Shown: positions 1 through 64,000 of the stretch, one piece after another
Layout: each line of letters starts with the position of its first letter
Position numbering within the stretch: position 1 is the stretch's first letter
Assembly (NCBI RefSeq): GCF_014274465.1
Contig: NZ_CP060394.1
Coordinates: 5,580,001-5,644,000, forward strand
Source of the DNA: Alloacidobacterium dinghuense
GTDB lineage: Bacteria > Acidobacteriota > Terriglobia > Terriglobales > Acidobacteriaceae
Direction of reading: 5' to 3'
Length of the DNA: 64,000 nt
The notes under the pieces: generated by a model
Told to the model about the DNA's origin: nothing
Database searches by the model: none
The model's input: the letters and a program-made list of their open reading frames with translations, nothing else
Position numbers and translations under genes: made by a program

Positions 1-140
1 TGCGCGTACGTTCTCTTCGAATCAAATTATTTCTGTGATTCCACTTGTGATCCCATGTATGTTTTGGCATCGAAATGAAATGTATTCTCTGCCTCCTCGC
101 TAGTTCGTTCGTGCGATAAGGAAGTGAAGGGTGGCCTTTC

Positions 141-2512
141 GTGCTGAGTGAAGCCCGCGAGCGGCTAAGGGGAACAGACAGTGCCCTGATGACGGCCATT
201 CTTGTCGCTGGGGTGTTGTATTTTGCTCGGGATATCTTCATTCCTCTCGCATTGGCTGGCCTTCTCTCGTTCCTGCTAGCACCCGCGGCAAATTGGCTGG
301 AGCGATGGAAAGTGAAGAGGCTTCCGGCTGCATTGATGGTGATTCTGCTTTGCGTCGGCGCGTTGGGAGCCTCGGTTGGGCGTTGCTGGGGCAGGTCTAC
401 AATCTGGCGGTCGAGCATCCACAGTATCAGCAGAATGTCACCGAAAAAATCAACTCTCTTCATCTGCACTCGAACGGTCGTCTCAGCGAGACGCTGGCAA
501 TGCTAGCCAATGATCGCAAGCAACTTATGAATGGGGATGGGGTCCGCACACCGGTTTCAGACCCGTTACAGCGAAATAGGGTTAGGACGACTCCCGGGCA
601 AGCATTACCGTCCAGCAAATCGACCCAGCCTATTTCGGTGAAAATCGACCAACCGGATGAGTCGATTGCAACGATGGCTGGCCACACCCTTACGCCTCTC
701 CTACATCCGCTCACAACAATATTCGTCGTTCTGATCTTTCTTGTCTTCATGCTGTTGGCGAGGGACGATCTTCGCGATCGAGGGCTTCGCATTGCGGGGA
801 AAGGCCGGATGCATGTAACGACTAAAGCTATCGAAGATGCCAGCCGGCGCGTTAGTCGATATCTCCGGATGCAACTGATCGTCAATCTCTGCTATGGTGC
901 AGTCGTCGGTCTCTTGCTTTGGGCTATCGGAGTTCCGAATCCGCTGTTGTGGGCCGTACTCACTTGTCTGCTGCGCTTCGTTCCATACATCGGAATTCTA
1001 TTGGCAGCGGCAGGGCCGTTGTTGCTCTCTATCGCTGTTTCGCCGCACTGGAGCCTCCTGATCTGGACTGCGTTCATGTATATAGTTCTCGAATTAGTAG
1101 CAGCGAATTTTGTCGAGCCAATGTTATACGGTGCATCAACCGGGATTTCTCCGATCGGTGTCCTGATTGCGGCAATATTCTGGACGCTTCTGTGGGGATT
1201 GCCAGGACTATTATTGTCAACTCCGCTCACCGTGTGCCTCGTCGTAATCGGACGTCAAGTTTCGCACCTGCAGTACCTTGACCTGCTCTTTGGGGATAAC
1301 GAAGCACTGGCGCCTCCTGATCGGTTTTATCAACGCATGCTAGCCTCGAATGCACGAGACGCGACGACGCTCCTTGAAGAGACATTAAAGACCAAATCAG
1401 TCGAACAGGCCTATGACGGCATAGTGGTTCCCGCGATAACGTTGATTGAAGAAGCGCGGCATTCCGAGGAAATGACAGGCGCTCATGCCGAAGAGCTGTT
1501 GCAAAATGTTGAAGAAATCACGGAGGACGTCTTTGGCAAATGCAACGAGACTGCTGCCGTCCAGCTTGAATCAAAGTTGCCGCGCCAGGTAGTGTGCGTG
1601 CCAGCGCGAGATTTCGCCGATGAAGTCGCCTGCCAGTTGGCGGCACAGGTGCTCAGCCAGGTTTCCTTCGCAACTGCGTTGTCGGCGGATACGTCTACGG
1701 CGGAGGTGCTCCAATCCCTGGAGAGTTCCCGACCGGATGCGATTTGTGTGGTGGGGATTCCGCCTCATGCAATTCGACATCTGAGAATGCGATGTCACCA
1801 GATTCGCGCAAAATTTCCTACCATCCCCCTGGTTGCTTGTATTCTCAGCGAGCAATGTGATCTGTCGAAGCTGAAGGTTCGCATACCGTCAGAAGACGCG
1901 CAGCATGTGGTTTGTTCTCTCCAACTGATGAAGGACTATCTATTGCCACTCCTGGGGCCTGTGTCGATAGATGCTCCGGCAGACTCGGCTGTGTCTCAAG
2001 AGGAATCTGCAAAAGAATTAGCTGATTCGTTGCAACATATGCAGCTTCCAGATGTATTCGATGAACCGAAAGAGACGGTGTTTAATCACTTGACGATGAC
2101 ACTGGCGCGCGCCTTCGATGCTCCGATAGCGCTGATCACTGTGACGAATGGTCAAAGGCGTTTCTGGGAGTCGCGATGCGGCCTGCCTGATGATTTGCAA
2201 TCAACAGACGAAAATGAGTGCGATCGGTCGATTTGCAGCAGGATTGTTCTGCCTGACTCCGGACTGGTGATCGGAGATATAGCAACAGACAAGCGCTTTG
2301 AAAGAGACCGATTCTTAAAGGAAAGTGGAATACGATTTTATGCAGGCGCTCCACTGAAGTCCCCCGAAGGCAAGACCATGGGATCAATCTGCGTGTTGGA
2401 CACGAGACCCCGGGAGTTAGGTGAGGAGCGAAAGGACTTGTTAGTGTCTGTTGCGAATGCCGTGGTGCAGGCCATCGAATTACACAGCGGAGAAACGTCG
2501 GAGGTCTCTTAG
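141..2512 (+). pseudogene. AI-2E family (PerM-like) transporter with C-terminal regulatory domains, frameshifted
   Basis: Two reading frames together encode one protein of about 790 residues. The first frame starts at GTG 141 and gives the N-terminal membrane segments. Homology continues in another frame from about position 374, in the stretch ending GQVYNLAVEHPQY, so about one base is missing near 371-381. The permease core (about 690-1270) has hydrophobic segments and the conserved FVPYIG and PLLWAV stretches of the AI-2E/PerM family. After it come a linker, a segment (about 1580-1930) resembling a cobalamin-binding-like fold without an obvious ligand His, and a GAF domain (about 2065-2490). 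The permease family is known to export small molecules, but the substrate here is unknown. A sequencing error cannot be excluded, because the second frame is open for over 700 codons. Confidence 0.8.
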
Positions 2513-2536
2513 GCTTGGTTTCCCCTTGCGGTGGTA

Positions 2537-3613
2537 CTATTTCGCGGACGCGCCATTCCGTAGCAAACGCATCAGGGCTCTCTCGTCCCGCTGGGCCCGC
2601 TGTAAAACGGCGGCTGCGCCTGAGCCTTTGCCGTGATTACTCATCTTGAACAACCGAATCATTTCACCATTTAGATAGCATTCGATCACCGCGGGATGGA
2701 CATAACACTTACGACAGACCGACGGCGTATTACCGAGCCGCACGGCGACCTGTTTGATCATTTCCACTATGTTCTTCTTAGCCTGCGTTTCCGATTCGAA
2801 CGCTCCGAATTCTCTCAGCAGCGTACACGCGATTAATGTTCCCGCCCAGGTGCGGAAGTCCTTCGCCGTGAAATCCTGACGGCTCACTTCCCGCAAATAG
2901 TCGTTCACATCCGCTGAATCAATTGTGTGGTGTTCGCCCTCGCTGTCGATATATTGAAAAAGCTCGTAGCCCGGTATGTCTTGGCAACGCTGGACAATCC
3001 TCGCCAGCCGGCGATTGGTGGTGTCGACTGCGTGACGAATACCGCTTTTGCCCTGAAACTTGAATGTGATCTTTGAGCCATCGACTGCCACGTGGCGGTT
3101 TCGCATAGTTGTCAAACCGTAAGAATTGTTCTCCCTAGCATATTCTTCGTTACCTACGCGAATGAACGTTGTCTCCATTAAGCGAACAACTGTGGCAAGT
3201 ACCTTCTGGCGTGGCATGCCGGGAGCAGATAAATCATGATCAACCTGCTCGCGGATGACGGGGAGAGCCACTCCGAATATGAGCATGCGTTCATATTTCG
3301 TCTCGTCACGCACCTCGCGCCAGCGAGGATGGTACTTGCTCTGTTTCCTGCCCTTCGCATCGCGTCCTGTGACCTGCAAATGGCCTTTCGGATTGATGCA
3401 AATCCACACGTTCGACCATGCAGGTGGAATGACGAGCGACTTAATTCGAGCTAAAGTCTCTGCGTCCCTTAACGGCGAACCGTCGGGCCCAATGTAGGTG
3501 AAGCCTCTGCCTTTGCGGTTTCGAGAGATGCCTGGCTGCGTGTCGGAAACATACCGAAGACCGGCCTCTTTTGCTGACTGGCTGGGATCTGGAGTACTCG
3601 TTGGATTAGGCAT
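2537..3613 (-). CDS. DNA topoisomerase IB (poxvirus/bacterial type)
   Basis: This 358-residue protein matches the bacterial type IB topoisomerases, which relax supercoils by a 3'-phosphotyrosine nick without ATP. Visible family marks are the N-terminal beta domain with the FTYIGPDG and SLVIPPAW stretches, the RVGNEEYA motif, the KDFRTWAGT motif carrying a catalytic Arg, and the active-site Tyr304 in CRKCYVHP. The length is normal for the family. It is the last gene of a minus-strand run with a ferritin-like protein (52 bp upstream) and a lysine-rich protein. That company suggests a DNA protection or stress role, which is inference. Confidence 0.95.
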   Translation of the reverse strand: MPNPTSTPDPSQSAKEAGLRYVSDTQPGISRNRKGRGFTYIGPDGSPLRDAETLARIKSLVIPPAWSNVWICINPKGHLQVTGRDAKGRKQSKYHPRWREVRDETKYERMLIFGVALPVIREQVDHDLSAPGMPRQKVLATVVRLMETTFIRVGNEEYARENNSYGLTTMRNRHVAVDGSKITFKFQGKSGIRHAVDTTNRRLARIVQRCQDIPGYELFQYIDSEGEHHTIDSADVNDYLREVSRQDFTAKDFRTWAGTLIACTLLREFGAFESETQAKKNIVEMIKQVAVRLGNTPSVCRKCYVHPAVIECYLNGEMIRLFKMSNHGKGSGAAAVLQRAQRDERALMRLLRNGASAK

Positions 3614-3665
3614 GTCTCTGGCGGGAACGGTTCCTTCCGAGATAAATTGTCGCTGAATACATTCC

Positions 3666-4130
3666 TTAGTCAGCGATTCCAGGATTAGGTGGATCGATTC
3701 CGAGCGCGGTCGCCAGCGCGATCAGATGATCCTGTTCCTGAACCAGGATATTGCGAAGGCTCTCAGTGATGGCAAACTCATTGAGCTCGTCCGACTGTTT
3801 TATACGGCGACGGTATTGACGGATTGTTTCTTTCTCGTTCTCCAGATCAAATCGAAGCATTTCATCAGCCTTCTCCGAGGTCTTGACGGACTTGGGAGTG
3901 ACACTAGGCATGCCACCCAGATAGTCGATGTGATTGGCCACTTGTAACGCATGAGAAAGCTCTTCGGTGGCATGAACTGCCAGCTCATCGGCAATATTCA
4001 TGTACGCAGCCCCTTTGAGCACTTGCGAATAGTTCACGTACGAGATGATTGCCTGGTATTCCCGGGAAAGATCTTCATTGAGTGCGTCGATTAGCTTCTC
4101 ACGGTTCATCTTGCCATTCTTAGTCGTCAC
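3666..4130 (-). CDS. ferritin-like domain protein (bacterioferritin-like)
   Basis: This 154-residue all-alpha protein has the spaced acidic and His residues of the ferritin-like fold: EDLSREYQAIISY in helix 1, HATEELSHALQVANHI in helix 2, and LRNILVQEQDHL near the C-terminus. These would form a di-iron site. The likely role is iron storage or peroxide detoxification. The GTG start at 4130 is supported by an AAGGA ribosome-binding site about 10 bases upstream. The gene lies 18 bp after the lysine-rich protein gene and 52 bp before topoisomerase IB on the same strand, so co-transcription is likely. It could also be classed with Dps-like or DUF892-type proteins, but the spacing looks bacterioferritin-like. 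Confidence 0.8.
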   Translation of the reverse strand: MTTKNGKMNREKLIDALNEDLSREYQAIISYVNYSQVLKGAAYMNIADELAVHATEELSHALQVANHIDYLGGMPSVTPKSVKTSEKADEMLRFDLENEKETIRQYRRRIKQSDELNEFAITESLRNILVQEQDHLIALATALGIDPPNPGIAD

Positions 4131-4148
4131 TTTTTTGGTTCCTTTCAG

Positions 4149-4388
4149 TTAGTCGAGGTCTTCATCTCGCACCGTGGCAGTAGAAACGGAGGCTTTTCTA
4201 TTTCGACCTGATGTACGGGGCGCTCTCCGCTTTACGGGCTGCTGTTTTGCGACTGCTCTTTCCATCGCATCATTGACAGTCTGCTCAAGCTCGTCTTGGG
4301 GAACGCCCTTCTTCACGGCCTTTTTGACAGCCTTGTCGAGCTTTTGCACTGCTTTTTTTCGCGCTTTGACTGAGCTCTTTTTTGCCAT
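4149..4388 (-). CDS. small lysine-rich, histone-like basic protein
   Basis: This predicted protein of 79 residues is rich in Lys, Arg and Ala. It opens with MAKKSSVKARKKAVQKLD, has an amphipathic helical stretch, and ends in a basic tail with PVKRRAPRTSGRNRK. The ATG at 4388 is preferred because GAGG lies about 11 bases upstream; an upstream in-frame GTG at 4421 would add 11 residues. Composition suggests nucleic acid binding, like histone H1-like or PARP-linker-like bacterial proteins, but no named family is recognised. It is the first gene of the cluster with the ferritin-like protein and topoisomerase IB, which fits a chromosome protection role by inference. Confidence 0.6.
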   Translation of the reverse strand: MAKKSSVKARKKAVQKLDKAVKKAVKKGVPQDELEQTVNDAMERAVAKQQPVKRRAPRTSGRNRKASVSTATVRDEDLD

Positions 4389-4509
4389 ATCGGGAACATC
4401 CTCGGTCTGTATGATGCCCACGTTTGACGTTTCGCGGGCGATTTATCTACTGAGATGTCCTAAATCAACCGGTATGAACCGTTTCCGCACCTGACGCTTC
4501 AGGGCTGCG

Positions 4510-4689
4510 ATGATCACTCCTGTCGTTCATGAAGCCGAATGGATGTCACTTTTGTCGGATTTGCCACGCTGGCAACCACCCGACAAACTGACGGTCGTTA
4601 TCTCCTCTCATCCTGACGATGAGACGTTAGGTACACGCGAACGTGTGGGCCACAGAAACGTATCTCGCCGCCGCAGGACGAGAAATTGA
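4510..4689 (+). pseudogene. PIG-L (LmbE-like) deacetylase, N-terminal fragment
   Basis: Reading from ATG 4510, the product carries VVISSHPDDETLG, the metal-binding signature of PIG-L/LmbE N-acetylglucosaminyl deacetylases. Homology is lost straight after the Gly and the frame stops at 4689, giving 59 residues where the family has about 220-250. An in-frame stop at 4492 rules out an earlier start. The next 267 bases up to the pyrophosphatase gene hold short open frames, one with HELDLYLRQSHAERDLESLG, but I could not tie them to the C-terminus of this family. The gene looks like the stump of a deletion. Confidence 0.75.
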
Positions 4690-4956
4690 TGAATCATACT
4701 CGGACTGTAACGCCGCATTGTTTTGCCAGAGCTTATGGTCTCCATCCACTGACAATGGTCGGCGAGACATCCTGTCGCTATCACGAGCTGGACCTGTATT
4801 TACGTCAATCCCATGCAGAGCGAGATCTGGAATCTCTCGGCCGCAATTTACTCACAGGAGGGCCATTGGGGTTGAATAAGCATTTCTATCCAAGCGTATT
4901 TCGCCATCACATGTAACAGTAAGCAGGTATGTGAAGGCGCCAGAGAGGTGTGACAA

Positions 4957-5490
4957 ATGAAGTCTTTGACGGATCCAACAAAGTTGAAACCGATTAATAA
5001 GAAGGATGACCTTCTTCAGGTCATTATTGAAACTCCAGCTGGCAGCCGAAACAAATTCGCATACGATCCGGACCAGGGCATTTTCGCGCTCAAGAAAGTT
5101 CTGCCGGCAGGCATGGTGTTCCCCTACGACTTCGGCTTTCTACCTCAAACCATCGCTCCAGACGGTGATCCGCTGGATGTGCTTCTGCTGATGGACGAGC
5201 CCGCATTCCCAGGTTGCGCCGTTCACGCTCGACTCATCGGAGTTATCGAGGGCGAACAGCTCGACGGCAAAAAGAAAATTCGGAATGATCGTCTTGTCGC
5301 TGTTGCCGAAGCCAATCACATGTACGCTAACGTGCGAAAGTTGAAGGACCTTCCTGCCAAATGGATAAAGGAACTCCAGGATTTCTTCGTGAACTATCAC
5401 AACCTCGAAGGCAAGAAATATCGATTGCTTGGATGCAAAGGCGAAGACACGGCATTTCGCTTGATCAAGGAAGCAAAAAGGGCGGCCTAA
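4957..5490 (+). CDS. ppa: inorganic pyrophosphatase, family I
   Basis: This soluble family I pyrophosphatase of 177 residues hydrolyses PPi to two phosphates, driving biosynthetic reactions forward. The signature DGDPLD lies at residues 69-74 with its metal-binding aspartates. The MVFPYDFGFLPQT segment and a basic region with KKKIRNDRL also match the family. The length is typical. The ATG at 4957 has a GAGAGG-like ribosome-binding site about 10 bases upstream. The gene stands alone between a deacetylase remnant and a small unknown gene. Confidence 0.93.
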   Translation: MKSLTDPTKLKPINKKDDLLQVIIETPAGSRNKFAYDPDQGIFALKKVLPAGMVFPYDFGFLPQTIAPDGDPLDVLLLMDEPAFPGCAVHARLIGVIEGEQLDGKKKIRNDRLVAVAEANHMYANVRKLKDLPAKWIKELQDFFVNYHNLEGKKYRLLGCKGEDTAFRLIKEAKRAA

Positions 5491-5604
5491 TTAGCACTTT
5501 CCCGGATAGAGCCCGATGGATCGAATCTCAGATCTCACTCTCACGTTCTCACGAGGTTCGGCATCCTATTTGTTCGGCATCCTATTTAAGGAGACTTTGT
5601 CGTG

Positions 5605-5790
5605 ATGAACAGAATGCAAATCGAAGCGAGCGTCTCAAGGGAAACGGAAGCCATCCTGGCCTTACAGGTACATCTGAAATCCAGTAGGTTGTCGAAACTG
5701 CGGAGAGGTCAACTCGAGGTCGATCTCTACAATCGAATACACAAGCGATACATTGCGGTCCAGGCTCTAAAGCAATTCCTCAGTCGTTAA
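5605..5790 (+). CDS. small hypothetical protein
   Basis: This frame encodes 61 residues, or 62 if the GTG at 5602 is used. A good AAGGAG ribosome-binding site lies at 5588-5593, 8-11 bases before the two possible starts. The product is hydrophilic and probably helical (RGQLEVDLYNRIHKRYIAVQ). No family is recognised. Its 3' end overlaps the end of the convergent iron permease family gene by 11 bases, which is compatible with a real gene. The call rests mainly on the ribosome-binding site. Confidence 0.45.
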   Translation: MNRMQIEASVSRETEAILALQVHLKSSRLSKLRRGQLEVDLYNRIHKRYIAVQALKQFLSR

Positions 5791-6223
5791 CATCTGCCAT
5801 CTTGCCGGAACGAGCTTGACTTTCTCGCTGATTGCATTCTCCCTTGATCTTTTCGTACTTCGCGTGAAGTTCATCGAGTTCCAGATCGCTCAGGTTTTCG
5901 ATATCGATCATCTGGTCACGTGCTTTATCAATAGAGCGTATCAACTCGTTGAGTTTGAGATTGATTGCCCGGGCATCTCGATTCTGGGTGTTTTGAATGA
6001 GAAAGACCATCAAAAAGGTTACGATCGTTGTTCCTGTGTTGATTACGAGCTGCCAGGTATCGGAGAAATGAAAGATCGGACCGAGTACAGCCCAGATCAC
6101 GATCACCAGTCCTGCTCCGGCGAATGCCCACTTGGATCCCAACCATCCGGATGCCGAGGCTGCAAACTGCCCAAACCAATCGTTTGTAGTCCGTGTCTGT
6201 ACTTCCAAGGCTGATTTGTTCAT
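5780..6223 (-). CDS. low affinity iron permease family membrane protein
   Basis: The 147-residue product matches the bacterial low-affinity iron permease (Fet4-like) family. It opens with TRTTNDWFGQFAASASGWLG and has two membrane segments (about residues 26-50 and 56-80). Then comes the conserved VFLIQNTQNRDARAINLKL stretch and a charged C-terminal helix typical of the family. The ATG at 6223 is chosen over the longer frame start because GGAG lies just upstream and the extra N-terminus has no family match. Metal transport by bacterial members is poorly tested. It sits directly behind the stump of a GH15 gene and probably shares a transcript with VKOR and SDR. Confidence 0.82.
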   Translation of the reverse strand: MNKSALEVQTRTTNDWFGQFAASASGWLGSKWAFAGAGLVIVIWAVLGPIFHFSDTWQLVINTGTTIVTFLMVFLIQNTQNRDARAINLKLNELIRSIDKARDQMIDIENLSDLELDELHAKYEKIKGECNQRESQARSGKMADVND

Positions 6224-6239
6224 TTCCAATCTCCACATT

Positions 6240-6911
6240 CTGAAAACCCGGCGCAACATTGCCATTACTGGCGCGATCGAACTCCCAGTCCATTTTGAAG
6301 TCTTCATGGAGATCCGTCCATCCATCGCTGGCGCCTACAAAACCGCAGGAAACATGGGAAAACGGGACGGTCGCAGCCACGGCCATCCATCTGCTGCCCT
6401 TCGTCGCCATAAGGATGCGTTGACCGTTCGCCACCACAACGTAGCCATGATTGCCTGCGCCTCCGATTTCGAGGTGCGGTGCGCAAAGCGCAAAGAGCTT
6501 CAGTTCCGGGAGGAACTTTTTGTTCTTTCCCTTAAGAGTTGTCCTCTGCAGGAGACACGGGAGGTGCGGATCGCCGATGATTTCTTTGGTCAATGTGTAG
6601 CGGCCTTCGGGGTCGGTGTTGACGACGCGATAGCCCAGGGCGTGATCGGAAATGCGCTCCGTGACAACGGTCAGGTCGCGCTTTTCTTCATGAAGGAATG
6701 TTTTGCCGTCTGTCACCAGATGCTGGAGGTCGCGAAGCTGCGGACGATCGACGGTAGGGTAGTAAACCTCGGTAATGATGCCATTCCAGATGGTGAACCA
6801 GAGATGGCTCGAAGCAGAGTAGGCCGTCCCTATGCCGGTTTTATTGCTGTGAGTCCATCGGGGTTCAATTCCTGGTTTCCCGAAAGCCTCCTTGCCGATA
6901 GCCTGCTGCAT
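6240..6911 (-). pseudogene. GH15 glucoamylase-like protein, N-terminal fragment
   Basis: From the start at 6911 the product reads as the N-terminal beta-sandwich of a bacterial glycoside hydrolase family 15 enzyme (glucoamylase/glucodextranase type): GIGTAYSASSHLWFTIWNG, then EVYYPTVDRPQLRDLQ and DGWTDLHEDFKMDWEFDRA. Homology stops around 6245 (NGNVAP) and the frame runs out of frame into the iron permease gene. The whole catalytic (alpha/alpha)6 barrel is missing; complete members have about 800 residues. A deletion fused the stump to the promoter-proximal side of the downstream gene. Confidence 0.8.
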
Positions 6912-6972
6912 ACTCCATCCTCACTTCGATTCCAAGCGTATGGTGTGTGTCGACACTACGGAAGCGAAGAAA

Positions 6973-7527
6973 TCACTTCCAATGAATTGTTGCGGAATCG
7001 ACGCGCGTCTGAATTGGCGGAACCTCGACGATCTGGTAGGTACCGGAAGCAGTCTTTCTGCCAATCGCAACAGATTCAGAGAAAGTGTCGTGAATGGTCG
7101 TGCGTCCGGCGTACGCCATCACTCCCACAGAAATCGCAGTGCCTGTACACCAGGAACAAAGCTTTCCGAAGCTGAACACCTGCCGCCCTGCATTGAAAGC
7201 CGCTGCGGACGCATCGAGGACAATCTTCGCGGCGAGCAGGGGCCTGGCTGTTCTATGACGCCGGGCAAGAATCGCCAGCGTGAGGGTGGCACCAAAGCTT
7301 GCCAGCCCCAGCAGTGCGTCTGGTATTCCTAAAGGGTGGGCGGCCTTGGACATCGTGATGCGCTCGGAATCGAACACGCTCATTGGAGGATCAGGAAGCC
7401 GGGATAGAACGCCTGTTTGATACAGCGCTACCGGAACGAGCGTAGCCAAAGCAGAACAGCAGGCCCCCAATAACAACGCATGCTGATGAGCGTTAGCCTT
7501 TGTTTCGACATCCGAGGCTGTCCTCAC
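6973..7527 (-). CDS. vitamin K epoxide reductase (VKOR) family protein
   Basis: The 184-residue membrane protein has four hydrophobic stretches and the VKOR redox motif CSWC at residues 124-127, preceded by GRQVFSFGKL. Bacterial VKOR homologues reoxidise periplasmic disulfide-forming partners using quinones. The usual second Cys pair in the first loop is not obvious; the only other cysteines seen lie in GACCSA near the N-terminus, so the electron path may differ. The gene overlaps the end of the SDR gene by 4 bases, showing translational coupling. Confidence 0.85.
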   Translation of the reverse strand: MRTASDVETKANAHQHALLLGACCSALATLVPVALYQTGVLSRLPDPPMSVFDSERITMSKAAHPLGIPDALLGLASFGATLTLAILARRHRTARPLLAAKIVLDASAAAFNAGRQVFSFGKLCSWCTGTAISVGVMAYAGRTTIHDTFSESVAIGRKTASGTYQIVEVPPIQTRVDSATIHWK

Positions 7528-8534
7528 GACATTCTCCGCCGGGCTAGAAGGACTCCGCCAATCGCCGCGACGAGCGCTGTCGCCCCTAGGGCGACGATAC
7601 CCCTGTTGAGGGACAGAAAAATTTCGGCACTTGTTTCCGAGGACCGGTCGGCAAACTTTCCGCGTGCGCTATGTTTGCCAGGTACATAGTCGTAGAGATT
7701 ATTCGGCGCATTGGGATCTTTCGGTTCGTTGGGAATCTGCTGCGACTTGTATCCGGTCCTGCCTAGATAGATGTCGAGCAATCCGGGGAAAAACTTCTGA
7801 CCCACAATAGCCATCACGGTGGGCGTACCCACCCAATATTCTCTGCGCGGGTTCTTCGCCAGCCCTGCGGCGATAACTACCTCGGCAGCAAGTTCCGGCT
7901 CGAAGATGGGCGGTACCGGCTGGGGGTCATTCGGCATGCGATTCTTTACCCAGTCGAACTGAGTCGTGTTCATTGCGGGCATGTGCACGGCGGTAAGTTT
8001 TACATTGCTCTTATCGTGGTGAAGTTCGCACCGAAGCGAATCTGTGAATCCATTGATCGCGTGTTTGCACGCGCAATAAGCCGACTGTAGGGGAATCGAA
8101 CGATAGGAAAGCGCAGAACCAATCTGGATGATAGTGCCGTGATCCCTGGGAAGCATCCGCTTCAACGCGGCTAGCGTGCCGTGCACGAATCCTAGGTAGA
8201 GGACGTCGGACACCCGCTTATAGTCGGAAGGCTCCATTTCCTTTACAGGCGAGAAAACGCTCACCATCGCGTCATTCACCCAAACATCAATGGGTCCGAA
8301 CTCCTCTTCTACGCGGCTCGCAGCAGCGTCGACTGCGGCAGCGTCTACCACGTCCACGGGTAAGACCAAAGCCCGGCCGCCGAGTGCTTCACACTCTTCC
8401 TTTGCAGCGTTGAGCGCTTCGGGATTTCTGGCCAACAATCCAATGCTCGCTCCGCGCTTTGCGAAGCCGTGAGCGATCGCCCGCCCCAGACCCGCTGAGG
8501 AGCCCGTGATTACAACCACCAGTTCGTTTGCCAT
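7524..8534 (-). CDS. SDR family NAD(P)-dependent oxidoreductase with C-terminal membrane anchor
   Basis: This 336-residue classical short-chain dehydrogenase has the cofactor motif TGSSAGLG (10-17), an NDAM motif (87-90) where NNAG is usual, and the catalytic triad Ser140, Tyr153 and Lys157 in YCACK. It is longer than a standard SDR of about 250 residues. The extra C-terminal part holds a proline- and asparagine-rich linker and a hydrophobic segment followed by RRR, which looks like a membrane anchor. The substrate is unknown. It starts a minus-strand group with VKOR, divergent from the M24 gene across a 127 bp gap that must hold both promoters. Confidence 0.92.
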   Translation of the reverse strand: MANELVVVITGSSAGLGRAIAHGFAKRGASIGLLARNPEALNAAKEECEALGGRALVLPVDVVDAAAVDAAASRVEEEFGPIDVWVNDAMVSVFSPVKEMEPSDYKRVSDVLYLGFVHGTLAALKRMLPRDHGTIIQIGSALSYRSIPLQSAYCACKHAINGFTDSLRCELHHDKSNVKLTAVHMPAMNTTQFDWVKNRMPNDPQPVPPIFEPELAAEVVIAAGLAKNPRREYWVGTPTVMAIVGQKFFPGLLDIYLGRTGYKSQQIPNEPKDPNAPNNLYDYVPGKHSARGKFADRSSETSAEIFLSLNRGIVALGATALVAAIGGVLLARRRMS

Positions 8535-8661
8535 TGATTTACCCGACGCCCAAGAGAGGGAACGTGCTTTCTATACCAGTGGGATGCTTCTTTCATCACA
8601 CGGAACATCTCCGCGCGATCTTTTATCGTCTACCTAAAAGACAGAGAGAAGTGAAAATCCT

Positions 8662-9828
8662 ATGGCAATCGATACCGAACGGCACCTGTGGACAGTGGCC
8701 GCTCTCTCTGCATCTTGCCATGATGCACTCATCTGCTCGTCAGCATCAGAAGTCCTGCTGCTGACTGGATATTGGCCAGTGATGGCTCAAAGCGTTGCTA
8801 TCTTTTCTTCCGACGGTGGCGTCAAGGTCATCGTCCCCGAAGATGAAGTGGAACTGGCTGAGAAGACATCCTTGGCTGAGATCATTCCCTACAAACCGGC
8901 TGGACTTCACAGTCTCGAAGGCCCCCTGAACCGCTTGAAGGAGCCGCTCCGCTGCGCACTACAAGGATGGTTTGCCCCAAAGATGCGTATTGGCCTCGAA
9001 TTAGTAGAAGGAATGCAACCGGCGAGTTATGCCGTTTCCGCTGTTTTCCGCTCTTCTCTCTCGAAGTTAGTGGGGGAGCTTGAGCCTGAAGCGACTCTGG
9101 CGAGCTGCGACGATCTGCTGGAAGCGATGAAGGCCGTGAAGACGACAAAAGAGCTTGAGATTCTACACACGGCGAGTGATGTTGCGGCGGCTGGCTTTGC
9201 TGTAGCTGCAATGGGTATTGGGGCGGGCAGGCGTGAAACCGATGTAGCAGCAGAAACACGAGCAGCGTTCGAAACTTCACGGGATGGGCAGAACCTACAA
9301 CGCAGCTACGGGTACTACTTCTGTATGTCCGGGCCGAATTCCGCGACAGCAGCAGCAGCCTATGCGCGAACCAGGCAGCGCGTGATCGAAGCAGGCGATC
9401 TGGTTATGATCCACGCGAATACATGTGCCGACGGGTACTGGACAGATATCACTCGAACTTACTCAGCGGGGGTCCAGTCGAGCCGTCAGCGGGAAATGCG
9501 CTCCGCAATCGACGAAGCACGGGCAGCAGGCCTGCGATCCATAAAACCTGGAGCGACAGCAAAGGAAGTCGATCATGCGGCACGTTCCGTCATGGATTCG
9601 GCTGGCTTCGGCAAAGCGTTCAAGCATGCGGCTGGTCATGGCGTTGGCTTTGCAGCGGCGAACTCTAACGGCAGGCCGCGCCTTCATCCCCTTTCTCCGG
9701 ATGTGCTTGAAGAAGGGATGACATTCAATCTCGAACCCGCTGCCTACTTTGAGGGCTACGGAGGCATGCGCCATTGTGACGTGATTACCGTCACTCCAGA
9801 AGGCGCCTCCGTGATCACGGACTTTTGA
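8662..9828 (+). CDS. M24 family (Xaa-Pro peptidase/creatinase-like) protein
   Basis: This 388-residue protein has the two-domain layout of the M24 family: a creatinase-like N-terminal domain, then the pita-bread domain. The motif GYWTDITRTY carries Asp262, and AAGHGVGF and NLEPA supply a His and a Glu. Two of the five usual metal ligands differ: His251 stands where the first Asp is expected, 11 residues before Asp262, and Cys stands in place of the last Glu (MRHCDVITVT). Peptidase activity is therefore uncertain; a creatinase-like hydrolase is possible. It is the first gene of a plus-strand catabolic run, 3 bp ahead of the enolase-superfamily gene. Confidence 0.85.
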   Translation: MAIDTERHLWTVAALSASCHDALICSSASEVLLLTGYWPVMAQSVAIFSSDGGVKVIVPEDEVELAEKTSLAEIIPYKPAGLHSLEGPLNRLKEPLRCALQGWFAPKMRIGLELVEGMQPASYAVSAVFRSSLSKLVGELEPEATLASCDDLLEAMKAVKTTKELEILHTASDVAAAGFAVAAMGIGAGRRETDVAAETRAAFETSRDGQNLQRSYGYYFCMSGPNSATAAAAYARTRQRVIEAGDLVMIHANTCADGYWTDITRTYSAGVQSSRQREMRSAIDEARAAGLRSIKPGATAKEVDHAARSVMDSAGFGKAFKHAAGHGVGFAAANSNGRPRLHPLSPDVLEEGMTFNLEPAAYFEGYGGMRHCDVITVTPEGASVITDF

Positions 9829-9831
9829 GGT

Positions 9832-10932
9832 ATGCACATTCAAGGACCGAGGATTCACGGAAGCAAGGTGCAGGTCTACAAGGTGCCTACGGATGCGCCG
9901 GAGGCGGATGGAACCTTCGCATGGGACAGCACGACCATGGTGCTTGTCAGCATCGAGGCCGGTGACAAGCGCGGCATTGGTTACACCTACGCCGACGGAT
10001 CGACGGGCAAGCTGGTGAAGACGCTGCTCGAGAAAGTCGTCGAAGGCCGCGCCCCCTTCGACCATGGCTCGATCCTGCAGGATCTGTATCGGCAGGTTCG
10101 TAACTCGGGCGAAACCGGAATCAGCAGCATGGCAATTTCTGCGATCGACAACGCTCTCTGGGACCTTCGCGCCAGACTTCTCGATACTTCGCTGGTCAGC
10201 CTGCTGGGTTCGGTACGAGGTGGCATTCCCGTTTATGGCAGCGGCGGATTTACTTCCTACGACGATGCGCAATTGACGAACCAATTGGGCGGCTGGGCTG
10301 AACGGGGCTTCAGCATGGTCAAGATGAAAGTCGGCACTCACCCCGATGACGACTTGCGAAGAGTGAGCGTCGCCCGGAAGGCGATTGGGGAATCCACTGA
10401 TCTGTTCGTGGATGCGAATGGTGCTTACACCGTGGCCCAGGCGCTTGCATTGGCGCAGGCATTTGCTCAGGCTTCGAATGTCCGCTGGTTCGAGGAGCCG
10501 GTGAGTTCCGACAATCTGGTTGGACTATCCAAGGTGCGCGCCCGGGCTCCGCTAGGGATGGATATAGCGGCGGGAGAATACGGCTACACTGCCTGGTATT
10601 TCGACCGCATGTTGAAGGCTAACGCGATCACTGTCCTGCAAGCCGATGCCACACGCTGCGGCGGCATCAGCGGATTTTTGAACAGTGGCGCGCTATGCTG
10701 GGCGGCAAACACGCCCTTGTCTTCCCACTGCGGACCGAGCATGCACGTGCATGTATGCTGTGCAGTCCCGCGAGCTATCCATATGGAGTTCTTTCACGAC
10801 CATGTTCGGATCGAGCGAATGTTCTTCGATGGGTTCTGTGAACCTGTCGGGGGCGTGATGTGTCCTGATCGCACGCGGCCCGGGATGGGCCTGACTCTGA
10901 AAGAGAAAGACGCTGAACGTTTTTTGACTTGA
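9832..10932 (+). CDS. enolase superfamily protein (mandelate racemase/muconate lactonizing type)
   Basis: The 366-residue protein shows the full enolase-superfamily set. There is a capping domain, then KMKVG with Lys164 and Lys166 as the KxK catalytic pair, metal ligands in FVDANGAY, FEEPV and AAGE, and later QADATRCGG and SSHCGPSMHVH with the Asp-His dyad. The chemistry is abstraction of a proton next to a carboxylate, usually acid-sugar dehydration or racemisation. The neighbouring ThDP enzyme and GMC dehydrogenase suggest a sugar-acid pathway. The substrate cannot be read from sequence. It follows the M24 gene with a 3 bp gap. Confidence 0.92.
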   Translation: MHIQGPRIHGSKVQVYKVPTDAPEADGTFAWDSTTMVLVSIEAGDKRGIGYTYADGSTGKLVKTLLEKVVEGRAPFDHGSILQDLYRQVRNSGETGISSMAISAIDNALWDLRARLLDTSLVSLLGSVRGGIPVYGSGGFTSYDDAQLTNQLGGWAERGFSMVKMKVGTHPDDDLRRVSVARKAIGESTDLFVDANGAYTVAQALALAQAFAQASNVRWFEEPVSSDNLVGLSKVRARAPLGMDIAAGEYGYTAWYFDRMLKANAITVLQADATRCGGISGFLNSGALCWAANTPLSSHCGPSMHVHVCCAVPRAIHMEFFHDHVRIERMFFDGFCEPVGGVMCPDRTRPGMGLTLKEKDAERFLT

Positions 10933-11004
10933 ATCTCGCGCTCATCGCGCGAGGAATCCACTCCATGCGCCAGAGGGCGCCTTAACGAAAGCAAGGGGAA
11001 TGGA

Positions 11005-12756
11005 ATGGCGAAGCAGGTATCTGATCTGATTGTGGAACGGCTGATTGAGTGGGGAGTAGATACGATGTTCGGCTTCCCCGGCGATGGTGTCGACGGCTTC
11101 TTCGAGGCACTCCGCACGCATAAAGACAAGCTGAAGTTCATCCAAGTGCGCCATGAAGAGGCTGCCGCATTTGCAGCAGTCGGATATGCCAAGTACACGG
11201 GTCGGCTTGGCGTCTGCTGCGCCACCTCCGGGCCGGGCGGAGTGCACTTGCTCAACGGGCTCTACGACGCCAAATGCGATCAGCAGCCAGTGCTCGCCAT
11301 TACGGGACACACCTTTAGCGACCTTATAGGCATGGATTACCAGCAGGACGTCGACTTGGACAAACTGTACATGGATGTCTCGGTATTTAACGAGCGCGTG
11401 ATGGGATCTTCGCATGCGGTCAACGTCGTGGATATGGCGGTTCGTACTGCCTATGGACGCAAGGGCGTCTCCCACATCTGCATTCCGAAAGACATCCAGG
11501 AATGGGAAGTTTCCGACAAGCATCGCAACAGCGCGAATGTAGCACAACACAGCGCAGACTGGAGCGTACCGTCATCTGCCAAGCCGGCCCAGTCGCTGAT
11601 TCAGAAGGCGGCGGATGTGATCAATGATGGCTCAAAGATCGCGATCTTTGTAGGACGCGGGGCTCTGCGCTGCCGCGAGGAGGTATCGCAACTGGCGAAG
11701 ACGGTCGGCGGTCCTGTCGTCAAAGCGCTGCTTGGCAAGGCGGTTCTTCCTGATCGCAGCCCCTACACCACGGGAGGCTTGGGGCTGCTGGGCACGGCGC
11801 CTTCCGTCGATGCGATGGAAGAGTGCGACACGCTCATCATGATCGGCACCAGCTATCCGTATATGGAATTTCTGCCCAAGCCGGGGCAAGCCAAATGCGT
11901 ACAGATTGAAATCGATCCGACGCGCATCGGTCTGCGCCATCAGGTGGACGTGGGGCTGGTGGGCGATGCGAAGAACGTGCTGACTGCGCTGCTGCCCTTG
12001 CTGAAGCCGAAGAAGGACAAGTTCCTGAAGAAGTCGCAAGAGCGGATGAAGAGCTGGTTCGAGCTGATGGAGGAACGCGGCACGCGCAAAGACATGCCGA
12101 TGAAGCCGCAGGTGGTGACGCATACGCTGAACAAACTGTTGAACGACGATGCGATCGTTTCCTCCGACAGTGGAACCATCGCCACCTGGACCGCGCGTCA
12201 TGTGGACATCCGGGGAACGATGCAATTTTCGCTGTCTGGCTCGCTGGCGACGATGGCCAACGGCCTGCCATACAGTATCGGCGCGGCTGTTGCCTATCCA
12301 GGCAGGCAGGTGGTGTGCGTCGTCGGTGACGGCGGGCTCGCCATGCTGATGGGCGAGATTGCCACGCTGGTCAAGTACAAGCTGCAGGTATGCGTGATCG
12401 TGATCAAGAACAACGTGCTGGGACAGATCAAGTGGGAGCAGATGATTCTGGAGGGAAATCCTGAGTTTGGCGTTGAGCTGGAGCCGATCGATTTCGCGAT
12501 GGTTGCGACTGCCTGCGGCGCGAAGGGGTTCACTATCGAACGTCCCGAAGATGCGGAGGGAGTATTACGTGAAGCGCTCGCGCACAAAGGGCCGACCGTG
12601 GTGCAGGCTGTTGTCGATCCCAACGAACCTCCCATGCCGGGCAAGATTACGACGGAGCAGACTCTGCACTTCGCCAAAGCTCTGGCACGCGGGCAAAAGG
12701 ATGCGTTGAAGATCGTGAAGACAATCGGCATGGATAAACTCCGTGAGGTCATCTAG
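11005..12756 (+). CDS. thiamine diphosphate-dependent enzyme (pyruvate oxidase/acetolactate synthase-like)
   Basis: The 583-residue protein has the three-domain layout of the POX/ALS family. The N-terminal ThDP pyrimidine domain has Glu51 in RHEEAAAFAAVGYAK, a central domain with IFVGRGA follows, and the C-terminal pyrophosphate domain has GDGG from residue 441 with a downstream KNN. The family decarboxylates 2-oxo acids and passes the product to quinone, oxygen or another oxo acid. Close relatives are usually named pyruvate dehydrogenase (quinone)-like. The start has an AAGGGGAA ribosome-binding site. The 72 bp gap before it contains two GC-rich inverted repeats without a T-run. Confidence 0.92.
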   Translation: MAKQVSDLIVERLIEWGVDTMFGFPGDGVDGFFEALRTHKDKLKFIQVRHEEAAAFAAVGYAKYTGRLGVCCATSGPGGVHLLNGLYDAKCDQQPVLAITGHTFSDLIGMDYQQDVDLDKLYMDVSVFNERVMGSSHAVNVVDMAVRTAYGRKGVSHICIPKDIQEWEVSDKHRNSANVAQHSADWSVPSSAKPAQSLIQKAADVINDGSKIAIFVGRGALRCREEVSQLAKTVGGPVVKALLGKAVLPDRSPYTTGGLGLLGTAPSVDAMEECDTLIMIGTSYPYMEFLPKPGQAKCVQIEIDPTRIGLRHQVDVGLVGDAKNVLTALLPLLKPKKDKFLKKSQERMKSWFELMEERGTRKDMPMKPQVVTHTLNKLLNDDAIVSSDSGTIATWTARHVDIRGTMQFSLSGSLATMANGLPYSIGAAVAYPGRQVVCVVGDGGLAMLMGEIATLVKYKLQVCVIVIKNNVLGQIKWEQMILEGNPEFGVELEPIDFAMVATACGAKGFTIERPEDAEGVLREALAHKGPTVVQAVVDPNEPPMPGKITTEQTLHFAKALARGQKDALKIVKTIGMDKLREVI

Positions 12757-12759
12757 GCG

Positions 12760-13719
12760 ATGGCGAATGACACGGAACTTTCGTTGAGCACACTGGCGCT
12801 GGATGCCAGGATTGTCGCGAACCACATTCGCGAGGGTCGCTTCCAACGAAGCCTCGCTCTGCTCACCGCGGCGACCAGCATCATCAGCGGGCTGGAAGTC
12901 GCTTACGAGCACTACAGGGGAAGCTATAGTCGCCGCGTGATGTATACGCCGGTGATCCTGAGCGGGCTGCTCGCCATCGCGGGTGTAGCCGCTTTCTTCA
13001 GCCGCCGCGCGGCCCGGACAGTGCTACGCCTCATATCGGTCGTGACGCTCATCGACGCGCTCGTAGGTTTTTACTTCCATGTACGCGGCATCCAGCGCAA
13101 ACCGGGCGGGTGGCGGCTCCCCATGACCAACATGATTATGGGACCGCCGATCTTCGCTCCCCTACTGTTCGGAACCAGTGCGTATTTAGGGTTAATCGCG
13201 TCGTATCTGCAGCGGGAAGAGAATAGCGGCCCGGCTTCAACATCCGGAAAGGACGGCTTTTTCGCACGGCTGCTTCCTTCCTCGGCTGGTCGAGAATTGT
13301 TGTCGGCGGAGCAGGATATGCGCGAGGGCGGGTTCCAGCGGCAGGTTGCGATCGTTGCCGGAGTGAGCGCTCTGCTCAGTGGATTCGAGGCTTACTACTC
13401 GCACTACAAGAATAATTTTCGCTACTGGATGCAGTGGTCGCCGGTGGCCATTGCGCCGGTGCTGGCGGCCGTCGCCTTCGCTTCGGTCAGGAGCCGCAAG
13501 CTGGCTACCACCGTGTTGCCTGCAATTTCAGTGATCGCGGGCGCGGATGCGGCGATCGGATTCTATTATCACGCGCGAGGCGTTCTGCGCAGGCCCGGCG
13601 GAAAGAAGCATCTGCTCTACAACATCATGTACGGGCCTCCGATTTTTGCTCCCCTGCTGTTTGGAGCTGCGGGCATGCTGGGAGTGCTGGCCAGCCTGCT
13701 GCGCAGGAGGCGCGCGTGA
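12760..13719 (+). CDS. membrane protein with two tandem homologous halves, unknown function
   Basis: The 319-residue protein consists of two similar halves, about residues 27-150 and 190-316. Each begins with a (G/R)FQR segment, continues with SGLEVAYEHY or SGFEAYYSHY, contains GFYFHVRGI or GFYYHARGV with RKPGG or RRPGG, and ends with MGPPIFAPLLFG or YGPPIFAPLLFG. Each half has about three hydrophobic helices and conserved His and Tyr residues that could bind a cofactor. No named family is recognised. It lies 3 bp after the ThDP enzyme gene and overlaps the next gene by 4 bases, so it probably belongs to the same oxidation system, perhaps as a membrane partner of the GMC enzyme (inference). 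Confidence 0.85.
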   Translation: MANDTELSLSTLALDARIVANHIREGRFQRSLALLTAATSIISGLEVAYEHYRGSYSRRVMYTPVILSGLLAIAGVAAFFSRRAARTVLRLISVVTLIDALVGFYFHVRGIQRKPGGWRLPMTNMIMGPPIFAPLLFGTSAYLGLIASYLQREENSGPASTSGKDGFFARLLPSSAGRELLSAEQDMREGGFQRQVAIVAGVSALLSGFEAYYSHYKNNFRYWMQWSPVAIAPVLAAVAFASVRSRKLATTVLPAISVIAGADAAIGFYYHARGVLRRPGGKKHLLYNIMYGPPIFAPLLFGAAGMLGVLASLLRRRRA

Positions 13720-14525
13720 AGCCGCCCTTCGATGGAGTGGATCCTGCTCTTTGCCCGCGTGATCCGAATACCGGCGAGCCGTTGCCGCCACGGAAGCAGC
13801 CCGGCTACTATCCCGGTTTCAGCACCATCTCGCAAAGCCCCTTCTGGGATGAAGCTACACGCGAGGTGATCGACAAGCGGGTGAAGCATCCACCCGAGCG
13901 CAAGTTTTTCTCCGCAGAAGCGTGGAACTTCTGGACGTCCGTCTTCGCCCACCTGATTCCGCAGACCGATCGAGCGATAGACCGCCAGATACCCATCGTT
14001 GCCGTACTCGATCATCGGCTTGCGATCAATAAGACCGCCGGATATCGCTATGAGTCTATGCCTCCTGATCGCGTGGTATACGAAATCGGGATCGAAGCGA
14101 TCGATCTTGAGGCGGTGCACCGCTATGGGGGGAAGTTTCTGGTGCTGCCATCCGCGGATCAGGACCGCGTGCTTCAGGCGATCCATGATGGCAGGCCCGA
14201 AGCAGCGCGGGAGATATGGAAGCGCATGTCGGTGCATCGCTTCTGGCAGATGATCATGGGCGACGCCATCGACGCGTATTACGCGCATCCTTGGGCGTGG
14301 GACGAGGTGGGATTCGGCGGCCCGGCCTATCCTCGCGCCTACACGCGGCTGGAGCGCGGCGAGCCCGAGCCATGGGAAGTGCAAGAGCAGCGCTATGAAT
14401 GGCTGCCGCCTGCCAACACGGCCTCGGCTGAGGTCGACTCCTCGCAAAGCCATCACACTGAATCCGGACAGCACAGTCTGCTCGATCGACTCTCCGAAGA
14501 AGCACAGCAGGGAGCAAAGCGTTGA
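13716..14525 (+). CDS. gluconate 2-dehydrogenase subunit 3 family protein
   Basis: The 269-residue product resembles the small subunit of membrane-bound gluconate 2-dehydrogenases, the partner of GMC flavoproteins, with a conserved C-terminal MIMGDAIDAYYAHPWAWDE and FGGPAYPRAY. A GTG start at 13716 is chosen because AGGAGG lies at 13705-13710 and the codon overlaps the stop of the preceding gene; the much longer upstream frame is only a shadow of that gene. The N-terminus has no clear Tat signal. Its end overlaps the start of the GMC gene, as expected for subunits made together. Confidence 0.87.
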   Translation: MKPPFDGVDPALCPRDPNTGEPLPPRKQPGYYPGFSTISQSPFWDEATREVIDKRVKHPPERKFFSAEAWNFWTSVFAHLIPQTDRAIDRQIPIVAVLDHRLAINKTAGYRYESMPPDRVVYEIGIEAIDLEAVHRYGGKFLVLPSADQDRVLQAIHDGRPEAAREIWKRMSVHRFWQMIMGDAIDAYYAHPWAWDEVGFGGPAYPRAYTRLERGEPEPWEVQEQRYEWLPPANTASAEVDSSQSHHTESGQHSLLDRLSEEAQQGAKR

Positions 14526-16258
14526 AGAAGCCTCTTCTCGGAGCGTTCCAGCTCCCGTCTTCAAAAAAGCACATGGTCGGTCCGCTGCAATCGATTCACA
14601 TGCCCATGCGCCGCTTTCGCGAGTATGAGGAAGTCGACTACGCCATCGTCGGCGTGGGTTCCGCGGGTGGTGTCCTTCTGCAACGGCTGGCACGTGCTGG
14701 TTTCAACGTGGTCGGGCTAGAGGCCGGTCCCTTCTGGGACACAGAACACGACTGGGTGAGCGACGAAGCCGGCTCCCATGAACTTTACTGGACAGAGCCC
14801 CGTGTGACGGGTGGTAGCGATCCGCTGGCGTTGGGAGCAAACAATTGCGGGAAGGGTGTGGGCGGCGGCTCGGTGCACTGGGCCGCGTTTACGCCGCGGC
14901 TTCACCGTTCCGATTTCGAAGTCTACACGCTCGACGGCGTGGGCGCGGACTGGCCAATCACCTATGACGACATCAAGCCGTACTACGAGCAACTCGAGCT
15001 GGAGATGTCGGTTGCCGGCCCCGCGTACTATCCATGGGGACATCCGCATGGCTATGCATACGGTCCGCACCCGATGGGCGGCGTGGGCAACGCGCTCATC
15101 AAGGGCTGTACCGCATTGAACATTCCTGTCTCGATCGGCGGCCCGGTTGCCATCCTTTCAGGTTCGCATGGCGATCGGCCTCACTGTATCTATCGCGGCT
15201 TTTGCATACAAGGCTGCAAGGTCGGCGCGAAGGCAAGCACACTCGTGACTCACGTGCCGGACGCGATTAGGAGGGGAGCCGAGCTTCGCGATCGCAGCAT
15301 GGTGTCGCGAATCGAGCTGGGCAAAGACGGGCGCGTTACTGGTATCCACTACTTCGACATCGATGGTCACTCGCACTTTCAACGTGCGAAAGCCGTCATC
15401 GTCTCCGGATATTCGATAGAAACGCCCCGTCTGTTGTTGAATTCCGCGTGCCCCGGCCATGAGAAAGGTCTGGGAAATTCGAGCGGTACCCTCGGCTGCT
15501 ATCTGATGGCGCAGGCCGGAAATGTGGTGATGGGCCGTTTCGACCAGCCAGTCCGCATGTACAAGGCTCCGCCCGCACACGCACTCACCGAGGAGTTCTA
15601 CGAAACAGATCCGAAGAATGATTTCGCTCGCGGCTTCGCAATACAGACTGTCGGTCCGCTGCCCGTTGCATTTGGGAAGCAGCTGCTCGCGGCCAAGAAA
15701 GCATGGGGGTGGGGACTGCGCCGCGAAATGATGGACTACAACCATTGGGCGGCATTCGGTTTGCTGGGAGAGATCCTTCCCTGGAAAGATAACTGCGTCA
15801 CACTTTCCAAAGACAAAGATCGCTTCGGCCTGCCCGTCGCGCATGTCTCTTTCAATCTTCACGAGAACGACAAGAGACTGATCAAAGCGGCGAAGGAGAA
15901 GACTGAAGAGGTGATGCATGCGGCGGGTGCGACTGAGGTCGTGCAGGAGGCGCGCTATGCTCATCTCGTAGGCGCCTGCCGTATGGGGTCCGATCCGCGC
16001 ACATCGGTGGTCGACAAGTTTGGTCGCAGCCACGATATTCTAAATCTCTTTGTTTGCGATGGAAGCGTCTTTCCGACACAGGGCTCGGCAAATCCCGGGC
16101 TTACCATCCAGGCGCTGGCAGCGCGTACTGCGGATTACCTCGTATCCCAGGGTGAGCGAATCTTTACGAGCAACGAACGCAACATGAAGACGTCGTCAAT
16201 GCGCCGGGAGCTCGCGCCGCCGGAGGCGTGGGGTAAGGGCGTTCCTCGCCTCAAATAA
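14522..16258 (+). CDS. GMC family oxidoreductase (gluconate 2-dehydrogenase flavoprotein-like)
   Basis: The 578-residue FAD-dependent oxidoreductase has the dinucleotide motif VGVGSAGGVLLQRLARAG (about residues 42-59), the GGGSVHWAAF flavin-binding stretch and the C-terminal GSANPGLTIQALAART block. The family oxidises sugar or alcohol hydroxyls and passes electrons to a cytochrome or quinone. Start is TTG 14522, overlapping the stop of the subunit-3-like gene, with GGGAG about 8 bases upstream. A dedicated cytochrome c gene, common in such clusters, is not seen; only unassigned sequence follows before the tRNA. Confidence 0.92.
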   Translation: MKKPLLGAFQLPSSKKHMVGPLQSIHMPMRRFREYEEVDYAIVGVGSAGGVLLQRLARAGFNVVGLEAGPFWDTEHDWVSDEAGSHELYWTEPRVTGGSDPLALGANNCGKGVGGGSVHWAAFTPRLHRSDFEVYTLDGVGADWPITYDDIKPYYEQLELEMSVAGPAYYPWGHPHGYAYGPHPMGGVGNALIKGCTALNIPVSIGGPVAILSGSHGDRPHCIYRGFCIQGCKVGAKASTLVTHVPDAIRRGAELRDRSMVSRIELGKDGRVTGIHYFDIDGHSHFQRAKAVIVSGYSIETPRLLLNSACPGHEKGLGNSSGTLGCYLMAQAGNVVMGRFDQPVRMYKAPPAHALTEEFYETDPKNDFARGFAIQTVGPLPVAFGKQLLAAKKAWGWGLRREMMDYNHWAAFGLLGEILPWKDNCVTLSKDKDRFGLPVAHVSFNLHENDKRLIKAAKEKTEEVMHAAGATEVVQEARYAHLVGACRMGSDPRTSVVDKFGRSHDILNLFVCDGSVFPTQGSANPGLTIQALAARTADYLVSQGERIFTSNERNMKTSSMRRELAPPEAWGKGVPRLK

Positions 16259-16660
16259 CTTTTGCTCTTGCGGCCCGTAGTTATTGAACCTGCCTGCTCT
16301 CATTTCTCAATGCTCTTCGGTAGTTCCAGCGAGGTATGGGCGGTGTCGGCGAGTCTCACCTCCATGCACGGGAAGGTGCTGCTCCTCGTTGACACTACGA
16401 GTGGCATACCCGTGATGCATCCGCAGTTTACGCTCGCTCGATCTTCAAGCTCTCGTCGTAGATGCTCTGGATATCGCTTAGCATCTTCCTGCTCGTCGCC
16501 AGCCTTGTTACCTATGCTGGCTGGAGGTTTCGAGCGCGACCTGGCGGCTGGGTCAAGCGCCGCATTCGGTGCTCAAATCCAACGCATGCGTCCACGCTGC
16601 AGGGCAACCCGAGTCCGCTCCGTACCGTGAGCGCACCTAAGGTGAAGAAAAGTAAAGATC
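16259..16660. other. intergenic stretch between GMC gene and tRNA
   Basis: No gene can be supported in these 400 bases. A frame from 16462 starts with a hydrophobic segment (LWISLSIFLLVASLVTYAGW) and would run into the tRNA. It could be the stump of a small membrane protein cut by integration at the tRNA, but nothing confirms this. Confidence 0.4.
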
Positions 16661-16737
16661 TGGTGGGCCCACCAGGACTCGAACCTGGAACCAAAGCATT
16701 ATGAGTGCTCTGCTCTAACCCATTGAGCTATGGGCCC
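16661..16737 (-). tRNA. tRNA with CAU anticodon (Met or Ile2), copy 1
   Basis: The minus strand folds into a full cloverleaf of 77 nt with encoded CCA. The acceptor stem pairs GGGCCCA with TGGGCCC, the D arm is GCTC/GAGC, the anticodon stem GAGCA/TGCTT encloses loop CTCATAA (anticodon CAT), and the T arm is CCAGG-TTCGAGT-CCTGG. CAU can mean elongator Met or Ile2 (lysidine-modified); sequence alone does not settle it. It is the left copy of a duplicated tRNA locus; the second copy lies at 50672-50748. Confidence 0.95.
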
Positions 16738-16825
16738 TTTATTTCACTCCGGCGCCGCGTTGCCGAAGTCTAGTGTAATGGACCGTAGTCAACCCGTAAT
16801 TGAGCGTAATTTAGGGATTATGAGT
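16661..16825. repeat. left direct repeat of the 34 kb island (tRNA plus 5' flank)
   Basis: This block of about 165 bp (tRNA plus flank ending in GGGATTATGAGT) recurs in the same orientation at 50672-50834 with only a few substitutions and small indels. The repeat stops at the TTATGAG core, which equals the complement of the tRNA anticodon loop. To its right, a 14-base motif at 16795-16808 recurs at 16870-16883, with further variants to about 16920, as expected for recombinase arm sites. Confidence 0.85.
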
Positions 16826-16974
16826 TTCCGGACATCCTTGTAAGTCTATGAAAATAAAGATAATGTGAGCGTAATTGAGCGTAGCCTTAAGCAATTGAGT
16901 GACCGTAATTTAGAGCAATTTATCCAAACAGAGAAAAGCTGATGAGTGTACCGCTGCTGTACCCGGAGGCGTCA

Positions 16975-17009
16975 TATAATGCGGTAGATGTTTACTGCAA
17001 ATGCAGTAA
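16975..17009 (+). promoter_or_regulatory. promoter and palindromic operator of the MNT-HEPN operon
   Basis: A consensus -10 box TATAAT lies at 16975-16980. Just downstream is a perfect palindrome, TTACTGCA-AA-TGCAGTAA (16992-17009), and a third half-site TACTGCA at 17015-17021 directly before the ATG at 17022. The position over the transcription start suits autorepression by the winged-helix domain of the first gene product (inference). No clear -35 box is visible. Confidence 0.6.
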
Positions 17010-17021
17010 GATAATACTGCA

Positions 17022-17597
17022 ATGATTTCCCTGCGCTCCGAGCTGCGGCGTAAGCTTCTGACGTATTTCTACACCAATCGTTCTGCGCGCGTGTATGTCC
17101 GTCAGTTGGCGAGTGCTTTGAGCGTGGATTCAACCAACCTGTCACGTGAACTGGCGCGGTTGGAGCGGGAAGGACTCCTGGGGTCTGAGATTGAGGGGCG
17201 GCAACGCTATTACAGCATCAACTCGCAGTACCCATATCTGAAAGCCGTCTTTTCACTTCTTCAGGGAACGATAGGCATTGTGCCAACACTGGCAACTGCG
17301 CTGCGTCGCGTGGAAGGCATCGAAAAGGCATACCTCTATGGTTCCTTCGCCAAAAACGAGGCCGATGCGTCCAGCGATATCGACCTGTTGATTGTGGGAC
17401 ATCCCGATGCGATCAGCCTGGCAGCGGAAGTCTCCCGCCTGGAAAAAACGCTTCATCGAGAAGTTAGCTACACGACACTGAAGCCACAGGAACTGAAAAG
17501 AAAGCTTGCGGCGCACGATCCGTTTCTTACAGATGTCTGGCAAGGAAAACGAGTCGAGCTAATCGGCCATGAACAAAACGAAGTCACAGCGAATTGA
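17022..17597 (+). CDS. winged-helix/MNT-type nucleotidyltransferase (antitoxin-like)
   Basis: The 191-residue protein fuses an N-terminal ArsR/MarR-like winged helix (about residues 5-68, with VYVRQLASALSVDSTNLSRE) to a minimal nucleotidyltransferase domain. The latter has the motif YGSFAKNEADASSDIDLLIVG, including Gly107-Ser108 and Asp119/Asp121. In MNT-HEPN pairs the MNT protein neutralises the HEPN RNase, in known cases by AMPylating it. The DNA-binding half probably acts on the palindrome before its start codon. The downstream HEPN gene overlaps it by 29 bases. Confidence 0.88.
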   Translation: MISLRSELRRKLLTYFYTNRSARVYVRQLASALSVDSTNLSRELARLEREGLLGSEIEGRQRYYSINSQYPYLKAVFSLLQGTIGIVPTLATALRRVEGIEKAYLYGSFAKNEADASSDIDLLIVGHPDAISLAAEVSRLEKTLHREVSYTTLKPQELKRKLAAHDPFLTDVWQGKRVELIGHEQNEVTAN

Positions 17598-17988
17598 CCC
17601 GAAGCAGGGCAAACAGTTTTTTGCGGACGCGCAGAAGCGGACCTCTGCCGCTCGTAAAAACCTCGCCATCGATGCCGAGACGGCTTATCAAATTGCCTAT
17701 GAGGCCATGATTAAAGGCTCTCTGGCACTCATGCTCAGCCACGGACAACGGCCACGCAAACAGCTCGGCCACCACATTGCAATCATTGAGTTCGCGCAGA
17801 AGAATCTGCCTGGGTGTCCAGCGGGTACCTTTGTCCTGTTCGATCGACATCTGCGAGTGGTCTGCCAGCGCTCACAACTGCCATTCACTCCACCACAAGC
17901 GCCAGCGTTGTCGCGTGTCGCGAGCTTGAAACCCAGATCTACCGCAAAGAGCTGGAGAGTGGCGATTGGTCCATGTGCACTACTCTGA
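17569..17988 (+). CDS. HEPN domain protein, partner of MNT, probably degenerate C-terminus
   Basis: The first 90 or so residues match HEPN partners of MNT proteins: AETAYQIAYEAMIKGSLALM, then LSHGQRPRKQLGHHIAIIEF and LFDRHLR. The expected RxxxxH-type catalytic segment (usually RKRNxxxY after LFDR) is not seen. From about 17860 the frame reads as Pro/Ser/Arg-rich sequence unlike the family, so the 3' part has probably suffered a frameshift or deletion and the toxin may be dead. The 250 bases after it, up to the amidohydrolase gene, hold no recognisable gene. Confidence 0.65.
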   Translation: MNKTKSQRIDPKQGKQFFADAQKRTSAARKNLAIDAETAYQIAYEAMIKGSLALMLSHGQRPRKQLGHHIAIIEFAQKNLPGCPAGTFVLFDRHLRVVCQRSQLPFTPPQAPALSRVASLKPRSTAKSWRVAIGPCALL

Positions 17989-18239
17989 AGACCGTCAGGC
18001 CACTTCTTGAATACCTGAGGAACTCAATGAGCGCATTGGCTTTGTTGGCAACAGTTGACTGGCACCGGACACCAGCTGACTTTGCAGGACTTGCTAGAAG
18101 CTCACCACCAGCGCCTCGGAGCGGACGCGCAGCAGATGGGCGCGCTTCGCCTCGCGCTCGATCTCGCCGGAGTCCGGAACAGGGAGCATGCTGAGACTAG
18201 GGGTAATAGGCCTAGCTCGCCGCCTGTCCGTCTCAACTT

Positions 18240-19523
18240 TCACGACACTGTCGCGGGCACGTTCTCAATCACCGCGGTCTCTGCGTGATCCTTGTAGAGT
18301 GAGCCTTCTTTCATAATCACGTGCAGGTTTTTCTCATGTACTACCAGATCGAGGTCCTCCAGCGGATCGCCGTCCACCAGTAATAAGTCGGCGATGTAGC
18401 CCTCTTTGATCTGGCCCAGTTCGTTGCCCAGGCCCATCACCTGCCCGCCAATGCGCGTGCCGCACTGCAGCGCCTCGCTTGGAGAAAATCCCAGCAGATC
18501 CACGAAGTGCTTCAGGTCGCGCGCATTGTCGCCCTGTGGCGACTGCGCAAATCCGTAGTCTCCTCCAATCAGAATGCGCACGCCGCGTTTGCGAAGCTCC
18601 GTGTAAACCGCAGCCGTGTTGTCGATGGTGCGCTGCATCTTCCGCCCCACCTCTGAGTCACGATAAAAGCCGAACTGCTCGCCTTCATAAAGCGTGCTGT
18701 AGATGATCCCGATCGCCGGGCCCACAAAGATGCGGTCCTTTACGGATTCGAGCATGTCGATGGCTTCCTCATCCGCCGACTCGCAGTGGTAGATGACGTC
18801 CACGCCGCAACGGACTGCGCGCTTCACCGACTCCGCAGCCCGCGCATGGCAGTTCACCTTTTTGCCGAAGTCGCGCGCCACGTTCACCGCCGTCTGCACC
18901 TCCTCCTCGCGCATCACTGTCAGTCCGCCGTGCGCTGCCGGGCTAAGATCGTCTCCAGAGATGTTCACCTTGATGTTGTCCACGCCTTCCCGGCAACACA
19001 AACGCACTGCCTTCGTCAGCTCCGCTTTGCCGTCGGCAATCAGTCCAAAGCTCTCGTAGTACATGTGAGCTTTGCGCTCGTCGCCCAGACCTCCCGTCAC
19101 CGTAATCTCCGGACTCGCTGCACGAATGCGCGGACCCGGGAATTGGCCAGCATTCACTGCATTCCGAATCACCACGTCCAGCCGCAGCTTCGACGTGGCT
19201 GCGCTGTATGCACTGGTAAAGCCATGATCGAGCAGCGTCTTCGCATTGCGCACCGTCAGAAGAACATGCTCCTCCGGCGGAATATTGCCGAGGTCGGAAT
19301 CATTCACCGCCCCGCCAAAGGAAATATGTGCATGTCCTTCTACAAGGCCGGGCATCAGTGTTCTGCCGCGTGCCTCAATTACTGTTGCTCCTTCTGTCGA
19401 AAGTCTTGACGGAAGGAGCGCAATCGCCTTGATTCTGCCGTTTTCTACAAGCACATCGGCCGGAAATGCGGGAGCGCCGCTGCCGTCCCAAACGCTCGCG
19501 CCGCGAAAAAGAATTGGCTTCAT
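18240..19523 (-). CDS. metal-dependent amidohydrolase (imidazolonepropionase/prolidase-like)
   Basis: The 427-residue protein belongs to the amidohydrolase superfamily. It has the metal motif GHAH (His64, His66) after LMPGLVE, a probable carboxylated Lys in NIKVNISG, further His in VNCHARA and VIYHCESA, and Asp in IGGDYGFA. The beta-sandwich wraps the barrel, with the end motif GYIADLLLVDGDPLEDL. It hydrolyses amide or peptide-like bonds; the substrate is not known. Downstream of an APC permease on the same strand, it probably works in uptake and breakdown of an amino acid-like compound. Confidence 0.92.
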   Translation of the reverse strand: MKPILFRGASVWDGSGAPAFPADVLVENGRIKAIALLPSRLSTEGATVIEARGRTLMPGLVEGHAHISFGGAVNDSDLGNIPPEEHVLLTVRNAKTLLDHGFTSAYSAATSKLRLDVVIRNAVNAGQFPGPRIRAASPEITVTGGLGDERKAHMYYESFGLIADGKAELTKAVRLCCREGVDNIKVNISGDDLSPAAHGGLTVMREEEVQTAVNVARDFGKKVNCHARAAESVKRAVRCGVDVIYHCESADEEAIDMLESVKDRIFVGPAIGIIYSTLYEGEQFGFYRDSEVGRKMQRTIDNTAAVYTELRKRGVRILIGGDYGFAQSPQGDNARDLKHFVDLLGFSPSEALQCGTRIGGQVMGLGNELGQIKEGYIADLLLVDGDPLEDLDLVVHEKNLHVIMKEGSLYKDHAETAVIENVPATVS

Positions 19524-19550
19524 AACAGGTTTCTCCTTGAGCTTTGATGG

Positions 19551-20990
19551 CTATTGATATTCATCTGCCACGTAGGCGCCGATGCGTCCCGCCAAGCCGG
19601 GCGACAATCGTGCGATCACAATTCCATAAGTAGTTGAGAGGGCCAGAACACTCAACGCAATCCACGGAAACAGATTGAACGGGCGCGCCTGACCCGGTTG
19701 AATCAGGCCCCACAGCGGAAAAAGCATGACTAGGGTGCCGGCAATCGGTAGTACAAAATGTCGAAATATATCGAGTTCGCTGCGATGGTGCCGAAGCACA
19801 TACACCGGCAGCGCAAGGTTCGTGAGCATGTAGGTAAGAATGATCGGGATCGAGCCCAGCGTGCCCGCAAAGCCGAAATAATCCAGCGGAGCAATTCCTC
19901 CGAGCAGGCTGAACCCAAGCACCAGCGCGGCCGCGATCATGAGAAACACCCACATGGCGCTATGCGGTGTTTGATGCCGGGGATGGATCTTGCCCAGAAA
20001 CTCAGGCAACAGTCCCTCGCGTCCGGAATTAAATAGAATGCGCGCCTGCGAATTCACCAGCCCGATCAGCGAGCCCAGAATGCTGGTCACACCCGCCATA
20101 TACGCGATGAATAATAACGCCGGAGCCGAGGCCTTCAGTCCATCGATGAAGGGGAGCCGCGGCACGCCCAGCGCATGCGCGTCCATCTTGAATCCCACCG
20201 CCGTTGCGTAGGCGAGGAATACATAAAAGATGCCGATCGCCAGCGTGCCCGTAATCAGCGCGCGAGGAATATTGCGGCGCGGCGTTTTTGTCTCTTCCGC
20301 AAGCGTTGCCGAATTCTCCCAGCCGATAAACAGATACACGGCCAGAGGAAACCCCGCTCCTAGGCCGGCAAGCCCACGCGTCAGGCTTGAGTATTTGAAC
20401 GGAGCCAGGCTCAGAGATTGCGGGTGGGCCGCCATCATCAGAATGCTGCCCAGAACCAGAAGCCCCGCTTCGAAATAAAAGAACACGCCCGACCAGAAGG
20501 TCGACAGTCCGATACCTCGCATCACCAGCCATCCAGTTGCTGCCGAGATCAGCATCGTAATAACAGCCCAGTGAATCGACAGTCCAACGACGGTCTTCAG
20601 CGTCTCCGAGATCCAAACTCCGGCAATCGACACCACCGTCGATGCGGCAACAATATATCCGAAGGTGAGAAACACCGAGACGGCAGCGCCGATCGAAGGT
20701 GAGAACGCCTTGCCGGTAAAAGTCACAAACGAACCCGCCGACGGAATAAAGCGCGAGAACTCCGCAATTGTATTTGTCAGGAACAGAATCACGACCATCG
20801 CGGTAACAATCGTCAGCGGAGCTGCAAGCCCCGCGCCCTGCACAATCACCGCAAACCCGAAGAAGAAGCTCATTGCGGGTGCAATGCCGGCAAGCGTAGT
20901 CGCCACAACATGACTCAGCGAAAGCGTGTTGCGACGGAGCCGGACTTCGTTTCCGGACCGTGCGCTGGACACTGAATCGCTCACAGACAT
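19551..20990 (-). CDS. APC family amino acid/polyamine permease
   Basis: This 479-residue integral membrane protein has about twelve hydrophobic helices. TM1 carries the broken-helix motif TLAGIAPAMSFFFGFAV, and FIGWENSATLAEETKTPRRNIP is the typical APC loop between TM6 and TM7. Family members exchange or import amino acids with protons or other solutes. It is 27 bp upstream of the amidohydrolase gene and probably supplies its substrate. Two decayed catabolic genes (FAH-like and HOT-like) precede it on the same strand, suggesting this was once a larger catabolic operon. Confidence 0.93.
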   Translation of the reverse strand: MSVSDSVSSARSGNEVRLRRNTLSLSHVVATTLAGIAPAMSFFFGFAVIVQGAGLAAPLTIVTAMVVILFLTNTIAEFSRFIPSAGSFVTFTGKAFSPSIGAAVSVFLTFGYIVAASTVVSIAGVWISETLKTVVGLSIHWAVITMLISAATGWLVMRGIGLSTFWSGVFFYFEAGLLVLGSILMMAAHPQSLSLAPFKYSSLTRGLAGLGAGFPLAVYLFIGWENSATLAEETKTPRRNIPRALITGTLAIGIFYVFLAYATAVGFKMDAHALGVPRLPFIDGLKASAPALLFIAYMAGVTSILGSLIGLVNSQARILFNSGREGLLPEFLGKIHPRHQTPHSAMWVFLMIAAALVLGFSLLGGIAPLDYFGFAGTLGSIPIILTYMLTNLALPVYVLRHHRSELDIFRHFVLPIAGTLVMLFPLWGLIQPGQARPFNLFPWIALSVLALSTTYGIVIARLSPGLAGRIGAYVADEYQ

Positions 20991-21044
20991 CTGTATTCCC
21001 CGGCTCAGCGGCTGGCTGGCTTTAACGAAATCCCGCGCCGCGGC

Positions 21045-21190
21045 CTACTCGTCCTTCACTTCACCGCGGAGCAGACCAATTTTTTCAATCTCGACTTCGC
21101 ACACATCGCCATCCTTCATAAATAAAGGAGGAGTGCGTGCCACTTCCCACGCCCGCCGGCGTGCCGCTCACAAGAATGGCGTACCCGATG
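21045..21190 (-). pseudogene. fumarylacetoacetate hydrolase family protein, C-terminal fragment
   Basis: Two adjacent frames read as the C-terminus of the FAH family: ILVSGTPAGVG in one, then RTPPLFMKDGDVCEVEIEK and IGLLRGEVKDE ending at a TAG (21045-21047) in the other. A one-base shift separates them and everything upstream is gone. The family normally spans about 280 residues. It is too short to function and shows that a catabolic hydrolase once stood before the APC permease. Confidence 0.75.
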
Positions 21191-21239
21191 GAATGCACCA
21201 ATTAGATAGTTAGTGTAGCGCAACGGGATGGTTGATACT

Positions 21240-21543
21240 CCAGCGGCAGTCTGGGGTGTGGAGGTTGCCGTAGTTGCTTTGGTCAGCGAATTCGATCGCA
21301 TTCAGGAACGATTCTTCGTTAGGCTCGACCCGCACGCCGTCATAAATTGTGTAAGCGATGCCGTCTGCATCCAGCGATTCGATCACTACCTGGACAGGAT
21401 GCATGCGCCGGAGGATCGGATCTGTGATTACCAATGCATTGCGAATTCCGAGGTCCGCGAGGTCCATCCCAACTTCAAGTGTAACGCCAGCGCCGAACCG
21501 CACATTGGAGGCGGCCATTTTCAAAGGCGATTTCGTGAGTCAT
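21240..21543 (-). pseudogene. hydroxyacid-oxoacid transhydrogenase (Fe-ADH type), N-terminal fragment
   Basis: From ATG 21543 the product begins MTHEIAFE, then after a one-base shift (an extra A) continues ASNVRFGAGVTLEVGMDLAD and VRVEPNEESFLNAIEFA. This order matches the N-terminus of hydroxyacid-oxoacid transhydrogenases (ADHFE1-like iron alcohol dehydrogenases). Homology ends near 21250, before the GGGS nucleotide site and all metal ligands; full proteins have about 420 residues. A remnant of the same lost catabolic operon as the FAH fragment. Confidence 0.8.
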
Positions 21544-21692
21544 TGAGCGATTCAGGATATCCAATTTGGCGTCCCGGACACAGACGAGTATAACCGCCTC
21601 GCTATAGTGGTGCGACCCTGAACGCAAGCTCCTGTATGCTGGGTTCGTTCTCCTCGTATTCAAATCGGAAGAGAGGTTAACTACCAATTGCT

Positions 21693-23564
21693 ATGTGGTT
21701 CGTGGAGAAAATTGAGATTACAGGTGGATTCCTTCCTGGCTTGTCGGTCCAACTTCCTCAGGGCCTCACGTGCATCATTGGGCCACGCGGCAGTGGAAAA
21801 TCAACGCTAGCTGAAGCACTAAGGTTCGCAGTCTGTGGCCTGTCGGCTGCCCCAAAGCATTGCGTCGACCTCGTCCAGGCGAATCTCGCCGGCGGAGCTC
21901 TTGTAACGATCACAGCCTTAGCCGAAGACGTGGGCCGATACACGATTAGAAGGGGGCTTAAACAACAGCCGGTTCTACTCGCACCGGGAGGAAGGACGAT
22001 TGACTCAGTTGATATCGATCGAGGCACGTTCTTGCCGCTGGATGCCTATAGTAGTCCTGAGATTGAAGCTATTGCCGACGAGGTTCTCGGTCAGAAGCGT
22101 AGAACACTTTTAGACGAGCTTCGTAGCGAACAGATGCATACAATTCACCTGTCATTGGCCGAGAGTGCACGGGCGTTGGATGCGAACGCGGATCTTATTC
22201 GGTCAACACAACGTTCGATTCAGGATCTCACCGAACAAGCTGAGGAACTCGGAGATGTGCGTGCGCGCTTAAACGCTCTCCCGCCGTCCGAACATGAGTC
22301 GACGGCAGAGTTTGTCCGAGTTTCGCGTCAGCAGCAGCTCAATCAACGTGAAACCAGCAAACTCGACGCTTTCGATCGAGAGCTTGGATCGCTCGATCAA
22401 GGCATTGAGCAGATGAAAAAGAAAACTCAGTTTGTGTTCAAAGCTCGTCTTGCGGAGGAGCATTCTGCCAATGCGGATATCCTTCGCCGATACGACAACC
22501 TGCTAGCAGCGACCTTGGATCGCATCGAAGACCACTTCTCAACGATCAGCACTCAGATTCGTGAGGCACAGAAGACGATAGCGAAGGCAAGAGATGGTAT
22601 CACCAAAGCCCACTCGGATCATGCCAGCGAGTTGGCGAGATTGACCGCCCTCAACCAGGCGGCAAGTGAGCAAGCACGAACACGAGCAACACTCGAACAG
22701 CAGCTCGCCAAACTTCAATCCGTGGAGGAGCAGCGTTCGGAACTGAATATAGAGTTGAAGACTCTCTTGGATCTACGCAAGTCGCTTAAAGCGAAGCACA
22801 TCCTCATGCGAGATCAAATTTCCGGCATACGCGAGGAGGTTGCTTCCGAACTCCAGCGTGAAGCCGGCAAACGTGTACGCATCCGAATTATGCGGAATGC
22901 CGACCATCTGGCATACCAGCAGATGCTGGTGGATGGGTTACGCGGTGCGCGGGTTCGGAACCACGAGGAGATCATCTCCACACTCATGCAGCTAAGGCCG
23001 GAACAACTTGCCCAGCTCATCCAAACTGACGACGTGGAGTCGCTCGAGGAGCTTACGGCCTTCGGTCGTGAGCGTTCTCGCAAGATCCTCGATGCATTCA
23101 GGGAGAGCGTCGACCCGCTTGCCCTTGAGGTAATCGCGATCGAAGACAGAGTTGGGATCGAGTTAAATGTTTCATCCGCCGGAAAAGCGAATTTCAAAGA
23201 CGCGTCCGATCTTTCCCGTGGTCAAAAATGCACAGCCCTGCTACCGATTCTCTTAGCAAGAAGAGATAGCCCTCTGGTCATTGATCAGCCAGAGGACAAT
23301 CTCGACAACCACTTTATTTTTGAAACCGTAGTAAACGCGGTCCAACGGCTGAAGAAGCGTCGACAGATGATCTTCATCACCCATAATGCGAACATCCCAG
23401 TATTAGCAGAGGCAGATCTTGTGCTGGTTATGAATTCAGATGGCCGCATTGGAGTGATCGAGAGATCCGGCAGTGTGGATGAATGCCGCGAGCAGATCAT
23501 CGAGCTGCTCGAAGGTGGAAGGAGAGCGTTCGAACTTCGCTCGAAGCGCTATGAAACCGCGTGA
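21693..23564 (+). CDS. SMC/RecN-like AAA ATPase with central coiled coil
   Basis: The 623-residue protein has a Walker A motif GPRGSGKST (30-38), a long coiled-coil centre (about residues 145-400), and a C-terminal half-domain with the signature DLSRGQKC (about 506-513), Walker B VIDQPEDNLDN (Asp531) and the switch FITHNANIPV. The QPEDNLDN/THNANI pair is typical of the ATPase part of TrlF-type and related SMC-like proteins, but no PHP nuclease domain is present. It overlaps the next gene, a SpoIIE-type phosphatase, by 14 bases, so the two are translated together. A DNA- or stress-sensing role is inferred. Confidence 0.85.
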   Translation: MWFVEKIEITGGFLPGLSVQLPQGLTCIIGPRGSGKSTLAEALRFAVCGLSAAPKHCVDLVQANLAGGALVTITALAEDVGRYTIRRGLKQQPVLLAPGGRTIDSVDIDRGTFLPLDAYSSPEIEAIADEVLGQKRRTLLDELRSEQMHTIHLSLAESARALDANADLIRSTQRSIQDLTEQAEELGDVRARLNALPPSEHESTAEFVRVSRQQQLNQRETSKLDAFDRELGSLDQGIEQMKKKTQFVFKARLAEEHSANADILRRYDNLLAATLDRIEDHFSTISTQIREAQKTIAKARDGITKAHSDHASELARLTALNQAASEQARTRATLEQQLAKLQSVEEQRSELNIELKTLLDLRKSLKAKHILMRDQISGIREEVASELQREAGKRVRIRIMRNADHLAYQQMLVDGLRGARVRNHEEIISTLMQLRPEQLAQLIQTDDVESLEELTAFGRERSRKILDAFRESVDPLALEVIAIEDRVGIELNVSSAGKANFKDASDLSRGQKCTALLPILLARRDSPLVIDQPEDNLDNHFIFETVVNAVQRLKKRRQMIFITHNANIPVLAEADLVLVMNSDGRIGVIERSGSVDECREQIIELLEGGRRAFELRSKRYETA

Positions 23565-24660
23565 GATTCTCTATGAGAAGCTTCGGCACCTCGTAGTGGA
23601 GGACCCACGTGAGGCCCGCAGGCTCTTTCACCAACTCCTGGATTCCGGTGGTCCAGCGCTCGACCAGTTTCTTGGGTCCATCTCCTCTCCTTCAGACGGT
23701 CGCTTGCGGCAGCTTGTCGCAAATGCACCGAGGAACCATCGCGATAGGGAGCGCCTCATCCCGCATCTCATTGCATGGCAGGAAAGTGAGACAGACGAGT
23801 TCACGCAACGCGCTATCTCGCACACTCTCGATGCTCTTGACGTACGATCAAACGCGCAGACGGCTTTGGCGCTGGAGGTCGCGCGCTTGACGACCTCCAT
23901 CGGACGGGAGATGGCACAGCGTGAACGGCTGAATCGAGAGTTGGAAATTGCACAGGAGGTGCAGGCGCATCTCTTTCCCCAATATCTTCCGCCGGTAGCA
24001 GCTCTGGACTACTGTGGCCAATGCCGGCCGGCGCGAGAAATAGGCGGTGACTACTATGACTTTCTCGAACTGCCCGAAGGTAGACTCGGAATTGCCATTG
24101 GCGACGTCTCCGGCAAAGGTATTGGTGCTGCGCTTTTGATGGCAAGTCTCGAGGCTTCTCTGCGTGCTCAAGCAGCAGTAAGACATGAGCTGGTCGATTT
24201 GATAAAGCAAGTCAGTCGGCTCGTATGTGAGGCCTCCTCGACGAACCGCTATGCGACGCTGTTCTATGCCGAATACGATCCTCGATCTCTGCAACTCTCC
24301 TACGTCAATGCAGGTCACAATCCACCTATTGTTCTCAGGCATTCTGCTACGGCGTGCGAGGTTATGCGGTTGGAGACTGGTGGTCCAGTAGTCGGACTCT
24401 TACGGCACAGCTATCAGCAAGGAGGCTTCCTGCTTCGGACAGGAGATCAGATTGTACTTTTCACTGATGGTATTTCTGAGTCTATGAATGTTCACGACGA
24501 GGAATGGGGCGAGAACCGCTTGATCGAATGCGTTAAGAATTGTCGTGGACTGTCCGCCCATGAGACGATAGCCAGGATTCTTGCCGCCACGGACGCTTTC
24601 TCCGCCGGCGCCTCCCAGCACGATGACATGACATTGGTTGTCTTGCGCGTCTTAGTCTGA
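23551..24660 (+). CDS. PP2C/SpoIIE-type (RsbU-like) serine phosphatase with helical N-terminal domain
   Basis: The ATG at 23551 gives 369 residues. An N-terminal helical region of about 110 residues (LRHLVVEDPREARRLFHQLL, HEAT-like in feel) is followed by a linker helix REMAQRERLNRELEIAQEVQ, typical before RsbU phosphatases. The PP2C domain follows with GGDYYDF (Asp167), GDVSGKG (Asp185), YVNAGHNPP and FTDGISE, ending in HDDMTLVVL. Metal-binding aspartates are in place. RsbU-type enzymes dephosphorylate anti-anti-sigma or similar proteins. The 14-base overlap with the ATPase gene indicates a joint function. No STAS or kinase gene is nearby; an IS element follows 25 bp later. Confidence 0.88.
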   Translation: MKPREILYEKLRHLVVEDPREARRLFHQLLDSGGPALDQFLGSISSPSDGRLRQLVANAPRNHRDRERLIPHLIAWQESETDEFTQRAISHTLDALDVRSNAQTALALEVARLTTSIGREMAQRERLNRELEIAQEVQAHLFPQYLPPVAALDYCGQCRPAREIGGDYYDFLELPEGRLGIAIGDVSGKGIGAALLMASLEASLRAQAAVRHELVDLIKQVSRLVCEASSTNRYATLFYAEYDPRSLQLSYVNAGHNPPIVLRHSATACEVMRLETGGPVVGLLRHSYQQGGFLLRTGDQIVLFTDGISESMNVHDEEWGENRLIECVKNCRGLSAHETIARILAATDAFSAGASQHDDMTLVVLRVLV

Positions 24661-24685
24661 CAAGGTTGCCGTGGAAAGCCAAGAC

Positions 24686-25484
24686 GGCATTGTCAACTTG
24701 CGCACGAAACCTGGAACACTGATGCCATGAAGAGTGACTGCGTTCGATACTCCGGTTATCGTTTCCCTTCCCAGATCATCAGCTATGCGGTGTGGGCTTA
24801 TCATCGCTTCTGCCTGAGTTTCCGGGATGTCGAAGATCTTCTCGCCGAGCGCGGCATCATCGTATCCTATGAAACCATCCGGCAGTGGTGTGAGAAGTTC
24901 GGTCTCGACTATGCTCGGCGATTGAAGCGACGAGAGGGACGGCTGGGCGACCACTGGCACTTGGATGAAGTCTTCATTCGAATCAACGGCCAACAGCGGT
25001 ATTGGTGGCGCGCCGTGGATCAGGACGGTGACGTGATCGACATTCTGGTCCAGCCGCATCGTGATCAGCGCGCCGCAGAGCGATTCTTTCGAAAACTCTT
25101 GCGTGGCCAGGGTTCTGAACCACTACAGATCATTACCGACAAATTGAGAAGATACTCCGCTGCCGTGCGAAGCATCTTCAGCAACGTGACTCACTGTGTG
25201 GAGCGGTACGCCAACAATCGCGTCGAAGCCTCGCATCAGCCGACGCGCCAACGGGAACGGCAAATGCGCCGATTCAAATCTGCCAGGCACGCACAACGTT
25301 TTCTCTCCCTCCATGATGCCGTCCGAAATCTGTTCCGAGTGGGCCGACACTTATTGAGGTCTAGCAATCACCGGCTCCTGCGATCGCGGTCATTCGCGGT
25401 CTGGCGGGAAGTGACCGCGGCCTAAGCGAGCGCAAGACCCGCAGCAGCTCAGAATGTCCCTCAACGTCTTAAGTTGACAATGCC
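24686..25484 (+). mobile_element. IS6 family insertion sequence, intact
   Basis: A 799 bp element is bounded by perfect 14-bp inverted repeats GGCATTGTCAACTT (24686-24699, and inverted at 25471-25484). It contains one transposase gene. Size and terminal sequence fit the IS6 family. The 8 bases flanking each side differ (GCCAAGAC versus GTAACACG), so no target duplication is seen. This suggests recombination or deletion beside the element after insertion. Confidence 0.85.
24727..25425 (+). CDS. IS6 family DDE transposase
   Basis: The 232-residue transposase has the usual N-terminal helix-turn-helix region (SYETIRQWCEKFGLDYARRL) and the DDE triad: Asp80 in WHLDEVF, Asp138 in ITDKLRRY and Glu167 in NNRVEASHQ, with the typical HQPTRQRERQMRRFKS tail. 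The length is normal for IS6 members and no frame damage is seen, so the element may still be active. IS6 elements move replicatively through cointegrates. Confidence 0.93.
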   Translation: MKSDCVRYSGYRFPSQIISYAVWAYHRFCLSFRDVEDLLAERGIIVSYETIRQWCEKFGLDYARRLKRREGRLGDHWHLDEVFIRINGQQRYWWRAVDQDGDVIDILVQPHRDQRAAERFFRKLLRGQGSEPLQIITDKLRRYSAAVRSIFSNVTHCVERYANNRVEASHQPTRQRERQMRRFKSARHAQRFLSLHDAVRNLFRVGRHLLRSSNHRLLRSRSFAVWREVTAA

Positions 25485-26010
25485 GTAACACGATCCCCAT
25501 ATTGCATGCCAATGAAATCGAGATCAGCGGTGATGTTGGCGGCGCCCTTCAGTCCAGCCGGGTCTGCGGTCGAACCGGCGCGCAGAGTGAGGTGGGCGCT
25601 GACAAGCGGCACTTCGTGTTTTTCAAGAAGCAGTACAGTGAGTCCATTAGGAGAGGAGACGCGCTTATACGCAGGCAATTCGAATGGACTCGGCGTTGTC
25701 CAAGTTGAACCGGTTCCACAGTGCGAACAGGCGGAGGTGGATCGTGTGCCGGTATGGGCGCGAAGTATTTATCAGCGAGTGCGAAAACATCAGCCGCCTT
25801 GACGCCGCCTACGACAATGACCGTTGCATTGGTGGGCGAATACGCTAGCAAAGGCACTGGCTCCGGCACCTTCACGGGCACCATGGCGTTCGATCCTAAG
25901 GCGTATGGGATGAACAGCGCATCCCGTTTATCAAGATTGCAAATCGAGTCGAGGTAACTGTCTTCCTCAAGGGCAAGCGAGTCAGCGCCCCTCCGCCGGC
26001 GTTCAAACAA
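25485..26010 (-). pseudogene. M16 family (pitrilysin-like) zinc protease, fragments
   Basis: Two minus-strand frames contain pieces of M16 peptidase chains. The upstream piece has ATVIVVGGVKAADVFALADK and YFAPIPAHDPPPPVRTVEP, typical of the end of an M16 domain. The next has AYKRVSSPNGLTVLLLEKHE and LTLRAGSTADPAGLKGAANI, typical of the start of a second M16 domain. Their order fits a two-domain or tandem arrangement. A frame change lies near 25680, there is an internal deletion, and the IS6 end at 25484 cuts the coding sequence. The HxxEH zinc motif is absent. Confidence 0.75.
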
Positions 26011-26875
26011 TAGCAGTTCTGATCGGACGTTGTGTAACTGATGTGATTACTGATTCGCACCGACGACCTGAAAATGTGCGCGATCGCGGGAACCCGTCCA
26101 ATGTAAGGGGGTAGTACGCCGAACTATTTAAACGCCAGAACTGTATTCGAGTTGGGGACCGCAGCAGGAGCAGGAGATGCACCCATAGTCGTTCAGTAAC
26201 TTCAGAAAGTAGTGTTGTGATGTTCCTGAAAACGCTATCACATACACGCGGCGCGCCGCGATCCTTCAAAGGCTCCGACAGGGCCGGGTCGGTTGTTCTT
26301 CAGATTGTTGAATCCGCTCGTTCACACTCCAAGCCTTCATCGTGTCGAAGTCGAAGGACGCAGAAGATCGATGGGAGGCTGTTTCAGGTCACCGGGTTCG
26401 AGCCATCGCTGCAATCGGGGCAATCCTCAATGGGAAAGAACAATTCGCTTGCGGAATTGCGGCGACTGGACTACTGTTTTTACGCAATCCCTTCGGCCCA
26501 TACTCCTGAGCAGTCCAGATTGAAATAGATTGCCGAGCCCTTCATCGGTGGTTCGACGGTGACTCATGGCCAAAACAGGCAAGGTCGGGACTTCAACTTC
26601 GATCTTCGTTTGCTGTTATGCACGGTACTCCGACACAGGAACAAGTACAAACGCTTCAGCAGAGTCTGAATTCTCTTCAAAGCCTCAAGTCCAGTGGAGA
26701 AGGAAAGTTTGCAGGAGTTGAGAACGCTTCGGCGGGCGAAATCACAGATCGAGCAGACAATGCAGTCGGATGCATTTCGCCCGGAAGGCGGACAGGCTGT
26801 GTTGAATGACTTGAACAATCTGGGGCCACAGGGAGCCGAGGGAATGATGAGAGGCCGGTCGTAGCGGAAGGGCTC
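26011..26875. other. 865 bp without a supportable gene
   Basis: Only short open frames occur here. A stretch at about 26700-26865 in one plus frame reads as a charged helical peptide (LQELRTLRRAKSQIEQTMQ) and may be a gene remnant, but I do not recognise it. The promoter of the efflux operon should lie near the right end. Confidence 0.4.
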
Positions 26876-28270
26876 ATGGAGTCCCTCACGCAACGGAATC
26901 GGGCAAGGGTGAAGAGACGAGTGAATCGGGCAATATCGCTGTGCCGAATTTTGGCTGGACTGACCTTCTTTTGGAGCTTCTTGAGCTCTGCTCAGGACGT
27001 GACGAAGGAGGAACTGGAGCTTTCTCTCGCTGATGCGGTTAAGATTGCCCTGACGAACAACAGGCCGGTGCAGTTGGCCAAACTGGATGTGACCAAGTCC
27101 CTTCTGCAGGTATCCGAAGTCAAAACACGGCGTTTTCCCATGTTCAACACGAATCTGCTCGCTACTGGGGACATCACCTCTCCCGCTTTTACCTTCAAGG
27201 AAGGTTCGTTGGGAACGATCGGAACCACACCTATTCCTACAAAGGACACCCCCATTCCACTCTCACACGGCGTAACAGGGTATGTGATAGCGACTGTGGA
27301 TCAACCGCTCACGCAGCTTTACCAGATACACCTCGCCATCCGGGAACAGGAACTCTCAAGCGATCTGTCAAAGGAGAAGTACAGGGGAAAACAGCAGTCG
27401 ATCGTGGCCGATGTGAAACAGTCGTACTACGCGGTACTTCAAACCGAGAGCGCAATGGACGCGCAGCAGGCATTGGTGAAGCAATATCGGGAGACCGATC
27501 GCCTCGCGACACAATACCTCGCGCAGAAATCCATCCTGAAATCGGACAGCCTCGATGCAAAAGCACAACTGGCACAGGCGCAGCACCAACTCATCACATT
27601 GAGTGACAATCTCGTAACTCAAAAAGAGCACCTGAATGACCTTCTGGGCCGCGACATCGATACTCCTTTTCGTACCCAGCCTGTTCCTCCGGAAACTCCT
27701 CAGGAGCTCGACCTGAAGCAGGCCAGGCAAACGGCCATTGAACAAAGGCCAGAGATTCACGAAGCGAAGATAGATGTCGGTCGTGCGGAGTACGATCTAA
27801 AGCTGGCGAAGTCTCAGTACCTACCCGCAATCGGAGCCGCAGTCCGGTATTTCACGCCGATTAACACCGAGCTGTTGCCGCAAAATATTCTTTCCGCAGG
27901 CCTCGCCATGACTTGGGATCCTTTTGACTGGGGCAGACGCAGAGATGAGGTGAAGGAAAAGGACGTTACGGTGCAGCAAAGCGAAGTTCAACTTGATCAG
28001 GTTCGCTCTCAGATATTACTTGACGTCGACAACACCTTCCGGAAACTCAACGAAAGCCGCTCTCTTCTCGCAGTTGCACAGGCGGCGAGAGACGCAGCGA
28101 ACGAGAAGCTGCATGAAGTAAATGATCAGTTTGCACAATCATCCGTTCTTCTTCGCGATGTCCTGAAGCAGCAGGCCGCCGTCGCAAGCGCCAACCACGA
28201 TTACGAAGAGAGCCTCCTCGCTTTCTGGAACGCAAAGGCGCTTTTCGAGAAGGCTCTAGGTGAGGAGTAA
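26876..28270 (+). CDS. TolC family outer membrane efflux protein
   Basis: The 464-residue protein has a basic N-terminus and hydrophobic signal segment (ILAGLTFFWSFLSSAQ), then the two repeated OEP domains. LSLADAVKIALTNNRPVQ is the usual first helix, DLKQARQTAIEQRPEIHEAK starts the second repeat, and GLAMTWDPFDWGRRRDEV is the beta-barrel strand region. TolC-type proteins form the outer membrane channel of tripartite pumps. It opens an operon with an adaptor (start 4 bp after its stop) and an RND pump. The start codon has only a weak GGAAGGG upstream. Confidence 0.92.
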   Translation: MESLTQRNRARVKRRVNRAISLCRILAGLTFFWSFLSSAQDVTKEELELSLADAVKIALTNNRPVQLAKLDVTKSLLQVSEVKTRRFPMFNTNLLATGDITSPAFTFKEGSLGTIGTTPIPTKDTPIPLSHGVTGYVIATVDQPLTQLYQIHLAIREQELSSDLSKEKYRGKQQSIVADVKQSYYAVLQTESAMDAQQALVKQYRETDRLATQYLAQKSILKSDSLDAKAQLAQAQHQLITLSDNLVTQKEHLNDLLGRDIDTPFRTQPVPPETPQELDLKQARQTAIEQRPEIHEAKIDVGRAEYDLKLAKSQYLPAIGAAVRYFTPINTELLPQNILSAGLAMTWDPFDWGRRRDEVKEKDVTVQQSEVQLDQVRSQILLDVDNTFRKLNESRSLLAVAQAARDAANEKLHEVNDQFAQSSVLLRDVLKQQAAVASANHDYEESLLAFWNAKALFEKALGEE

Positions 28271-28274
28271 AACC

Positions 28275-29408
28275 ATGAGCTGCTCAGTCCCTCAAAGACA
28301 GCTTCGCCTGATGATTCTTGCCTGCTCATTAGCGGCTCTTGCGGGATGTAAGCAGGAAGAGCCTCCAAAGGCTGTGCCCATCCCAGTCGAAACCGCTGTC
28401 GTACAGACGATACCGGCGGGAAGCGGGACGAAGTATTCGGCCAATATCGCGCCTTACGCGCAGGTTGATCTCGCCTTCCAGTCGAACGGCTACATCGACA
28501 GCATCTATCAGGTCCCTAATCCGAGCGGAGGCAGACGCAACGTCGATCAAGGAGACTGGATTCCCAAGGAAACTGTACTTGCGGTGGTAAAGCAACAGAA
28601 TTATCTTGATCGACTACAACAAGCCAAAGCGCAGCTTGCGCGCGCTCAGGCAGAGCACGAAAAGGCCAGACTGAGCTTCGAGCGGGTTTCGGCACTCTAT
28701 GCGACGCAAAGTGCAACTGCACCCGACTACGATTCCGCGAAGGCGCAGCTCGACAGCACCGCAGCTTCTGTCTCCGGAGGAGAGGCGCAGGTTAGCGAAG
28801 CAACAGTGGCTCTCGACAATTGCTTCCTCAAAGCGCCTTTCAGTGGGTGGCTGGTGGCGAGAAACGTCGAACTTGGAAGCCTGGTCGGGCCGGCGACGAA
28901 GGGCTTCACCCTTGCCGACAGCAGTTCGGTGAAGGCAGTCTTCGGAGTTCCGGATACTTACATGAACCGAGTGAGGCTGGGCCAGCATTTTGTCGTTTCG
29001 ACCGATGCACTCCCTCGGCCGTTCGACGGGCGTGTGAGTGCAATCTCTTCATCCGCGGACCAGAAGAGCCGGGTATTCTCAGTCGAAGTAACGATACCCA
29101 ATCCTCGAAACGTGCTGAAGCCAGGAATGATTGCGTCGCTGGCGCTGGAGGGGCAACGTCTGCCGCCGGCGGCGCTGGTAGTTCCCCTGGCAGCAGTAAT
29201 CCGCAATCCGGGACACGTAGATAGCTTCGCCGTCATGATTGCTGAGGGTAATGATGATCTGAAATCAGTGCGGTTAAGACCGATCGAGTTGGGCGACACC
29301 TACGGAAACATGATCGTTGCCAGGTCCGGCGTCGACATAGGAGACAGGGTGATCACGACAGGCGCGAGCTTAGTCAAGGATGGTGACAAAGTGCGTGTAA
29401 GCCCTTAG
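28275..29408 (+). CDS. RND efflux periplasmic adaptor (MFP), lipoprotein
   Basis: The ATG at 28275 is preferred, with GAGGAG 7 bases upstream overlapping the stop region of the TolC-like gene. The 377-residue product starts with a lipoprotein signal ending in the lipobox LAGC, so it is likely anchored to the inner membrane. A lipoyl-like half (DWIPKETVLAVV), a coiled-coil hairpin (about residues 95-170), the returning lipoyl half (LKAPFSGWLVARNVELGSLV) and beta-barrel domains follow in the usual order. It links the RND pump to the outer membrane channel. Confidence 0.92.
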   Translation: MSCSVPQRQLRLMILACSLAALAGCKQEEPPKAVPIPVETAVVQTIPAGSGTKYSANIAPYAQVDLAFQSNGYIDSIYQVPNPSGGRRNVDQGDWIPKETVLAVVKQQNYLDRLQQAKAQLARAQAEHEKARLSFERVSALYATQSATAPDYDSAKAQLDSTAASVSGGEAQVSEATVALDNCFLKAPFSGWLVARNVELGSLVGPATKGFTLADSSSVKAVFGVPDTYMNRVRLGQHFVVSTDALPRPFDGRVSAISSSADQKSRVFSVEVTIPNPRNVLKPGMIASLALEGQRLPPAALVVPLAAVIRNPGHVDSFAVMIAEGNDDLKSVRLRPIELGDTYGNMIVARSGVDIGDRVITTGASLVKDGDKVRVSP

Positions 29409-29447
29409 GACTGGCCTCCGTCGTTCGCATTAACGCACAAAAATGCT

Positions 29448-32400
29448 ATGAGCCATAAGTCTGAAGCCGAATACATTGCCAGAACGAATAACACCGCGCG
29501 CTTTTTCGTCGAACAGCGGCAGCTTTCGCTGATCCTCTTGATTGCGGTGTGCCTATGGGGCTGGTACGGCTACGAGCACATGCCGAAGCGCAAAGATCCA
29601 AGTATTCCTGTGCGCGTGGCAGTGGCGAGCACATCATGGCCTGGCGCAACCGCGCAGGAAGTCGAGCAGCTCGTGACGCGCCCGGTGGAACAGACGATGG
29701 CGCAGAATCCATTCCTCAAACCGCCTGCACCCTCTGAATTTGGGATCCGTTCCATAAGCTTTCCTGGGCTTTCACTCGTCTACGTCCAGCTTGAAGACAG
29801 TGTGACTGATACCAAGAAACAGTTCTCGGACATCAACCTCAAACTGAATGCGCTGAACAATAGACTGCCTCAAGGCGCCGGACCGATCCAGTTCAACAGC
29901 GACTTTGGCGATACCGCCGCTCTTATGCTCACCGTTGCGAGTCCTCCGGCAAGTGAGACCGAAGTCGCCCTTCGCGCTGAATCCATTCGTAAAGCGATTC
30001 TGACGACCCGCTCCGAGGAATCTCCAAAACCCCCGCAGCCCCGCGTCAGCATCATCTACGCATTTCCCCTTACAGTTTCTGCTTCTCTTGTTCGGGATTC
30101 TTTTCGATCCATACTGGAAAGCGCAGTGCCCGGTAAACAGATTGCCGATCCTCACTTCTTTGAGGGAAGTGGTTTTGTTGGCGTTGATATCGCATCTAGT
30201 TTGAGCGACGAGGACTTACGCTCGCTTGGCAAGAAAGTAGCTATGGAAAAGCTTCATAGTTCCGAGATCCATCCCGATGCATGGCCTGCGGTTTTCATTC
30301 GTGATCCCAACGAAACACAAACCAAGCTTGCCGCGGTGGCTGGTGACAAATACTCCTATCGCGACCTGGATAACTTCACCGACCTGATCGGGAGAACACT
30401 GCAAGGCGCAGCGGAGGTTGCCAAGATCGATCGCAAAGGCGTGCTTCAGGAGCAAATATACCTCGATTACTCACAAGAACAGCTCGCCCAATACGGCATG
30501 ACGCCTTCGAACCTGAAAGACATTCTGGGGGCGCGTAACATCACGCTGCCGGGAGGCCAGCTGGAAGTTGGACCCAAAACAATTCTGATCGATCCATCGG
30601 GAAAGTTTACTGGCGCGCAACAGATCGGTGATGTCATTATCGGCACATCCTCTTCCGCCTCGCACAGTCCGGTATATCTACGTGACCTAGTGGATATCTC
30701 ACGTGGCTATCAGAGTCCTGCGAAATATCTGAATTACCTGACTTGGGTTGACAAAGGCGGACAGTGGCATCGCAGCCGTGCCGTGACACTTGCCGTTCAG
30801 GTGAAGGATGATCAGCAGATCGCTGCTTTCGGCGACAGCGTCGACGGAAAGCTTGCCTCAGTAAGGCAGTACATGCCTGACGATCTCATTATTGCGCGCA
30901 CGTCCGATCAGCCACTACAGGTAAAGGAAAATATCGCACTCTTCATGGACTCGCTCTATGAGGCCGTCGCTCTTGTCGTGCTCGTGTCATGGCTCGGCTT
31001 CTGGGAGTGGCGTTCGGCTGTCCTCATGGCCATCTGTATACCGATTACGCTGGCGATGACTTTCGGCACCCTTTATCTGATGGGTGAAGACATTCAACAG
31101 GTGTCCGTAGCCACTCTGATCATCGCCCTCGGTCTGCTGGTCGATGATCCGGTTATCGCGGGTGACTCCATCAAACGTACGCTGGCCGAGGGTCATCCGA
31201 ACATCATTGCCGCATGGCTGGGGCCCACAAAACTTGCAACAGCCATCATGTATGCGACGATCACAAATATCGTCGCGTACTTGCCTTTCCTCATGCTGAC
31301 AGGTAGCACAGGCGAGTTTCTCCACAGCCTGCCGATCGTTATGACCGTTTCCCTGATCTCTTCGCGTCTCGTTTCGATGACGTTTCTTCCATTGCTCGGT
31401 TACTATCTACTGCGTCCCGAGAGGAAAATTGAAAAGTCACTGAAAGAGCGGCGCAAAAGCGGATTCTACGGTTACTACACGCGAATTGCGATGTATTCCA
31501 TCGAGCATCGGTGGAAATTTTTTCTGGCTTCACTGGTATTCCTCGCCACAGGACTTCTCATTTTTTCCAGACTGAAGACCACATTCTTTCCCGAGGATGT
31601 CCAGTATTGGTCCTACATCGACGTCTGGTTGCCGAATGATGCGAACCTGACAACCACCAATCAAACCGCGCTTAAAGTGGAGCAGCTTGTTCGGGAACAG
31701 GCAGCGCGATTCTCTGCGGAGCACTCTCACAATTCCGGTAAACCCGAAGACGTGCTGCGCTATATCACCACTTTCGTCGGCGGCGGTGGTCCTCGCTTTT
31801 GGTTCTCCGCTTCACCTCAAGCGCAGCAGTTGAATTATGCGCAGGTTCTGATCGAGGTCAAGGACAAGGAAACCACTCCGGAATTCATCAAGGAGCTGCA
31901 GCCGGTGTTAAGCGCGACGATTCCCGGTGCGCGAATGGATGCTCGCCAACTCCTGACCAATCCGATGGACTATCCCATAGAGATTCGAATCTCCAGCACT
32001 GCGGACGTGGACGCGCAGCAGGAGCCGAAAGACATTCGTGGACTGCGTGCGATCGCGGACAAGGTCAAAGACATCTTCCGCTCCATCCCCATCGCGGAAC
32101 GCACCCGCGACGAATGGGATCAGGACAGCGCACAGATCGTCTACACCATCGATCCCGATCGGGCTAATCTCGCGGGCGTAACGAACATGGATGTGGCCAA
32201 CTCTTCCACCGCGGGCATCAGTGGGACCACCGTGGCAGTGCTTCAGGAAGGACAGAAGCAAATCCCTGTGGTTGCGCGGCTGCGCATGCAGGAGCGGGCG
32301 CAGCTCTCAGACATTCAGAGCTTGTATGTCTATGCCTCACAGGACAACAACAAGATTCCGCTTGTGCAGATCTCCAGTGTGGGTCATGACCTGATGACTG

Positions 32401-33158
32401 GCCGCATTATCAGGCTGGAACAGTTCCGGACCATCAACGTCCGCAGCTTTCCAGTTGCCGGGCATCTCAGCTCCGAGGTGCTGAGGGAAGCTATGCCTCG
32501 GCTTCGCGAGCTCGAAGCCTCACTTCCGGCTGGCTACCGGATTCAGATCGGCGGCGAATTCGACAAGACGAAGACCGGCTTCAGAAATATGGCGCTGGTC
32601 ATGGGGATCTCCATCGCTGCGGTTTTCCTCGCGCTTGCATTTCAGTTCAAGAATGCCATTAAGCCTCTTCTCGTTCTTGCCGCCGCTCCGTATGGTATGA
32701 TCGGCGCCTTCGCGGCGTTGTGGATCATGCATGAACCGTTCGGATTTATGGCCTTTCTCGGCGTGGCAAGTCTTGTCGGCGTCATCGTGAGCCACTCTAT
32801 TGTTCTTTTCGATTTCATTGAAGAGCGTCACATCGAAGGCGACGATTTCGAACTCGCATTGATTGATGCTGGCATTCTTCGCCTGCGTCCGGTGCTCATC
32901 ACCGTATTCGCAACGGTCCTCGCGCTTGTTCCTCTAGCGATGCATGGTGGGCCCCTCTGGAAGCCGCTCTGCTATGCGCAGATTGGCGGGCTTCTCGTTG
33001 CCACCATCGTTACTAAGCTGCAAGTCCCGGTGATGTATGCAATTTTTGTTCTTGATCTGAAGATTCTGAGGTGGGAGGCCGCTCAGGCTAAGCCTGATAT
33101 CGCTGTGGCAGGTGCGAACCCTGTTTCGCCACACCTTTCAACCCGAGGAATCGAATGA
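29448..33158 (+). CDS. RND family efflux transporter permease (AcrB/CzcA-like), long form
   Basis: At 1236 residues this pump is about 180-200 longer than a standard RND permease. It has an N-terminal transmembrane segment, the porter motif SWPGATAQEVEQLVTRPVEQ, a TM4 proton relay in GLLVDDPVIAGDSI with both aspartates kept, and a second membrane half with FQFKNAIKPLLVLAAAPYGM and FMAFLGVASLVGVIVSHS. The extra length lies in the periplasmic loops. Its substrate class is unclear; it is not obviously a metal pump. It sits 39 bp after the adaptor gene and 37 bp before a small periplasmic protein gene. Confidence 0.93.
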   Translation: MSHKSEAEYIARTNNTARFFVEQRQLSLILLIAVCLWGWYGYEHMPKRKDPSIPVRVAVASTSWPGATAQEVEQLVTRPVEQTMAQNPFLKPPAPSEFGIRSISFPGLSLVYVQLEDSVTDTKKQFSDINLKLNALNNRLPQGAGPIQFNSDFGDTAALMLTVASPPASETEVALRAESIRKAILTTRSEESPKPPQPRVSIIYAFPLTVSASLVRDSFRSILESAVPGKQIADPHFFEGSGFVGVDIASSLSDEDLRSLGKKVAMEKLHSSEIHPDAWPAVFIRDPNETQTKLAAVAGDKYSYRDLDNFTDLIGRTLQGAAEVAKIDRKGVLQEQIYLDYSQEQLAQYGMTPSNLKDILGARNITLPGGQLEVGPKTILIDPSGKFTGAQQIGDVIIGTSSSASHSPVYLRDLVDISRGYQSPAKYLNYLTWVDKGGQWHRSRAVTLAVQVKDDQQIAAFGDSVDGKLASVRQYMPDDLIIARTSDQPLQVKENIALFMDSLYEAVALVVLVSWLGFWEWRSAVLMAICIPITLAMTFGTLYLMGEDIQQVSVATLIIALGLLVDDPVIAGDSIKRTLAEGHPNIIAAWLGPTKLATAIMYATITNIVAYLPFLMLTGSTGEFLHSLPIVMTVSLISSRLVSMTFLPLLGYYLLRPERKIEKSLKERRKSGFYGYYTRIAMYSIEHRWKFFLASLVFLATGLLIFSRLKTTFFPEDVQYWSYIDVWLPNDANLTTTNQTALKVEQLVREQAARFSAEHSHNSGKPEDVLRYITTFVGGGGPRFWFSASPQAQQLNYAQVLIEVKDKETTPEFIKELQPVLSATIPGARMDARQLLTNPMDYPIEIRISSTADVDAQQEPKDIRGLRAIADKVKDIFRSIPIAERTRDEWDQDSAQIVYTIDPDRANLAGVTNMDVANSSTAGISGTTVAVLQEGQKQIPVVARLRMQERAQLSDIQSLYVYASQDNNKIPLVQISSVGHDLMTGRIIRLEQFRTINVRSFPVAGHLSSEVLREAMPRLRELEASLPAGYRIQIGGEFDKTKTGFRNMALVMGISIAAVFLALAFQFKNAIKPLLVLAAAPYGMIGAFAALWIMHEPFGFMAFLGVASLVGVIVSHSIVLFDFIEERHIEGDDFELALIDAGILRLRPVLITVFATVLALVPLAMHGGPLWKPLCYAQIGGLLVATIVTKLQVPVMYAIFVLDLKILRWEAAQAKPDIAVAGANPVSPHLSTRGIE

Positions 33159-33195
33159 AGACTTCTCGGTCAACAATAAACTTAAGGAGCAGAAC

Positions 33196-33651
33196 ATGCG
33201 TAAACTCGTAGGAGCAATTTTGGTGTGGGCCTGGTTTGGATATGCATTGAGTACGACCAGCGCGAATGCGCAATGGGTGATGGTAGCCCGGGCTGCTTCC
33301 GGAAAAATACAGCAGATGAGTCACAAGTCCGCGAACGGCAATGGCTACGACGTCGCCACTGTGGTGCTGGAGGCAAATGCGGACAAGGTTTATACTACTG
33401 CGCTTGCCGGGCTGAAAGCTCACGAGAACATCAAGATCACCAAGAACAACGACAAAAAGCGTCAGATTGAGTTCACCAATGGCGTTCAGTATGCCAGCCT
33501 GCAGGCGACGCCTCTTGGCGACAAGCTCAGCCAGTTGATGATCGCGTCAAACGTCACGGACGATTCAACAAGTGCTACCTCGCTGGTTTTGCAAGCCGTG
33601 TTGAAGGTCTGTAAGGAAATGAACGTCAATTGCACAGTGGAAGGAAGCTAG
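33196..33651 (+). CDS. small secreted periplasmic protein of the efflux operon, unknown family
   Basis: The ATG at 33196 has a strong AAGGAG at 33184-33189. The 151-residue product has a signal peptide (LVGAILVWAWFGYALSTTSANA) and a compact domain with VATVVLEANADKVYTTALAG, then LKAHENIKITKNNDKKRQIE. The alternating pattern resembles small periplasmic domains that follow RND genes, but I cannot name a family. Position right behind the RND gene on the same strand suggests co-expression and a helper role in the pump (inference). Confidence 0.75.
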   Translation: MRKLVGAILVWAWFGYALSTTSANAQWVMVARAASGKIQQMSHKSANGNGYDVATVVLEANADKVYTTALAGLKAHENIKITKNNDKKRQIEFTNGVQYASLQATPLGDKLSQLMIASNVTDDSTSATSLVLQAVLKVCKEMNVNCTVEGS

Positions 33652-33745
33652 CGTCGACACGCGAGCGATCTTTGGAGCAGGGAATTAATGCGCCCGTATA
33701 TTCCGGGCACACTCAACTTCTCAGTCAGATTGTATACGGCGAATG

Positions 33746-34525
33746 CTACTGGACGCGCTTCGCGTAGTTCGAATTGGTGGTTGTTACCTGTAACTGTTTT
33801 GCCGTAGCGTTCAACACTGTTTGTTGAGCGTAATTGGTGCCGTCCGGAAGAGTGGCAAATGTGACCTGAAGTGTCACGATGTCTTTGGGCTCGTCCAGAT
33901 ATGTATTGACGTTGATCGTTTGGATTTTCTTCGACGTTGTATCGAAAGCAACCGTCATCTTGTCGCCCTGTTGCGCGTAGTTGGTAAAGATGATGTTGGC
34001 AAGATCGCTCCCTAAAGTTTTGTTCATTGAGATATTGCCCGCCTGGTAGGCACGCTGCATGCGTGTCGAGTCAGGAGGGACGTACAAAGCCAGAATGGAT
34101 TGCACTTGCTGCATGTAATCCTTCATCTCTTCGGTTTTCTTCGCCACAATGCGCTGTTTGAGTTTTCCACCTTGGCGACCACTGCTACTCTGTTGAGAGT
34201 CTCCGATGGGAGTCTTCTGAATGCGACCGTCCGGTCCGTACTCGCATTGAAATGTCTTCGGGGGCTTGGGATCGCCTTTCAGCGTTAACACCTGGGTTTC
34301 GGTCCATGTGTATTGTTGAAGGCTTTGTTTATTGGCGGCGGCCGCCTCTTTAAGGGCAGCTAGTTTCTTCGTCACATCCGGATCGCTGCCGCCGGCTTGC
34401 GCAGATGCTCCAACAGTCATGGCCGCCGTGACTACAAGAACACTCACTGCCCGCAGGATTGTCGCCATGTGTGATGGCTGTTGTCGACGCGCAGCGCGAA
34501 CCGCGTGGGTTAATTGCAGTTTCAT
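33746..34525 (-). CDS. secreted hypothetical protein
   Basis: The 259-residue protein has an N-terminal export signal (ILRAVSVLVVTAAMTVGASA) and a mature part rich in Gln, Lys and Thr. Notable are a helical stretch (LKEAAAANKQSLQQYTWTET), TFQCEYGPDGRIQKTPIG, and a C-terminal beta-rich part (VTFATLPDGTNYAQQTVLNA). The start has GGAG 8 bases upstream. Similar secreted proteins are frequent in acidobacterial genomes, but none has a known role. It lies 59 bp downstream of the broken gene at 34585-36976 on the same strand. Confidence 0.75.
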   Translation of the reverse strand: MKLQLTHAVRAARRQQPSHMATILRAVSVLVVTAAMTVGASAQAGGSDPDVTKKLAALKEAAAANKQSLQQYTWTETQVLTLKGDPKPPKTFQCEYGPDGRIQKTPIGDSQQSSSGRQGGKLKQRIVAKKTEEMKDYMQQVQSILALYVPPDSTRMQRAYQAGNISMNKTLGSDLANIIFTNYAQQGDKMTVAFDTTSKKIQTINVNTYLDEPKDIVTLQVTFATLPDGTNYAQQTVLNATAKQLQVTTTNSNYAKRVQ

Positions 34526-34584
34526 GGTAAGTCTCCGCAGTTGAAATAATAAATTCTTACTGCTGTGGCGGTTTTCCTGCTGTG

Positions 34585-36976
34585 CTATCGCGGCCTGCGC
34601 GGGCCACTTCCCGAAGAACCCCGTCCGCGGTTTTGGAATTGTTCGAGCTGATCTCCTCGTTCGCGAGACTGTGAATCGTTTTGAAGCTGTCCCATCGTGT
34701 TCGGCGGAGCAGGGCTTCCCGGAGCAGCCGGAGCCGGGGTTTTATCCTGCGTCCCCTGAAGTCTTTGCCCCCCGGATGATGTCGGTTGGCTGCTTCCCGA
34801 TCCTTGCGTGGTGGGTGTGGTAGACGAACCCCGAGATTTCGGTTGCGGGGATTGAGTTGCACCGCTCAGATTCTGATTATTCTGACGAGCCTGAGCTGCG
34901 CCAGTGGATGGATCGACGGGAGCCCAGCTGCCGTTGTCCCACTTGCTCCAGTTGCCGTTAGAGTCCTTTTTATAAACGTTTCCATCGGCGCCGGCATACA
35001 CGTTGTTATTGTTCGCATCCTTAGCAACGAAACCGTTATTTCCATTGGCGCCTGAATACCCCGCTCCAGCACTACCTTTGGAGGTTTGGAACGAGCCCGC
35101 CGTTCCATTGCTGTTCGTTACGTGTTGTGCCTGAGCCCAGTTGTCTCCGTTCGTTACGACGGAACTGCCCCACTGGCTGTATTGATTGTGGCCTTGTGAT
35201 GTCGCTGCATAGGTTCCCGTCCAGGGATTGTAAGCCTGAGCGTAAGTATGGCCACCATACGCATTTTGAGCTGTGACAGCTCGCCCGTAGGTTCCCGTGG
35301 TTAGGTTGTACCACGCCGCAGTGCCGGCCGAACCATACGGTCCATAGACGGCTCGGCCCACTCCGTAGGCTCCCGTATAAGGGCTGTAGACGGCCGCGAC
35401 GCCATATGTGTAAGGGTATGGGTAATAAACCGGATGGGGTCCCCAATACACGTAGGGCGGATAGTAGTATCCGGTTCCATAGACAACGGTAGCTCCGACT
35501 GCCATTCCTACAACGAACATGCCGAGATAGCCGCTCGAATAGCTTGTTTCAACCGTGGTTGGCGTTGGATTTGAGACCACTACGTAGGTGACGTTGTACA
35601 CGGGCGAGCTGGGTGGAATGGTGTAAATGACCTGTGGCACAGAGTCCGCCACCTTCCAGGGACCATTCGGACTTTTCGACACAAACCAGACGCCCTGGAA
35701 GCAAAGGTAGTAAACATCGCCGACGCGGATCACCTTGTCCGGCGTGTTTACTGCATAAAACATTGTCGTGCCCTGGATTGTTACGAATTGAGGTGGACCG
35801 GCATAGACGACCTTGACCTGAGATTCGGCTGCCGCTTTATTCACGATCGCGGTTGTCGGCACCTGTGACAAGAGCACAGCGTCGCTGGCCTCCTGTGTGC
35901 TCGGCACAGAGATAAGAACTGCGGAATACGGATGTCCCAACGGGATCATCGCGAAGTCTGGGGGGAGGCTATTACTGGCATTGGTCCATGGGCCATCGAG
36001 GGCTGGCCGCCTTGAACCATCTTCCTGAAATGAGAACGTAGAGTGTATTGTCCGGCTGGTGGAGAAAAACGCTGCTTTCTGTATTTGCTGCGTAGGACAG
36101 GCTGGTTCCAGGTATCCTCTCGTAAATCGGCTTGCCCTTGAACACGAGCAACTCGGCAGGCGTTTGCGTGAACAGGACTTTCGGGGCATTTCCTGGCACG
36201 GCCGGTACCGCTTTCAGGACGTCATCCCAATTTTGATGGGGCGGCAGTTTCGAGATATCCGCAGGCAATTTCAGAGTTGCACTCCACGGCCCGGGAAGTT
36301 CCTTTGACGTGAGCCATGTCTTTCCGGCGAGAAGGTAATAATCGGAGTGGTCATAGAAGAGGTCCCAGTTTGTGTTGACCACATACTGTAGTGTCGTGCC
36401 TTGAATTGGAGCCAGCACCGACTTTCCATCTACGAAAAGCACAATCGCCGGAACCATGCTTACCAAAATCGTAGGCACCTGGGTGCCGCTGTCAATCGAT
36501 CGCACAGGCGTATTCGCCTTCTCAAGACTGGCGATCATCCGAGGAAGTCCGATGGTGAAAGTCATGGTTGGATAGATCTGGCTAACGCGCTCCTGCATCC
36601 CCGCTTCCTGTGGTGGAGAAAGCGAAGGAAAACGTGAGTTGAGGACCTGAATGTTCTTGACATACACGGTCCGTGCGCTCACATCCGTAATCGTGTCCGC
36701 GCGCCAAGAAATAACGCCCAGGACTGGCTTTTGGCCGGGTTGTGATATTGAAATTGCTGTATCAGCCACGAGCATGCGGTACCGTTGCCAGGCTTTCAGC
36801 TGCGGCTGGTAAACAATGACGTGGGTGCCGTTTCTGTCAAAAGTCTTCGGCCACGATGGCGCATTCAGCGCAGAGCCAGTGGAGGTGAGACCGCTGGGAG
36901 AGACTTGTGTCCACGAGATTGTGGTACTCAAAAGGCTGAGTGTGGCCACAAGGAACAAATTCCTTATTTTTTGCAA
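34585..36976 (-). pseudogene. large secreted Gly/Tyr/Asn-rich protein (carbohydrate-binding family V/XII-like annotation), frameshifted
   Basis: Two minus-strand frames join to one protein of about 790 residues. The first starts at TTG 36976 with GAGG upstream and a signal peptide. It carries repeated units of the type IQGTTLQYVVNTNWDLFYD and ends SGRWFKAAS; the second continues LDGPWTNASNSLPPDFAMIP. The shift lies in a short C-run near 36000-36004, so one base extra or one missing elsewhere explains it. The C-terminal part is a tyrosine-, glycine- and asparagine-rich repeat region (YGPYGSAGTAAWYNLTTGTY) followed by a Ser/Pro/Gln tail. Acidobacterial homologues are often labelled carbohydrate-binding family V/XII. 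It may be expressed if the shift is a sequence error. Confidence 0.7.
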
Positions 36977-37295
36977 GGGTATCTACCTCGATGTGAAATG
37001 TCCCTGCCGCATCCGCCAAAAAAACGTATTGAAGCCGCGTATTCGTGCAGAGCCACCAGTTGTGGGGCGGAAAATCAGGGAGGCCGAGGAATCCTGGGCA
37101 GAAACCACAAGCAGTCTACATCACGACTGTCAGCATAGGAAACAGTTTGGGAATGGTCTTTTCGCCAGTAAAATGAATGCCCTTCTTCCGAGCGGCTGAG
37201 ATAGCTGATGAGGACAGAGTGCTGCGATCTATACACATGTAGTTGATTGTCTAGACGCTTACCTAAAGAGGCTGACGTAGCGAACGGTTCGCTCT

Positions 37296-37475
37296 TTACC
37301 TATTTTGAGACAAAGACGGACCGCTGAGCACGTCGGTGATGGATTCTAAGCCGTCCGCAACTAACGCGAATGAACCTCCCAGCAGCCCAGCAGAGCACTT
37401 GATTAGAGCCAATCCTAGATTCACGAAGATGCCTAGAATCGCGGACTTCATCCCCCTTTCAGCGGCGCTCTTCAT
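37296..37475 (-). pseudogene. cation diffusion facilitator, N-terminal fragment
   Basis: From ATG 37475 the minus strand reads 59 residues with MKSAILGIFVNLGLALIKCS, then AGLLGGSFALVADGLESITD and a premature stop at 37296-37298. This is the first transmembrane helix pair of the CDF zinc/iron exporter family, including the (A)LVADGLES(I)TD metal-site region. Complete members have about 300 residues. The rest of 36977-37759 has no recognisable coding sequence. Confidence 0.75.
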
Positions 37476-37759
37476 ATTGCACTCTTCCTACAGGTTACAG
37501 CTGGAATTCACACACGAAGGTTGATCCGTGAATCTCGCAGCTGGTGTCAGCCAACCGATTCAAGTCATCCATCAGATGATTGAACGTCTCGCCGTGCCCG
37601 TTGAAAAGTCAGGCGTCTGCAACAATCAGCGATCAAAGGAGCCAAGATGAATCGGAGACCCGACCGACGCCCATAACTGCTCCATCAACTCGCAGCCAAC
37701 CAAGTCGCGGCCCTCATTTTTTTCTCAGAAACAGCTCGACACGGCACATGTCATGCTCT

Positions 37760-39472
37760 TCATTTCTTTGATCCAGCCAAAGCCGGCTTTGTGAGCGGGA
37801 GGTCTACACTAATGGGCGCATGGTCTGACAGACGCGGGTTAAGCGCTTCGTTGGACTCATTCATGGTGCGTGCAAAGCTCGGCGCAAATCGATAGGAGTC
37901 GGCCGTTCCAGCATCGTCCTTCAAATAGGCTTTCACGAGTATCCAGTCGAGCCTGAATTTTCCAACTGCCGAGACGGTTCGGGGCAACGCAAATGTTGTA
38001 ACAAATCCCTTACTCGCGCGCTCGTTCGAATTGCCAAGAGTCCCATTGCGGCCGTTCACCGATAGTTCGGCATCCCCGCGCCAATCCAGCCTGGTTCCGT
38101 CATCGAAATGATAGTCGTTCAAATCCTTGAAGAATCCCTGCTCGGGATTCGGCGCCATTAGCGGCACTCCGGAAGCAGTCGGGTCACCTTGGAACTTCGT
38201 CGTCTTAAAGCCAAAACTGGCTACGTCCATCAGAAGTCCCACTCCGGTTGCATACTTGACTCCTTGTGTGGCCCAAAATGTAGGACTGTTCGCCCTTTTC
38301 AGCAGTGATGATTTTACGTTCATAACTGAGCCATCCTGTCCTGTCGTATTCATATCCCCGGCGATGATCACAGGATTGTGAATCGGACGAACCATCTCAA
38401 GAAGCTCATCCGCCTGCTTAACCCGTCCCTTTGGCGTGGTGCGGTTTTCAAGGTGCGTCGCAACAATGGTGACCTGGCCCTCGGGAAGCTCCGGTACATC
38501 GATCGTCGCAATCAGGTTGGTGCGCCCTCCGCGCCGTACCTCGCGCACGATGGCTTCTCCGAAGACCACGCTCGCTCCCTTGCGTTTACCGGCCTCGATG
38601 GACCCGTACTTCTTTTCGCCGTTGTACCAGTCGTAACCTTGATTTTTAAAGGGCACGAGCTTCACATCTCGAAGTGGATAGCGAGAGAGAATTGCCGTGC
38701 CGTGCAGCCCCAGAAGACGTGTCTTGTCGGTGCTGAACAGATCCTCCAGCTCTTTTCGCTCGCTTTCATTCTCCACATTGGCAAATGACTGGGTACCTAA
38801 CACCTTGGGATCAACCTCTACAAACTCGACTCCATAGGCCCAATTCATCTTCAGTGCTTTGGCAAGATCCTTCACCACTGCCCGATAATCGCTTCGCTTC
38901 ATGCCCCAATCGAGCTCATTCAGCACCAGCACGTCTGCCGATTGGAGCACGTCCATCTGCGCGTTTAATACCTGGTCGTCTGCCTTTGCCGTGCTCCCAC
39001 CATTGGCAGCAGCGCTGTGCACTTTGGCGATGAATTGTTGCTTATCTGTCAGCAACGATTGAATGTCATCAAACTCTATTCCCCTCTCAATGTTCCATTC
39101 GACTAGGCGCAGCGAAGGACCTACCCCGTTGAGGTCGGGCCGAAGAGGTTTTGTTCCCGCGAAGTACGCCTCATTATTGACAAACGGAGTCGTCAACAGA
39201 GTGTTGAGTTTGTCGCCTAGCGCAGGTTCGATGGTTTCCTGCTCGCCGAGGGTCACCAGTTCCTGGTAGGTCAAGAGTGGCGGTTGTGAACTACGGATGT
39301 AATCCGCTCCGTGTTCATTCTGCGCTGATGTCCTGGAACACAGGATCAGTGTCAGAAGTAGCACCAGTGGTACCGCGGCCACAACAGCACCTTTACCTGT
39401 GGAAAGAAGCTTGGCTTCGAGATGTGTTCTCAGTATTTGCACAATCCACCTTAAGGCGACAGGCTCCCACAT
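37760..39472 (-). CDS. endonuclease/exonuclease/phosphatase (EEP) family protein, membrane-anchored or secreted
   Basis: The 570-residue protein has an N-terminal hydrophobic segment (about residues 28-48, VAAVPLVLLLTLILC) and then an EEP fold. Visible blocks are RLVEWNIERGIEF, LVLNELDWGMKR, HGTAILSRYPLRDVKLVPF, IVATHLENRTTP, NPVIIAGDMNTTG and NPRLSDHAPISVDL, which supply the catalytic Asn, Glu, Asp and His. EEP enzymes hydrolyse phosphodiesters in DNA, lipids or phosphoinositides; an extracellular location fits a scavenging nuclease or phospholipase. Flanked by a decayed CDF gene and a divergent PAP2 phosphatase gene. Confidence 0.88.
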   Translation of the reverse strand: MWEPVALRWIVQILRTHLEAKLLSTGKGAVVAAVPLVLLLTLILCSRTSAQNEHGADYIRSSQPPLLTYQELVTLGEQETIEPALGDKLNTLLTTPFVNNEAYFAGTKPLRPDLNGVGPSLRLVEWNIERGIEFDDIQSLLTDKQQFIAKVHSAAANGGSTAKADDQVLNAQMDVLQSADVLVLNELDWGMKRSDYRAVVKDLAKALKMNWAYGVEFVEVDPKVLGTQSFANVENESERKELEDLFSTDKTRLLGLHGTAILSRYPLRDVKLVPFKNQGYDWYNGEKKYGSIEAGKRKGASVVFGEAIVREVRRGGRTNLIATIDVPELPEGQVTIVATHLENRTTPKGRVKQADELLEMVRPIHNPVIIAGDMNTTGQDGSVMNVKSSLLKRANSPTFWATQGVKYATGVGLLMDVASFGFKTTKFQGDPTASGVPLMAPNPEQGFFKDLNDYHFDDGTRLDWRGDAELSVNGRNGTLGNSNERASKGFVTTFALPRTVSAVGKFRLDWILVKAYLKDDAGTADSYRFAPSFARTMNESNEALNPRLSDHAPISVDLPLTKPALAGSKK

Positions 39473-39746
39473 CGATTGAATCTGCCACTAGAGGATACTC
39501 GCCGCACGCCGTCGCGGGTACTAGGAAAACCGATTAAAGCAGTTCTGCCAACAAGCGAGTCGGCGGCCTCACTTCTTGGCGGGCCTCACTTCTTTTGGAT
39601 AGAGTGTAGTGAACGGCCAGTTCGATTGTTATCTCGGCGTTAAATTGCGTTTTCGATTAGAGCCTTAGCTCCGGATTGGGCTGGATCTATTGAGGGCTGT
39701 GGTGGCACCTACCGCGCAATGCTAGATTTGGCTGGACGGTGACGAG

Positions 39747-40613
39747 GTGAATGGAAACATCTGCACTCAAGGTGTACTCCAATGCATTGCAGCTTGTTTC
39801 TGCATCTCGGCAGCTGTATGTCCCGCGAGCTGCGCGTTCGATTCTGATCCGCCTACCGCCGCTGTGGCGGCTACCACGGCTGTTCCAGCAGATGCTTTGC
39901 CCGACGCTCCACCGGCGCAAATTCCAGTGACCGAGAAGGATCTGCCACTAGCAATCCTGAAAGACCAAGTCCCGATCTGGACCAGTCCGGTGCGGCTCAG
40001 GACGCATGACCTGATTTGGTTGCTGCCACTGGGGGCAGCAACTGGTGTGACACTTGCGACCGACTCGGACGCTATGCGCAACGTTTCGCGCGACCGGGAT
40101 TTCAACAAGGACAGCGTGAACGCGTCGAACTACCTGCTGGGCTGCGAGATTGCCGTACCGGTTGGGCTTTATGGCGTTGGACTCTTCAAGAGCAACGTGC
40201 ATGCGCGCGAGACAGGCATCTTGAGCGGTGAAGCGTTTGCGGATAGTGTGGTAGTCGAAGAAGTCACGAAGATCATTTTCCGGCGGGAGCGTCCTCTCTA
40301 TAACAACGCGGCTGGCGATTTTTTTGCCCCGAACACAGGTGCGAATGGCTCGTTTCCCTCGTCACACAGCATGCTGGCGTGGACGTTGGCAGGAGTGGTG
40401 GCGGGCGAGTATCCGTCGAAGTTGGTACAAGTCGGCGTGTACTCTATTGCCTCGGGCGTGAGCTTGATGCGCGTCCTAGGACAAGAGCATTTCCCAAGCG
40501 ATGTCCTTGTGGGCGGCACTGCGGGATGGCTGATCGGACACTACGTCTTCGAGAAACGTCACATATACCACGCGGCTCGTGCGCTGCGAGCGAAGCCCGG
40601 GATTGAAAGATAA
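39747..40613 (+). CDS. PAP2 family phosphatase, exported/membrane
   Basis: The 288-residue protein has an N-terminal signal-like segment and a Pro/Ala-rich linker, then the PAP2 signature in three parts: a basic RRERP block, PSSHSMLAW and MRVLGQEHFPSDVLVG. The middle motif has PSSHS where PSGHS is usual. These enzymes dephosphorylate lipid pyrophosphates or phosphatidic acid in the membrane. A GTG start at 39747 is used; the ribosome-binding site is weak. It lies divergent to the EEP gene. Confidence 0.85.
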   Translation: MNGNICTQGVLQCIAACFCISAAVCPASCAFDSDPPTAAVAATTAVPADALPDAPPAQIPVTEKDLPLAILKDQVPIWTSPVRLRTHDLIWLLPLGAATGVTLATDSDAMRNVSRDRDFNKDSVNASNYLLGCEIAVPVGLYGVGLFKSNVHARETGILSGEAFADSVVVEEVTKIIFRRERPLYNNAAGDFFAPNTGANGSFPSSHSMLAWTLAGVVAGEYPSKLVQVGVYSIASGVSLMRVLGQEHFPSDVLVGGTAGWLIGHYVFEKRHIYHAARALRAKPGIER

Positions 40614-40643
40614 TTGCGCTTCGCCAGCAATAGCTAACCATCT

Positions 40644-41919
40644 GGCGGCTGTGCTCCGCAAAAAGTCAAAACGCATATAGAAAGGTGCAACTTCCAAGCA
40701 CCTCGCTACCGTAAACTGTCCCCTGCAATCGGCAGACTTGAATGTGTTACCTCTACAAGAACATGCTTAGGACCGTCCGACTCCTCCGATCAGTGGGTTT
40801 TATCCTTATTAATACAGGCGCACAGGGTATCCAGTTCTTGAGATTGGCCGTTTCTTCCCGGTCTGCGTTGAGCGCTGAGGTGCTGTTCCTTCGCAAGCAG
40901 TTGGCGTTTTATCAAGAACACCAGATACCGCTCCGCAAGCTCACGGACGCAGCGCGATTTTCCTTGGTGTTGTGGTCTCGATTATTCGACTGGTGAGAAG
41001 CGTTGATGATAGTAAAGCCAGAGACCCTAATCGGCTGGCATCGCAAGGGTTTCAAGCTGTTTTGGCGCTGGAGGTCGAGGATGGGAAGACCGCGGATTCC
41101 AGAGAATCTTCGCCGGCTGATCGTAGCAATGGTGCAGGACAATCCGACCTGGGGCGAGGAGCGGGTGGCAGCGGAGCTTTCGGTGAAGCTTGGAATCTTG
41201 GTCTCCCCGCGAACGGTGCGAGCGTATTGGCCGCGAGAAAGTGATCCACGATCTGGGAGGAGAACTTCCTCGCAGCACTGGCGGACGTTTGTCCGCAATC
41301 ACGCCCAGGCCATCGTGGCCGCTGATTTTTTGGTCGCGATCACAGCCGGGTTCCGAGTGCTATACGTGTTCGTGGTAATGGAGGTGGGAAGCCGTCGTAT
41401 TCTGCACTGCAATGTCACGGCTCATCCGACTGCTGGTTGGACGTTGCAGCAGTTCCGCGAAGCCATTCCCAGCGATCATGGGTATCGCTTTCTCATCCAT
41501 GATCGTGACACGATCTTCTCGGCGGAAGTTGACAAGCACTTGCAAGCATTTGGGCTGAAGATTCTGCGCACTCCGGTGCAAGCGCCTAAGGCCAACGCCT
41601 ACTGCGAACGGCTGATGGGAACGATTCGTCGGGAGTGGCTAGACTTTCTTATTCCCTTGAACGAGAAGCACCTGCGAAGGGAACTACGAGAATGGGTGAC
41701 TCACTACAATAGCGGACGCCCCCACTCCAGCCTGGGACCAGGCATTCCGAACTCCCCGGAATATCCACCACGATCCCTGAGAATTCGTCGGCATGAATTG
41801 CCACCCGCTTGCCGGATCAGAATCAAGGACGTTCTCGGTGGACTGCACCATGAATACTGGCTCGAGGAAGTTGCTGCATAAGCCCAGATCGACTTTTTGC
41901 GGATGACAGGGTCACCGCC
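40644..41919 (+). mobile_element. decayed insertion sequence with imperfect inverted ends
   Basis: The transposase pseudogene is bracketed by a perfect 13-bp inverted repeat: TCCGCAAAAAGTC at 40655-40667 and its complement at 41891-41903. Outside these, GGCGG at 40644 and its complement near 41915-41919 suggest the original terminus was about 29 bp, with a 5-bp deletion at the left end. Inner bases do not match. Confidence 0.6.
40742..41881 (+). pseudogene. rve-type (integrase core) transposase, nonsense mutation
   Basis: Positions 40742-41881 form one reading frame except for a TGA at 40994-40996, between VLWSRLFDW and EALMMIVKPETLIGWHRKGF. The family has a charged residue here, so CGA to TGA is the likely change. 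The downstream part has the DDE core: Asp in IVAADFLV, Asp in FLIHDRDTIF and Glu in NAYCERLMGTIRREWLD, then HYNSGRPHSSLG. The full protein would have about 379 residues. Translation restart at 41003 could give only the C-terminal part. Confidence 0.8.
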
Positions 41920-42071
41920 TACTCGGACATAACGAATCGGTTTCAGGCGAGTTGACAGCAATACATCCGGTACGCGGTCAATGAGCGCGTTGGCCTGTTA
42001 TCCATAGTTGAGAATTCAATCCAAACGGGCGGTCACTTGAATCGATATTGAAATGCTTAGGCATGAAGAGC

Positions 42072-44705
42072 CTATTCGCGCAGTAACTGCGCAGGGTCGA
42101 TCGCCAGAGCGCGCCGGGCTGGTGCCGCCATGGCGAAAAGGCCAAGTAAGGTCATCATGGTCATTGCCGCCGCGAGAATCATTGGATCGCGAACCGAAGC
42201 ATAGGAAACGATGTGAGTTAATAGCTGGTCGGTGAGCATGCTCGCTCCTAACCCAAGACATAGTCCAGCGAGCAACAATAGGCACGGTCTTTTGAGTGTC
42301 GAGTGCAATACCTGAAAAGGCCGTGCGCCGAGTGCGATTCGGATTCCTTGCTCCTTCATCCGCTTCGAGACCAAATAGGAAGCCATTCCTAAAATGCCCG
42401 TGACAGCGAGCATGGCTGCCATGAGGCCCATGACGCCGAGAGCGAGGGCGGCGGTGCGAGCGGGGATCATGGAACGATCGATGGCTCCACTCCACGGAAC
42501 GATGGAGAACGGCGCGGTGCTGACGACCTGCGAGAGAGAGTGGTGCAGAGCGTCGGCGATCTGGTCCTGCGGCAACGGTGAGCGGACGAGTACAGTGATC
42601 GGGCTGGAGACCATGTACGGCCCGATGCCCTGCGCGTAGGCGAGAAAGATCGTGGGCTGTGGATCCTCACCGGGGTCAATGTATTTTCCGTCTTCGACGA
42701 CGCCGATGATTTTCAATTTGACAGGGTCGAAGAGCTTGAAGCGCTTTCCCAGGGCGCGGGTGGTGCCGAAGAGGCGGCGGGCGAAGGTCATATTCACGAT
42801 GGCGACAGTCGGAGCGCCGGGCTTATCGTCCGGGGTGAAGTCGCGCCCCGAGAGGAGATGTGTTCCGGCAACTTGGAAATAACCCGGAGAGACGGAATAG
42901 GTGAGTGCGTCAAAGGCGACGTGCGAGGGAGAGAACTGCGTGGTGTCCCAGGAGTAGACTGACCAAACCCAGGCGCTAAGGAATGGAACGTAGTCAGAAG
43001 TAGCGGCGTCGGTTACCCCAGGAATGGCCGCCGCCGTGTCCAGCAGGCGTTTCTGGACGATTCGGGATTGCGGGTCCGGGACGCCGGCAACCTTTAAATC
43101 GACTTGGGCGAGTGTGACGTCGGTGGGGGCGATGCCGAGCGGCGCGCGCAGACTCTGGACCATGCCACGTACTGCGACCAGCACACTACTGACCAGCAGA
43201 GTGCAGACGGCGACCTGGATGAGAAGCAGGGCATCGCGCATGGCGAAGCGATGCAAGGATCCAGCGAAGACGTAACCGCCTTTGATTGCCTGGACAACAT
43301 CGGTGCTCCAAACCTGTCGCGCTGGCAGGAGGGCAAAGGCGATGCCGCTGGTGATGGAGAGTGTGATGGCGACCAGATAGACGCGCGCGTCCGGTGCGAT
43401 GAGGAAGTGGGTGGGGAGGTCGCCGGGGCGCCAGTGACTGAGGGTGCCAAGCAGCAGGCTGGCGAAGCAGGTTCCGTTGATTCCGCCGATAAGAGAGACA
43501 AGCACGGCTTCCGTCAGCAACTGGCGCGCGACAGCCCAGCGGCTGGAACCGATGGCGAGACAGATAGCGAGCTCGTTGCTGCGGTTTGCTGCGCGCGCCG
43601 CGAAGATGCCGGCGAGATTCGCGCATGTAGCGACCAGGACGAGCACGGCGAGAAGCGTCATGACGAGCAGTACTTGCTTTGTGGGGTCGTTGCGCCTGCC
43701 GGCAGGACCGGGTTTGTGCACGGTGAGGGTGAGCCCCTCGTCGTCTGAATACTGCTTTGCCAACTGCCGCGCAATGGCTCCCATGTCATGCGTTGCCTGC
43801 TGCTGCGTGATGCCAGGATTTAGTCGGCCGAGGAGCGTGAACGCGCGGTGCCTGCGCTCGTCGAAGTCGTCCCAGCCGGTGACCTGCTGAGCGTTGACGG
43901 CTGGAATCCAGTAGTCAGGCCAGAAGAAGAAGTCGGTACCGTGAAAGTTATGCGGTGCGACACCGAGGACGGTGAAGGGATGCTGGTTGAGCGTGACGAC
44001 TTTGCCGAGGATATGCGGGCTTGCGCCAAAACGCCGCTTCCAGAAGTCGTAGCCGAGCACGATGTAGGGAGCCGACTCGAGGCCGTGCTCATCCGAGGCG
44101 TGAAAGAAGCGGCCAAGAGCGGGCTGAAGGCCGAGTACGTCGAAGTAGTTGCCGGACGCGGCATCACCCCAGCTTGTTGAGACCGATTTGTCAATGCCGA
44201 TGCCGACGCTCAGGACCTTGTAGGCAAGCATTCCGCTGAAAGACTGATTGCGGTCCTGATAGTCGAAGTAATCGGGATAGGACTCGTAATCGCCGATCTG
44301 CAGCAGATTTTCGGGATGAGGCACATCGAGAGGGCGCAGGACGATGCCGTTGAGCACGCTGAAGGTGACCACGTTGGCACCGATGCCAACGGCGAGCGTG
44401 AGGATGGCGGTTACGGCGAAGCCAGGAGAATCGCGCAGCTGCCGAAGCGCATAGCGAATATCGCGCAAAAGCGTTTCCACAAATGGAAAGCTTCGTTGCA
44501 CCCGGTACTCTTCCCTGATCTGGGTTACTCCGCCAAACTCGCACAACGCAGCAGTTCGCGCCTCTTCTTCAGACATGCCGCGTCTACAGTTTTCTTCGAT
44601 CGCAAACTCGATATGCGAGCGCAGTTCGTCATCGAGATCTCTATCAAGTTCTTTCCTGTGACAGAACGCTATGCAGCGGCTCAGCAATATCCGAAGCTGG
44701 TCCAT
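42072..44705 (-). CDS. ADOP-type ABC permease (MacB/FtsX-like, duplicated)
   Basis: The 877-residue protein fits the acidobacterial duplicated orphan permeases. It has an N-terminal helical cap (LDDELRSHIEFAIEENCRRG, MSEEEARTAALCEFGG), then a first membrane helix in RQLRDSPGFAVTAILTLAVG, a MacB-type periplasmic domain, and FtsX-type membrane helices in two sets. GPAGRRNDPTKQVLLVMTLL opens the first set and LGIRIALGARPFQV-like EQGIRIALGARPFQVLHSTL appears in the second. No ATPase gene is adjacent, as usual for ADOPs. It starts 9 bp after the PadR regulator gene. Confidence 0.92.
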   Translation of the reverse strand: MDQLRILLSRCIAFCHRKELDRDLDDELRSHIEFAIEENCRRGMSEEEARTAALCEFGGVTQIREEYRVQRSFPFVETLLRDIRYALRQLRDSPGFAVTAILTLAVGIGANVVTFSVLNGIVLRPLDVPHPENLLQIGDYESYPDYFDYQDRNQSFSGMLAYKVLSVGIGIDKSVSTSWGDAASGNYFDVLGLQPALGRFFHASDEHGLESAPYIVLGYDFWKRRFGASPHILGKVVTLNQHPFTVLGVAPHNFHGTDFFFWPDYWIPAVNAQQVTGWDDFDERRHRAFTLLGRLNPGITQQQATHDMGAIARQLAKQYSDDEGLTLTVHKPGPAGRRNDPTKQVLLVMTLLAVLVLVATCANLAGIFAARAANRSNELAICLAIGSSRWAVARQLLTEAVLVSLIGGINGTCFASLLLGTLSHWRPGDLPTHFLIAPDARVYLVAITLSITSGIAFALLPARQVWSTDVVQAIKGGYVFAGSLHRFAMRDALLLIQVAVCTLLVSSVLVAVRGMVQSLRAPLGIAPTDVTLAQVDLKVAGVPDPQSRIVQKRLLDTAAAIPGVTDAATSDYVPFLSAWVWSVYSWDTTQFSPSHVAFDALTYSVSPGYFQVAGTHLLSGRDFTPDDKPGAPTVAIVNMTFARRLFGTTRALGKRFKLFDPVKLKIIGVVEDGKYIDPGEDPQPTIFLAYAQGIGPYMVSSPITVLVRSPLPQDQIADALHHSLSQVVSTAPFSIVPWSGAIDRSMIPARTAALALGVMGLMAAMLAVTGILGMASYLVSKRMKEQGIRIALGARPFQVLHSTLKRPCLLLLAGLCLGLGASMLTDQLLTHIVSYASVRDPMILAAAMTMMTLLGLFAMAAPARRALAIDPAQLLRE

Positions 44706-44714
44706 GTACGACCC

Positions 44715-45053
44715 CTAGCGGGAGGTGGTGAGAAATCGTGCCATCGTTGTCGCGATTCGCTCCCAGTTCTCGGTCTCCTTTTCAATCTGCTTCCGTCCAA
44801 TTCGGCTTAACGAGTAGTACTTGGCCCGGCGATTGTTATCGGATGTTCCCCACTCCGACTTGATCCAGCCCCGCTGCTCCAAACGCAGAAGCGCGGGATA
44901 GATACTCCCCTGGTTCAGCCGGATGGTTTCGTTGCTTACCTGCTCAATGCGGCGGGCAATCCCGTACCCGTGCAAAGATCTCATGGACTCCAGGGTCTTC
45001 AATACCATCAGATCGAGAGTTCCCTGAAGCACATCCGACTTATCTTCCCCCAT
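44715..45053 (-). CDS. PadR family transcriptional regulator
   Basis: The 112-residue winged-helix protein shows the PadR pattern: LQGTLDLMVLKTLE at the start, GYGIARRIEQVSNETIRLNQ and GSIYPALLRLEQRGWIKSEW as recognition helix and wing, and KYYSLSRIGRKQIEKE as dimer helix. It has a GGGAG ribosome-binding site. PadR-ADOP pairs are a standing arrangement in Acidobacteriota, so it probably represses its own operon. Upstream, TTGACA with a nearby ACATGT palindrome (about 45108-45120) may be the promoter and operator (weak). Confidence 0.92.
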   Translation of the reverse strand: MGEDKSDVLQGTLDLMVLKTLESMRSLHGYGIARRIEQVSNETIRLNQGSIYPALLRLEQRGWIKSEWGTSDNNRRAKYYSLSRIGRKQIEKETENWERIATTMARFLTTSR

Positions 45054-45146
45054 TTACTTCTCCCTGTTGGTTTTCTACAGATACTCTGCAACCTCCTTAG
45101 TCAGAATGTCAACATGTAACACCCCCCAAAAAAACGACATGGCTGC

Positions 45147-46109
45147 TCACTTCTGGAGAAGGGTTGCCACACTCACTGTGCAATTTGTGCATTGACGGTT
45201 CAGAAGTCCTTCCAAGGACTGCTCAGCCTGACCCCGGAGCTGTAATGCTTCAGAGTGCCTCCCCGATTGATCAAGCACTTTGGCGTATAGGATTTCTCCC
45301 ACCAGGTATTTGGGATTCTGATCTCCCACGGTCTGCTCAAGAATGTTGAGCCCTCGTTGCAAATTCACAAGCCCATCTTGAGACTGTCCATTCGTAGCTA
45401 GTGCCTGCCCCAGCAGCACATAGCCCCAGCCAGTGAACAGGTGTTGCTCACCATGCAGACTCTTCCAGAGGCCTAGAGCTTGTCCGTATTTCGTGACTGC
45501 TTCCTGAGTCTTTCCATTCGTACTTGCAAACAATGCCTCAGTCGAGTCAAGGGCAGCCGAATCATCATCGGTCAATCCGACGGCAAGTTTGGATTCCGTG
45601 ATGGCCTTCTGAAGATAAACCTTGGCAGTCTTTTTATTGTGCTGCTGGATCGCGGCCCCCGCGATGTCTGTGTATATCCTGGTCAAACCAGCGTAATCAC
45701 AGCGTTGAGCATCGATCGCGGCCGCCTTTAATCCCATCTTTATCGCATTTTGTTCTTGTCTCATAGCTCGATAAAGAGCCGCGAAGTATTCGAGCGTGCT
45801 GGCATAGTCTGCAGTGTGCTGTTCATCTCCTTCGAAGATGTGCAGTCCTTGTTCATACGCGTGCTGAGCTTGTTGAAACTGCCCCTGCTCTTTGTATGCC
45901 AATCCTAATAGAGTCCATGCTTTTCCGAGATCGGGCCCAGTAGATATTCCAGAATCGACAAGTGATTGCAGAATTTGAATAGCCTTGTCGAACTTTCCCT
46001 GTCGTTCAAGGAGAAATGATTGATCTAGCTGCCTGGACACAGTCTCTTGCCCCCACACCGTTATGGAAAGGACACATGTAATAAAAAACAGTTTGCTGGG
46101 CCGTACCAT
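45147..46109 (-). CDS. secreted tetratricopeptide repeat protein
   Basis: The 320-residue protein begins with a signal peptide (KLFFITCVLSITVWG) and then has at least five TPR-like units, for example KAWTLLGLAYKEQGQFQQAQ followed by HAYEQGLHIFEGDEQ, and ALATNGQSQDGLVNLQRGLN. TPRs make protein contacts; partners are unknown. An excellent AAGGAGG ribosome-binding site stands 8 bases before the ATG at 46109. It sits upstream of the PadR gene on the same strand, but the 93 bp gap suggests a separate promoter. Confidence 0.85.
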   Translation of the reverse strand: MVRPSKLFFITCVLSITVWGQETVSRQLDQSFLLERQGKFDKAIQILQSLVDSGISTGPDLGKAWTLLGLAYKEQGQFQQAQHAYEQGLHIFEGDEQHTADYASTLEYFAALYRAMRQEQNAIKMGLKAAAIDAQRCDYAGLTRIYTDIAGAAIQQHNKKTAKVYLQKAITESKLAVGLTDDDSAALDSTEALFASTNGKTQEAVTKYGQALGLWKSLHGEQHLFTGWGYVLLGQALATNGQSQDGLVNLQRGLNILEQTVGDQNPKYLVGEILYAKVLDQSGRHSEALQLRGQAEQSLEGLLNRQCTNCTVSVATLLQK

Positions 46110-46222
46110 GGATAAGACCTCCTTCGAGTGAATGCTTCCAAGGGGTAAACCAGCCCTTCTGTCCCACTGGAGAGCACAACTTCCTACTGTTACTCAAATG
46201 AGCTCATTGCATCTGAATTGCC

Positions 46223-46267
46223 ATGTAGACAATCAACATAAGTCCATTTATATGTAGACAATCAACA
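46223..46267. repeat. two 16-bp direct repeats
   Basis: The 16-mer ATGTAGACAATCAACA occurs at 46223-46238 and again at 46252-46267, a 29-bp period, in the gap between the TPR gene and the IS110 remnant. Only two copies are present. The surrounding 390 bases (46110-46500) contain no recognisable gene. Confidence 0.6.
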
Positions 46268-46499
46268 GATCGATTTAGATCATGAGTGTTCGCTTGTGGG
46301 CGATCCTTGTTCGGAAATGGACGCGCACCTAGGCAGGTCAACGAAGGCATTAAACGTTGTTTATGGGGACGGATTAGCGGCAATCCGGAGAGCGCCGGGA
46401 TAAACCGGCATGTTGTAGGGGATGCAAGAGCAAGAGCCCTACCGGAAAGGAGAACAGCGACTCCACCCACGAGATGATCGAGCGCACCCAGAAGACGGG

Positions 46500-46942
46500 C
46501 AAGCTCTGCTGCGTTCGCTCGAAGCCGACCCACTGCTAGCAGCACGGGTCGAGCGATTGATGACGATCCTGCCATCGGCCACGTCACGGCGCTGACCTGG
46601 GTGCTCGAAGTCGGCGAGGTTGAGCGGTTCCACTCCGTCAAGAAGGCCATCAGTTACTGCGGTCTGTGCAGCGGAGAGAAGACCTCGGCCGACAGTTCCA
46701 GACGCATGCCCATCTCCAAGCAGCGCAATCGGCACTTGCAGACGGTGCTGTTGGAGGCCGCGCATCTGGCTCCGAGACTCAACCCGGAGCTGGCCGTTCT
46801 ATACGAGCGCGAAGCCGCGCAGAGCAACTACAACCAGGCTACCATCGCCGTCGCCCGCAAGCTGGCGGCGTACCTTTTGGCCATCGATCGCGGAGAACGT
46901 GCCTTCGTGACTCACCAGGTTCACAGCAGCGTCGCAGCATAA
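46500..46942 (+). pseudogene. IS110 family transposase, C-terminal fragment
   Basis: Two plus frames read as the C-terminal Transposase_20 part of IS110-type enzymes: LEADPLLAARVERLMTI, then after a one-base shift near 46562-46568 GHVTALTWVLEVGEVERF, KKAISYCGLCSGEKTS and SKQRNRHLQTVLLEAAHLAP. It ends at 46942. The N-terminal RuvC-like DEDD part is missing and no clear left end was found. The 390 bases after it, up to the GH13 gene, hold no recognised gene. Confidence 0.82.
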
Positions 46943-47333
46943 CTGCTGCTCCCATATTCAGGGCTTTTCAAGCGCACTCTGCCAGGTCTCACAACTTTTC
47001 GGCTGAGCGACGGAGCATCCGCTCCCAAGGCTCCAACTCACTTGTTTCGAGACTGGCAGAGAATCTCAACTCAAACATCTGTGACGGCGACGGCCCAAGA
47101 CAGCAAATGGATGTGTGGTTCTGCGTTCCTCCGCAGGAACCAAAAACAAAAGCGCTATGAAAGGAACTGCAAAAACATACCTCACCCCGCGCCCTCCGAG
47201 CGCGGCACGAAAACCCTCGCTTTTCCTTTGACTTTACTTATCATGGATGTCCGAGATGGCGACTATCGTCGAAGTGACGAGGTGCGCGTCTGCGATGCGC
47301 CTCTTGATGCTCGGCGTTGCGCAGAACAGCCGG

Positions 47334-49109
47334 TTATTGCTTGTAGATGCGGGATTCCCAAGGGGCGAGATTAAGGGTGGACGCGTTCTCCTCGTGGGAC
47401 GCGGGGATGTCGGACAGAAGGAGCGTTGCAGCCTTTAGCCCGTTGGGTAGCGTGTAAGTGACGGGGCCGGAGCTGAAGTTTTCTATCACGAGGTACTTTT
47501 TCTCGCCGAGGGTGCGGGTGTAGGCGTAAATCTTTTCGTTCTGCGGGTCGAGATCTTGATAGTCACCGTAGACGAAGGCGAGGGTATGAGCGCGTAGCTT
47601 GATGAGCGTCCGCACATAATTGAGCACAGAGGCCGGGTCAGACTCTTCCTGGGCAGCGTTGATCTGCCTGTAGTTGGGATTGACTGCGAGCCAGGGATGA
47701 GTACCGGTGGTGAAGCCGGCTTCGGGAGAACTATCCCACTGCATTGGGGTGCGGGCGTTGTCCCGGGTGAGCTTTGCTTGATCAGCAAGAAAGGACGCGG
47801 CAGAGATTTTGCCGGTTTCCACCTCGGCCTTGTAAGCATTCTTGACCGCGATGTCGCTGTAATCGGCGAGCTGCTTGAAGGGATAATTCGTCATGCCAAG
47901 CTCGTCTCCCTCGTAGAGAAAGGGCGTGCCGCGCAGGGTCAGAATCATGGTTTCCAAAAGCTTCGCGGAGGAAACGCGCATGGCAGGCGAGTCATCGCCG
48001 AATGTGGAGACGACGCGAGGACTGTCATGATTGGAAAGGAAGACAGTATCCCAATCATGTTTGGTGAGTACTACGGCGTGGGAGTCGTAGATCGCTTTGA
48101 GTGCGGGCAGGGACCAGGGGGCGAGGCCGGGAGGTCCGAAGTCAGGGTGGCGGAGCAGGGCCGCGTCGAAGTTGAAGACCATGTCGAGTTCGTGGCGACC
48201 ATCGCCCACTAGCGAGTCGGTTTGAGCAAGGGTTGTGCCGGTCGCTTCACCGACGGTCATGGTGTCGTACTTTGACAGGACTTCGCGATTCATCTCGCGG
48301 AGGTACTCGGCGAGATGAGGACCGTTGGCGTAGGCGTTCGGCGGGTCTTTAAGCTGCTCGGCAGTCAGGTCAGGCATGCCGGTGGGTTTTGAGACCAGCG
48401 GGATGACGTCCATACGGAAACCGTCGACGCCTCTGTCCAGCCAGAAGCGCATGATCGAGTAGACATCTTCGCGGACCTTCGGGTTTTCCCAGTTGAGATC
48501 GGGCTGATGGACCGTAAAGTAGTGGAGGTAATATTCGTTGGTCTTGGGGTCCAGGGTCCAGGCTGGACCCGAGAAATAGGATGGGTAGTTGTTGGGCGGC
48601 GTGCGAGTGCCATCAGGCGCGGTGTGGCCCGGCCGCCAGATGTAGAAGTCGCGGTACGGATTCGTTTTGCTGCTGCGAGATTCGACGAACCACTTGTTTT
48701 CGTCCGATGTGTGATTGACGACCAGGTCAATGATGAGGCGCATGTGGCGCTGCTTGATGCCCGCGAGAAGCGTGTCAAAGTCCGACATGGTCCCGAACTC
48801 GGCCATGACCTTGCGATAGTCGCGGATGTCGTAGCCTCCATCGACGTTGGGAGAGTCGAAGTGCGGGCTCAGCCAGATGACATTGACGCCCAGCTTCTGC
48901 AGGTAATCAAGCTTCGAGGTGATCCCGGCCAGGTCGCCGATGCCGTCGCCATTCGAGTCCTTGAACGAGCGCGGATAAACCTGGTAAACGACGGCTTCCT
49001 TCCACCACTTGGGTTCGTAGCCGTTGACGAGCTGCTGAGCGGGAATTGCGGCGGCACACGACAGGAGGGCGGTAGCGACAAGAGTACGAACGATCTTGGG
49101 CCAGAACAT
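47334..49109 (-). CDS. GH13 alpha-glucosidase (oligo-1,6-glucosidase-like), exported
   Basis: The 591-residue enzyme has an N-terminal signal peptide (LVATALLSCAAAIPAQQ) and the GH13 barrel. Conserved regions are VIWLSPHFDSP, LIIDLVVNHTSDE (region I), GVDGFRMDVI with the nucleophile Asp (II), TVGEATG with the acid/base Glu (III) and FLSNHDSPR with the third Asp (IV). The stretch WWKEAVVYQVYPRSFKDSNG is typical of alpha-glucosidases and sucrose/trehalulose enzymes. The beta-sandwich C-domain ends the protein. It probably hydrolyses alpha-linked oligosaccharides in the periplasm. Substrate choice (1,4 or 1,6) is not resolved. Confidence 0.93.
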   Translation of the reverse strand: MFWPKIVRTLVATALLSCAAAIPAQQLVNGYEPKWWKEAVVYQVYPRSFKDSNGDGIGDLAGITSKLDYLQKLGVNVIWLSPHFDSPNVDGGYDIRDYRKVMAEFGTMSDFDTLLAGIKQRHMRLIIDLVVNHTSDENKWFVESRSSKTNPYRDFYIWRPGHTAPDGTRTPPNNYPSYFSGPAWTLDPKTNEYYLHYFTVHQPDLNWENPKVREDVYSIMRFWLDRGVDGFRMDVIPLVSKPTGMPDLTAEQLKDPPNAYANGPHLAEYLREMNREVLSKYDTMTVGEATGTTLAQTDSLVGDGRHELDMVFNFDAALLRHPDFGPPGLAPWSLPALKAIYDSHAVVLTKHDWDTVFLSNHDSPRVVSTFGDDSPAMRVSSAKLLETMILTLRGTPFLYEGDELGMTNYPFKQLADYSDIAVKNAYKAEVETGKISAASFLADQAKLTRDNARTPMQWDSSPEAGFTTGTHPWLAVNPNYRQINAAQEESDPASVLNYVRTLIKLRAHTLAFVYGDYQDLDPQNEKIYAYTRTLGEKKYLVIENFSSGPVTYTLPNGLKAATLLLSDIPASHEENASTLNLAPWESRIYKQ

Positions 49110-49460
49110 GCTGGAGATTGTATCGGGAGGAGGAGGGTTAACTGAAGTTCATCAGTCGTGGCCTACTTGTCCGAAAAACCGGTAATACAGAACTTTCGGG
49201 AAGTCGCAGCCATGCCTTGCATGCAAAGATCGAGGCCTACAAGAAACAGTACTGGGACTATCCGGTTTCCACGGAGTATCCGTCGCTTTCATTGGCGGCC
49301 GGGCGCTGGAGACGTGCATTGACCTTGTTTGCATCAACTGAGAATGAGTTTCCAATTTATCCGCTCGCGTGCAAGGACTTCGTCCGTTCGATCAATGATC
49401 TTGAACTCACGAACGGCGTTCGACACGCGGGCAGTGTGTGCCGTGCTAAAGTTCTTCGCT

Positions 49461-50265
49461 ATGCAAGTCTTCATTGACCGTATCGCACTGCAACGATCCT
49501 GCTTTGATCCGCCGTTCATCCTGGCGCTTTGCATGGCTGCGCAGCCGCTGCATGCGCAAGCGCCCTCGGCCCCGACGGCATCTGCACCCACCGTGCCGGA
49601 CTGGGTGCAGCCAGGATCTCCTAGGCACGTTCAGGTACCGCCACCGGCAGATTTTCATAGGCCGAGCAGGAACTTGATGCGCCGATCGGAGTGTTTCAGG
49701 GCCAGTCTGACATTGGCGCCGCCGTAGTTCCAGGCAGTGCAAATTACGACGCCAACACGAAACAGTACACCGTTAACTCCGCCGGCTATAACATCTGATA
49801 CTCGCGTGACGAGTTCCGCTATCTCTGGAAGAAGATGTCGGGGGACGTCCGACGTCACGGGTCCGGATCCGAAGGGTTATGGCGACCGCAAGGCAGTCCT
49901 GGCTATTCGCCAGAGTCCGATGACGATTCCAAGGAAGCCATGATCGGCGAGCATGGGGTGGGCATGATCCACATGGCGTGGCGTCCGGACAGGGGCGCGA
50001 TGATGAAGGACGCCCAATTTCGCTTCGGGGGCACCCTCGCCGGATCAAAGCTAGGCGTATCGGAATCGAAAAGCATGGGGATTCCATCGCGATCTTTGTC
50101 AGTCTTGAGGGCGAACCCGTGCACCAGCTTGGCCGGCCAGTCACGCTCCACTTCGACGAACCTTTTTATGTGGGCATCGGTTTCTGTTCGCACTTGCCCG
50201 CGACATCGGACACTGCTGTGCTCTCTAACGTCGTACTCCCGAACTCGGCGGGTAAAGTGGAGTAG
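49461..50265 (+). pseudogene. acidobacterial secreted protein (annotated in relatives as biopolymer transporter TolR), degraded
   Basis: From ATG 49461 the product shows a signal segment and PTVPDWVQPGSPRHVQVPPP, then homology changes frame to IGVFQGQSDIGAAVVPGSAN, meets an in-frame TGA after SAGYNI (about 49797), continues YSRDEFRYLWKKMSGDV, and later AMIGEHGVGMIHMAWRPDR, GIEKHGDSIAIFVSLEGEP and HFDEPFYVGIGFCSHLPATS. At least three disruptions are needed to join these. The order resembles a family common in acidobacterial genomes whose label is not functional evidence. The preceding 350 bases (49110-49460) hold nothing recognisable. Confidence 0.65.
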
Positions 50266-50280
50266 ATCCGCACCTGTACA

Positions 50281-50316
50281 GCGAGCATTCTTGCCACTTG
50301 GTGGCAAGAATCTCGC
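50281..50316. other. long near-perfect hairpin
   Basis: An inverted repeat pairs GCGAG-ATTCTTGCCAC with GTGGCAAGAAT-CTCGC around a 3-base loop (TTG), 16 pairs with a single bulged C at 50286. It lies right after the degraded secreted protein gene and before a small broken gene. There is no T-run, so a classic terminator is not clear; an RNA structure or protein site is possible. Confidence 0.65.
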
Positions 50317-50325
50317 TTCGTAGAA

Positions 50326-50513
50326 TTGAGCCACCACGAAGCAATTGAAAATACGAAGTTATGCGGAAGCGAAATATCAGAACAAGAGCTGCAGGCAGAA
50401 ATCGAGAGGTTGCGGGCAGAGATAAGGAGCAGTGGGCCACGATCCTTGGCATGGCGGGGGAGATCGAAGCCTTTATCCGCGAAAATGATCATCTGCTCAA
50501 GGCCAAAGAATAA
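50326..50513 (+). pseudogene. small coiled-coil protein, frameshifted
   Basis: A TTG-started frame reads EISEQELQAEIERLRAEI, and from the next frame DKEQWATILGMAGEIEAFIR follows to a TAA at 50511-50513. Joined, they make about 61 residues of heptad-rich helix. The even helical pattern across the join suggests one original gene with a one-base shift near 50425. The family is unknown. Confidence 0.45.
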
Positions 50514-50671
50514 AATCCCATGTCGGGAGTTGATCAGGGTCTCTCGTATTGCTAATCGGACATAATCCAGTCCGCACAAGGCCGAGAGAATGTTCAGTTA
50601 GAGAACGGATGGGGACACGCCCGAATCCGTGTTGTACCGTCAGCGCACCTTCGGGAAGCTCTGATTTTTTT

Positions 50672-50748
50672 TGGTGGGCCCACCAGGACTCGAACCTGGA
50701 ACCAAAGCGTTATGAGCACTCTGCTCTAACCGATTGAGCTATGGGCCC
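50672..50748 (-). tRNA. tRNA with CAU anticodon (Met or Ile2), copy 2
   Basis: This is a complete 77-nt cloverleaf on the minus strand with encoded CCA, the same acceptor and T arms as the copy at 16661-16737, and loop CTCATAA. The differences are one D-loop base and three anticodon-stem bases. The stem GAGTG/CGCTT still pairs, with the A-T pair next to the loop replaced by G-C. That compensated change indicates both copies are maintained as working tRNAs. Confidence 0.95.
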
Positions 50749-50834
50749 TTATTTCACTCCGGCGCCGCGTTGCCGAAGTCTAGTGTAATGGACCGTAGTT
50801 AACCATAATTGAGCGTAATTTAGGGATTATGAGT
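50672..50834. repeat. right direct repeat of the 34 kb island (tRNA plus 5' flank)
   Basis: This matches 16661-16825 over the tRNA gene and about 86 bp of its 5' flank, up to GGGATTATGAGT. At the left copy the sequence then leaves for island DNA. Here it continues directly into a second tRNA 5' half, which marks the junction. Confidence 0.85.
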
Positions 50835-50864
50835 CCCCTGCTCTAACCATTGAGCTACCGGCCC
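50822..50864 (-). pseudogene. 5' half of a tRNA(CAU) gene
   Basis: On the minus strand, from 50864, the sequence gives an acceptor 5' strand GGGCCGG, D arm and a complete anticodon arm with loop CTCATAA, then breaks off. The T arm and the acceptor 3' strand are missing. A 34-bp core (50825-50858) recurs exactly at 53382-53415. It is the displaced half of a tRNA split at the anticodon arm. Confidence 0.85.
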
Positions 50865-50890
50865 TTCAATGACTTACAGAATCCCACCCT

Positions 50891-51264
50891 TCAACCAACT
50901 GTAGCGGATAGGCGTCTTGGCTCCAAAGCGGCCTCTGAGCTTCCAAGCTGAAGGCGCTCGAAAGCTCTTTCGACTGCCTCTGGTGTTGGGTGGATGTAGC
51001 GCTGACTGACCACGATGCTACTGTATCCCGCGATACGCATGATGGTGAAAGCATCCACGCCCGACTCTCCAAGCCTTGTAAGCATTGTATGGCGTAGCGA
51101 GTGAAGTACAAAGTCCTTCGGAAGATCGCTCTCCGCTTGCCGTCTACTATCGGGGCACAAGCCTTCCGGCGAAGGTGATTGATCGAAGTCACCAGATAGG
51201 CGTTGCCGTCTCGGTTTGCGAACACGTATGGACTGTTGCTTGTCTCTTTGCGGGTGCGGAGCAT
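50891..51264 (-). pseudogene. tyrosine recombinase/integrase, C-terminal fragment, frameshifted
   Basis: The upstream minus frame reads SPYVFANRDGNAYLVTSINH; after a one-base loss near 51155 the next frame carries the catalytic core HSLRHTMLTRLGESGVDAFT, then IMRIAGYSSIVVSQRYIHPT. The HxxR motif and the nucleophile Tyr in QRYIH are present, with Tyr replacing the usual second His (GHSS to GYSS). The N-terminal DNA-binding domains and the first catalytic Arg region are absent. It lies 26 bp from the split tRNA, where the integrase of an element is expected. It must be inactive. Confidence 0.82.
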
Positions 51265-51308
51265 TGACGACGCTCTATCCGTGAGATAGTACTAAAATCT
51301 AGTAAGAC

Positions 51309-51321
51309 GTCTGAGTATCAG
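51309..51321 (-). promoter_or_regulatory. putative integrase arm site, left end of satellite element
   Basis: GTCTGAGTATCAG at this position is the exact inverse complement of the 13-mer at 53236-53248 near the other end of the element. It lies just upstream of the integrase remnant. Confidence 0.5.
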
Positions 51322-51533
51322 GCGCAAGGGAATCGGTGGAGCAACCGAGTGAACAAGCGAAGAAGAAGAGAGCCGGAAACCTGAACATTTCTTAACACTC
51401 AGCTCCTTTTTCGGCCTCCACGACCCGCACGTTCACAGCAACGCAACTTCAACGCAAACCGGCCAAGGCTAAGCAGCAATTGAATAATTGAAATAATTGA
51501 ATAACAAGGTATCCTCAATCGCGGGAGGATTCT

Positions 51534-52100
51534 ATGCGCTTCACTGGGGTGGTTGCTGTGGCTCTCCTGCTTTCCCCGATCGCTTTGTCCCAAACGTCGG
51601 ATTCAAACCGCACGGGCGTCTCGCCGTCGGTCAATGTGACTCCTTCCGGGCCTCAAGTGCAATCCCCCGCTGCCCAAACCCCGCAGCCGCCGAGCTACGC
51701 AAACTACTCAATCATGTTGGTAAACCCCGCCCCGGGCGGTGGCGCGGTTGTTCTAATGCACAACCCAAGCAACAGCCTTGAATATGTTCCCGTTGGCGAT
51801 ACAAGGGATGCGCTCGCTAAGGGCTATGTCGCTGTTCGAGCCGTAGAACTTGATGAACTAATTGGCGCGTTGCGGGAAGAAAATACGCGGCTTGTTGTCG
51901 AGAACAACCGTTTACAGAATGCGTCCCGTTCTGCTGTCCCATCTCAAGCCGACCTAGCAGCGCAACAGAATGCTTTTAAGCGGCAACAAATGATTCAGAC
52001 TTGGCTAACGCTGCAGAATATGAACCGGCCACAAACACAGAACCTAAACGTCACCGTATCGGACTGCACACGGCAACCCGCTTTGTGCGCGGGGAGATAG
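51534..52100 (+). CDS. secreted coiled-coil protein, unknown function
   Basis: The 188-residue product has a signal peptide (FTGVVAVALLLSPIALSQ), a Ser/Pro/Gln-rich segment, a short conserved-looking part (YSIMLVNPAPGGGAVVLMHN), then a coiled coil (ELDELIGALREENTRLVVEN) and a Gln/Asn-rich tail with two cysteines near the end. A strong GGGAGG ribosome-binding site precedes the ATG. It is one of only two intact genes in the small tRNA-flanked element. No family is recognised. Confidence 0.7.
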   Translation: MRFTGVVAVALLLSPIALSQTSDSNRTGVSPSVNVTPSGPQVQSPAAQTPQPPSYANYSIMLVNPAPGGGAVVLMHNPSNSLEYVPVGDTRDALAKGYVAVRAVELDELIGALREENTRLVVENNRLQNASRSAVPSQADLAAQQNAFKRQQMIQTWLTLQNMNRPQTQNLNVTVSDCTRQPALCAGR

Positions 52101-52222
52101 ATAGGTGTCCCCAAATTATCGCTAAATGCAGGAAAAGGACTTACCTGAGAAACAGCCAGAAAATAGATACTAACGCGATCCCATATGAGGACGTGATAGT
52201 TTATGAAGTCACGGACGAGAGC

Positions 52223-53050
52223 CTATGTCCATGCCTGATCGAACATTTTTAGCTGGGAAGTTGACCAAGTACTAGGTCTCCCCCTTTTAAGTAGATTTGC
52301 TTTAGTCGCTAATCCAATGATGTGTCTATCTATCAACCCGACTCCCACAGATCGGCCAACCTGCGCTTTCACCTCTGCGACAAATTCCGCTGTAACTATG
52401 TCGCCCCGCATTAAGCGTACATAGCTTCTCTGGCAGACGCTCGCTAGTAAGTCTGCGGACTGAATGGCAGGCGACTTTTGGTCGCACATTTCGGTCAGTG
52501 AACCCATAAATTTAGCGCAATTTGGGTTTCCTTTCTTGAGTGCTTCATAACCTGCGTGTAGCTGCTTAAACTTATCGTGGTGGTCACAGAGAAACGCTAC
52601 AGTCTCCGGTTTCTTCATTTTTGCTACCTCGCAAGCGATCCTAACCAGCAATAGCTGATATGCGAAAAGGTATGGATCGCGAGGTAACACAGAGCGAGTC
52701 CTAGAGCTCTTCCGCGAATCTCTGTGATCTTTAAGATCGATTACAAGAACAAATCCAATGAGATCGGATGAACGAAGTATGCATGCCAAATCGTCAAAAA
52801 CCTCATCTGCTTTCTTGCGACCACTTCCGTCTGGATAAGCCTTTTCGTCCCTAAACCTACGGAATTGCTTGCTTAAGGACAGACACTCGCTGCTCTTGAA
52901 GTAGTCGATGGAGTCCCTATCTAGTCTCCATTGCCAATGACGCTCAACATCTGTCCAAATAGTCTGTTGAGATAACCAACCAGCGATAACGAAAGCGTGA
53001 TTTCGCTCACGGTCATTACTTTCGTCAATCGCCGACCAAAGAAAACCCAT
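52223..53050 (-). CDS. DUF3800 domain protein
   Basis: The 275-residue protein begins LWSAIDESND, the acidic start (Asp9-Glu10) typical of DUF3800, and later has VAFLCDHHDKF and PAIQSADLLASVCQRSYVRL, the family's C-terminal acidic site. DUF3800 proteins are thought to have an RNase H-like fold and are frequent on phages, plasmids and islands, where some lie in defence loci. Role here unknown. The location inside a tRNA-bounded element fits a mobile accessory gene. Confidence 0.82.
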   Translation of the reverse strand: MGFLWSAIDESNDRERNHAFVIAGWLSQQTIWTDVERHWQWRLDRDSIDYFKSSECLSLSKQFRRFRDEKAYPDGSGRKKADEVFDDLACILRSSDLIGFVLVIDLKDHRDSRKSSRTRSVLPRDPYLFAYQLLLVRIACEVAKMKKPETVAFLCDHHDKFKQLHAGYEALKKGNPNCAKFMGSLTEMCDQKSPAIQSADLLASVCQRSYVRLMRGDIVTAEFVAEVKAQVGRSVGVGLIDRHIIGLATKANLLKRGRPSTWSTSQLKMFDQAWT

Positions 53051-53149
53051 ATGTCTTTCTTACGCAATCTATCTCCGATACTGCCAGCATAAATCCGTCA
53101 GTCTCATCCAAAAGATTAACGCGTTAAGCAGTAAGAGGACAGAGTGCAC

Positions 53150-53310
53150 ATCCCTGCCTCCGAGCAGGCTGGTAACAGGCAGCGAAACATCCGATACTAA
53201 GACAGCTAGGTATCATACTAGCAGGCTGAAAACAGCTGATACTCAGACATCTTATGTAGCGGATACTGTACCGGCTACCGCGATAGATCGGCTTGTATCT
53301 GACAGGATGA
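53150..53310. repeat. cluster of short repeats at the right end of the satellite element
   Basis: The 330-base gap before the tRNA half contains repeated words: AGCAGGCTG twice (about 53154 and 53219), GATACTAAGAC and GATACTCAGAC, then GATACTG, and the inverted GTATCTGACAGG. The 13-mer CTGATACTCAGAC (53236-53248) matches the inverse of 51309-51321. Spacing and location fit integrase or excisionase arm sites. No gene is seen here. Confidence 0.55.
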
Positions 53311-53380
53311 AGCGAGTCTAAGTTGCAGGGAATCAAGGCCTATGAGAATGGGTACGAATCAGCCTAAAGAGTCCTCTATA

Positions 53381-53421
53381 AGATTATGAGTCCCCTGCTC
53401 TAACCATTGAGCTACAGGCCC
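53381..53421 (-). pseudogene. 5' half of a tRNA(CAU) gene, right boundary of element
   Basis: From 53421 on the minus strand the sequence runs GGGCCTG, D arm and anticodon arm with CTCATAA, then stops matching a tRNA after ATAATCT. Its 34-bp core equals 50825-50858. It likely marks the original chromosomal tRNA cut by integration, since ordinary chromosomal genes follow to the right. Confidence 0.82.
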
Positions 53422-53569
53422 GGAGCATCAGCTGTCAAAAAAGGGCCAATTGCACGGAGAGGTAAACGGCTAATCCCATTGTAATGCCTGCAGTTATGCG
53501 CTGGCGTCAAGAAGAATTCAATTCAAACGACTCTAACGAATCAAATCAAAGCTGGACTGTTGTAAGACG

Positions 53570-54076
53570 TCAAATTACCTCGGCAGCATTTTCCCAGAAT
53601 TGAAAGGTGCGTGGCGTAATGCGAGTGCGGTTGTTCTGGTAAATCTCCGCCAAGGCATGGAAGAGGGCAGATGATTCAGCGGTTAATCCAAGCAAGCGAA
53701 GGGAGCGAAGCATGCGCGTCAAGCGCAGATGGTTATGGTTTCCTGGGCTGAGCCAATTGGAAGATCGTGCAGCGAAATCAGGCCCTTGTCTTACGGCTCC
53801 TCCCTCAAAGGCCAGCCCGTAGAAGTGGAGCATGCGCAGAAACGATTGTCTGAGCCGCTGCTGTAAATCCTCGGACCGGTGAAAGTCCTCGATGGTTATT
53901 ACATCAAGGACTGGCGCGCAGGGGTTGGCGCCGCTTCTTTCAGGCAGAGGAAAAAGCCACTGGATGAAATCGTGGACCGCCTCCAATTCCGAGTCGGGCC
54001 AGTCAAGAATTTCATCCAGAGTGCGGCCTTCGTCATCGCGGCCGCCTCGATAAAACTCAAGAATCTTGTCGCTCAT
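53570..54076 (-). CDS. opioid growth factor receptor (OGFr)-like domain protein
   Basis: The 168-residue protein matches the conserved region of the OGFr family: ILEFYRGGRDDEGRTLDEIL, LEAVHDFIQWLFPLPE, and helical repeats up to TPRTFQFWENAA. The domain is found in animals and scattered bacteria, with no known bacterial function. Length matches bacterial single-domain members. It begins 15 bp after the YeiH-like gene on the same strand and could be co-transcribed with it and the LysR gene. Confidence 0.85.
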   Translation of the reverse strand: MSDKILEFYRGGRDDEGRTLDEILDWPDSELEAVHDFIQWLFPLPERSGANPCAPVLDVITIEDFHRSEDLQQRLRQSFLRMLHFYGLAFEGGAVRQGPDFAARSSNWLSPGNHNHLRLTRMLRSLRLLGLTAESSALFHALAEIYQNNRTRITPRTFQFWENAAEVI

Positions 54077-54091
54077 GATTACCTGTCATGC

Positions 54092-55012
54092 TTACAGATG
54101 GATGAACCCCTTCGCAATTGCAACAAGGGACAGCCCCGCGACGACAACCCAAAGCAGCACCCCTTGCACCATGGGTCGGACGCCAACTTCCTTAAGTGTC
54201 TGACGCGAGATGCCGCTTCCGATGAGAAACAGCGTGACGGCAAGTCCAAGTTTACCCAGGCGATAAGCGTCTGAGTATGCGGCGTGAAGTTGCGGGATGT
54301 AGCTGCTGATCACGGCAGCGATACAGAAATAAAGGATGAACCAAGGCAGTTGGATACGCGTTTTGTTCTTTCGCACCGCTGCCGTCAGCAGGGCTACGGG
54401 TACGATCCACAACGCGCGTGCAAGTTTTACGGTAGTGGCGATCGCCAGCGCAACCGCTCCATACTTGGCGGCCGCGCCAACAACCGAACTGGTGTCATGA
54501 ATTGCAAGTGCTGACCACAAGCCGAACTGTGTTTGGGACAAATGCATCGCCGCGCCGATAGCGGGAAAGATGAGCAGTGCTACTGAGTTGAGCACAAAGA
54601 CGGTCCCGAGAGAAACCGCCATCTCTTCCTCATTCGCTTCGGTGACGGGGCCGAGAGCCGCAATCGCACTGCCTCCACAGATAGCTGTTCCTGCGGCAAT
54701 AAGGAAAGATTGTGTTTTCTCGACATTCAACAGGCGCCCAAGCAACCAGCCCAGAGCCAGCGCAAAAGAGATTCCAACGGCAGTGTAGAAAAATCCTGAG
54801 CGACCAACCTGAATCACTTCACCGAGATTCATGCCAAAGCCAAGACAAACAACCGAAGCCTGCAGCAGAAATTTTGCCAGCCGCTTGCTGTCAAGAGGAT
54901 AGGGATGCGTCAACAGCAGGCCATAGGCCAGCCCCGCGCCCAGAGCCAACGGCGGAGAGAGCAGTCCGCTGGCTGCAAGGATGATCCCCACGAAAAATAG
55001 GTTCTTCGTCAT
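54092..55012 (-). CDS. YeiH family putative sulfate export transporter
   Basis: The product (306 residues from ATG 55012, or 319 from 55051) has about ten hydrophobic helices and the conserved family segments SVVCLGFGMNLGEVIQVG, GTAICGGSAIAALGPVTEAN and WSALAIHDTSSVVGAA. The family (UPF0324/YeiH) is associated with sulfate or thiosulfate-related export and is usually controlled by a linked LysR-type regulator, as here. The shorter start is preferred because the extra 13 residues lack family likeness, though its AGGA is close to the ATG. Confidence 0.88.
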   Translation of the reverse strand: MTKNLFFVGIILAASGLLSPPLALGAGLAYGLLLTHPYPLDSKRLAKFLLQASVVCLGFGMNLGEVIQVGRSGFFYTAVGISFALALGWLLGRLLNVEKTQSFLIAAGTAICGGSAIAALGPVTEANEEEMAVSLGTVFVLNSVALLIFPAIGAAMHLSQTQFGLWSALAIHDTSSVVGAAAKYGAVALAIATTVKLARALWIVPVALLTAAVRKNKTRIQLPWFILYFCIAAVISSYIPQLHAAYSDAYRLGKLGLAVTLFLIGSGISRQTLKEVGVRPMVQGVLLWVVVAGLSLVAIAKGFIHL

Positions 55013-55081
55013 GCATCCTGAGATTGACACCCAGGCGTACATCGCGTCCAAACGTGAATTGTGATGCGTGATTCGTTTTAC

Positions 55082-56011
55082 TTATCGCCGCGTGCGGCTT
55101 CCGCTTAACGCCTCCGGCACATGGTTTTGTGCAAGGGCAAAGCGTTGGAATGCAGCGCCAACGCCTTCGAGCGCAGGACCAAGTTTGCGAACGAGAGTGA
55201 AATCGCGGCGAATTTCAAGATTTTCTGTGCGGATAGAGATAACCGTACCCAGGCGCAACGCCTTGCCGATGGCCCATTCGGAGACGAATCCAAGGCCAAG
55301 GCCCGCTTCAACCCCGGAAACGATAGCCTCGGTCGAATCCAGCTCCATCCGAATTTGTAACTGGCTCAGTGGCAAACCCGCCTTCTTGAGCGCTTGCTCC
55401 ACGACGCGGCGCGAACCTGAGCCGCGTTCGCGCAGAAGCAAAGGAACCTCGGTCAAGCTTCGCAGAGGCACACTGTTGAGTCCCGCCCATTCATGGCCTG
55501 ACGGCGCAATCAAGACCATCCGGTCATCGAGGAACTTCTCCACGTGCACCTCCTTGCTCAAAGGAGGTCCTTCAATCATGCCCAGCAAAATCGATTCGCG
55601 CAGAAGCAAGGCGACAACTTCTTCCGTATTGCCGCTCTCGACCGATAGCGTGACTCTGGGATTGTCCTTGAGAAAAGCGCCAAGAATTCGCGGCAAAATA
55701 TACTGTGCGACTGTAGTTGAAGCGCCGATGCGCAATTCGCCACTGATTTCGCCATCCAACTTTGCCAGCGCGAATCGAGCTTCTTCCAGAACACGCGCCG
55801 AGCGCTCCGCGTATTTGAGCAACAGCTTGCCAGCCCGCGTAAGCGCGGTGCGTGCTCCGCTGCGGTCAAACAGCCGTACGCCTAGTTCTTCTTCCAGGGC
55901 GTGAATGTGCTGGCTTACAGCCGGCTGGCTCAGATGCAGTGATTCGGATGCTTTGCGGAAGCTGGCCTGCTCCGCGACGGCGCGAAAGACTTTCAGCCGA
56001 AAATTTTCCAT
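55082..56011 (-). CDS. LysR family transcriptional regulator (CysB/CbbR-like)
   Basis: The 309-residue LTTR has the N-terminal helix-turn-helix LKVFRAVAEQASFRKASES and LHLSQPAVSQHIHALEEELG, a linker helix, and a two-lobed sensor domain. The start at 56011 is chosen; the longer frame from 56074 would run through a terminator-like hairpin. It lies 69 bp upstream of the YeiH-like gene on the same strand, the standard partner arrangement, and likely activates that gene in response to a sulfur or related metabolite (inference). Confidence 0.9.
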   Translation of the reverse strand: MENFRLKVFRAVAEQASFRKASESLHLSQPAVSQHIHALEEELGVRLFDRSGARTALTRAGKLLLKYAERSARVLEEARFALAKLDGEISGELRIGASTTVAQYILPRILGAFLKDNPRVTLSVESGNTEEVVALLLRESILLGMIEGPPLSKEVHVEKFLDDRMVLIAPSGHEWAGLNSVPLRSLTEVPLLLRERGSGSRRVVEQALKKAGLPLSQLQIRMELDSTEAIVSGVEAGLGLGFVSEWAIGKALRLGTVISIRTENLEIRRDFTLVRKLGPALEGVGAAFQRFALAQNHVPEALSGSRTRR

Positions 56012-56033
56012 CCTGAAGCTCGGAAATAAGCGC

Positions 56034-56061
56034 AAAGCCCCGGGGGTGCGTCCGGGGCTTT
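56034..56061 (-). terminator. strong hairpin terminator after bactofilin gene
   Basis: AAAGCCCCGG and CCGGGGCTTT pair perfectly over 10 bases around an 8-base loop. It sits between the bactofilin stop and the LysR start. The tails are short (three T either way), so termination may be moderate and bidirectional. Confidence 0.7.
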
Positions 56062-56079
56062 GGACAAATTGCAAAAAAG

Positions 56080-56616
56080 CTAGACAGTGACTGTCGCTTT
56101 TTCTTTTTCCTGCTGGGCTGCTGCAACCGAATTCGGCTTGGCATCCGAGGACTTCTCGTTGCCGGGCTTGCGAATGTCGATGCCGCCCTTGAAGAAGGCG
56201 CCATCCTCAATTGAGATGCGTTGCGCAACTACATCGCCCGAAAGCGAACCTTCGCTGCGAATATCGACGCGATCGCTGGCGTTCACATTCCCGCGAACTT
56301 TGCCGAGAACGACAATCTCGCGCGCCGAAATATTTGCAGTGACCTGTCCATTACGGCCCACAGTGACGCGATTACCCGGCAGATTGATCGAGCCTTCTAC
56401 TTTGCCATCGATGTAAAGAGATTCGGAGCCGGTAACTTCACCCTTAATGATCAAGCTTTTGCCGATGGTGGCCTGGTCGGCGGAAGCGGGTTGAGCGGCC
56501 GGAGCAGCGCTGCGTGTGGTGCTGGGTGGTTCAAAGCTTGGGGTTGCGGGGGCGGCCGGCCGAACTGGCTCGCTCGGGGTTGGCGAAGAGTTTCCGGTCT
56601 GATTTGGTTTCCACAT
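56080..56616 (-). CDS. bactofilin family cytoskeletal protein
   Basis: The 178-residue protein has a Pro/Ala-rich N-terminal tail (about 48 residues), a bactofilin core of beta-helix repeats (IIKGEVTGSESLYIDGKVEG, then RVTVGRNGQVTANISAREIV and GNVNASDRVDIRSEGSLSGD) and a polar tail. Bactofilins polymerise into filaments that position cell wall enzymes or other machines at the membrane. An AAAGGA ribosome-binding site stands about 12 bases upstream. It is divergent from the RNase R gene. Confidence 0.92.
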   Translation of the reverse strand: MWKPNQTGNSSPTPSEPVRPAAPATPSFEPPSTTRSAAPAAQPASADQATIGKSLIIKGEVTGSESLYIDGKVEGSINLPGNRVTVGRNGQVTANISAREIVVLGKVRGNVNASDRVDIRSEGSLSGDVVAQRISIEDGAFFKGGIDIRKPGNEKSSDAKPNSVAAAQQEKEKATVTV

Positions 56617-56892
56617 CTGTTTGGTGTTTCCTTTCTTCTCCTACAATGTCACTTCCACAAGGAACTGCGGGAATCCCTCGCCCGCTCTTTGGCACTCCCT
56701 GCCGAAGTGTCGAACGTCGAACCATATATCCATTCGAGGCGTTCTTGCACCTTTCGAATCCGCGCAGTCAGGGCTGCTGTCTGCATCTTAAACACGGTTG
56801 CTGGAAAATTGCACGTGATTCGCGAATCTTTTCTCTAAATCTGTAGCTTGATATGGTTCAAAGATGAACGCCATTTCCCGTGAAAACGCCTT

Positions 56893-59457
56893 ATGACCGA
56901 CCTTGAGCTCATCCGCCATATCGAGCGTTCCGCCGGTCAACGGGCTGGATACAAGCAACTTGTAAGGGAATTCGGCCTCGGAGGCGGCCGCGAGCGCCGC
57001 CTGCTGCTCGAACATCTGGCGCGCCTCACCGCCCGCGGAGATCTCATCAAGCTGGATCGCGATCAATGGGGCATTCCGCGCGCCGCCGCTGCCCGCGACA
57101 ATCTGGTGGCCGGACGCCTTGACCTGCATCGCGACGGCTTCGGATTTGTTCGCCCTACTGACAGGGCAAGAAGCGGCGAAGACGACATTTTTATCCCTCC
57201 AAATGAACTGAATGGTGCAATGCAGGGCGATCAGGTCCTGGTTGAACTGGCCCCGCCACGCGCCGATGGCCGCCGGCTGGGACGCATCGCTCGCGTGCTC
57301 ACGCGCCAGAATCCTACCGTCGTTGGCGCCTTTCACTACGCGCGCAGCGAACGGGCGCAGGGACATACCGTCGTTCCCTTCGACGAGCGCATGACGCAGC
57401 CGATTCTCATCCCAGTCGGGCAGGAACTGCCGTTGGCGGATTCGGCAACCGCAAGTCCGCACCGCGTCCTGGGAGAAGAAGCGAAACGGCATCATTTCGA
57501 CGATCTCGAAGGTCTCGTCGTCGATGTCGAGATTACCGAGTGGCCCACGCCAACGCGAACGGCACGCGGTCGAGTCATCGAGGTGCTGGGCGACGAAGAC
57601 GCTTTCGGTGTCGATGTCGAGATCGTGATCCGCAAACATCATCTGCCGCATGTTTTTCCCGACAATGTGCTCAAAGAAGCGCGAGAGACAGCCTTCCTCG
57701 ATCCTGAAGTGGTTGCCAGTCGCCGGGATTTTCGCGATCTTCCCATCGTGACCATCGACGGCGAAACGGCCCGTGACTTTGACGATGCCGTACTGGTGCG
57801 CGAACACGCAGACCAGAGCTTCGAACTCCAGGTTCACATTGCCGACGTCGCGCACTATGTTCAGCCGAACACCGCTCTGGATCTCGAAGCGCGCCTTCGC
57901 GGCAACTCCGTTTATTTTCCAGACCGCGCCATCCCCATGCTGCCGCAGGAGCTCTCGACAAATATTTGCAGCCTGCGTCCTCATGAAGACCGCCTCGTGC
58001 TCTCCTGCCTCATGCAGATTGACGCGCACGGCGACGTCCTCAGCTACGAGATTACCGAGGGCGTTATCCGCTCGGCGCGCCGCATGACCTACACGCAAGT
58101 CCATGCGATTCTCGATGGCGATGAAGCTGTTCGCAGCGAGTTCACGGAATTGGTTCCGGAGTTCGAGCGCATGCATCGTCTGGCGCTGATCCTCAACAAA
58201 AAGCGCGAACGCCGCGGCTCCATTGACTTCGACCTTCCCGAGCCAATCATCGAATTCGACGAATTCGGCGCGATGAAGAGCGTCACTCGCTCCGAGCGCA
58301 ACTGGGCGCACCGGCTCATCGAAGAGTTCATGCTCGCCGCCAACGAGTGCGTCGCTTCGTGGATTGAAAATCTCAGTATCGACTCGATCTACCGCATCCA
58401 CGAAAAGCCCGAGCCACGCCGCATCGTCGAGTTCGAAGAGACCGCAGCGACCTTCGGCTACTCGCTTGGCATCGGCAATTTGCCTGTACGCAAGTTTGAA
58501 ATGAAATCCGACCGGCGCGAGCAGCGCCGAGGAGGCCGCACAGCGCGCCACCACGAAGTCCCCGAAGAGATCCCCGTAACGCCACGCATGTACCAGCGGT
58601 TGACGGCGAAGATCGCAGGCAAACCCGAGGAGCGCATCCTTTCTTACCTGATGCTGAGGTCTTTGAAGCAAGCTCGCTACAGCGAAAAGAACGAAGGCCA
58701 CTTCGCCCTTGCCGCTCCCTGCTATACGCATTTCACCTCGCCCATCCGCCGCTATCCCGACCTGATCGTGCACCGCATCGCGAAATCCTTGCTGGAGGCC
58801 GGTGTCAGCGGCGAAGGCCGGCTTTTGGCTGGTGAGCCGCATGCGCTGCGCTCCGCGCCTTGGCAGGAGCACCAGGCAAGACAGCATCTCCGCGAGCAGG
58901 AATCGCCCATCCCGGAACCCGAACTCGCCGCCATTTCGCAGGAATCAAGCGAGAACGAGCGCCGCGCCGCCGAAGCCGAGCGCGAACTGGTCGAGTGGAA
59001 AAAAGCCAAGTTCATGCGCGACCGCGCCGGCGAAGACTTCAGCGCCATGATACTGAGCGCCACCAAATACGGTCTTTTTGTCGAGCTGGACGATCTCTTC
59101 ATCGAGGGCCTGATACCGATCCAGAGCCTCGGCCAACTGGACGGCGACTACTACACCTATCGCGAAAACACCCGCCAGATCATCGGCGAGCGCTGGGGCC
59201 GCAAGTTTACCTTCGGCCAGCGCGTCCGCGTCGTTCTCGACCGCGTAGACGCCGTCGAACGCCGCCTGCAATTCTCGATTCTTGAAGACGGCATCAGAGA
59301 GGCCGCGCCGATTCTCAAGGGAAAGACTGTTCCGTCCACCAAATCCGCGAAAACGGATAGGAAGCAACATAAACAAAAGAAAGTAAAGCGCAGCATGCAG
59401 CAGCAAAGCCCTAGGCCAAAGAGGTTTTCCGCCAAAAAGAAGAAGAGGCGTAAATAA
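56893..59457 (+). CDS. rnr: ribonuclease R
   Basis: The 854-residue 3'-5' exoribonuclease degrades structured RNA. In order it has an N-terminal winged-helix region (about 1-60), cold-shock domains (about 65-240), the RNB catalytic domain with TIDGETARDFDDAV (Asp295, Asp297, Asp298) and HIADVAHYV, the YTHFTSPIRRYPDLIVHR motif, and an S1 domain (about 715-805, FSAMILSATKYGLFVELDD) followed by a Lys-rich tail. Length and order match RNase R rather than RNase II. It has an acidic insert (EQESPIPEPELAAISQE) before the S1 domain. Confidence 0.96.
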   Translation: MTDLELIRHIERSAGQRAGYKQLVREFGLGGGRERRLLLEHLARLTARGDLIKLDRDQWGIPRAAAARDNLVAGRLDLHRDGFGFVRPTDRARSGEDDIFIPPNELNGAMQGDQVLVELAPPRADGRRLGRIARVLTRQNPTVVGAFHYARSERAQGHTVVPFDERMTQPILIPVGQELPLADSATASPHRVLGEEAKRHHFDDLEGLVVDVEITEWPTPTRTARGRVIEVLGDEDAFGVDVEIVIRKHHLPHVFPDNVLKEARETAFLDPEVVASRRDFRDLPIVTIDGETARDFDDAVLVREHADQSFELQVHIADVAHYVQPNTALDLEARLRGNSVYFPDRAIPMLPQELSTNICSLRPHEDRLVLSCLMQIDAHGDVLSYEITEGVIRSARRMTYTQVHAILDGDEAVRSEFTELVPEFERMHRLALILNKKRERRGSIDFDLPEPIIEFDEFGAMKSVTRSERNWAHRLIEEFMLAANECVASWIENLSIDSIYRIHEKPEPRRIVEFEETAATFGYSLGIGNLPVRKFEMKSDRREQRRGGRTARHHEVPEEIPVTPRMYQRLTAKIAGKPEERILSYLMLRSLKQARYSEKNEGHFALAAPCYTHFTSPIRRYPDLIVHRIAKSLLEAGVSGEGRLLAGEPHALRSAPWQEHQARQHLREQESPIPEPELAAISQESSENERRAAEAERELVEWKKAKFMRDRAGEDFSAMILSATKYGLFVELDDLFIEGLIPIQSLGQLDGDYYTYRENTRQIIGERWGRKFTFGQRVRVVLDRVDAVERRLQFSILEDGIREAAPILKGKTVPSTKSAKTDRKQHKQKKVKRSMQQQSPRPKRFSAKKKKRRK

Positions 59458-59509
59458 GGCGGAGTACCCCATCTCGATTTTGAGCCCGTGGACTTGCAGC
59501 AATCTCGTC

Positions 59510-59950
59510 TCAAAACGGAAACTGCTCTAGGTCGGGGTCAACCCAAGCACGCCGAGCCTCAACTGAGAATAGCCGTGGACGCGACCAATACGCCAGAAGC
59601 CATTCCGGATCGCCAATTGGCGAAGCCATCAATGCATTACATCTGTCGCACAAGGAATGTGTTCCGTTGCCGGCCAGAAAAGCGCGTGCAGCGCGAAGTG
59701 AAGCCTGCGTGATCGTCTCGTGATACCCGCTGGTGTCGGTATTGGCGACTCCGGTGGCCTCATTGTATGCGCGAATGAAGCCGGGCATTTCGCGCGACAC
59801 ATCGACGTCCGGGCGGCTGGTGAGCAGCCAGATTGCCGCCGCAAAGTGCGCGGCATGTGTCCAGGCGGATTTCGGTAGCGTCCGATCAAGCAGGCTGCGA
59901 CCAATCGCTGCAATTTCATCGTCCGAGGTAAAAGGAATAAAGGTACGCAC
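59510..59950 (-). CDS. conserved hypothetical protein
   Basis: A GTG start at 59950 is preferred (146 residues): CAGGAG lies 7 bases upstream, while the ATG at 59989 abuts a terminator T-run and has no ribosome-binding site. The protein has a conserved pattern SAWTHAAHFAAAIWLLTSRP, FIRAYNEATGV and SGYHETIT, with three His that could bind metal, and ends DPDLEQFPF. I recall no named family. It is convergent with the RNase R gene. Confidence 0.7.
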   Translation of the reverse strand: MRTFIPFTSDDEIAAIGRSLLDRTLPKSAWTHAAHFAAAIWLLTSRPDVDVSREMPGFIRAYNEATGVANTDTSGYHETITQASLRAARAFLAGNGTHSLCDRCNALMASPIGDPEWLLAYWSRPRLFSVEARRAWVDPDLEQFPF

Positions 59951-59990
59951 TTGAGGCTCCTGACTTGTTTTTTTGCCCGACGAGCGCATG

Positions 59991-60016
59991 AAAAAACCCG
60001 CCGGAATGTGGCGGGT
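59991..60016 (-). terminator. minus-strand intrinsic terminator
   Basis: ACCCGCC and GGCGGGT pair around a 7-base loop; on the minus strand the stem is followed by six T (59991-59996). It would stop transcripts entering from beyond 60016, that is, from the small frame at 60046-60147. Confidence 0.75.
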
Positions 60017-60045
60017 GGGTCGGCTCGTATATTGCTGGCCGAAAG

Positions 60046-60147
60046 CTAGGAGTTGTTCTGCTTTTGGGCTCCGACGAGTGCGCGCGACAACGCCGCCAGC
60101 GATGACTGGTTTTGCTGTTGCGCGATGCTCAGGCTGAGTAAAAGCAT
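60046..60147 (-). CDS. possible short peptide gene
   Basis: A 33-codon frame reads MLLLSLSIAQQQNQSS and continues LAALSRALVGAQKQNNS, ending 30 bp before the minus-strand terminator. The ribosome-binding site is poor. Support is only the position in front of a good terminator and the amphipathic composition; the region could instead make a small RNA. Confidence 0.3.
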   Translation of the reverse strand: MLLLSLSIAQQQNQSSLAALSRALVGAQKQNNS

Positions 60148-60228
60148 TTCTATGGATATCTTAAACGGATAGATTTTGTCGGCCAAGAACAAAGCTGCTT
60201 ACAATAGCAAGGAAAGGTAATTTTCTTG

Positions 60229-60501
60229 ATGGCACACATGGTGTTTTGTTCGCGCTACAAGCAAGAGCTGGAGGGACTCGAAGAAGCGCCCTTCGACAGC
60301 GACTTCGGGCACAAGGTTTATCACAACGTCTCCAAGAAGGCATGGATGGAGTGGCTGGAGCACCAGAAGATGCTGCTGAATGAATACCGCCTTCAGCCTT
60401 GGACCCCGCAAGCGCAGGAATTTCTGGTCGAGCAGATGGAACGCTACTTCTTCGGCGAAGGATCGGAGCTGCCCAAGGAATACGTTCCCCCGGCTCACTG
60501 A
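60229..60501 (+). CDS. YggX-like Fe(II)-trafficking/oxidative damage protection protein
   Basis: The 90-residue protein from ATG 60229 matches the YggX family: MVFCSRYKQELEGLEEAPFD with the conserved Cys, then KVYHNVSKKAWMEWLEHQKM, LLNEYRL and FLVEQMERYFFGEG. The family protects Fe-S enzymes from superoxide and handles labile iron. ATG 60238 is an alternative start closer to the family's usual N-terminus. AAGG lies about 15 bases before 60229. Confidence 0.92.
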   Translation: MAHMVFCSRYKQELEGLEEAPFDSDFGHKVYHNVSKKAWMEWLEHQKMLLNEYRLQPWTPQAQEFLVEQMERYFFGEGSELPKEYVPPAH

Positions 60502-60697
60502 TGCAATGCATGCCATGCCGAAGCATAGGAATGCAATTTGGGTCGCCTGCATCACTCGTTGCTTCCACAAGGATCTGTCAAGAGCGGAATTTTCCCGTAA
60601 CGCTGGAAGTGATTCATTCCAAAGCGCAAAAAGACCTCCCCGATTTGGCGTACTTTCTTGACCCGATGGCTATAATAGGAATAGAGACTTCTTCAGA

Positions 60698-60726
60698 AGC
60701 CCGCCGCAGTTGGTGGGCTTTTGTTT
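60698..60726 (+). terminator. plus-strand intrinsic terminator
   Basis: AGCCCGCC pairs with GGTGGGCT (one G-T pair) around GCAGTT and is followed by TTTGTTT. It lies 200 bp after the YggX stop, in a 375-base gap without genes. A TATAAT at 60671-60676 just before it could mark a very short leader transcript, but no good -35 box is seen. Confidence 0.7.
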
Positions 60727-60877
60727 ACCCATAAGCCCTTTGGAATCAATTAGGTGCTCGTAAGTCGAATAGTTTCAATTAGCTGGCGTCATCTCCGCAA
60801 AAATAGTTTATTTTCAAGAATTTGGCGGGGAGGGGGTAGGACCGGGCCGCAGATAATTTCGTAGCGTTGAGGGACAG

Positions 60878-61303
60878 ATGAGCGATAAGAAAGCTGTTTC
60901 GACAAAGAACGCGCCGGCGGCCATTGGGCCGTATTCGCAGGCGGTGCGTGTGGGCGATTTCCTCTACTCTTCTGGCCAGGTCGCGCTCGATCCGGCGACG
61001 GGAGCGCTGGTTGAGGGAGGCATCGAGGCGCAGACCACGCGAGTGCTCGAAAACCTGAAAGCCGTGCTCGAAGCGGCTGAAATCGGCCTTGAAAACGTCG
61101 TAAAAACCACCGTATTTCTTAAAGATATGGGCGATTTTGCGGCCATGAACGCCATTTACGCGAAGTATTTTGCGCCCGATGGTGTAGTCGCTCCGGCCCG
61201 TTCTACCGTCGAAGTAGCAAGGTTGCCGAAAGACGCGCTCGTCGAGATCGAAGTCATCGCCAAGTTGAAGTGGCGCGGCCTGCCGGAAATTGGCAAACTG
61301 TAA
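60878..61303 (+). CDS. ridA: RidA family reactive intermediate/imine deaminase
   Basis: The 141-residue protein has the YjgF/YER057c/UK114 fold marks: [43 protein letters not shown] and [20 protein letters not shown], which carries the key Arg that binds the substrate carboxylate. RidA hydrolyses reactive enamines/imines released by PLP enzymes such as threonine dehydratase. It is followed 40 bp later by msrB and probably shares a transcript with it. Confidence 0.94.
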
Positions 61304-61343
61304 CGCGGCTGGCTTTTTCTCATCTAATCGAGCGGAGCACACT

Positions 61344-61754
61344 ATGGCTGAGACAAAGGTCGAAAAGGTCCACAAGACCGAAGAGGAATGGCGTCAGCTT
61401 CTGACGCCCGAACAGTTTCACATCGCCCGGGAAAAGGGTACGGAGCCGGCGTTTACCGGCAAGCTCTACTACAACCACGACGACGGAATCTACCGCTGCG
61501 TAGCCTGCGGAGCCGAGCTGTTTACCTCCGACAAAAAGTTCGAGTCTGGCAGCGGCTGGCCCAGCTTCTGGCTGCCTGTCACTCCGGAAGCCGTTGAGAC
61601 GCACGAGGACAACAGCTACGGCATGCGCCGCGTGGAAGTAGACTGCGCGCGCTGCGGTTCGCACCTGGGGCACGTCTTTCCCGACGGTCCAAAACCAACC
61701 GGATTGCGCTACTGCATCAATTCCGCATCCCTCAACTTTGAGAAGAAGCAGTAA
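61344..61754 (+). CDS. msrB: peptide-methionine (R)-S-oxide reductase
   Basis: The 136-residue enzyme from ATG 61344 repairs methionine-R-sulfoxide in proteins. Zinc ligands are the pairs Cys52/Cys55 (CVAC) and Cys101/Cys104 (CARC); the catalytic Cys124 is in RYCINSASL. The [11 protein letters not shown] and [12 protein letters not shown] motifs are complete. The usual resolving Cys near residue 70 is replaced (ESGSGWPS), so regeneration may use thioredoxin directly. The next gene starts 10 bp later. Confidence 0.95.
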
Positions 61755-61763
61755 TTCAACCTT

Positions 61764-62750
61764 ATGAAGCGCTGGCGTTTGGCGATTGTCACCGCCTGCG
61801 CTTCCTTCGTTTTCATCGCCTTCGGCATCTTCGTGTGGGCCCAGTTCCATAACGGACCTCCCTGGCAGCATCCTGTCGCTTCTTCGCGAACGATCAGGAT
61901 TGGCAACGCAGCCATTCAGATCGATTTCGGTCCGGGGTCATTCGATCTGCCAACCGAAACGATCCTGAAATGGGTCGGCAATTCGGCCAGCTCTGTTGCT
62001 ACCTACTACGGACGCTTTCCTGTGGCGCGCGATCGAGTGCTGATCGAGTTCGCTCCAGGTCGCGGCATTCTGCGTGGAACGAGCTGGGGCGGTGTTGGCG
62101 GATTTCCTGCATTTCACCGGATGGTGCTTGGGGATAAGACTACTCAGTCGGATCTTGACGAAGACTGGGAGATGACGCACGAGTTTATCCACTCCGCCTT
62201 TCCTTCTGTCGATGACGAGCACCACTGGATCGAGGAGGGTCTCGCTGTCTACGTTGAGCCCATTGCGCGCGTCCAGCGCGGCTTCCTGCTCCCCGAAAAG
62301 ATATGGGCCGACATGATGAGCGACATGCCCAAGGGCGATCCCGGCAGCTCTGATCGCGGTCTCGACCAGACACATACCTGGGGTCGAACCTACTGGGGCG
62401 GCGCGCAGTTCTGTCTGCTCGCCGACGTCATGATCCGCGAACAGACTCATAACCGAAAAGGTCTGCAGGATGCCTTGCGAGGCATAGTCGACGCGGGCGG
62501 TACCATCGATCACGACTGGCCGGTTGAGAAAGCATTCGAAACAGGCGACCGCGCGACTGGAACGCATGTGCTTTCTCAGCTCTATGGCTCAATGCGCGAC
62601 ACGCCAAAGCCAGTGGATCTTCAGGGTTTGTGGCAGAAGCTGGGAGTGAGCGACTCCGGTGGCCGCATCCGCTTTGACGATCATGCGCCAGAAGCCGATA
62701 TTCGCAAGGCGATTACTCGCTCTCCTTCAATCATCCCGGTAAGTTTTTGA
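61764..62750 (+). CDS. membrane-anchored putative gluzincin metalloprotease
   Basis: The 328-residue protein has one N-terminal membrane segment (LAIVTACASFVFIAFGIFVW) and a predicted periplasmic domain. The stretch MTHEFIHSAFPSVDDEHHWI followed by EEGLAVYVEP gives HEFIH (139-143) and a Glu at 157/158, the HExxH plus downstream Glu pattern of gluzincins such as M1/M61/MA-like peptidases. The rest is not assigned. It starts 10 bp after msrB and may belong to the same operon. Protease activity is inferred from the motif only. Confidence 0.75.
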   Translation: MKRWRLAIVTACASFVFIAFGIFVWAQFHNGPPWQHPVASSRTIRIGNAAIQIDFGPGSFDLPTETILKWVGNSASSVATYYGRFPVARDRVLIEFAPGRGILRGTSWGGVGGFPAFHRMVLGDKTTQSDLDEDWEMTHEFIHSAFPSVDDEHHWIEEGLAVYVEPIARVQRGFLLPEKIWADMMSDMPKGDPGSSDRGLDQTHTWGRTYWGGAQFCLLADVMIREQTHNRKGLQDALRGIVDAGGTIDHDWPVEKAFETGDRATGTHVLSQLYGSMRDTPKPVDLQGLWQKLGVSDSGGRIRFDDHAPEADIRKAITRSPSIIPVSF

Positions 62751-62784
62751 AAAAGCTAAGATGTAAACCGGAAGCTTGAAGACC

Positions 62785-63666
62785 TTACGGCTTGGACGGA
62801 GCGCCCAGGCGAAACCGATTCGCCAATTCAAATTCCTCCCGAAGTTCAGGGGTCTTCAAATGCTCGCGCAGATGGGTCAGGCGCTGTTCGAGTGCAAGCA
62901 GGGTTGCAGCCACCGCTTCCGAATTCGTATGAGCGATATCGCGCCACATGGAATAGGGACTGGCCCCAAGCCGCGTCATTTCGCGCAAAGCTCGCCCGCC
63001 GATCGCGCGCAGGTCTTCGTCGTGCGGAAATTTCTCTTCGAGCAGCGCGCTGAGCGCGGTCGAAACGAACTGCGGAAGATGGCTGACCCAGGCGCACAAT
63101 TCATCGTGCCGATCAGGATCCACATCCAGTACGCGGCATCCGAATTTCTGCACCCATGACCGCCATTCCGCTGCTTTTGCCTGCGCCTCAGCTGACATGC
63201 TGGAGTGATCCGCACACTTGGTAAACAGCCATACCGCTCCGCGAAAGAGTTCGTCATCGGCGTTGGCCACCCCGCCTACTTCCTTGCCCGCCATCGGATG
63301 CCCCGGAAGAAATCCGGGCTTGTCGGAATGGTTATAGCGGCCAGCGGCGTGTTGGCAAAGAACGCCTTTGACGCTGCCGACATCGGTCACCAGTTGATGC
63401 GGCTTCAGGATCGAAGCAAGCTGCTCGATATAAATAAGAATGCTGAAGACCGGGCCGCTCAGGAGAACAAGATCGGATTCACTCGCCACCGTCAGCGGCT
63501 CCTCCGCGATCACATCGATGGCAGCGCGGCTCAACGCGACTGCTGCCTGGGCGGGATCGCGGTCCCATCCGAAGATGGTGCCGCGAAAGCCACTCTGGCG
63601 CAATGCCATTCCCACCGAACCGCCGATCAATCCGGTGCCGAGAATGGCGACGCGCTCGATGGGCAT
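62785..63666 (-). CDS. tyrA: prephenate dehydrogenase
   Basis: The 293-residue NAD(P)-dependent enzyme converts prephenate to 4-hydroxyphenylpyruvate for tyrosine synthesis. The Rossmann motif is AILGTGLIGGSVG (7-19). The catalytic block is FLPGHPMAGKEVGG with the key His, and the C-terminal helical domain has ELCAWVSHLPQFVSTALSA. There is no ACT or chorismate mutase domain. It begins 2 bp after the DAHP synthase stop codon, so the two are one operon. Confidence 0.94.
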   Translation of the reverse strand: MPIERVAILGTGLIGGSVGMALRQSGFRGTIFGWDRDPAQAAVALSRAAIDVIAEEPLTVASESDLVLLSGPVFSILIYIEQLASILKPHQLVTDVGSVKGVLCQHAAGRYNHSDKPGFLPGHPMAGKEVGGVANADDELFRGAVWLFTKCADHSSMSAEAQAKAAEWRSWVQKFGCRVLDVDPDRHDELCAWVSHLPQFVSTALSALLEEKFPHDEDLRAIGGRALREMTRLGASPYSMWRDIAHTNSEAVAATLLALEQRLTHLREHLKTPELREEFELANRFRLGAPSKP

Positions 63667-63668
63667 AG

Positions 63669-64000
63669 CTAGTCGATAGTCCTCTCGACGGCGGAAGCAA
63701 TCACGCGCAACTCCTGCATCAGCTTTGAGAACTGCTCCGGGAAGAGCGTCTGCGCGCCGTCAGAGACAGCCTTATCCGGATTCGGATGCACCTCGATCAG
63801 TAAACCATCTGCTCCGGCTGCAACTGCGGCGCGCGCCATTGCCGGAACTTTGTCGCGCAAGCCGACGCCGTGCGAAGGATCGCCCAGAATCGGCAGATGA
63901 GAAAGCTTCTTTATAACCGGAATCGCGGAGATGTCCATCGTGTTGCGAGTATACGTCTCGAAAGTGCGAATACCGCGCTCGCAGAGCATCACTTCGTAGT
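63669..64000 (-). CDS. 3-deoxy-7-phosphoheptulonate (DAHP) synthase, C-terminal part (runs off the window)
   Basis: The visible 110 or so residues match the C-terminus of the Bacillus-type class I DAHP synthases: [40 protein letters not shown] and [20 protein letters not shown], carrying metal ligands in the [12 protein letters not shown] and EVH stretches. The enzyme condenses PEP with erythrose 4-phosphate, the first step to aromatic amino acids. The 5' part lies beyond position 64000. tyrA follows directly downstream. Confidence 0.93.

Follow-up and report, generated by a model that had tools for sequence, protein, structure and literature searches.

The window, the whole stretch of 64,000 nucleotides of Alloacidobacterium dinghuense DNA analysed here, contains two overlapping genes on the forward strand. 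The first encodes a PHP-less TrlF-type ATPase of 623 aa with a predicted SMC/Rad50-type head (21693..23564, +), and the second a SpoIIE/RsbU-type phosphatase of 369 aa with a chimeric sequence (23551..24660, +). Both are full open reading frames and the two genes are intact, as the first-pass annotation had stated. The start of the phosphatase is most likely the ATG at 23551 rather than an upstream GTG at 23473, and the homologous partners share this start position in three of four orthologues. Because this ATG is taken as the start, the genes overlap by 14 nt (23551..23564, +), which reproduces the overlap described earlier. The 14-nt overlap recurs in relatives of the locus, both phosphatase-type (L026, L028 and L031) and kinase-type (L029 and L030), and it measures 29 nt in the phosphatase-type locus L027. 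The neighbouring genes are decayed, again in agreement with the first reading: the pair is closely preceded by a truncated iron-containing alcohol dehydrogenase (104 aa; 21210-21524, reverse strand), and a fragment of an M16 peptidase lies downstream. In between, an IS6/IS240 element (24684-25486), whose 16-nt inverted repeats are perfect and whose transposase frame is open, begins 24 nt past the phosphatase stop and adjoins the M16 fragment. The loss of a third gene to this element was considered and rejected, as the four orthologues resemble the window no further than the stop codon of the phosphatase and the element downstream has complete 16-nt inverted repeats.

The ATPase, of which the host genome carries one copy, matches the TrlF model NF045780 (TrlF_fam_ATP) with an E-value of 4.3e-87, covering model positions 290-944 of 944. 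Positions 1-289, the N-terminal PHP part, have no counterpart, which bears out the earlier remark that this SMC-like ATPase lacks the PHP nuclease, and the score of 293.8 bits lies below the curated cut-off of 350. The protein contains a Walker A motif, GPRGSGKS (21780..21803, +), with G30, R32, G33, G35 and K36 invariant in two alignments; an ABC signature, LSRGQ, followed by a Walker B motif, LVIDQPED (23211..23297, +; invariant L507, S508, G510, Q511 and D531-D535); and an H-loop, THNANIPVL (23379..23405, +; invariant H564, N565, N567, P569, V570 and L571). The columns of these four motifs are conserved in the alignment with 26 relatives. A coiled-coil insert of long helices is predicted from the AF2 secondary structure at residues 145-391 (22125..22865, +). 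The AF2 model has a pLDDT of 86 and its best PDB matches are SMC/Rad50 heads with Z about 20-22, among them Smc 5xns (Z 21.9, rmsd 5.2, 348 residues aligned) and Rad50 3qkt (Z 20.6, rmsd 4.3, 297 residues aligned). As modelled, the protein is an SMC/Rad50-type ABC head with a coiled-coil insert between the Walker A motif and the signature, a fold which suggests that it may sense DNA or nucleotides.

The phosphatase is built of an N-terminal helical adaptor domain (residues 1-97; 23551..23841, +), a long linker helix (residues 101-140; 23851..23970, +) and a SpoIIE/PP2C catalytic domain defined by Pfam (residues 175-367; 24073..24651, +; PF07228, E 4.9e-47). The motifs GDVSGKG, FTDG and HDDMT, together with GGDYYDF just upstream of the Pfam domain, are present in all five phosphatase orthologues. 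In the AF2 model, which has an overall pLDDT of 64, the adaptor forms six helices with pLDDT values mostly of 82-91, and the linker helix comes next. The PP2C part has an RsbU/SpoIIE-like fold and matches the RsbU of Rv1364c (3ke6; Z 16.9, rmsd 3.5, 204 residues) and SpoIIE (5ucg; Z 15.7, rmsd 3.5, 197 residues). The first-pass annotation had called the helical N-terminal domain unusual, and it is so in a precise sense: this six-helix adaptor is otherwise found in histidine kinases, those of the sister operons described below. For the adaptor profile, the best PDB match covers 22 residues of a designed protein, and the fold search with the whole protein hardly reached this part of the phosphatase; the adaptor is therefore described no more finely than as HEAT-like helix pairs.

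An alignment of PHP-less ATPases, used to search 84,980 species genomes for relatives, returned 80 loci (designated L); all 26 relatives sampled match NF045780. The gene downstream of the ATPase encodes a kinase in 58 of the 80, a large APH-kinase-like protein in nine and a phosphatase in four, so that 71 have one of these partners directly after the ATPase. Among the nine loci with no detected partner are three full-length proteins of TrlF size and loci truncated where their contig ends. The common layout is a PHP-less ATPase, a cytosolic histidine kinase, usually overlapping or a few bases apart, and a response regulator. Some regulators have an APH/TCAD9 kinase-like domain; others have a shorter region at the C-terminus without a Pfam match, which, read by eye, may be a winged helix. 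This ATPase-kinase-regulator operon is widespread across many phyla (L021, L022, L023, L024, L025, L029, L032-L072 and others), on chromosomes and conjugative plasmids and often among defence genes. It is found in three genomes of the window's own family and on plasmids of Klebsiella, Rhodococcus, Shinella, Phaeobacter and Caballeronia. At another locus in a genome of that family, L116 (L116:5799-8356), the kinase and a receiver-APH gene form a pair that has lost both its ATPase and the beginning of the adaptor. A two-gene variant has neither a kinase nor a receiver gene (L073, L075, L078, L080, L083, L087, L089, L093 and L101); there, a protein of ~600 aa directly follows the ATPase, with a TCAD9/APH domain in L078, the one tested.

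The ATPase-phosphatase pair is also present in the metagenome genomes of four acidobacteria (L026, L027, L028 and L031), whose ATPases are 73-81% identical to that of the window. The known phosphatase-type loci thus number five, all acidobacterial and four of them from metagenome assemblies. Nucleotide similarity between the window and the four orthologues covers the two genes and nothing outside, and the flanking genes vary between the five loci. Both genes have dN/dS values of about 0.04-0.13, which are rough, with dS near saturation for several pairs. On sequence grounds, this recurrence in four other genomes under purifying selection is beyond chance, and the co-occurrence raised in the first-pass annotation extends past this strain. 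Given the recurrence, the purifying selection and the similarity limited to the two genes, the pair is a maintained two-gene unit and appears to move as one. Linkage to a sporulation or sigma-factor pathway, which the first-pass annotation had named as a finding that would count against it, was not seen: no STAS, anti-sigma or sigma genes occur near the five loci among the first 25 of the 41 Pfam families found in 30 flanking proteins. Alternatively, the pair could be what is left of a decaying three-gene system, its phosphatase being the non-functional product of a chance fusion; the decayed neighbours in the window and the losses at L116 would agree with this. We regard such decay as very improbable, as both genes are intact, the selection in the five loci is strong, with dN/dS well below 1, and the motifs and the overlap are conserved.

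The origin of the phosphatase can be traced on both sides of its linker. An N-terminal HMM made from the single window sequence (residues 1-130) finds the partners at L030 (Chthoniobacter; E 2e-25) and L029 (Armatimonadetes; E 3e-7), both of the kinase type. The L030 partner is cut by the contig end, and its identity as a kinase comes from ~25 residues past the adaptor which resemble L116 and L029. Window residues 41-97 are 53% identical to the kinase of L116, and eight adaptor domains give a good alignment in which the motif ETDEF is invariant. Comparison of the adaptor with the N-termini of more distant kinases by hhalign (P 0.003-0.025) is suggestive of a relationship with these as well. 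The pair is rare: across 396 genomes of the phylum, the adaptor gave five matches by single-sequence search and four by profile; strong E-values were restricted to the window and G050, a genome of the same family, the other matches being weak (E about 1e-3 to 1e-4). On the C-terminal side, residues 102-369 are 52% identical to L121, a GAF-SpoIIE phosphatase encoded elsewhere in the same genome and the best among the other SpoIIE-type matches in the host. The GAF domain of L121 ends at residue 467-468 and the similarity to the window protein begins at 461; therefore, the fusion retained the last GAF helix as its linker, and the modelled helix 101-140 matches this last GAF helix of the donor-type phosphatase. 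The joint read from these alignments identifies the phosphatase as a fusion of a kinase adaptor with the linker helix and PP2C domain of a chromosomal phosphatase of the GAF-SpoIIE type. The phosphatase-type cassettes contain neither the kinase core nor the response-regulator gene. All five phosphatase loci cluster on one branch of the ATPase tree (SH-aLRT 99), nearest to L030 and L029, both kinase-type; the tree supports a single kinase-to-phosphatase replacement. The idea that the ATPase gates the phosphatase, put forward in the first-pass annotation, is strengthened by the fact that the helical domain of the phosphatase is that of the kinases beside sister ATPases; its architectural side is strongly supported, and the gating itself is a step that we infer.

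A role in defence had also been proposed, with enrichment in defence islands as one of the checks. In a PADLOC search (E 1e-15), 128 proteins flanking kinase- and APH-type relatives matched 105 families, versus 19 for 125 proteins from 20 arbitrary regions, a control of unmatched taxonomy in which families and not loci were counted and whose matches were mostly to one DpdF-like helicase and the promiscuous mad3 profile. The 128 proteins include TIR/CAP12 effectors (2 proteins), a CBASS cyclase, pAgo, BrxL, HmaC, type I restriction, a type II methylase and PD-T4-6; recombinases and integrases are also frequent beside these relatives, and AbiEii adjoins L004. JetA, a JetC-like SMC protein and two further genes, probably a Wadjet system, lie directly upstream of the ATPase-kinase relative at L030, on the opposite strand (L030:679-7452). 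Around the five phosphatase-type loci, PADLOC gave one non-specific, transporter-like match and no defence genes. The kinase-type relatives thus have flanks rich in defence genes, a defence-island setting was not found for the phosphatase-type loci, and the proposal that the pair itself is a defence system found no direct support. Overall, the family tends towards defence, and the phosphatase variant sits outside defence neighbourhoods. Membership of MADS was rejected too: a lone mad3 hit is no evidence of that system, because the profile (PADLOC-DB PDLC04135) matched 3 of the 125 arbitrary-region proteins at E 1e-15 or better, and no other mad genes were matched in the flanks of the five loci.

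These neighbourhoods bear on two alternative functions. The pair may be an anti-phage module resembling abortive infection: the ATPase would sense the DNA of a phage or intermediates of replication, and growth arrest would follow as the phosphatase alters the wiring of protein phosphorylation. The company kept by the kinase- and APH-type relatives, including the Wadjet JetA beside L030 and AbiEii beside L004, the excess of PADLOC families over random regions and the relationship of the ATPase to the anti-phage protein Ppl (E 3.4e-27) make this possible; we nevertheless lean against it, given the flanks of the five loci, the unmatched taxonomy of the control regions and the adaptor, which has no relatives in the viral contigs searched. 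The neutral neighbourhoods of the phosphatase-type loci are in keeping with a checkpoint for DNA damage or chromosome status, in which a Rad50-like ATPase reports host DNA breaks and the phosphatase tunes the general stress response. The SMC/Rad50-type fold and the closeness of the SpoIIE-type output to a host phosphatase are compatible with such a checkpoint, but it is unlikely: the very sporadic distribution and the mobile-cassette boundaries better suit an accessory system, and no linked repair system was seen.

The explanation that we favour, with a confidence slightly above even, is that the pair is a signalling cassette in which an SMC/Rad50-type ATPase sensor gates a dedicated phosphatase through the adaptor, leading to a stress or dormancy response. 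The cytosolic ATPase would be the sensor and the phosphatase its dedicated output, with the adaptor docking on the ATPase. The head fold points to DNA or DNA ends as the most likely ligand, whose binding would change the nucleotide or dimer state of the ATPase. This movement would pass through the adaptor and the linker helix, so that two phosphatase domains pair and become active in the way that RsbT activates RsbU. Once switched on, the phosphatase would dephosphorylate a serine/threonine protein encoded elsewhere, most plausibly a host STAS anti-anti-sigma protein, and the cell would answer foreign or damaged DNA with protective stress measures or dormancy. The host genome has 11 STAS-domain matches, and these proteins could supply substrates in trans. 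Coiled-coil linkers let common sensor domains drive either phosphatases or histidine kinases (Baral et al., PMC12143880), and the window protein fits this logic because it joins a kinase-derived adaptor, a linker helix and a PP2C domain. Against this signalling cassette stand the small number of phosphatase-type loci, the absence of any STAS or sigma-factor gene among the first 25 of the 41 families in their flanks, their location away from defence islands, the short stretch that identifies the L030 partner as a kinase and the no more than suggestive link of the adaptor to more distant kinases.

Several known systems resemble parts of the pair. TrlF (NF045780) aligns end to end over positions 290-944, through the head, the coiled coil and the DQPED/THN motifs, but the window ATPase has no PHP part, scores below the cut-off and has a separate signalling protein as its output. 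Ppl (NF042955) and the Spaf_1101 family share a homologous ATPase region; however, the window ATPase reaches 94.8 bits against a curated cut-off of 1000 for Ppl and falls far below that of Spaf_1101, and both are single large proteins, whereas the partner in the window is encoded by a separate gene. Detocs is a phage-defence two-component system in which a cytosolic histidine kinase is paired with receiver-effector proteins. The kinase-type relatives have such a kinase and receiver-effector proteins too, but their operons are headed by an SMC-like ATPase and their output is an APH/TCAD9 protein or a receiver protein with a Pfam-unmatched C-terminus; the window pair has neither histidine kinase nor receiver, and PADLOC gave no Detocs match. 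Wadjet, Lamassu and other SMC-like defence ATPases have SMC/Rad50-like heads, with weak PADLOC matches to LmuB, but here the ATPase is short and the partners are signalling enzymes, not nucleases or kleisins. With RsbU and SpoIIE, the phosphatase shares the PP2C domain, the linker helix, the fold and the proposed activation through a coiled-coil linker (PMC12143880); it differs in its kinase-type adaptor, in its presumed activator, an SMC-like ATPase, and in the lack of linked STAS, anti-sigma or sigma genes among the first 25 of the 41 families. Neither the pair nor the ATPase-kinase-regulator operons were found described in the full-text literature, a broad survey of ABC ATPases lying outside the scope of that search. 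The parts are known; their combination and the swap of output appear to be new.

More broadly, and more tentatively, a little short of an even chance, the window may hold one naturally rewired example of ATPase-headed signalling operons that form a broad family not described before, in which an SMC/Rad50-type sensor has outputs exchangeable through a dedicated adaptor: a kinase to a receiver, a kinase to a receiver-APH kinase, an APH kinase alone or a PP2C phosphatase. The ATPase-kinase-regulator type probably matters more than the pair in the window. SMC/Rad50-like surveillance ATPases have so far been tied mostly to nucleases, and the pair joins them to phosphorylation signalling, two fields that are usually apart; if the broader reading is true, the window ATPase would be the first of the SMC-like surveillance type known to have a serine/threonine phosphatase as its signalling output. 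The clean joint, with one adaptor placed before either a kinase or a phosphatase core, makes the idea of a modular toolkit testable. If the kinase-type operons defend against phages, as their surroundings suggest, the phosphatase version would be an immune sensor re-plumbed into a stress response.

Follow-up and report, generated by a model that had tools for sequence, protein, structure and literature searches.

The islands catalogued by Islander integrate into tRNA genes by means of an attP site that holds a tRNA fragment, which regenerates the split gene (Hudson et al., PMC4383910). A 5′ fragment was found in 159 of the 3919 islands (PMC4383910), in agreement with a first-pass annotation of the DNA studied here, which had called 5′ halves unusual and 3′ halves the norm. 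The tycheposons of Prochlorococcus (PMC10872708) resemble the islands described below in being cargo islands at tRNA genes, including tRNA-Met(CAT), and in using a tyrosine recombinase.

We analyzed a window of 64,000 nucleotides from Alloacidobacterium dinghuense (bases 5580001-5644000 of its single-contig 6.27 Mb genome, 99.99% complete), and compared it with other Acidobacteriaceae. Very probably, two kinds of element, X and then Y, used the anticodon loop of the native tRNA-Ile2 gene, the second of which substitutes a whole tRNA for it. X and the elements of genomes G140, G117, G088 and G116 are similar to the 5′-fragment islands of Islander, in that a 5′ half is carried and a 5′ fragment displaced. 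Unlike those islands generally, the integrase genes of the X family stop 0-44 bp before the tRNA, so that the upstream sequence of the tRNA is the 3′ end of the integrase gene. Y shares with the Islander islands the crossover in the anticodon loop, a displaced tRNA fragment and the tandem arrays and, to judge from G069, a tyrosine integrase with arm sites. However, those islands restore the gene by the attP fragment. The attP of Y has a spacer followed by a different tRNA in complete form, and leaves the native gene split.

Conventional cousins of Y were found in the same integrase family. In viral contigs (L267-L274), the free phage attP consists of the core, a tRNA 3′ half, GGTACA arms and the integrase. 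In Edaphobacter modestus, the beginning of such an integrase lies behind an intact tRNA of the alpha version (defined below); 25 kb further on there is a POP′ site with an island tRNA. These cousins have the same integrase family, GGTACA arms and order of tRNA, arms and integrase as Y, and those of Acidobacteriaceae share its P arm as well. Compared to their attP of core and 3′ half, that of Y has the core and a whole tRNA; Y thus looks conventional in design, except that a spacer plus whole tRNA has taken the place of the 3′ half. The R-type tRNAs in viral contigs were rejected as members of the same family, as they have other T arms and upstream sequence.

The two 5′ halves and their identity

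An exact 34-bp repeat of a tRNA 5′ half at both ends of a 2.6 kb unit, as reported in the first-pass annotation, is confirmed, with no base differing between 50825-50858 and 53382-53415. By chance, ~7e-12 such pairs would be expected in 64 kb. Both extend to ~40-bp 5′ halves on the minus strand, running from the acceptor strand to the anticodon loop:

50825-50864, minus strand: half1, reading GGGCCGGTAGCTC...CTCATAAT; the 5′ half putatively brought by X, later the left half-site (B) for Y
53382-53421, minus strand: half2, reading GGGCCTGTAGCTC...CTCATAATC; 5′ half of the native tRNA-Ile2(CAU), the outer border beside the conserved chromosomal flank

The two halves are 98% identical (~39/40 bases), and no 3′ half follows either of them. 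The flank gene at 53570-54076 and the genes beyond are syntenic in G002 and partly in G001. An intact copy of this version is absent genome-wide; a pattern with three mismatches allowed matched only these two places, indicating that the parent gene of the halves is gone. In relatives the parent tRNA is intact as GGGCCTGTAGCTCAATGGTTAGAGCAGGGGACTCATAATCCCTTGGTTGGGGGTTCGAATCCCTCCGGGCCCACCA and close variants, hereafter termed alpha. Half2 is identical at 40/40 positions to the 5′ halves of intact tRNA(CAU) genes in G140 and G099.

ARAGORN prints these genes as tRNA-Met, an identity that was ruled out because the closest match is an annotated tRNA-Ile with CAU. The E. coli tRNA-Ile with the CAU anticodon is the best relative of alpha (81.6% identity) and also of the island tRNA described below, in contrast to another CAU tRNA of the host genome, which is closest to tRNA-Met. 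The C4-G69 and C5-G68 pairs, which are determinants for TilS, are present in the tRNA-Ile2(CAU) genes. Judged by their sequence, the halves and the island tRNAs are of the tRNA-Ile2(CAU) type, not Met.

The 2.6 kb unit between the halves

The segment bounded by half1 and half2 contains the following features:

50865-53381, no strand assigned: X remnant of 2.5 kb, of the integrase-upstream, 5′-half-carrying kind, with its parts arranged as in the 9.2 kb G140 element
50891-51160, minus strand: tyrosine integrase of which a C-terminal part remains (match to PF00589 at profile positions 120-170, E 9.6e-9)
51534-52100: signal-peptide-like ORF inside the X remnant
52223-53050: ORF resembling DUF3800, sub-threshold, inside the X remnant

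The broken tyrosine integrase noticed earlier beside the first half is therefore real. Its stop codon lies ~26 bp upstream of half1, it is the only PF00589 match in the array region, and it is 44% identical to the C-terminus of the G140 integrase. The two ORFs claimed as cargo are present, but the DUF3800 match reaches 18.5 bits against a cut-off of 21, and the putative secreted protein matched no Pfam family.

Full-length integrases, as the first-pass annotation proposed to look for, were found in relatives, where they read into a tRNA 5′ end. The 9.2 kb element of G140 consists of a 5′ half, cargo, an intact 374-aa integrase and a second 5′ half; the integrase stops 33 bp before this tRNA-Ile2 5′ half, and the other 5′ half lies 9.2 kb upstream. 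Analogues of X in intact form were found in G117, G088 and G116 as well. Among 30 loci of the X integrase family that were read, there are 14 in which the integrase gene ends 0-44 bp before an intact tRNA or a 5′ half (Ile2 in these four genomes, various Leu, Lys and Thr tRNAs elsewhere); the others have the usual order of tRNA, then integrase. The G140 relative and the 14 loci place the 2.6 kb unit, in decayed form, in a class of elements that bring a 5′ half for their target, and it is best read as a decayed element with its integrase reading into the tRNA 5′ half. As in a 5′-fragment island, a 5′ fragment is displaced upstream (half2) and the element supplies a 5′ half (half1); of a functional integrase only the C-terminal remnant is left. 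In view of the intact relatives and the Islander counts, the 5′-half mode is rare but not new, and the unit is a remnant of a known but rare kind.

The earlier description as a stripped mobile element beside a larger island at the same tRNA holds for a stripped integrative element and larger islands. The term satellite is not borne out, as the integrase is broken and a second copy of the unit was not found in the host genome. A satellite still mobilized in trans by the integrase of another element, instead of a dead remnant, would fit with the ~39/40 identical bases retained at the ends and with a 2.6 kb 5′-half unit of other cargo at the same tRNA in G043; yet the unit here is single-copy, its integrase remnant is broken and half1 is now fused to the Y junction, so that we consider this unlikely and favor a decayed remnant. 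The G043 unit (L129 12854-15463) has a decayed alpha 5′ half on one side and an intact alpha gene on the other, carries a PAS histidine kinase, and has the same ~70 bp upstream of both tRNA copies.

Island tRNAs and the junctions of Y

The array that adjoins half1 has the following features, in which the bit scores of the three island tRNAs are covariance scores:

50826-50833, minus strand: CTCATAAT core, the shared crossover region of the BOP′ junction, from alignment of BOP′, POB′ and POP′ sites
50749-50825, minus strand: P′ spacer of Y, ~77 bp, with TTACG-type repeats and a -10-like TACACT
50672-50748, minus strand: putative element-borne whole tRNA-Ile2(CAU), copy 1, at the start of island Y1; anticodon stem GAGTG/CGCTT, 69.0 bits
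16825-50671, no strand assigned: body of island Y1, ~34 kb between the cores at 50833 and 16824
16825-16959, minus strand: conserved P arm at the far end of Y1, with GGTACA and TTACG motifs
16738-16824, minus strand: CTCATAAT core and P′ spacer of Y2, an attP-like POP′ junction between tandem elements
16661-16737, minus strand: putative element-borne whole tRNA-Ile2(CAU), copy 2; anticodon stem GAGCA/TGCTT, 73.5 bits
5575024-5575100 of the genome, left of the window: putative element-borne tRNA-Ile2(CAU), copy 3, with a damaged T arm (mismatches); 55.8 bits

The three island tRNA genes span 58 kb of the host genome, each preceded by the same core and spacer at 92-95% identity; the P′ spacer of copy 1 is 93-95% identical to those of the other two. 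Copy 1 reads GGGCCCATAGCTC...GAGTG-CTCATAA-CGCTT...TTCCAGG..., which is a beta-type body with an unusual anticodon stem. No integrase is left in the three Y copies of the host genome. Island Y1 also harbors transposase-like ORFs, recognized by eye (window 24727-25425, 41003-41881 and 46601-46942), beside an efflux operon (window 26876-33158).

Five CAU tRNAs are encoded in the host genome: one initiator-like, one Met-like and three island-type. No native Ile2 gene survives there, all three Ile2 genes being island-type, and the native tRNA-Ile2 persists only as half1 and half2. Neither the native 3′ half nor the attR of the last Y was found in the host genome, and a BLAST search of it with the 3′ half of G003 matched only whole tRNAs, including the tRNA-Trp at 5395895. 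With TilS encoded and AUA making up 114 of the 24,831 codons that were sampled, decoding of this codon would rest on the island-type genes.

Comparison across the family gave the attP layout of Y as P arm, CTCATAAT core, 75-80 bp spacer, complete tRNA, arm sites and integrase. BOP′ junctions (native 5′ half, core, spacer and whole tRNA, at a distance of 77-81 bp) occur in the host genome, G002, G069, G101, G074 and KBS 146. POB′ junctions (P arm, core and native tRNA 3′ half) occur in G069, G042, G144 (C32:11207) and G002, the outer halves of which are on different contigs, several relatives being draft assemblies. POP′ junctions (P arm, core, spacer and whole tRNA), as would be expected where two elements meet in tandem or where one has closed into a free circle, occur twice in the host genome and in E. 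modestus, palsa_421, G144 and G191. Of 398 family genomes, 27 have the P arm, and these belong to 14 genera. It adjoins an Ile2 3′ half, a Leu 3′ half, or a spacer plus whole tRNA-Ile2. An intact tyrosine integrase in the Y layout is present only in G069; in E. modestus, palsa_421 and KBS 146, ORF reading and HMM search found no integrase next to the POP′ or BOP′ copies.

Members of the same P arm family at L281, L288, L289, L301, L302 and L304 end in tRNA-Leu 3′ halves with the core CTCAAAAT, indicating that the integrase family targets the anticodon loops of several tRNAs. In addition, a Y element of ~3.9 kb lies between a POP′ site and a P arm with alpha 3′ half (L134 7168-11207, G144:C32); it has no integrase and could be mobilized in trans.

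The clearest single case is G069. In the sense direction, its native 5′ half is separated by 79 bp from a whole tRNA, after which come an intact 376-aa integrase, ~22 kb of cargo, the P arm and the native 3′ half. Put together, the two outer halves give a tRNA of 77 bases that is identical at 77/77 positions to the intact gene of the congener G142, and the same large outer-membrane-type gene adjoins the tRNA of both genomes as upstream neighbor. The split target therefore flanks the element, with G142 as the empty site. By contrast, the inner whole tRNA differs from the outer-half tRNA in the anticodon stem. Together, these observations indicate that the island inserted at the anticodon loop of the native gene, with another, complete tRNA inside it. 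The P′ spacer of G069 differs from the TTACG type. Among the cargo of this island (L133 2705-5766 and L132 5060-8257), a HamA protein (PF08878) and the DEAD-box helicase next to it make up a Hachiman-like defence pair, and there is a 1065-aa SNF2/ResIII-type helicase protein.

The first-pass annotation had treated the neighboring intact tRNA at 50672-50748 as an ordinary target. At the level of sequence it is instead an element-borne substitute and not a restored native gene; its anticodon stem is different, and it occurs in three copies over 58 kb. Ordinary tandem tRNA islands, in which the intact tRNA is native and repaired by a fragment and the 5′ halves derive only from 5′-fragment islands, would draw on a known class, and X-type elements are common in Acidobacteriaceae. 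However, G069 and G144 have a whole tRNA between attL and attR with outer halves of another allele, and in alpha hosts the 3′ half of the intact tRNA is foreign too, which makes this explanation very unlikely. Indeed, in hosts with an alpha-type native gene (the host genome, KBS 146, G101 and G144) the inner tRNA has a beta-type 3′ half and is thus foreign along its whole length.

The same foreign 3′ half counts against a mini-element of ~117 bp (spacer plus new 5′ half) in a beta-type tRNA, where the intact tRNA would combine a new 5′ half with the old 3′ half and no whole gene would be carried. The constant spacing (77-81 bp) fits such an element, X elements do carry a promoter plus 5′ half, and it may be the route by which Y arose; but it fails for the POP′ sites as well, which have the P arm in place of a 5′ half, and we regard it as highly improbable. 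Decayed tRNA copies do occur (copy 3 and a second copy in KBS 146), as simple tandem duplication and decay of the tRNA gene without site-specific recombination would predict. This explanation deserves hardly any credence, as in many genera a conserved P arm meets native 3′ halves at one and the same core, the integrase adjoins the sites, and POB′/BOP′ pairs contradict it. We therefore retain Y as a carrier of a whole tRNA.

Probable replacement of the native gene and its implications

Comparison of relatives supports a replacement at one and the same site. Upstream of the tRNA, both KBS 146 and E. modestus have the sequence TGCGACACTGAAAAGACCG, which is followed by intact alpha in E. modestus and by a decayed alpha 5′ half and then the island tRNA in KBS 146. 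Alpha follows GATGCATTTACAATCATGAA in G003. G001, a genus-mate of the host, has the near-identical motif GATGCATTTACAATAATGAA and then the spacer and island tRNA, the half having been deleted. In G090 a beta tRNA comes after a decayed alpha half, an arrangement that hints that beta may once have replaced alpha. A second, decayed copy of spacer and island tRNA in KBS 146 (L253 1501-1626; 1.115 Mb) lies far from the first and suggests an insertion at another place or a rearrangement. An intact alpha tRNA in G003 (L057 7055-7130, G003:C352) has two mismatches in the anticodon stem, GGTTA/TCCCT, which may reflect decay, a hybrid gene or an assembly error.

At stem position 30, the cassette-borne tRNAs examined have a pyrimidine, except in G090, the inner tRNA of which has a native-type beta stem. 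Native tRNAs have a purine, all but one, the exception being the mismatched stem of G003; pairing is kept. None of the P-arm sites read joins the P arm to an island-type 3′ half. As the stem flanks the crossover region, a changed stem may stop the integrase from splitting the substitute tRNA, and the changed anticodon stem may thus confer att-site immunity, though the sample is small. That the changed stem is exclusive to cassettes was ruled out by L181, L183 and L184, which carry it without a recognizable cassette; the stem alone does not define Y.

We propose that an X-type element, with an integrase reading into its carried promoter and 5′ half, would have integrated first, leaving the native 5′ half at the far end (half2) and a restored gene at the near end (half1 plus the native 3′ half), and would then have decayed to 2.6 kb. 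A Y-type element would have recombined at the same CTCATAAT core in half1, splitting the restored gene permanently and bringing a complete tRNA-Ile2 ~77 bp inside the P′ arm, with its own upstream sequence and changed anticodon stem. Because Y carries a complete tRNA-Ile2, AUA decoding could continue from the island copy. Further Y elements (copies 2 and 3) would have stacked in tandem, and the loss of the native 3′ half would have left only island-derived Ile2 genes in the host genome. We infer this order of events, together with active recombination and excision; likewise, the carried tRNA would be expressed, modified with lysidine and functional. As for the origin of Y, we speculate that an X-type element with promoter and 5′ half might have inserted into a restored tRNA, shrunk to ~77 bp and excised via the outer core.

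It is possible, if somewhat doubtful, that Y replaces rather than repairs, its own allele being substituted for good, with a stem that is unlike the att core-binding arms and resists splitting, and a host that becomes island-dependent; native Ile2 genes would then perhaps be former island copies (alpha to beta to island allele). In a full-text literature search, no island was found to be described with a complete tRNA as a replacement, an absence that is weak evidence given the poor coverage of subscription papers. As far as the searched literature shows, substitution of a whole essential tRNA gene instead of its repair appears to be undescribed.

Very probably, islands of soil Acidobacteriaceae split the essential Ile2 tRNA gene and bring a slightly different complete copy, leaving some hosts with the island-derived gene only. 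This would be a second solution to the problem of tRNA-targeting elements, that of integrating without killing the host. It would explain the complete turnover of an essential tRNA gene by horizontal transfer, with the island becoming indispensable, as well as the accumulation of orphan tRNA 5′ halves. Island finders that look for a restored gene together with a single fragment would set the borders of such elements wrongly or discard the close 5′ fragment. Moreover, the carried anticodon stem would offer a direct test of tRNA-encoded att-site immunity.
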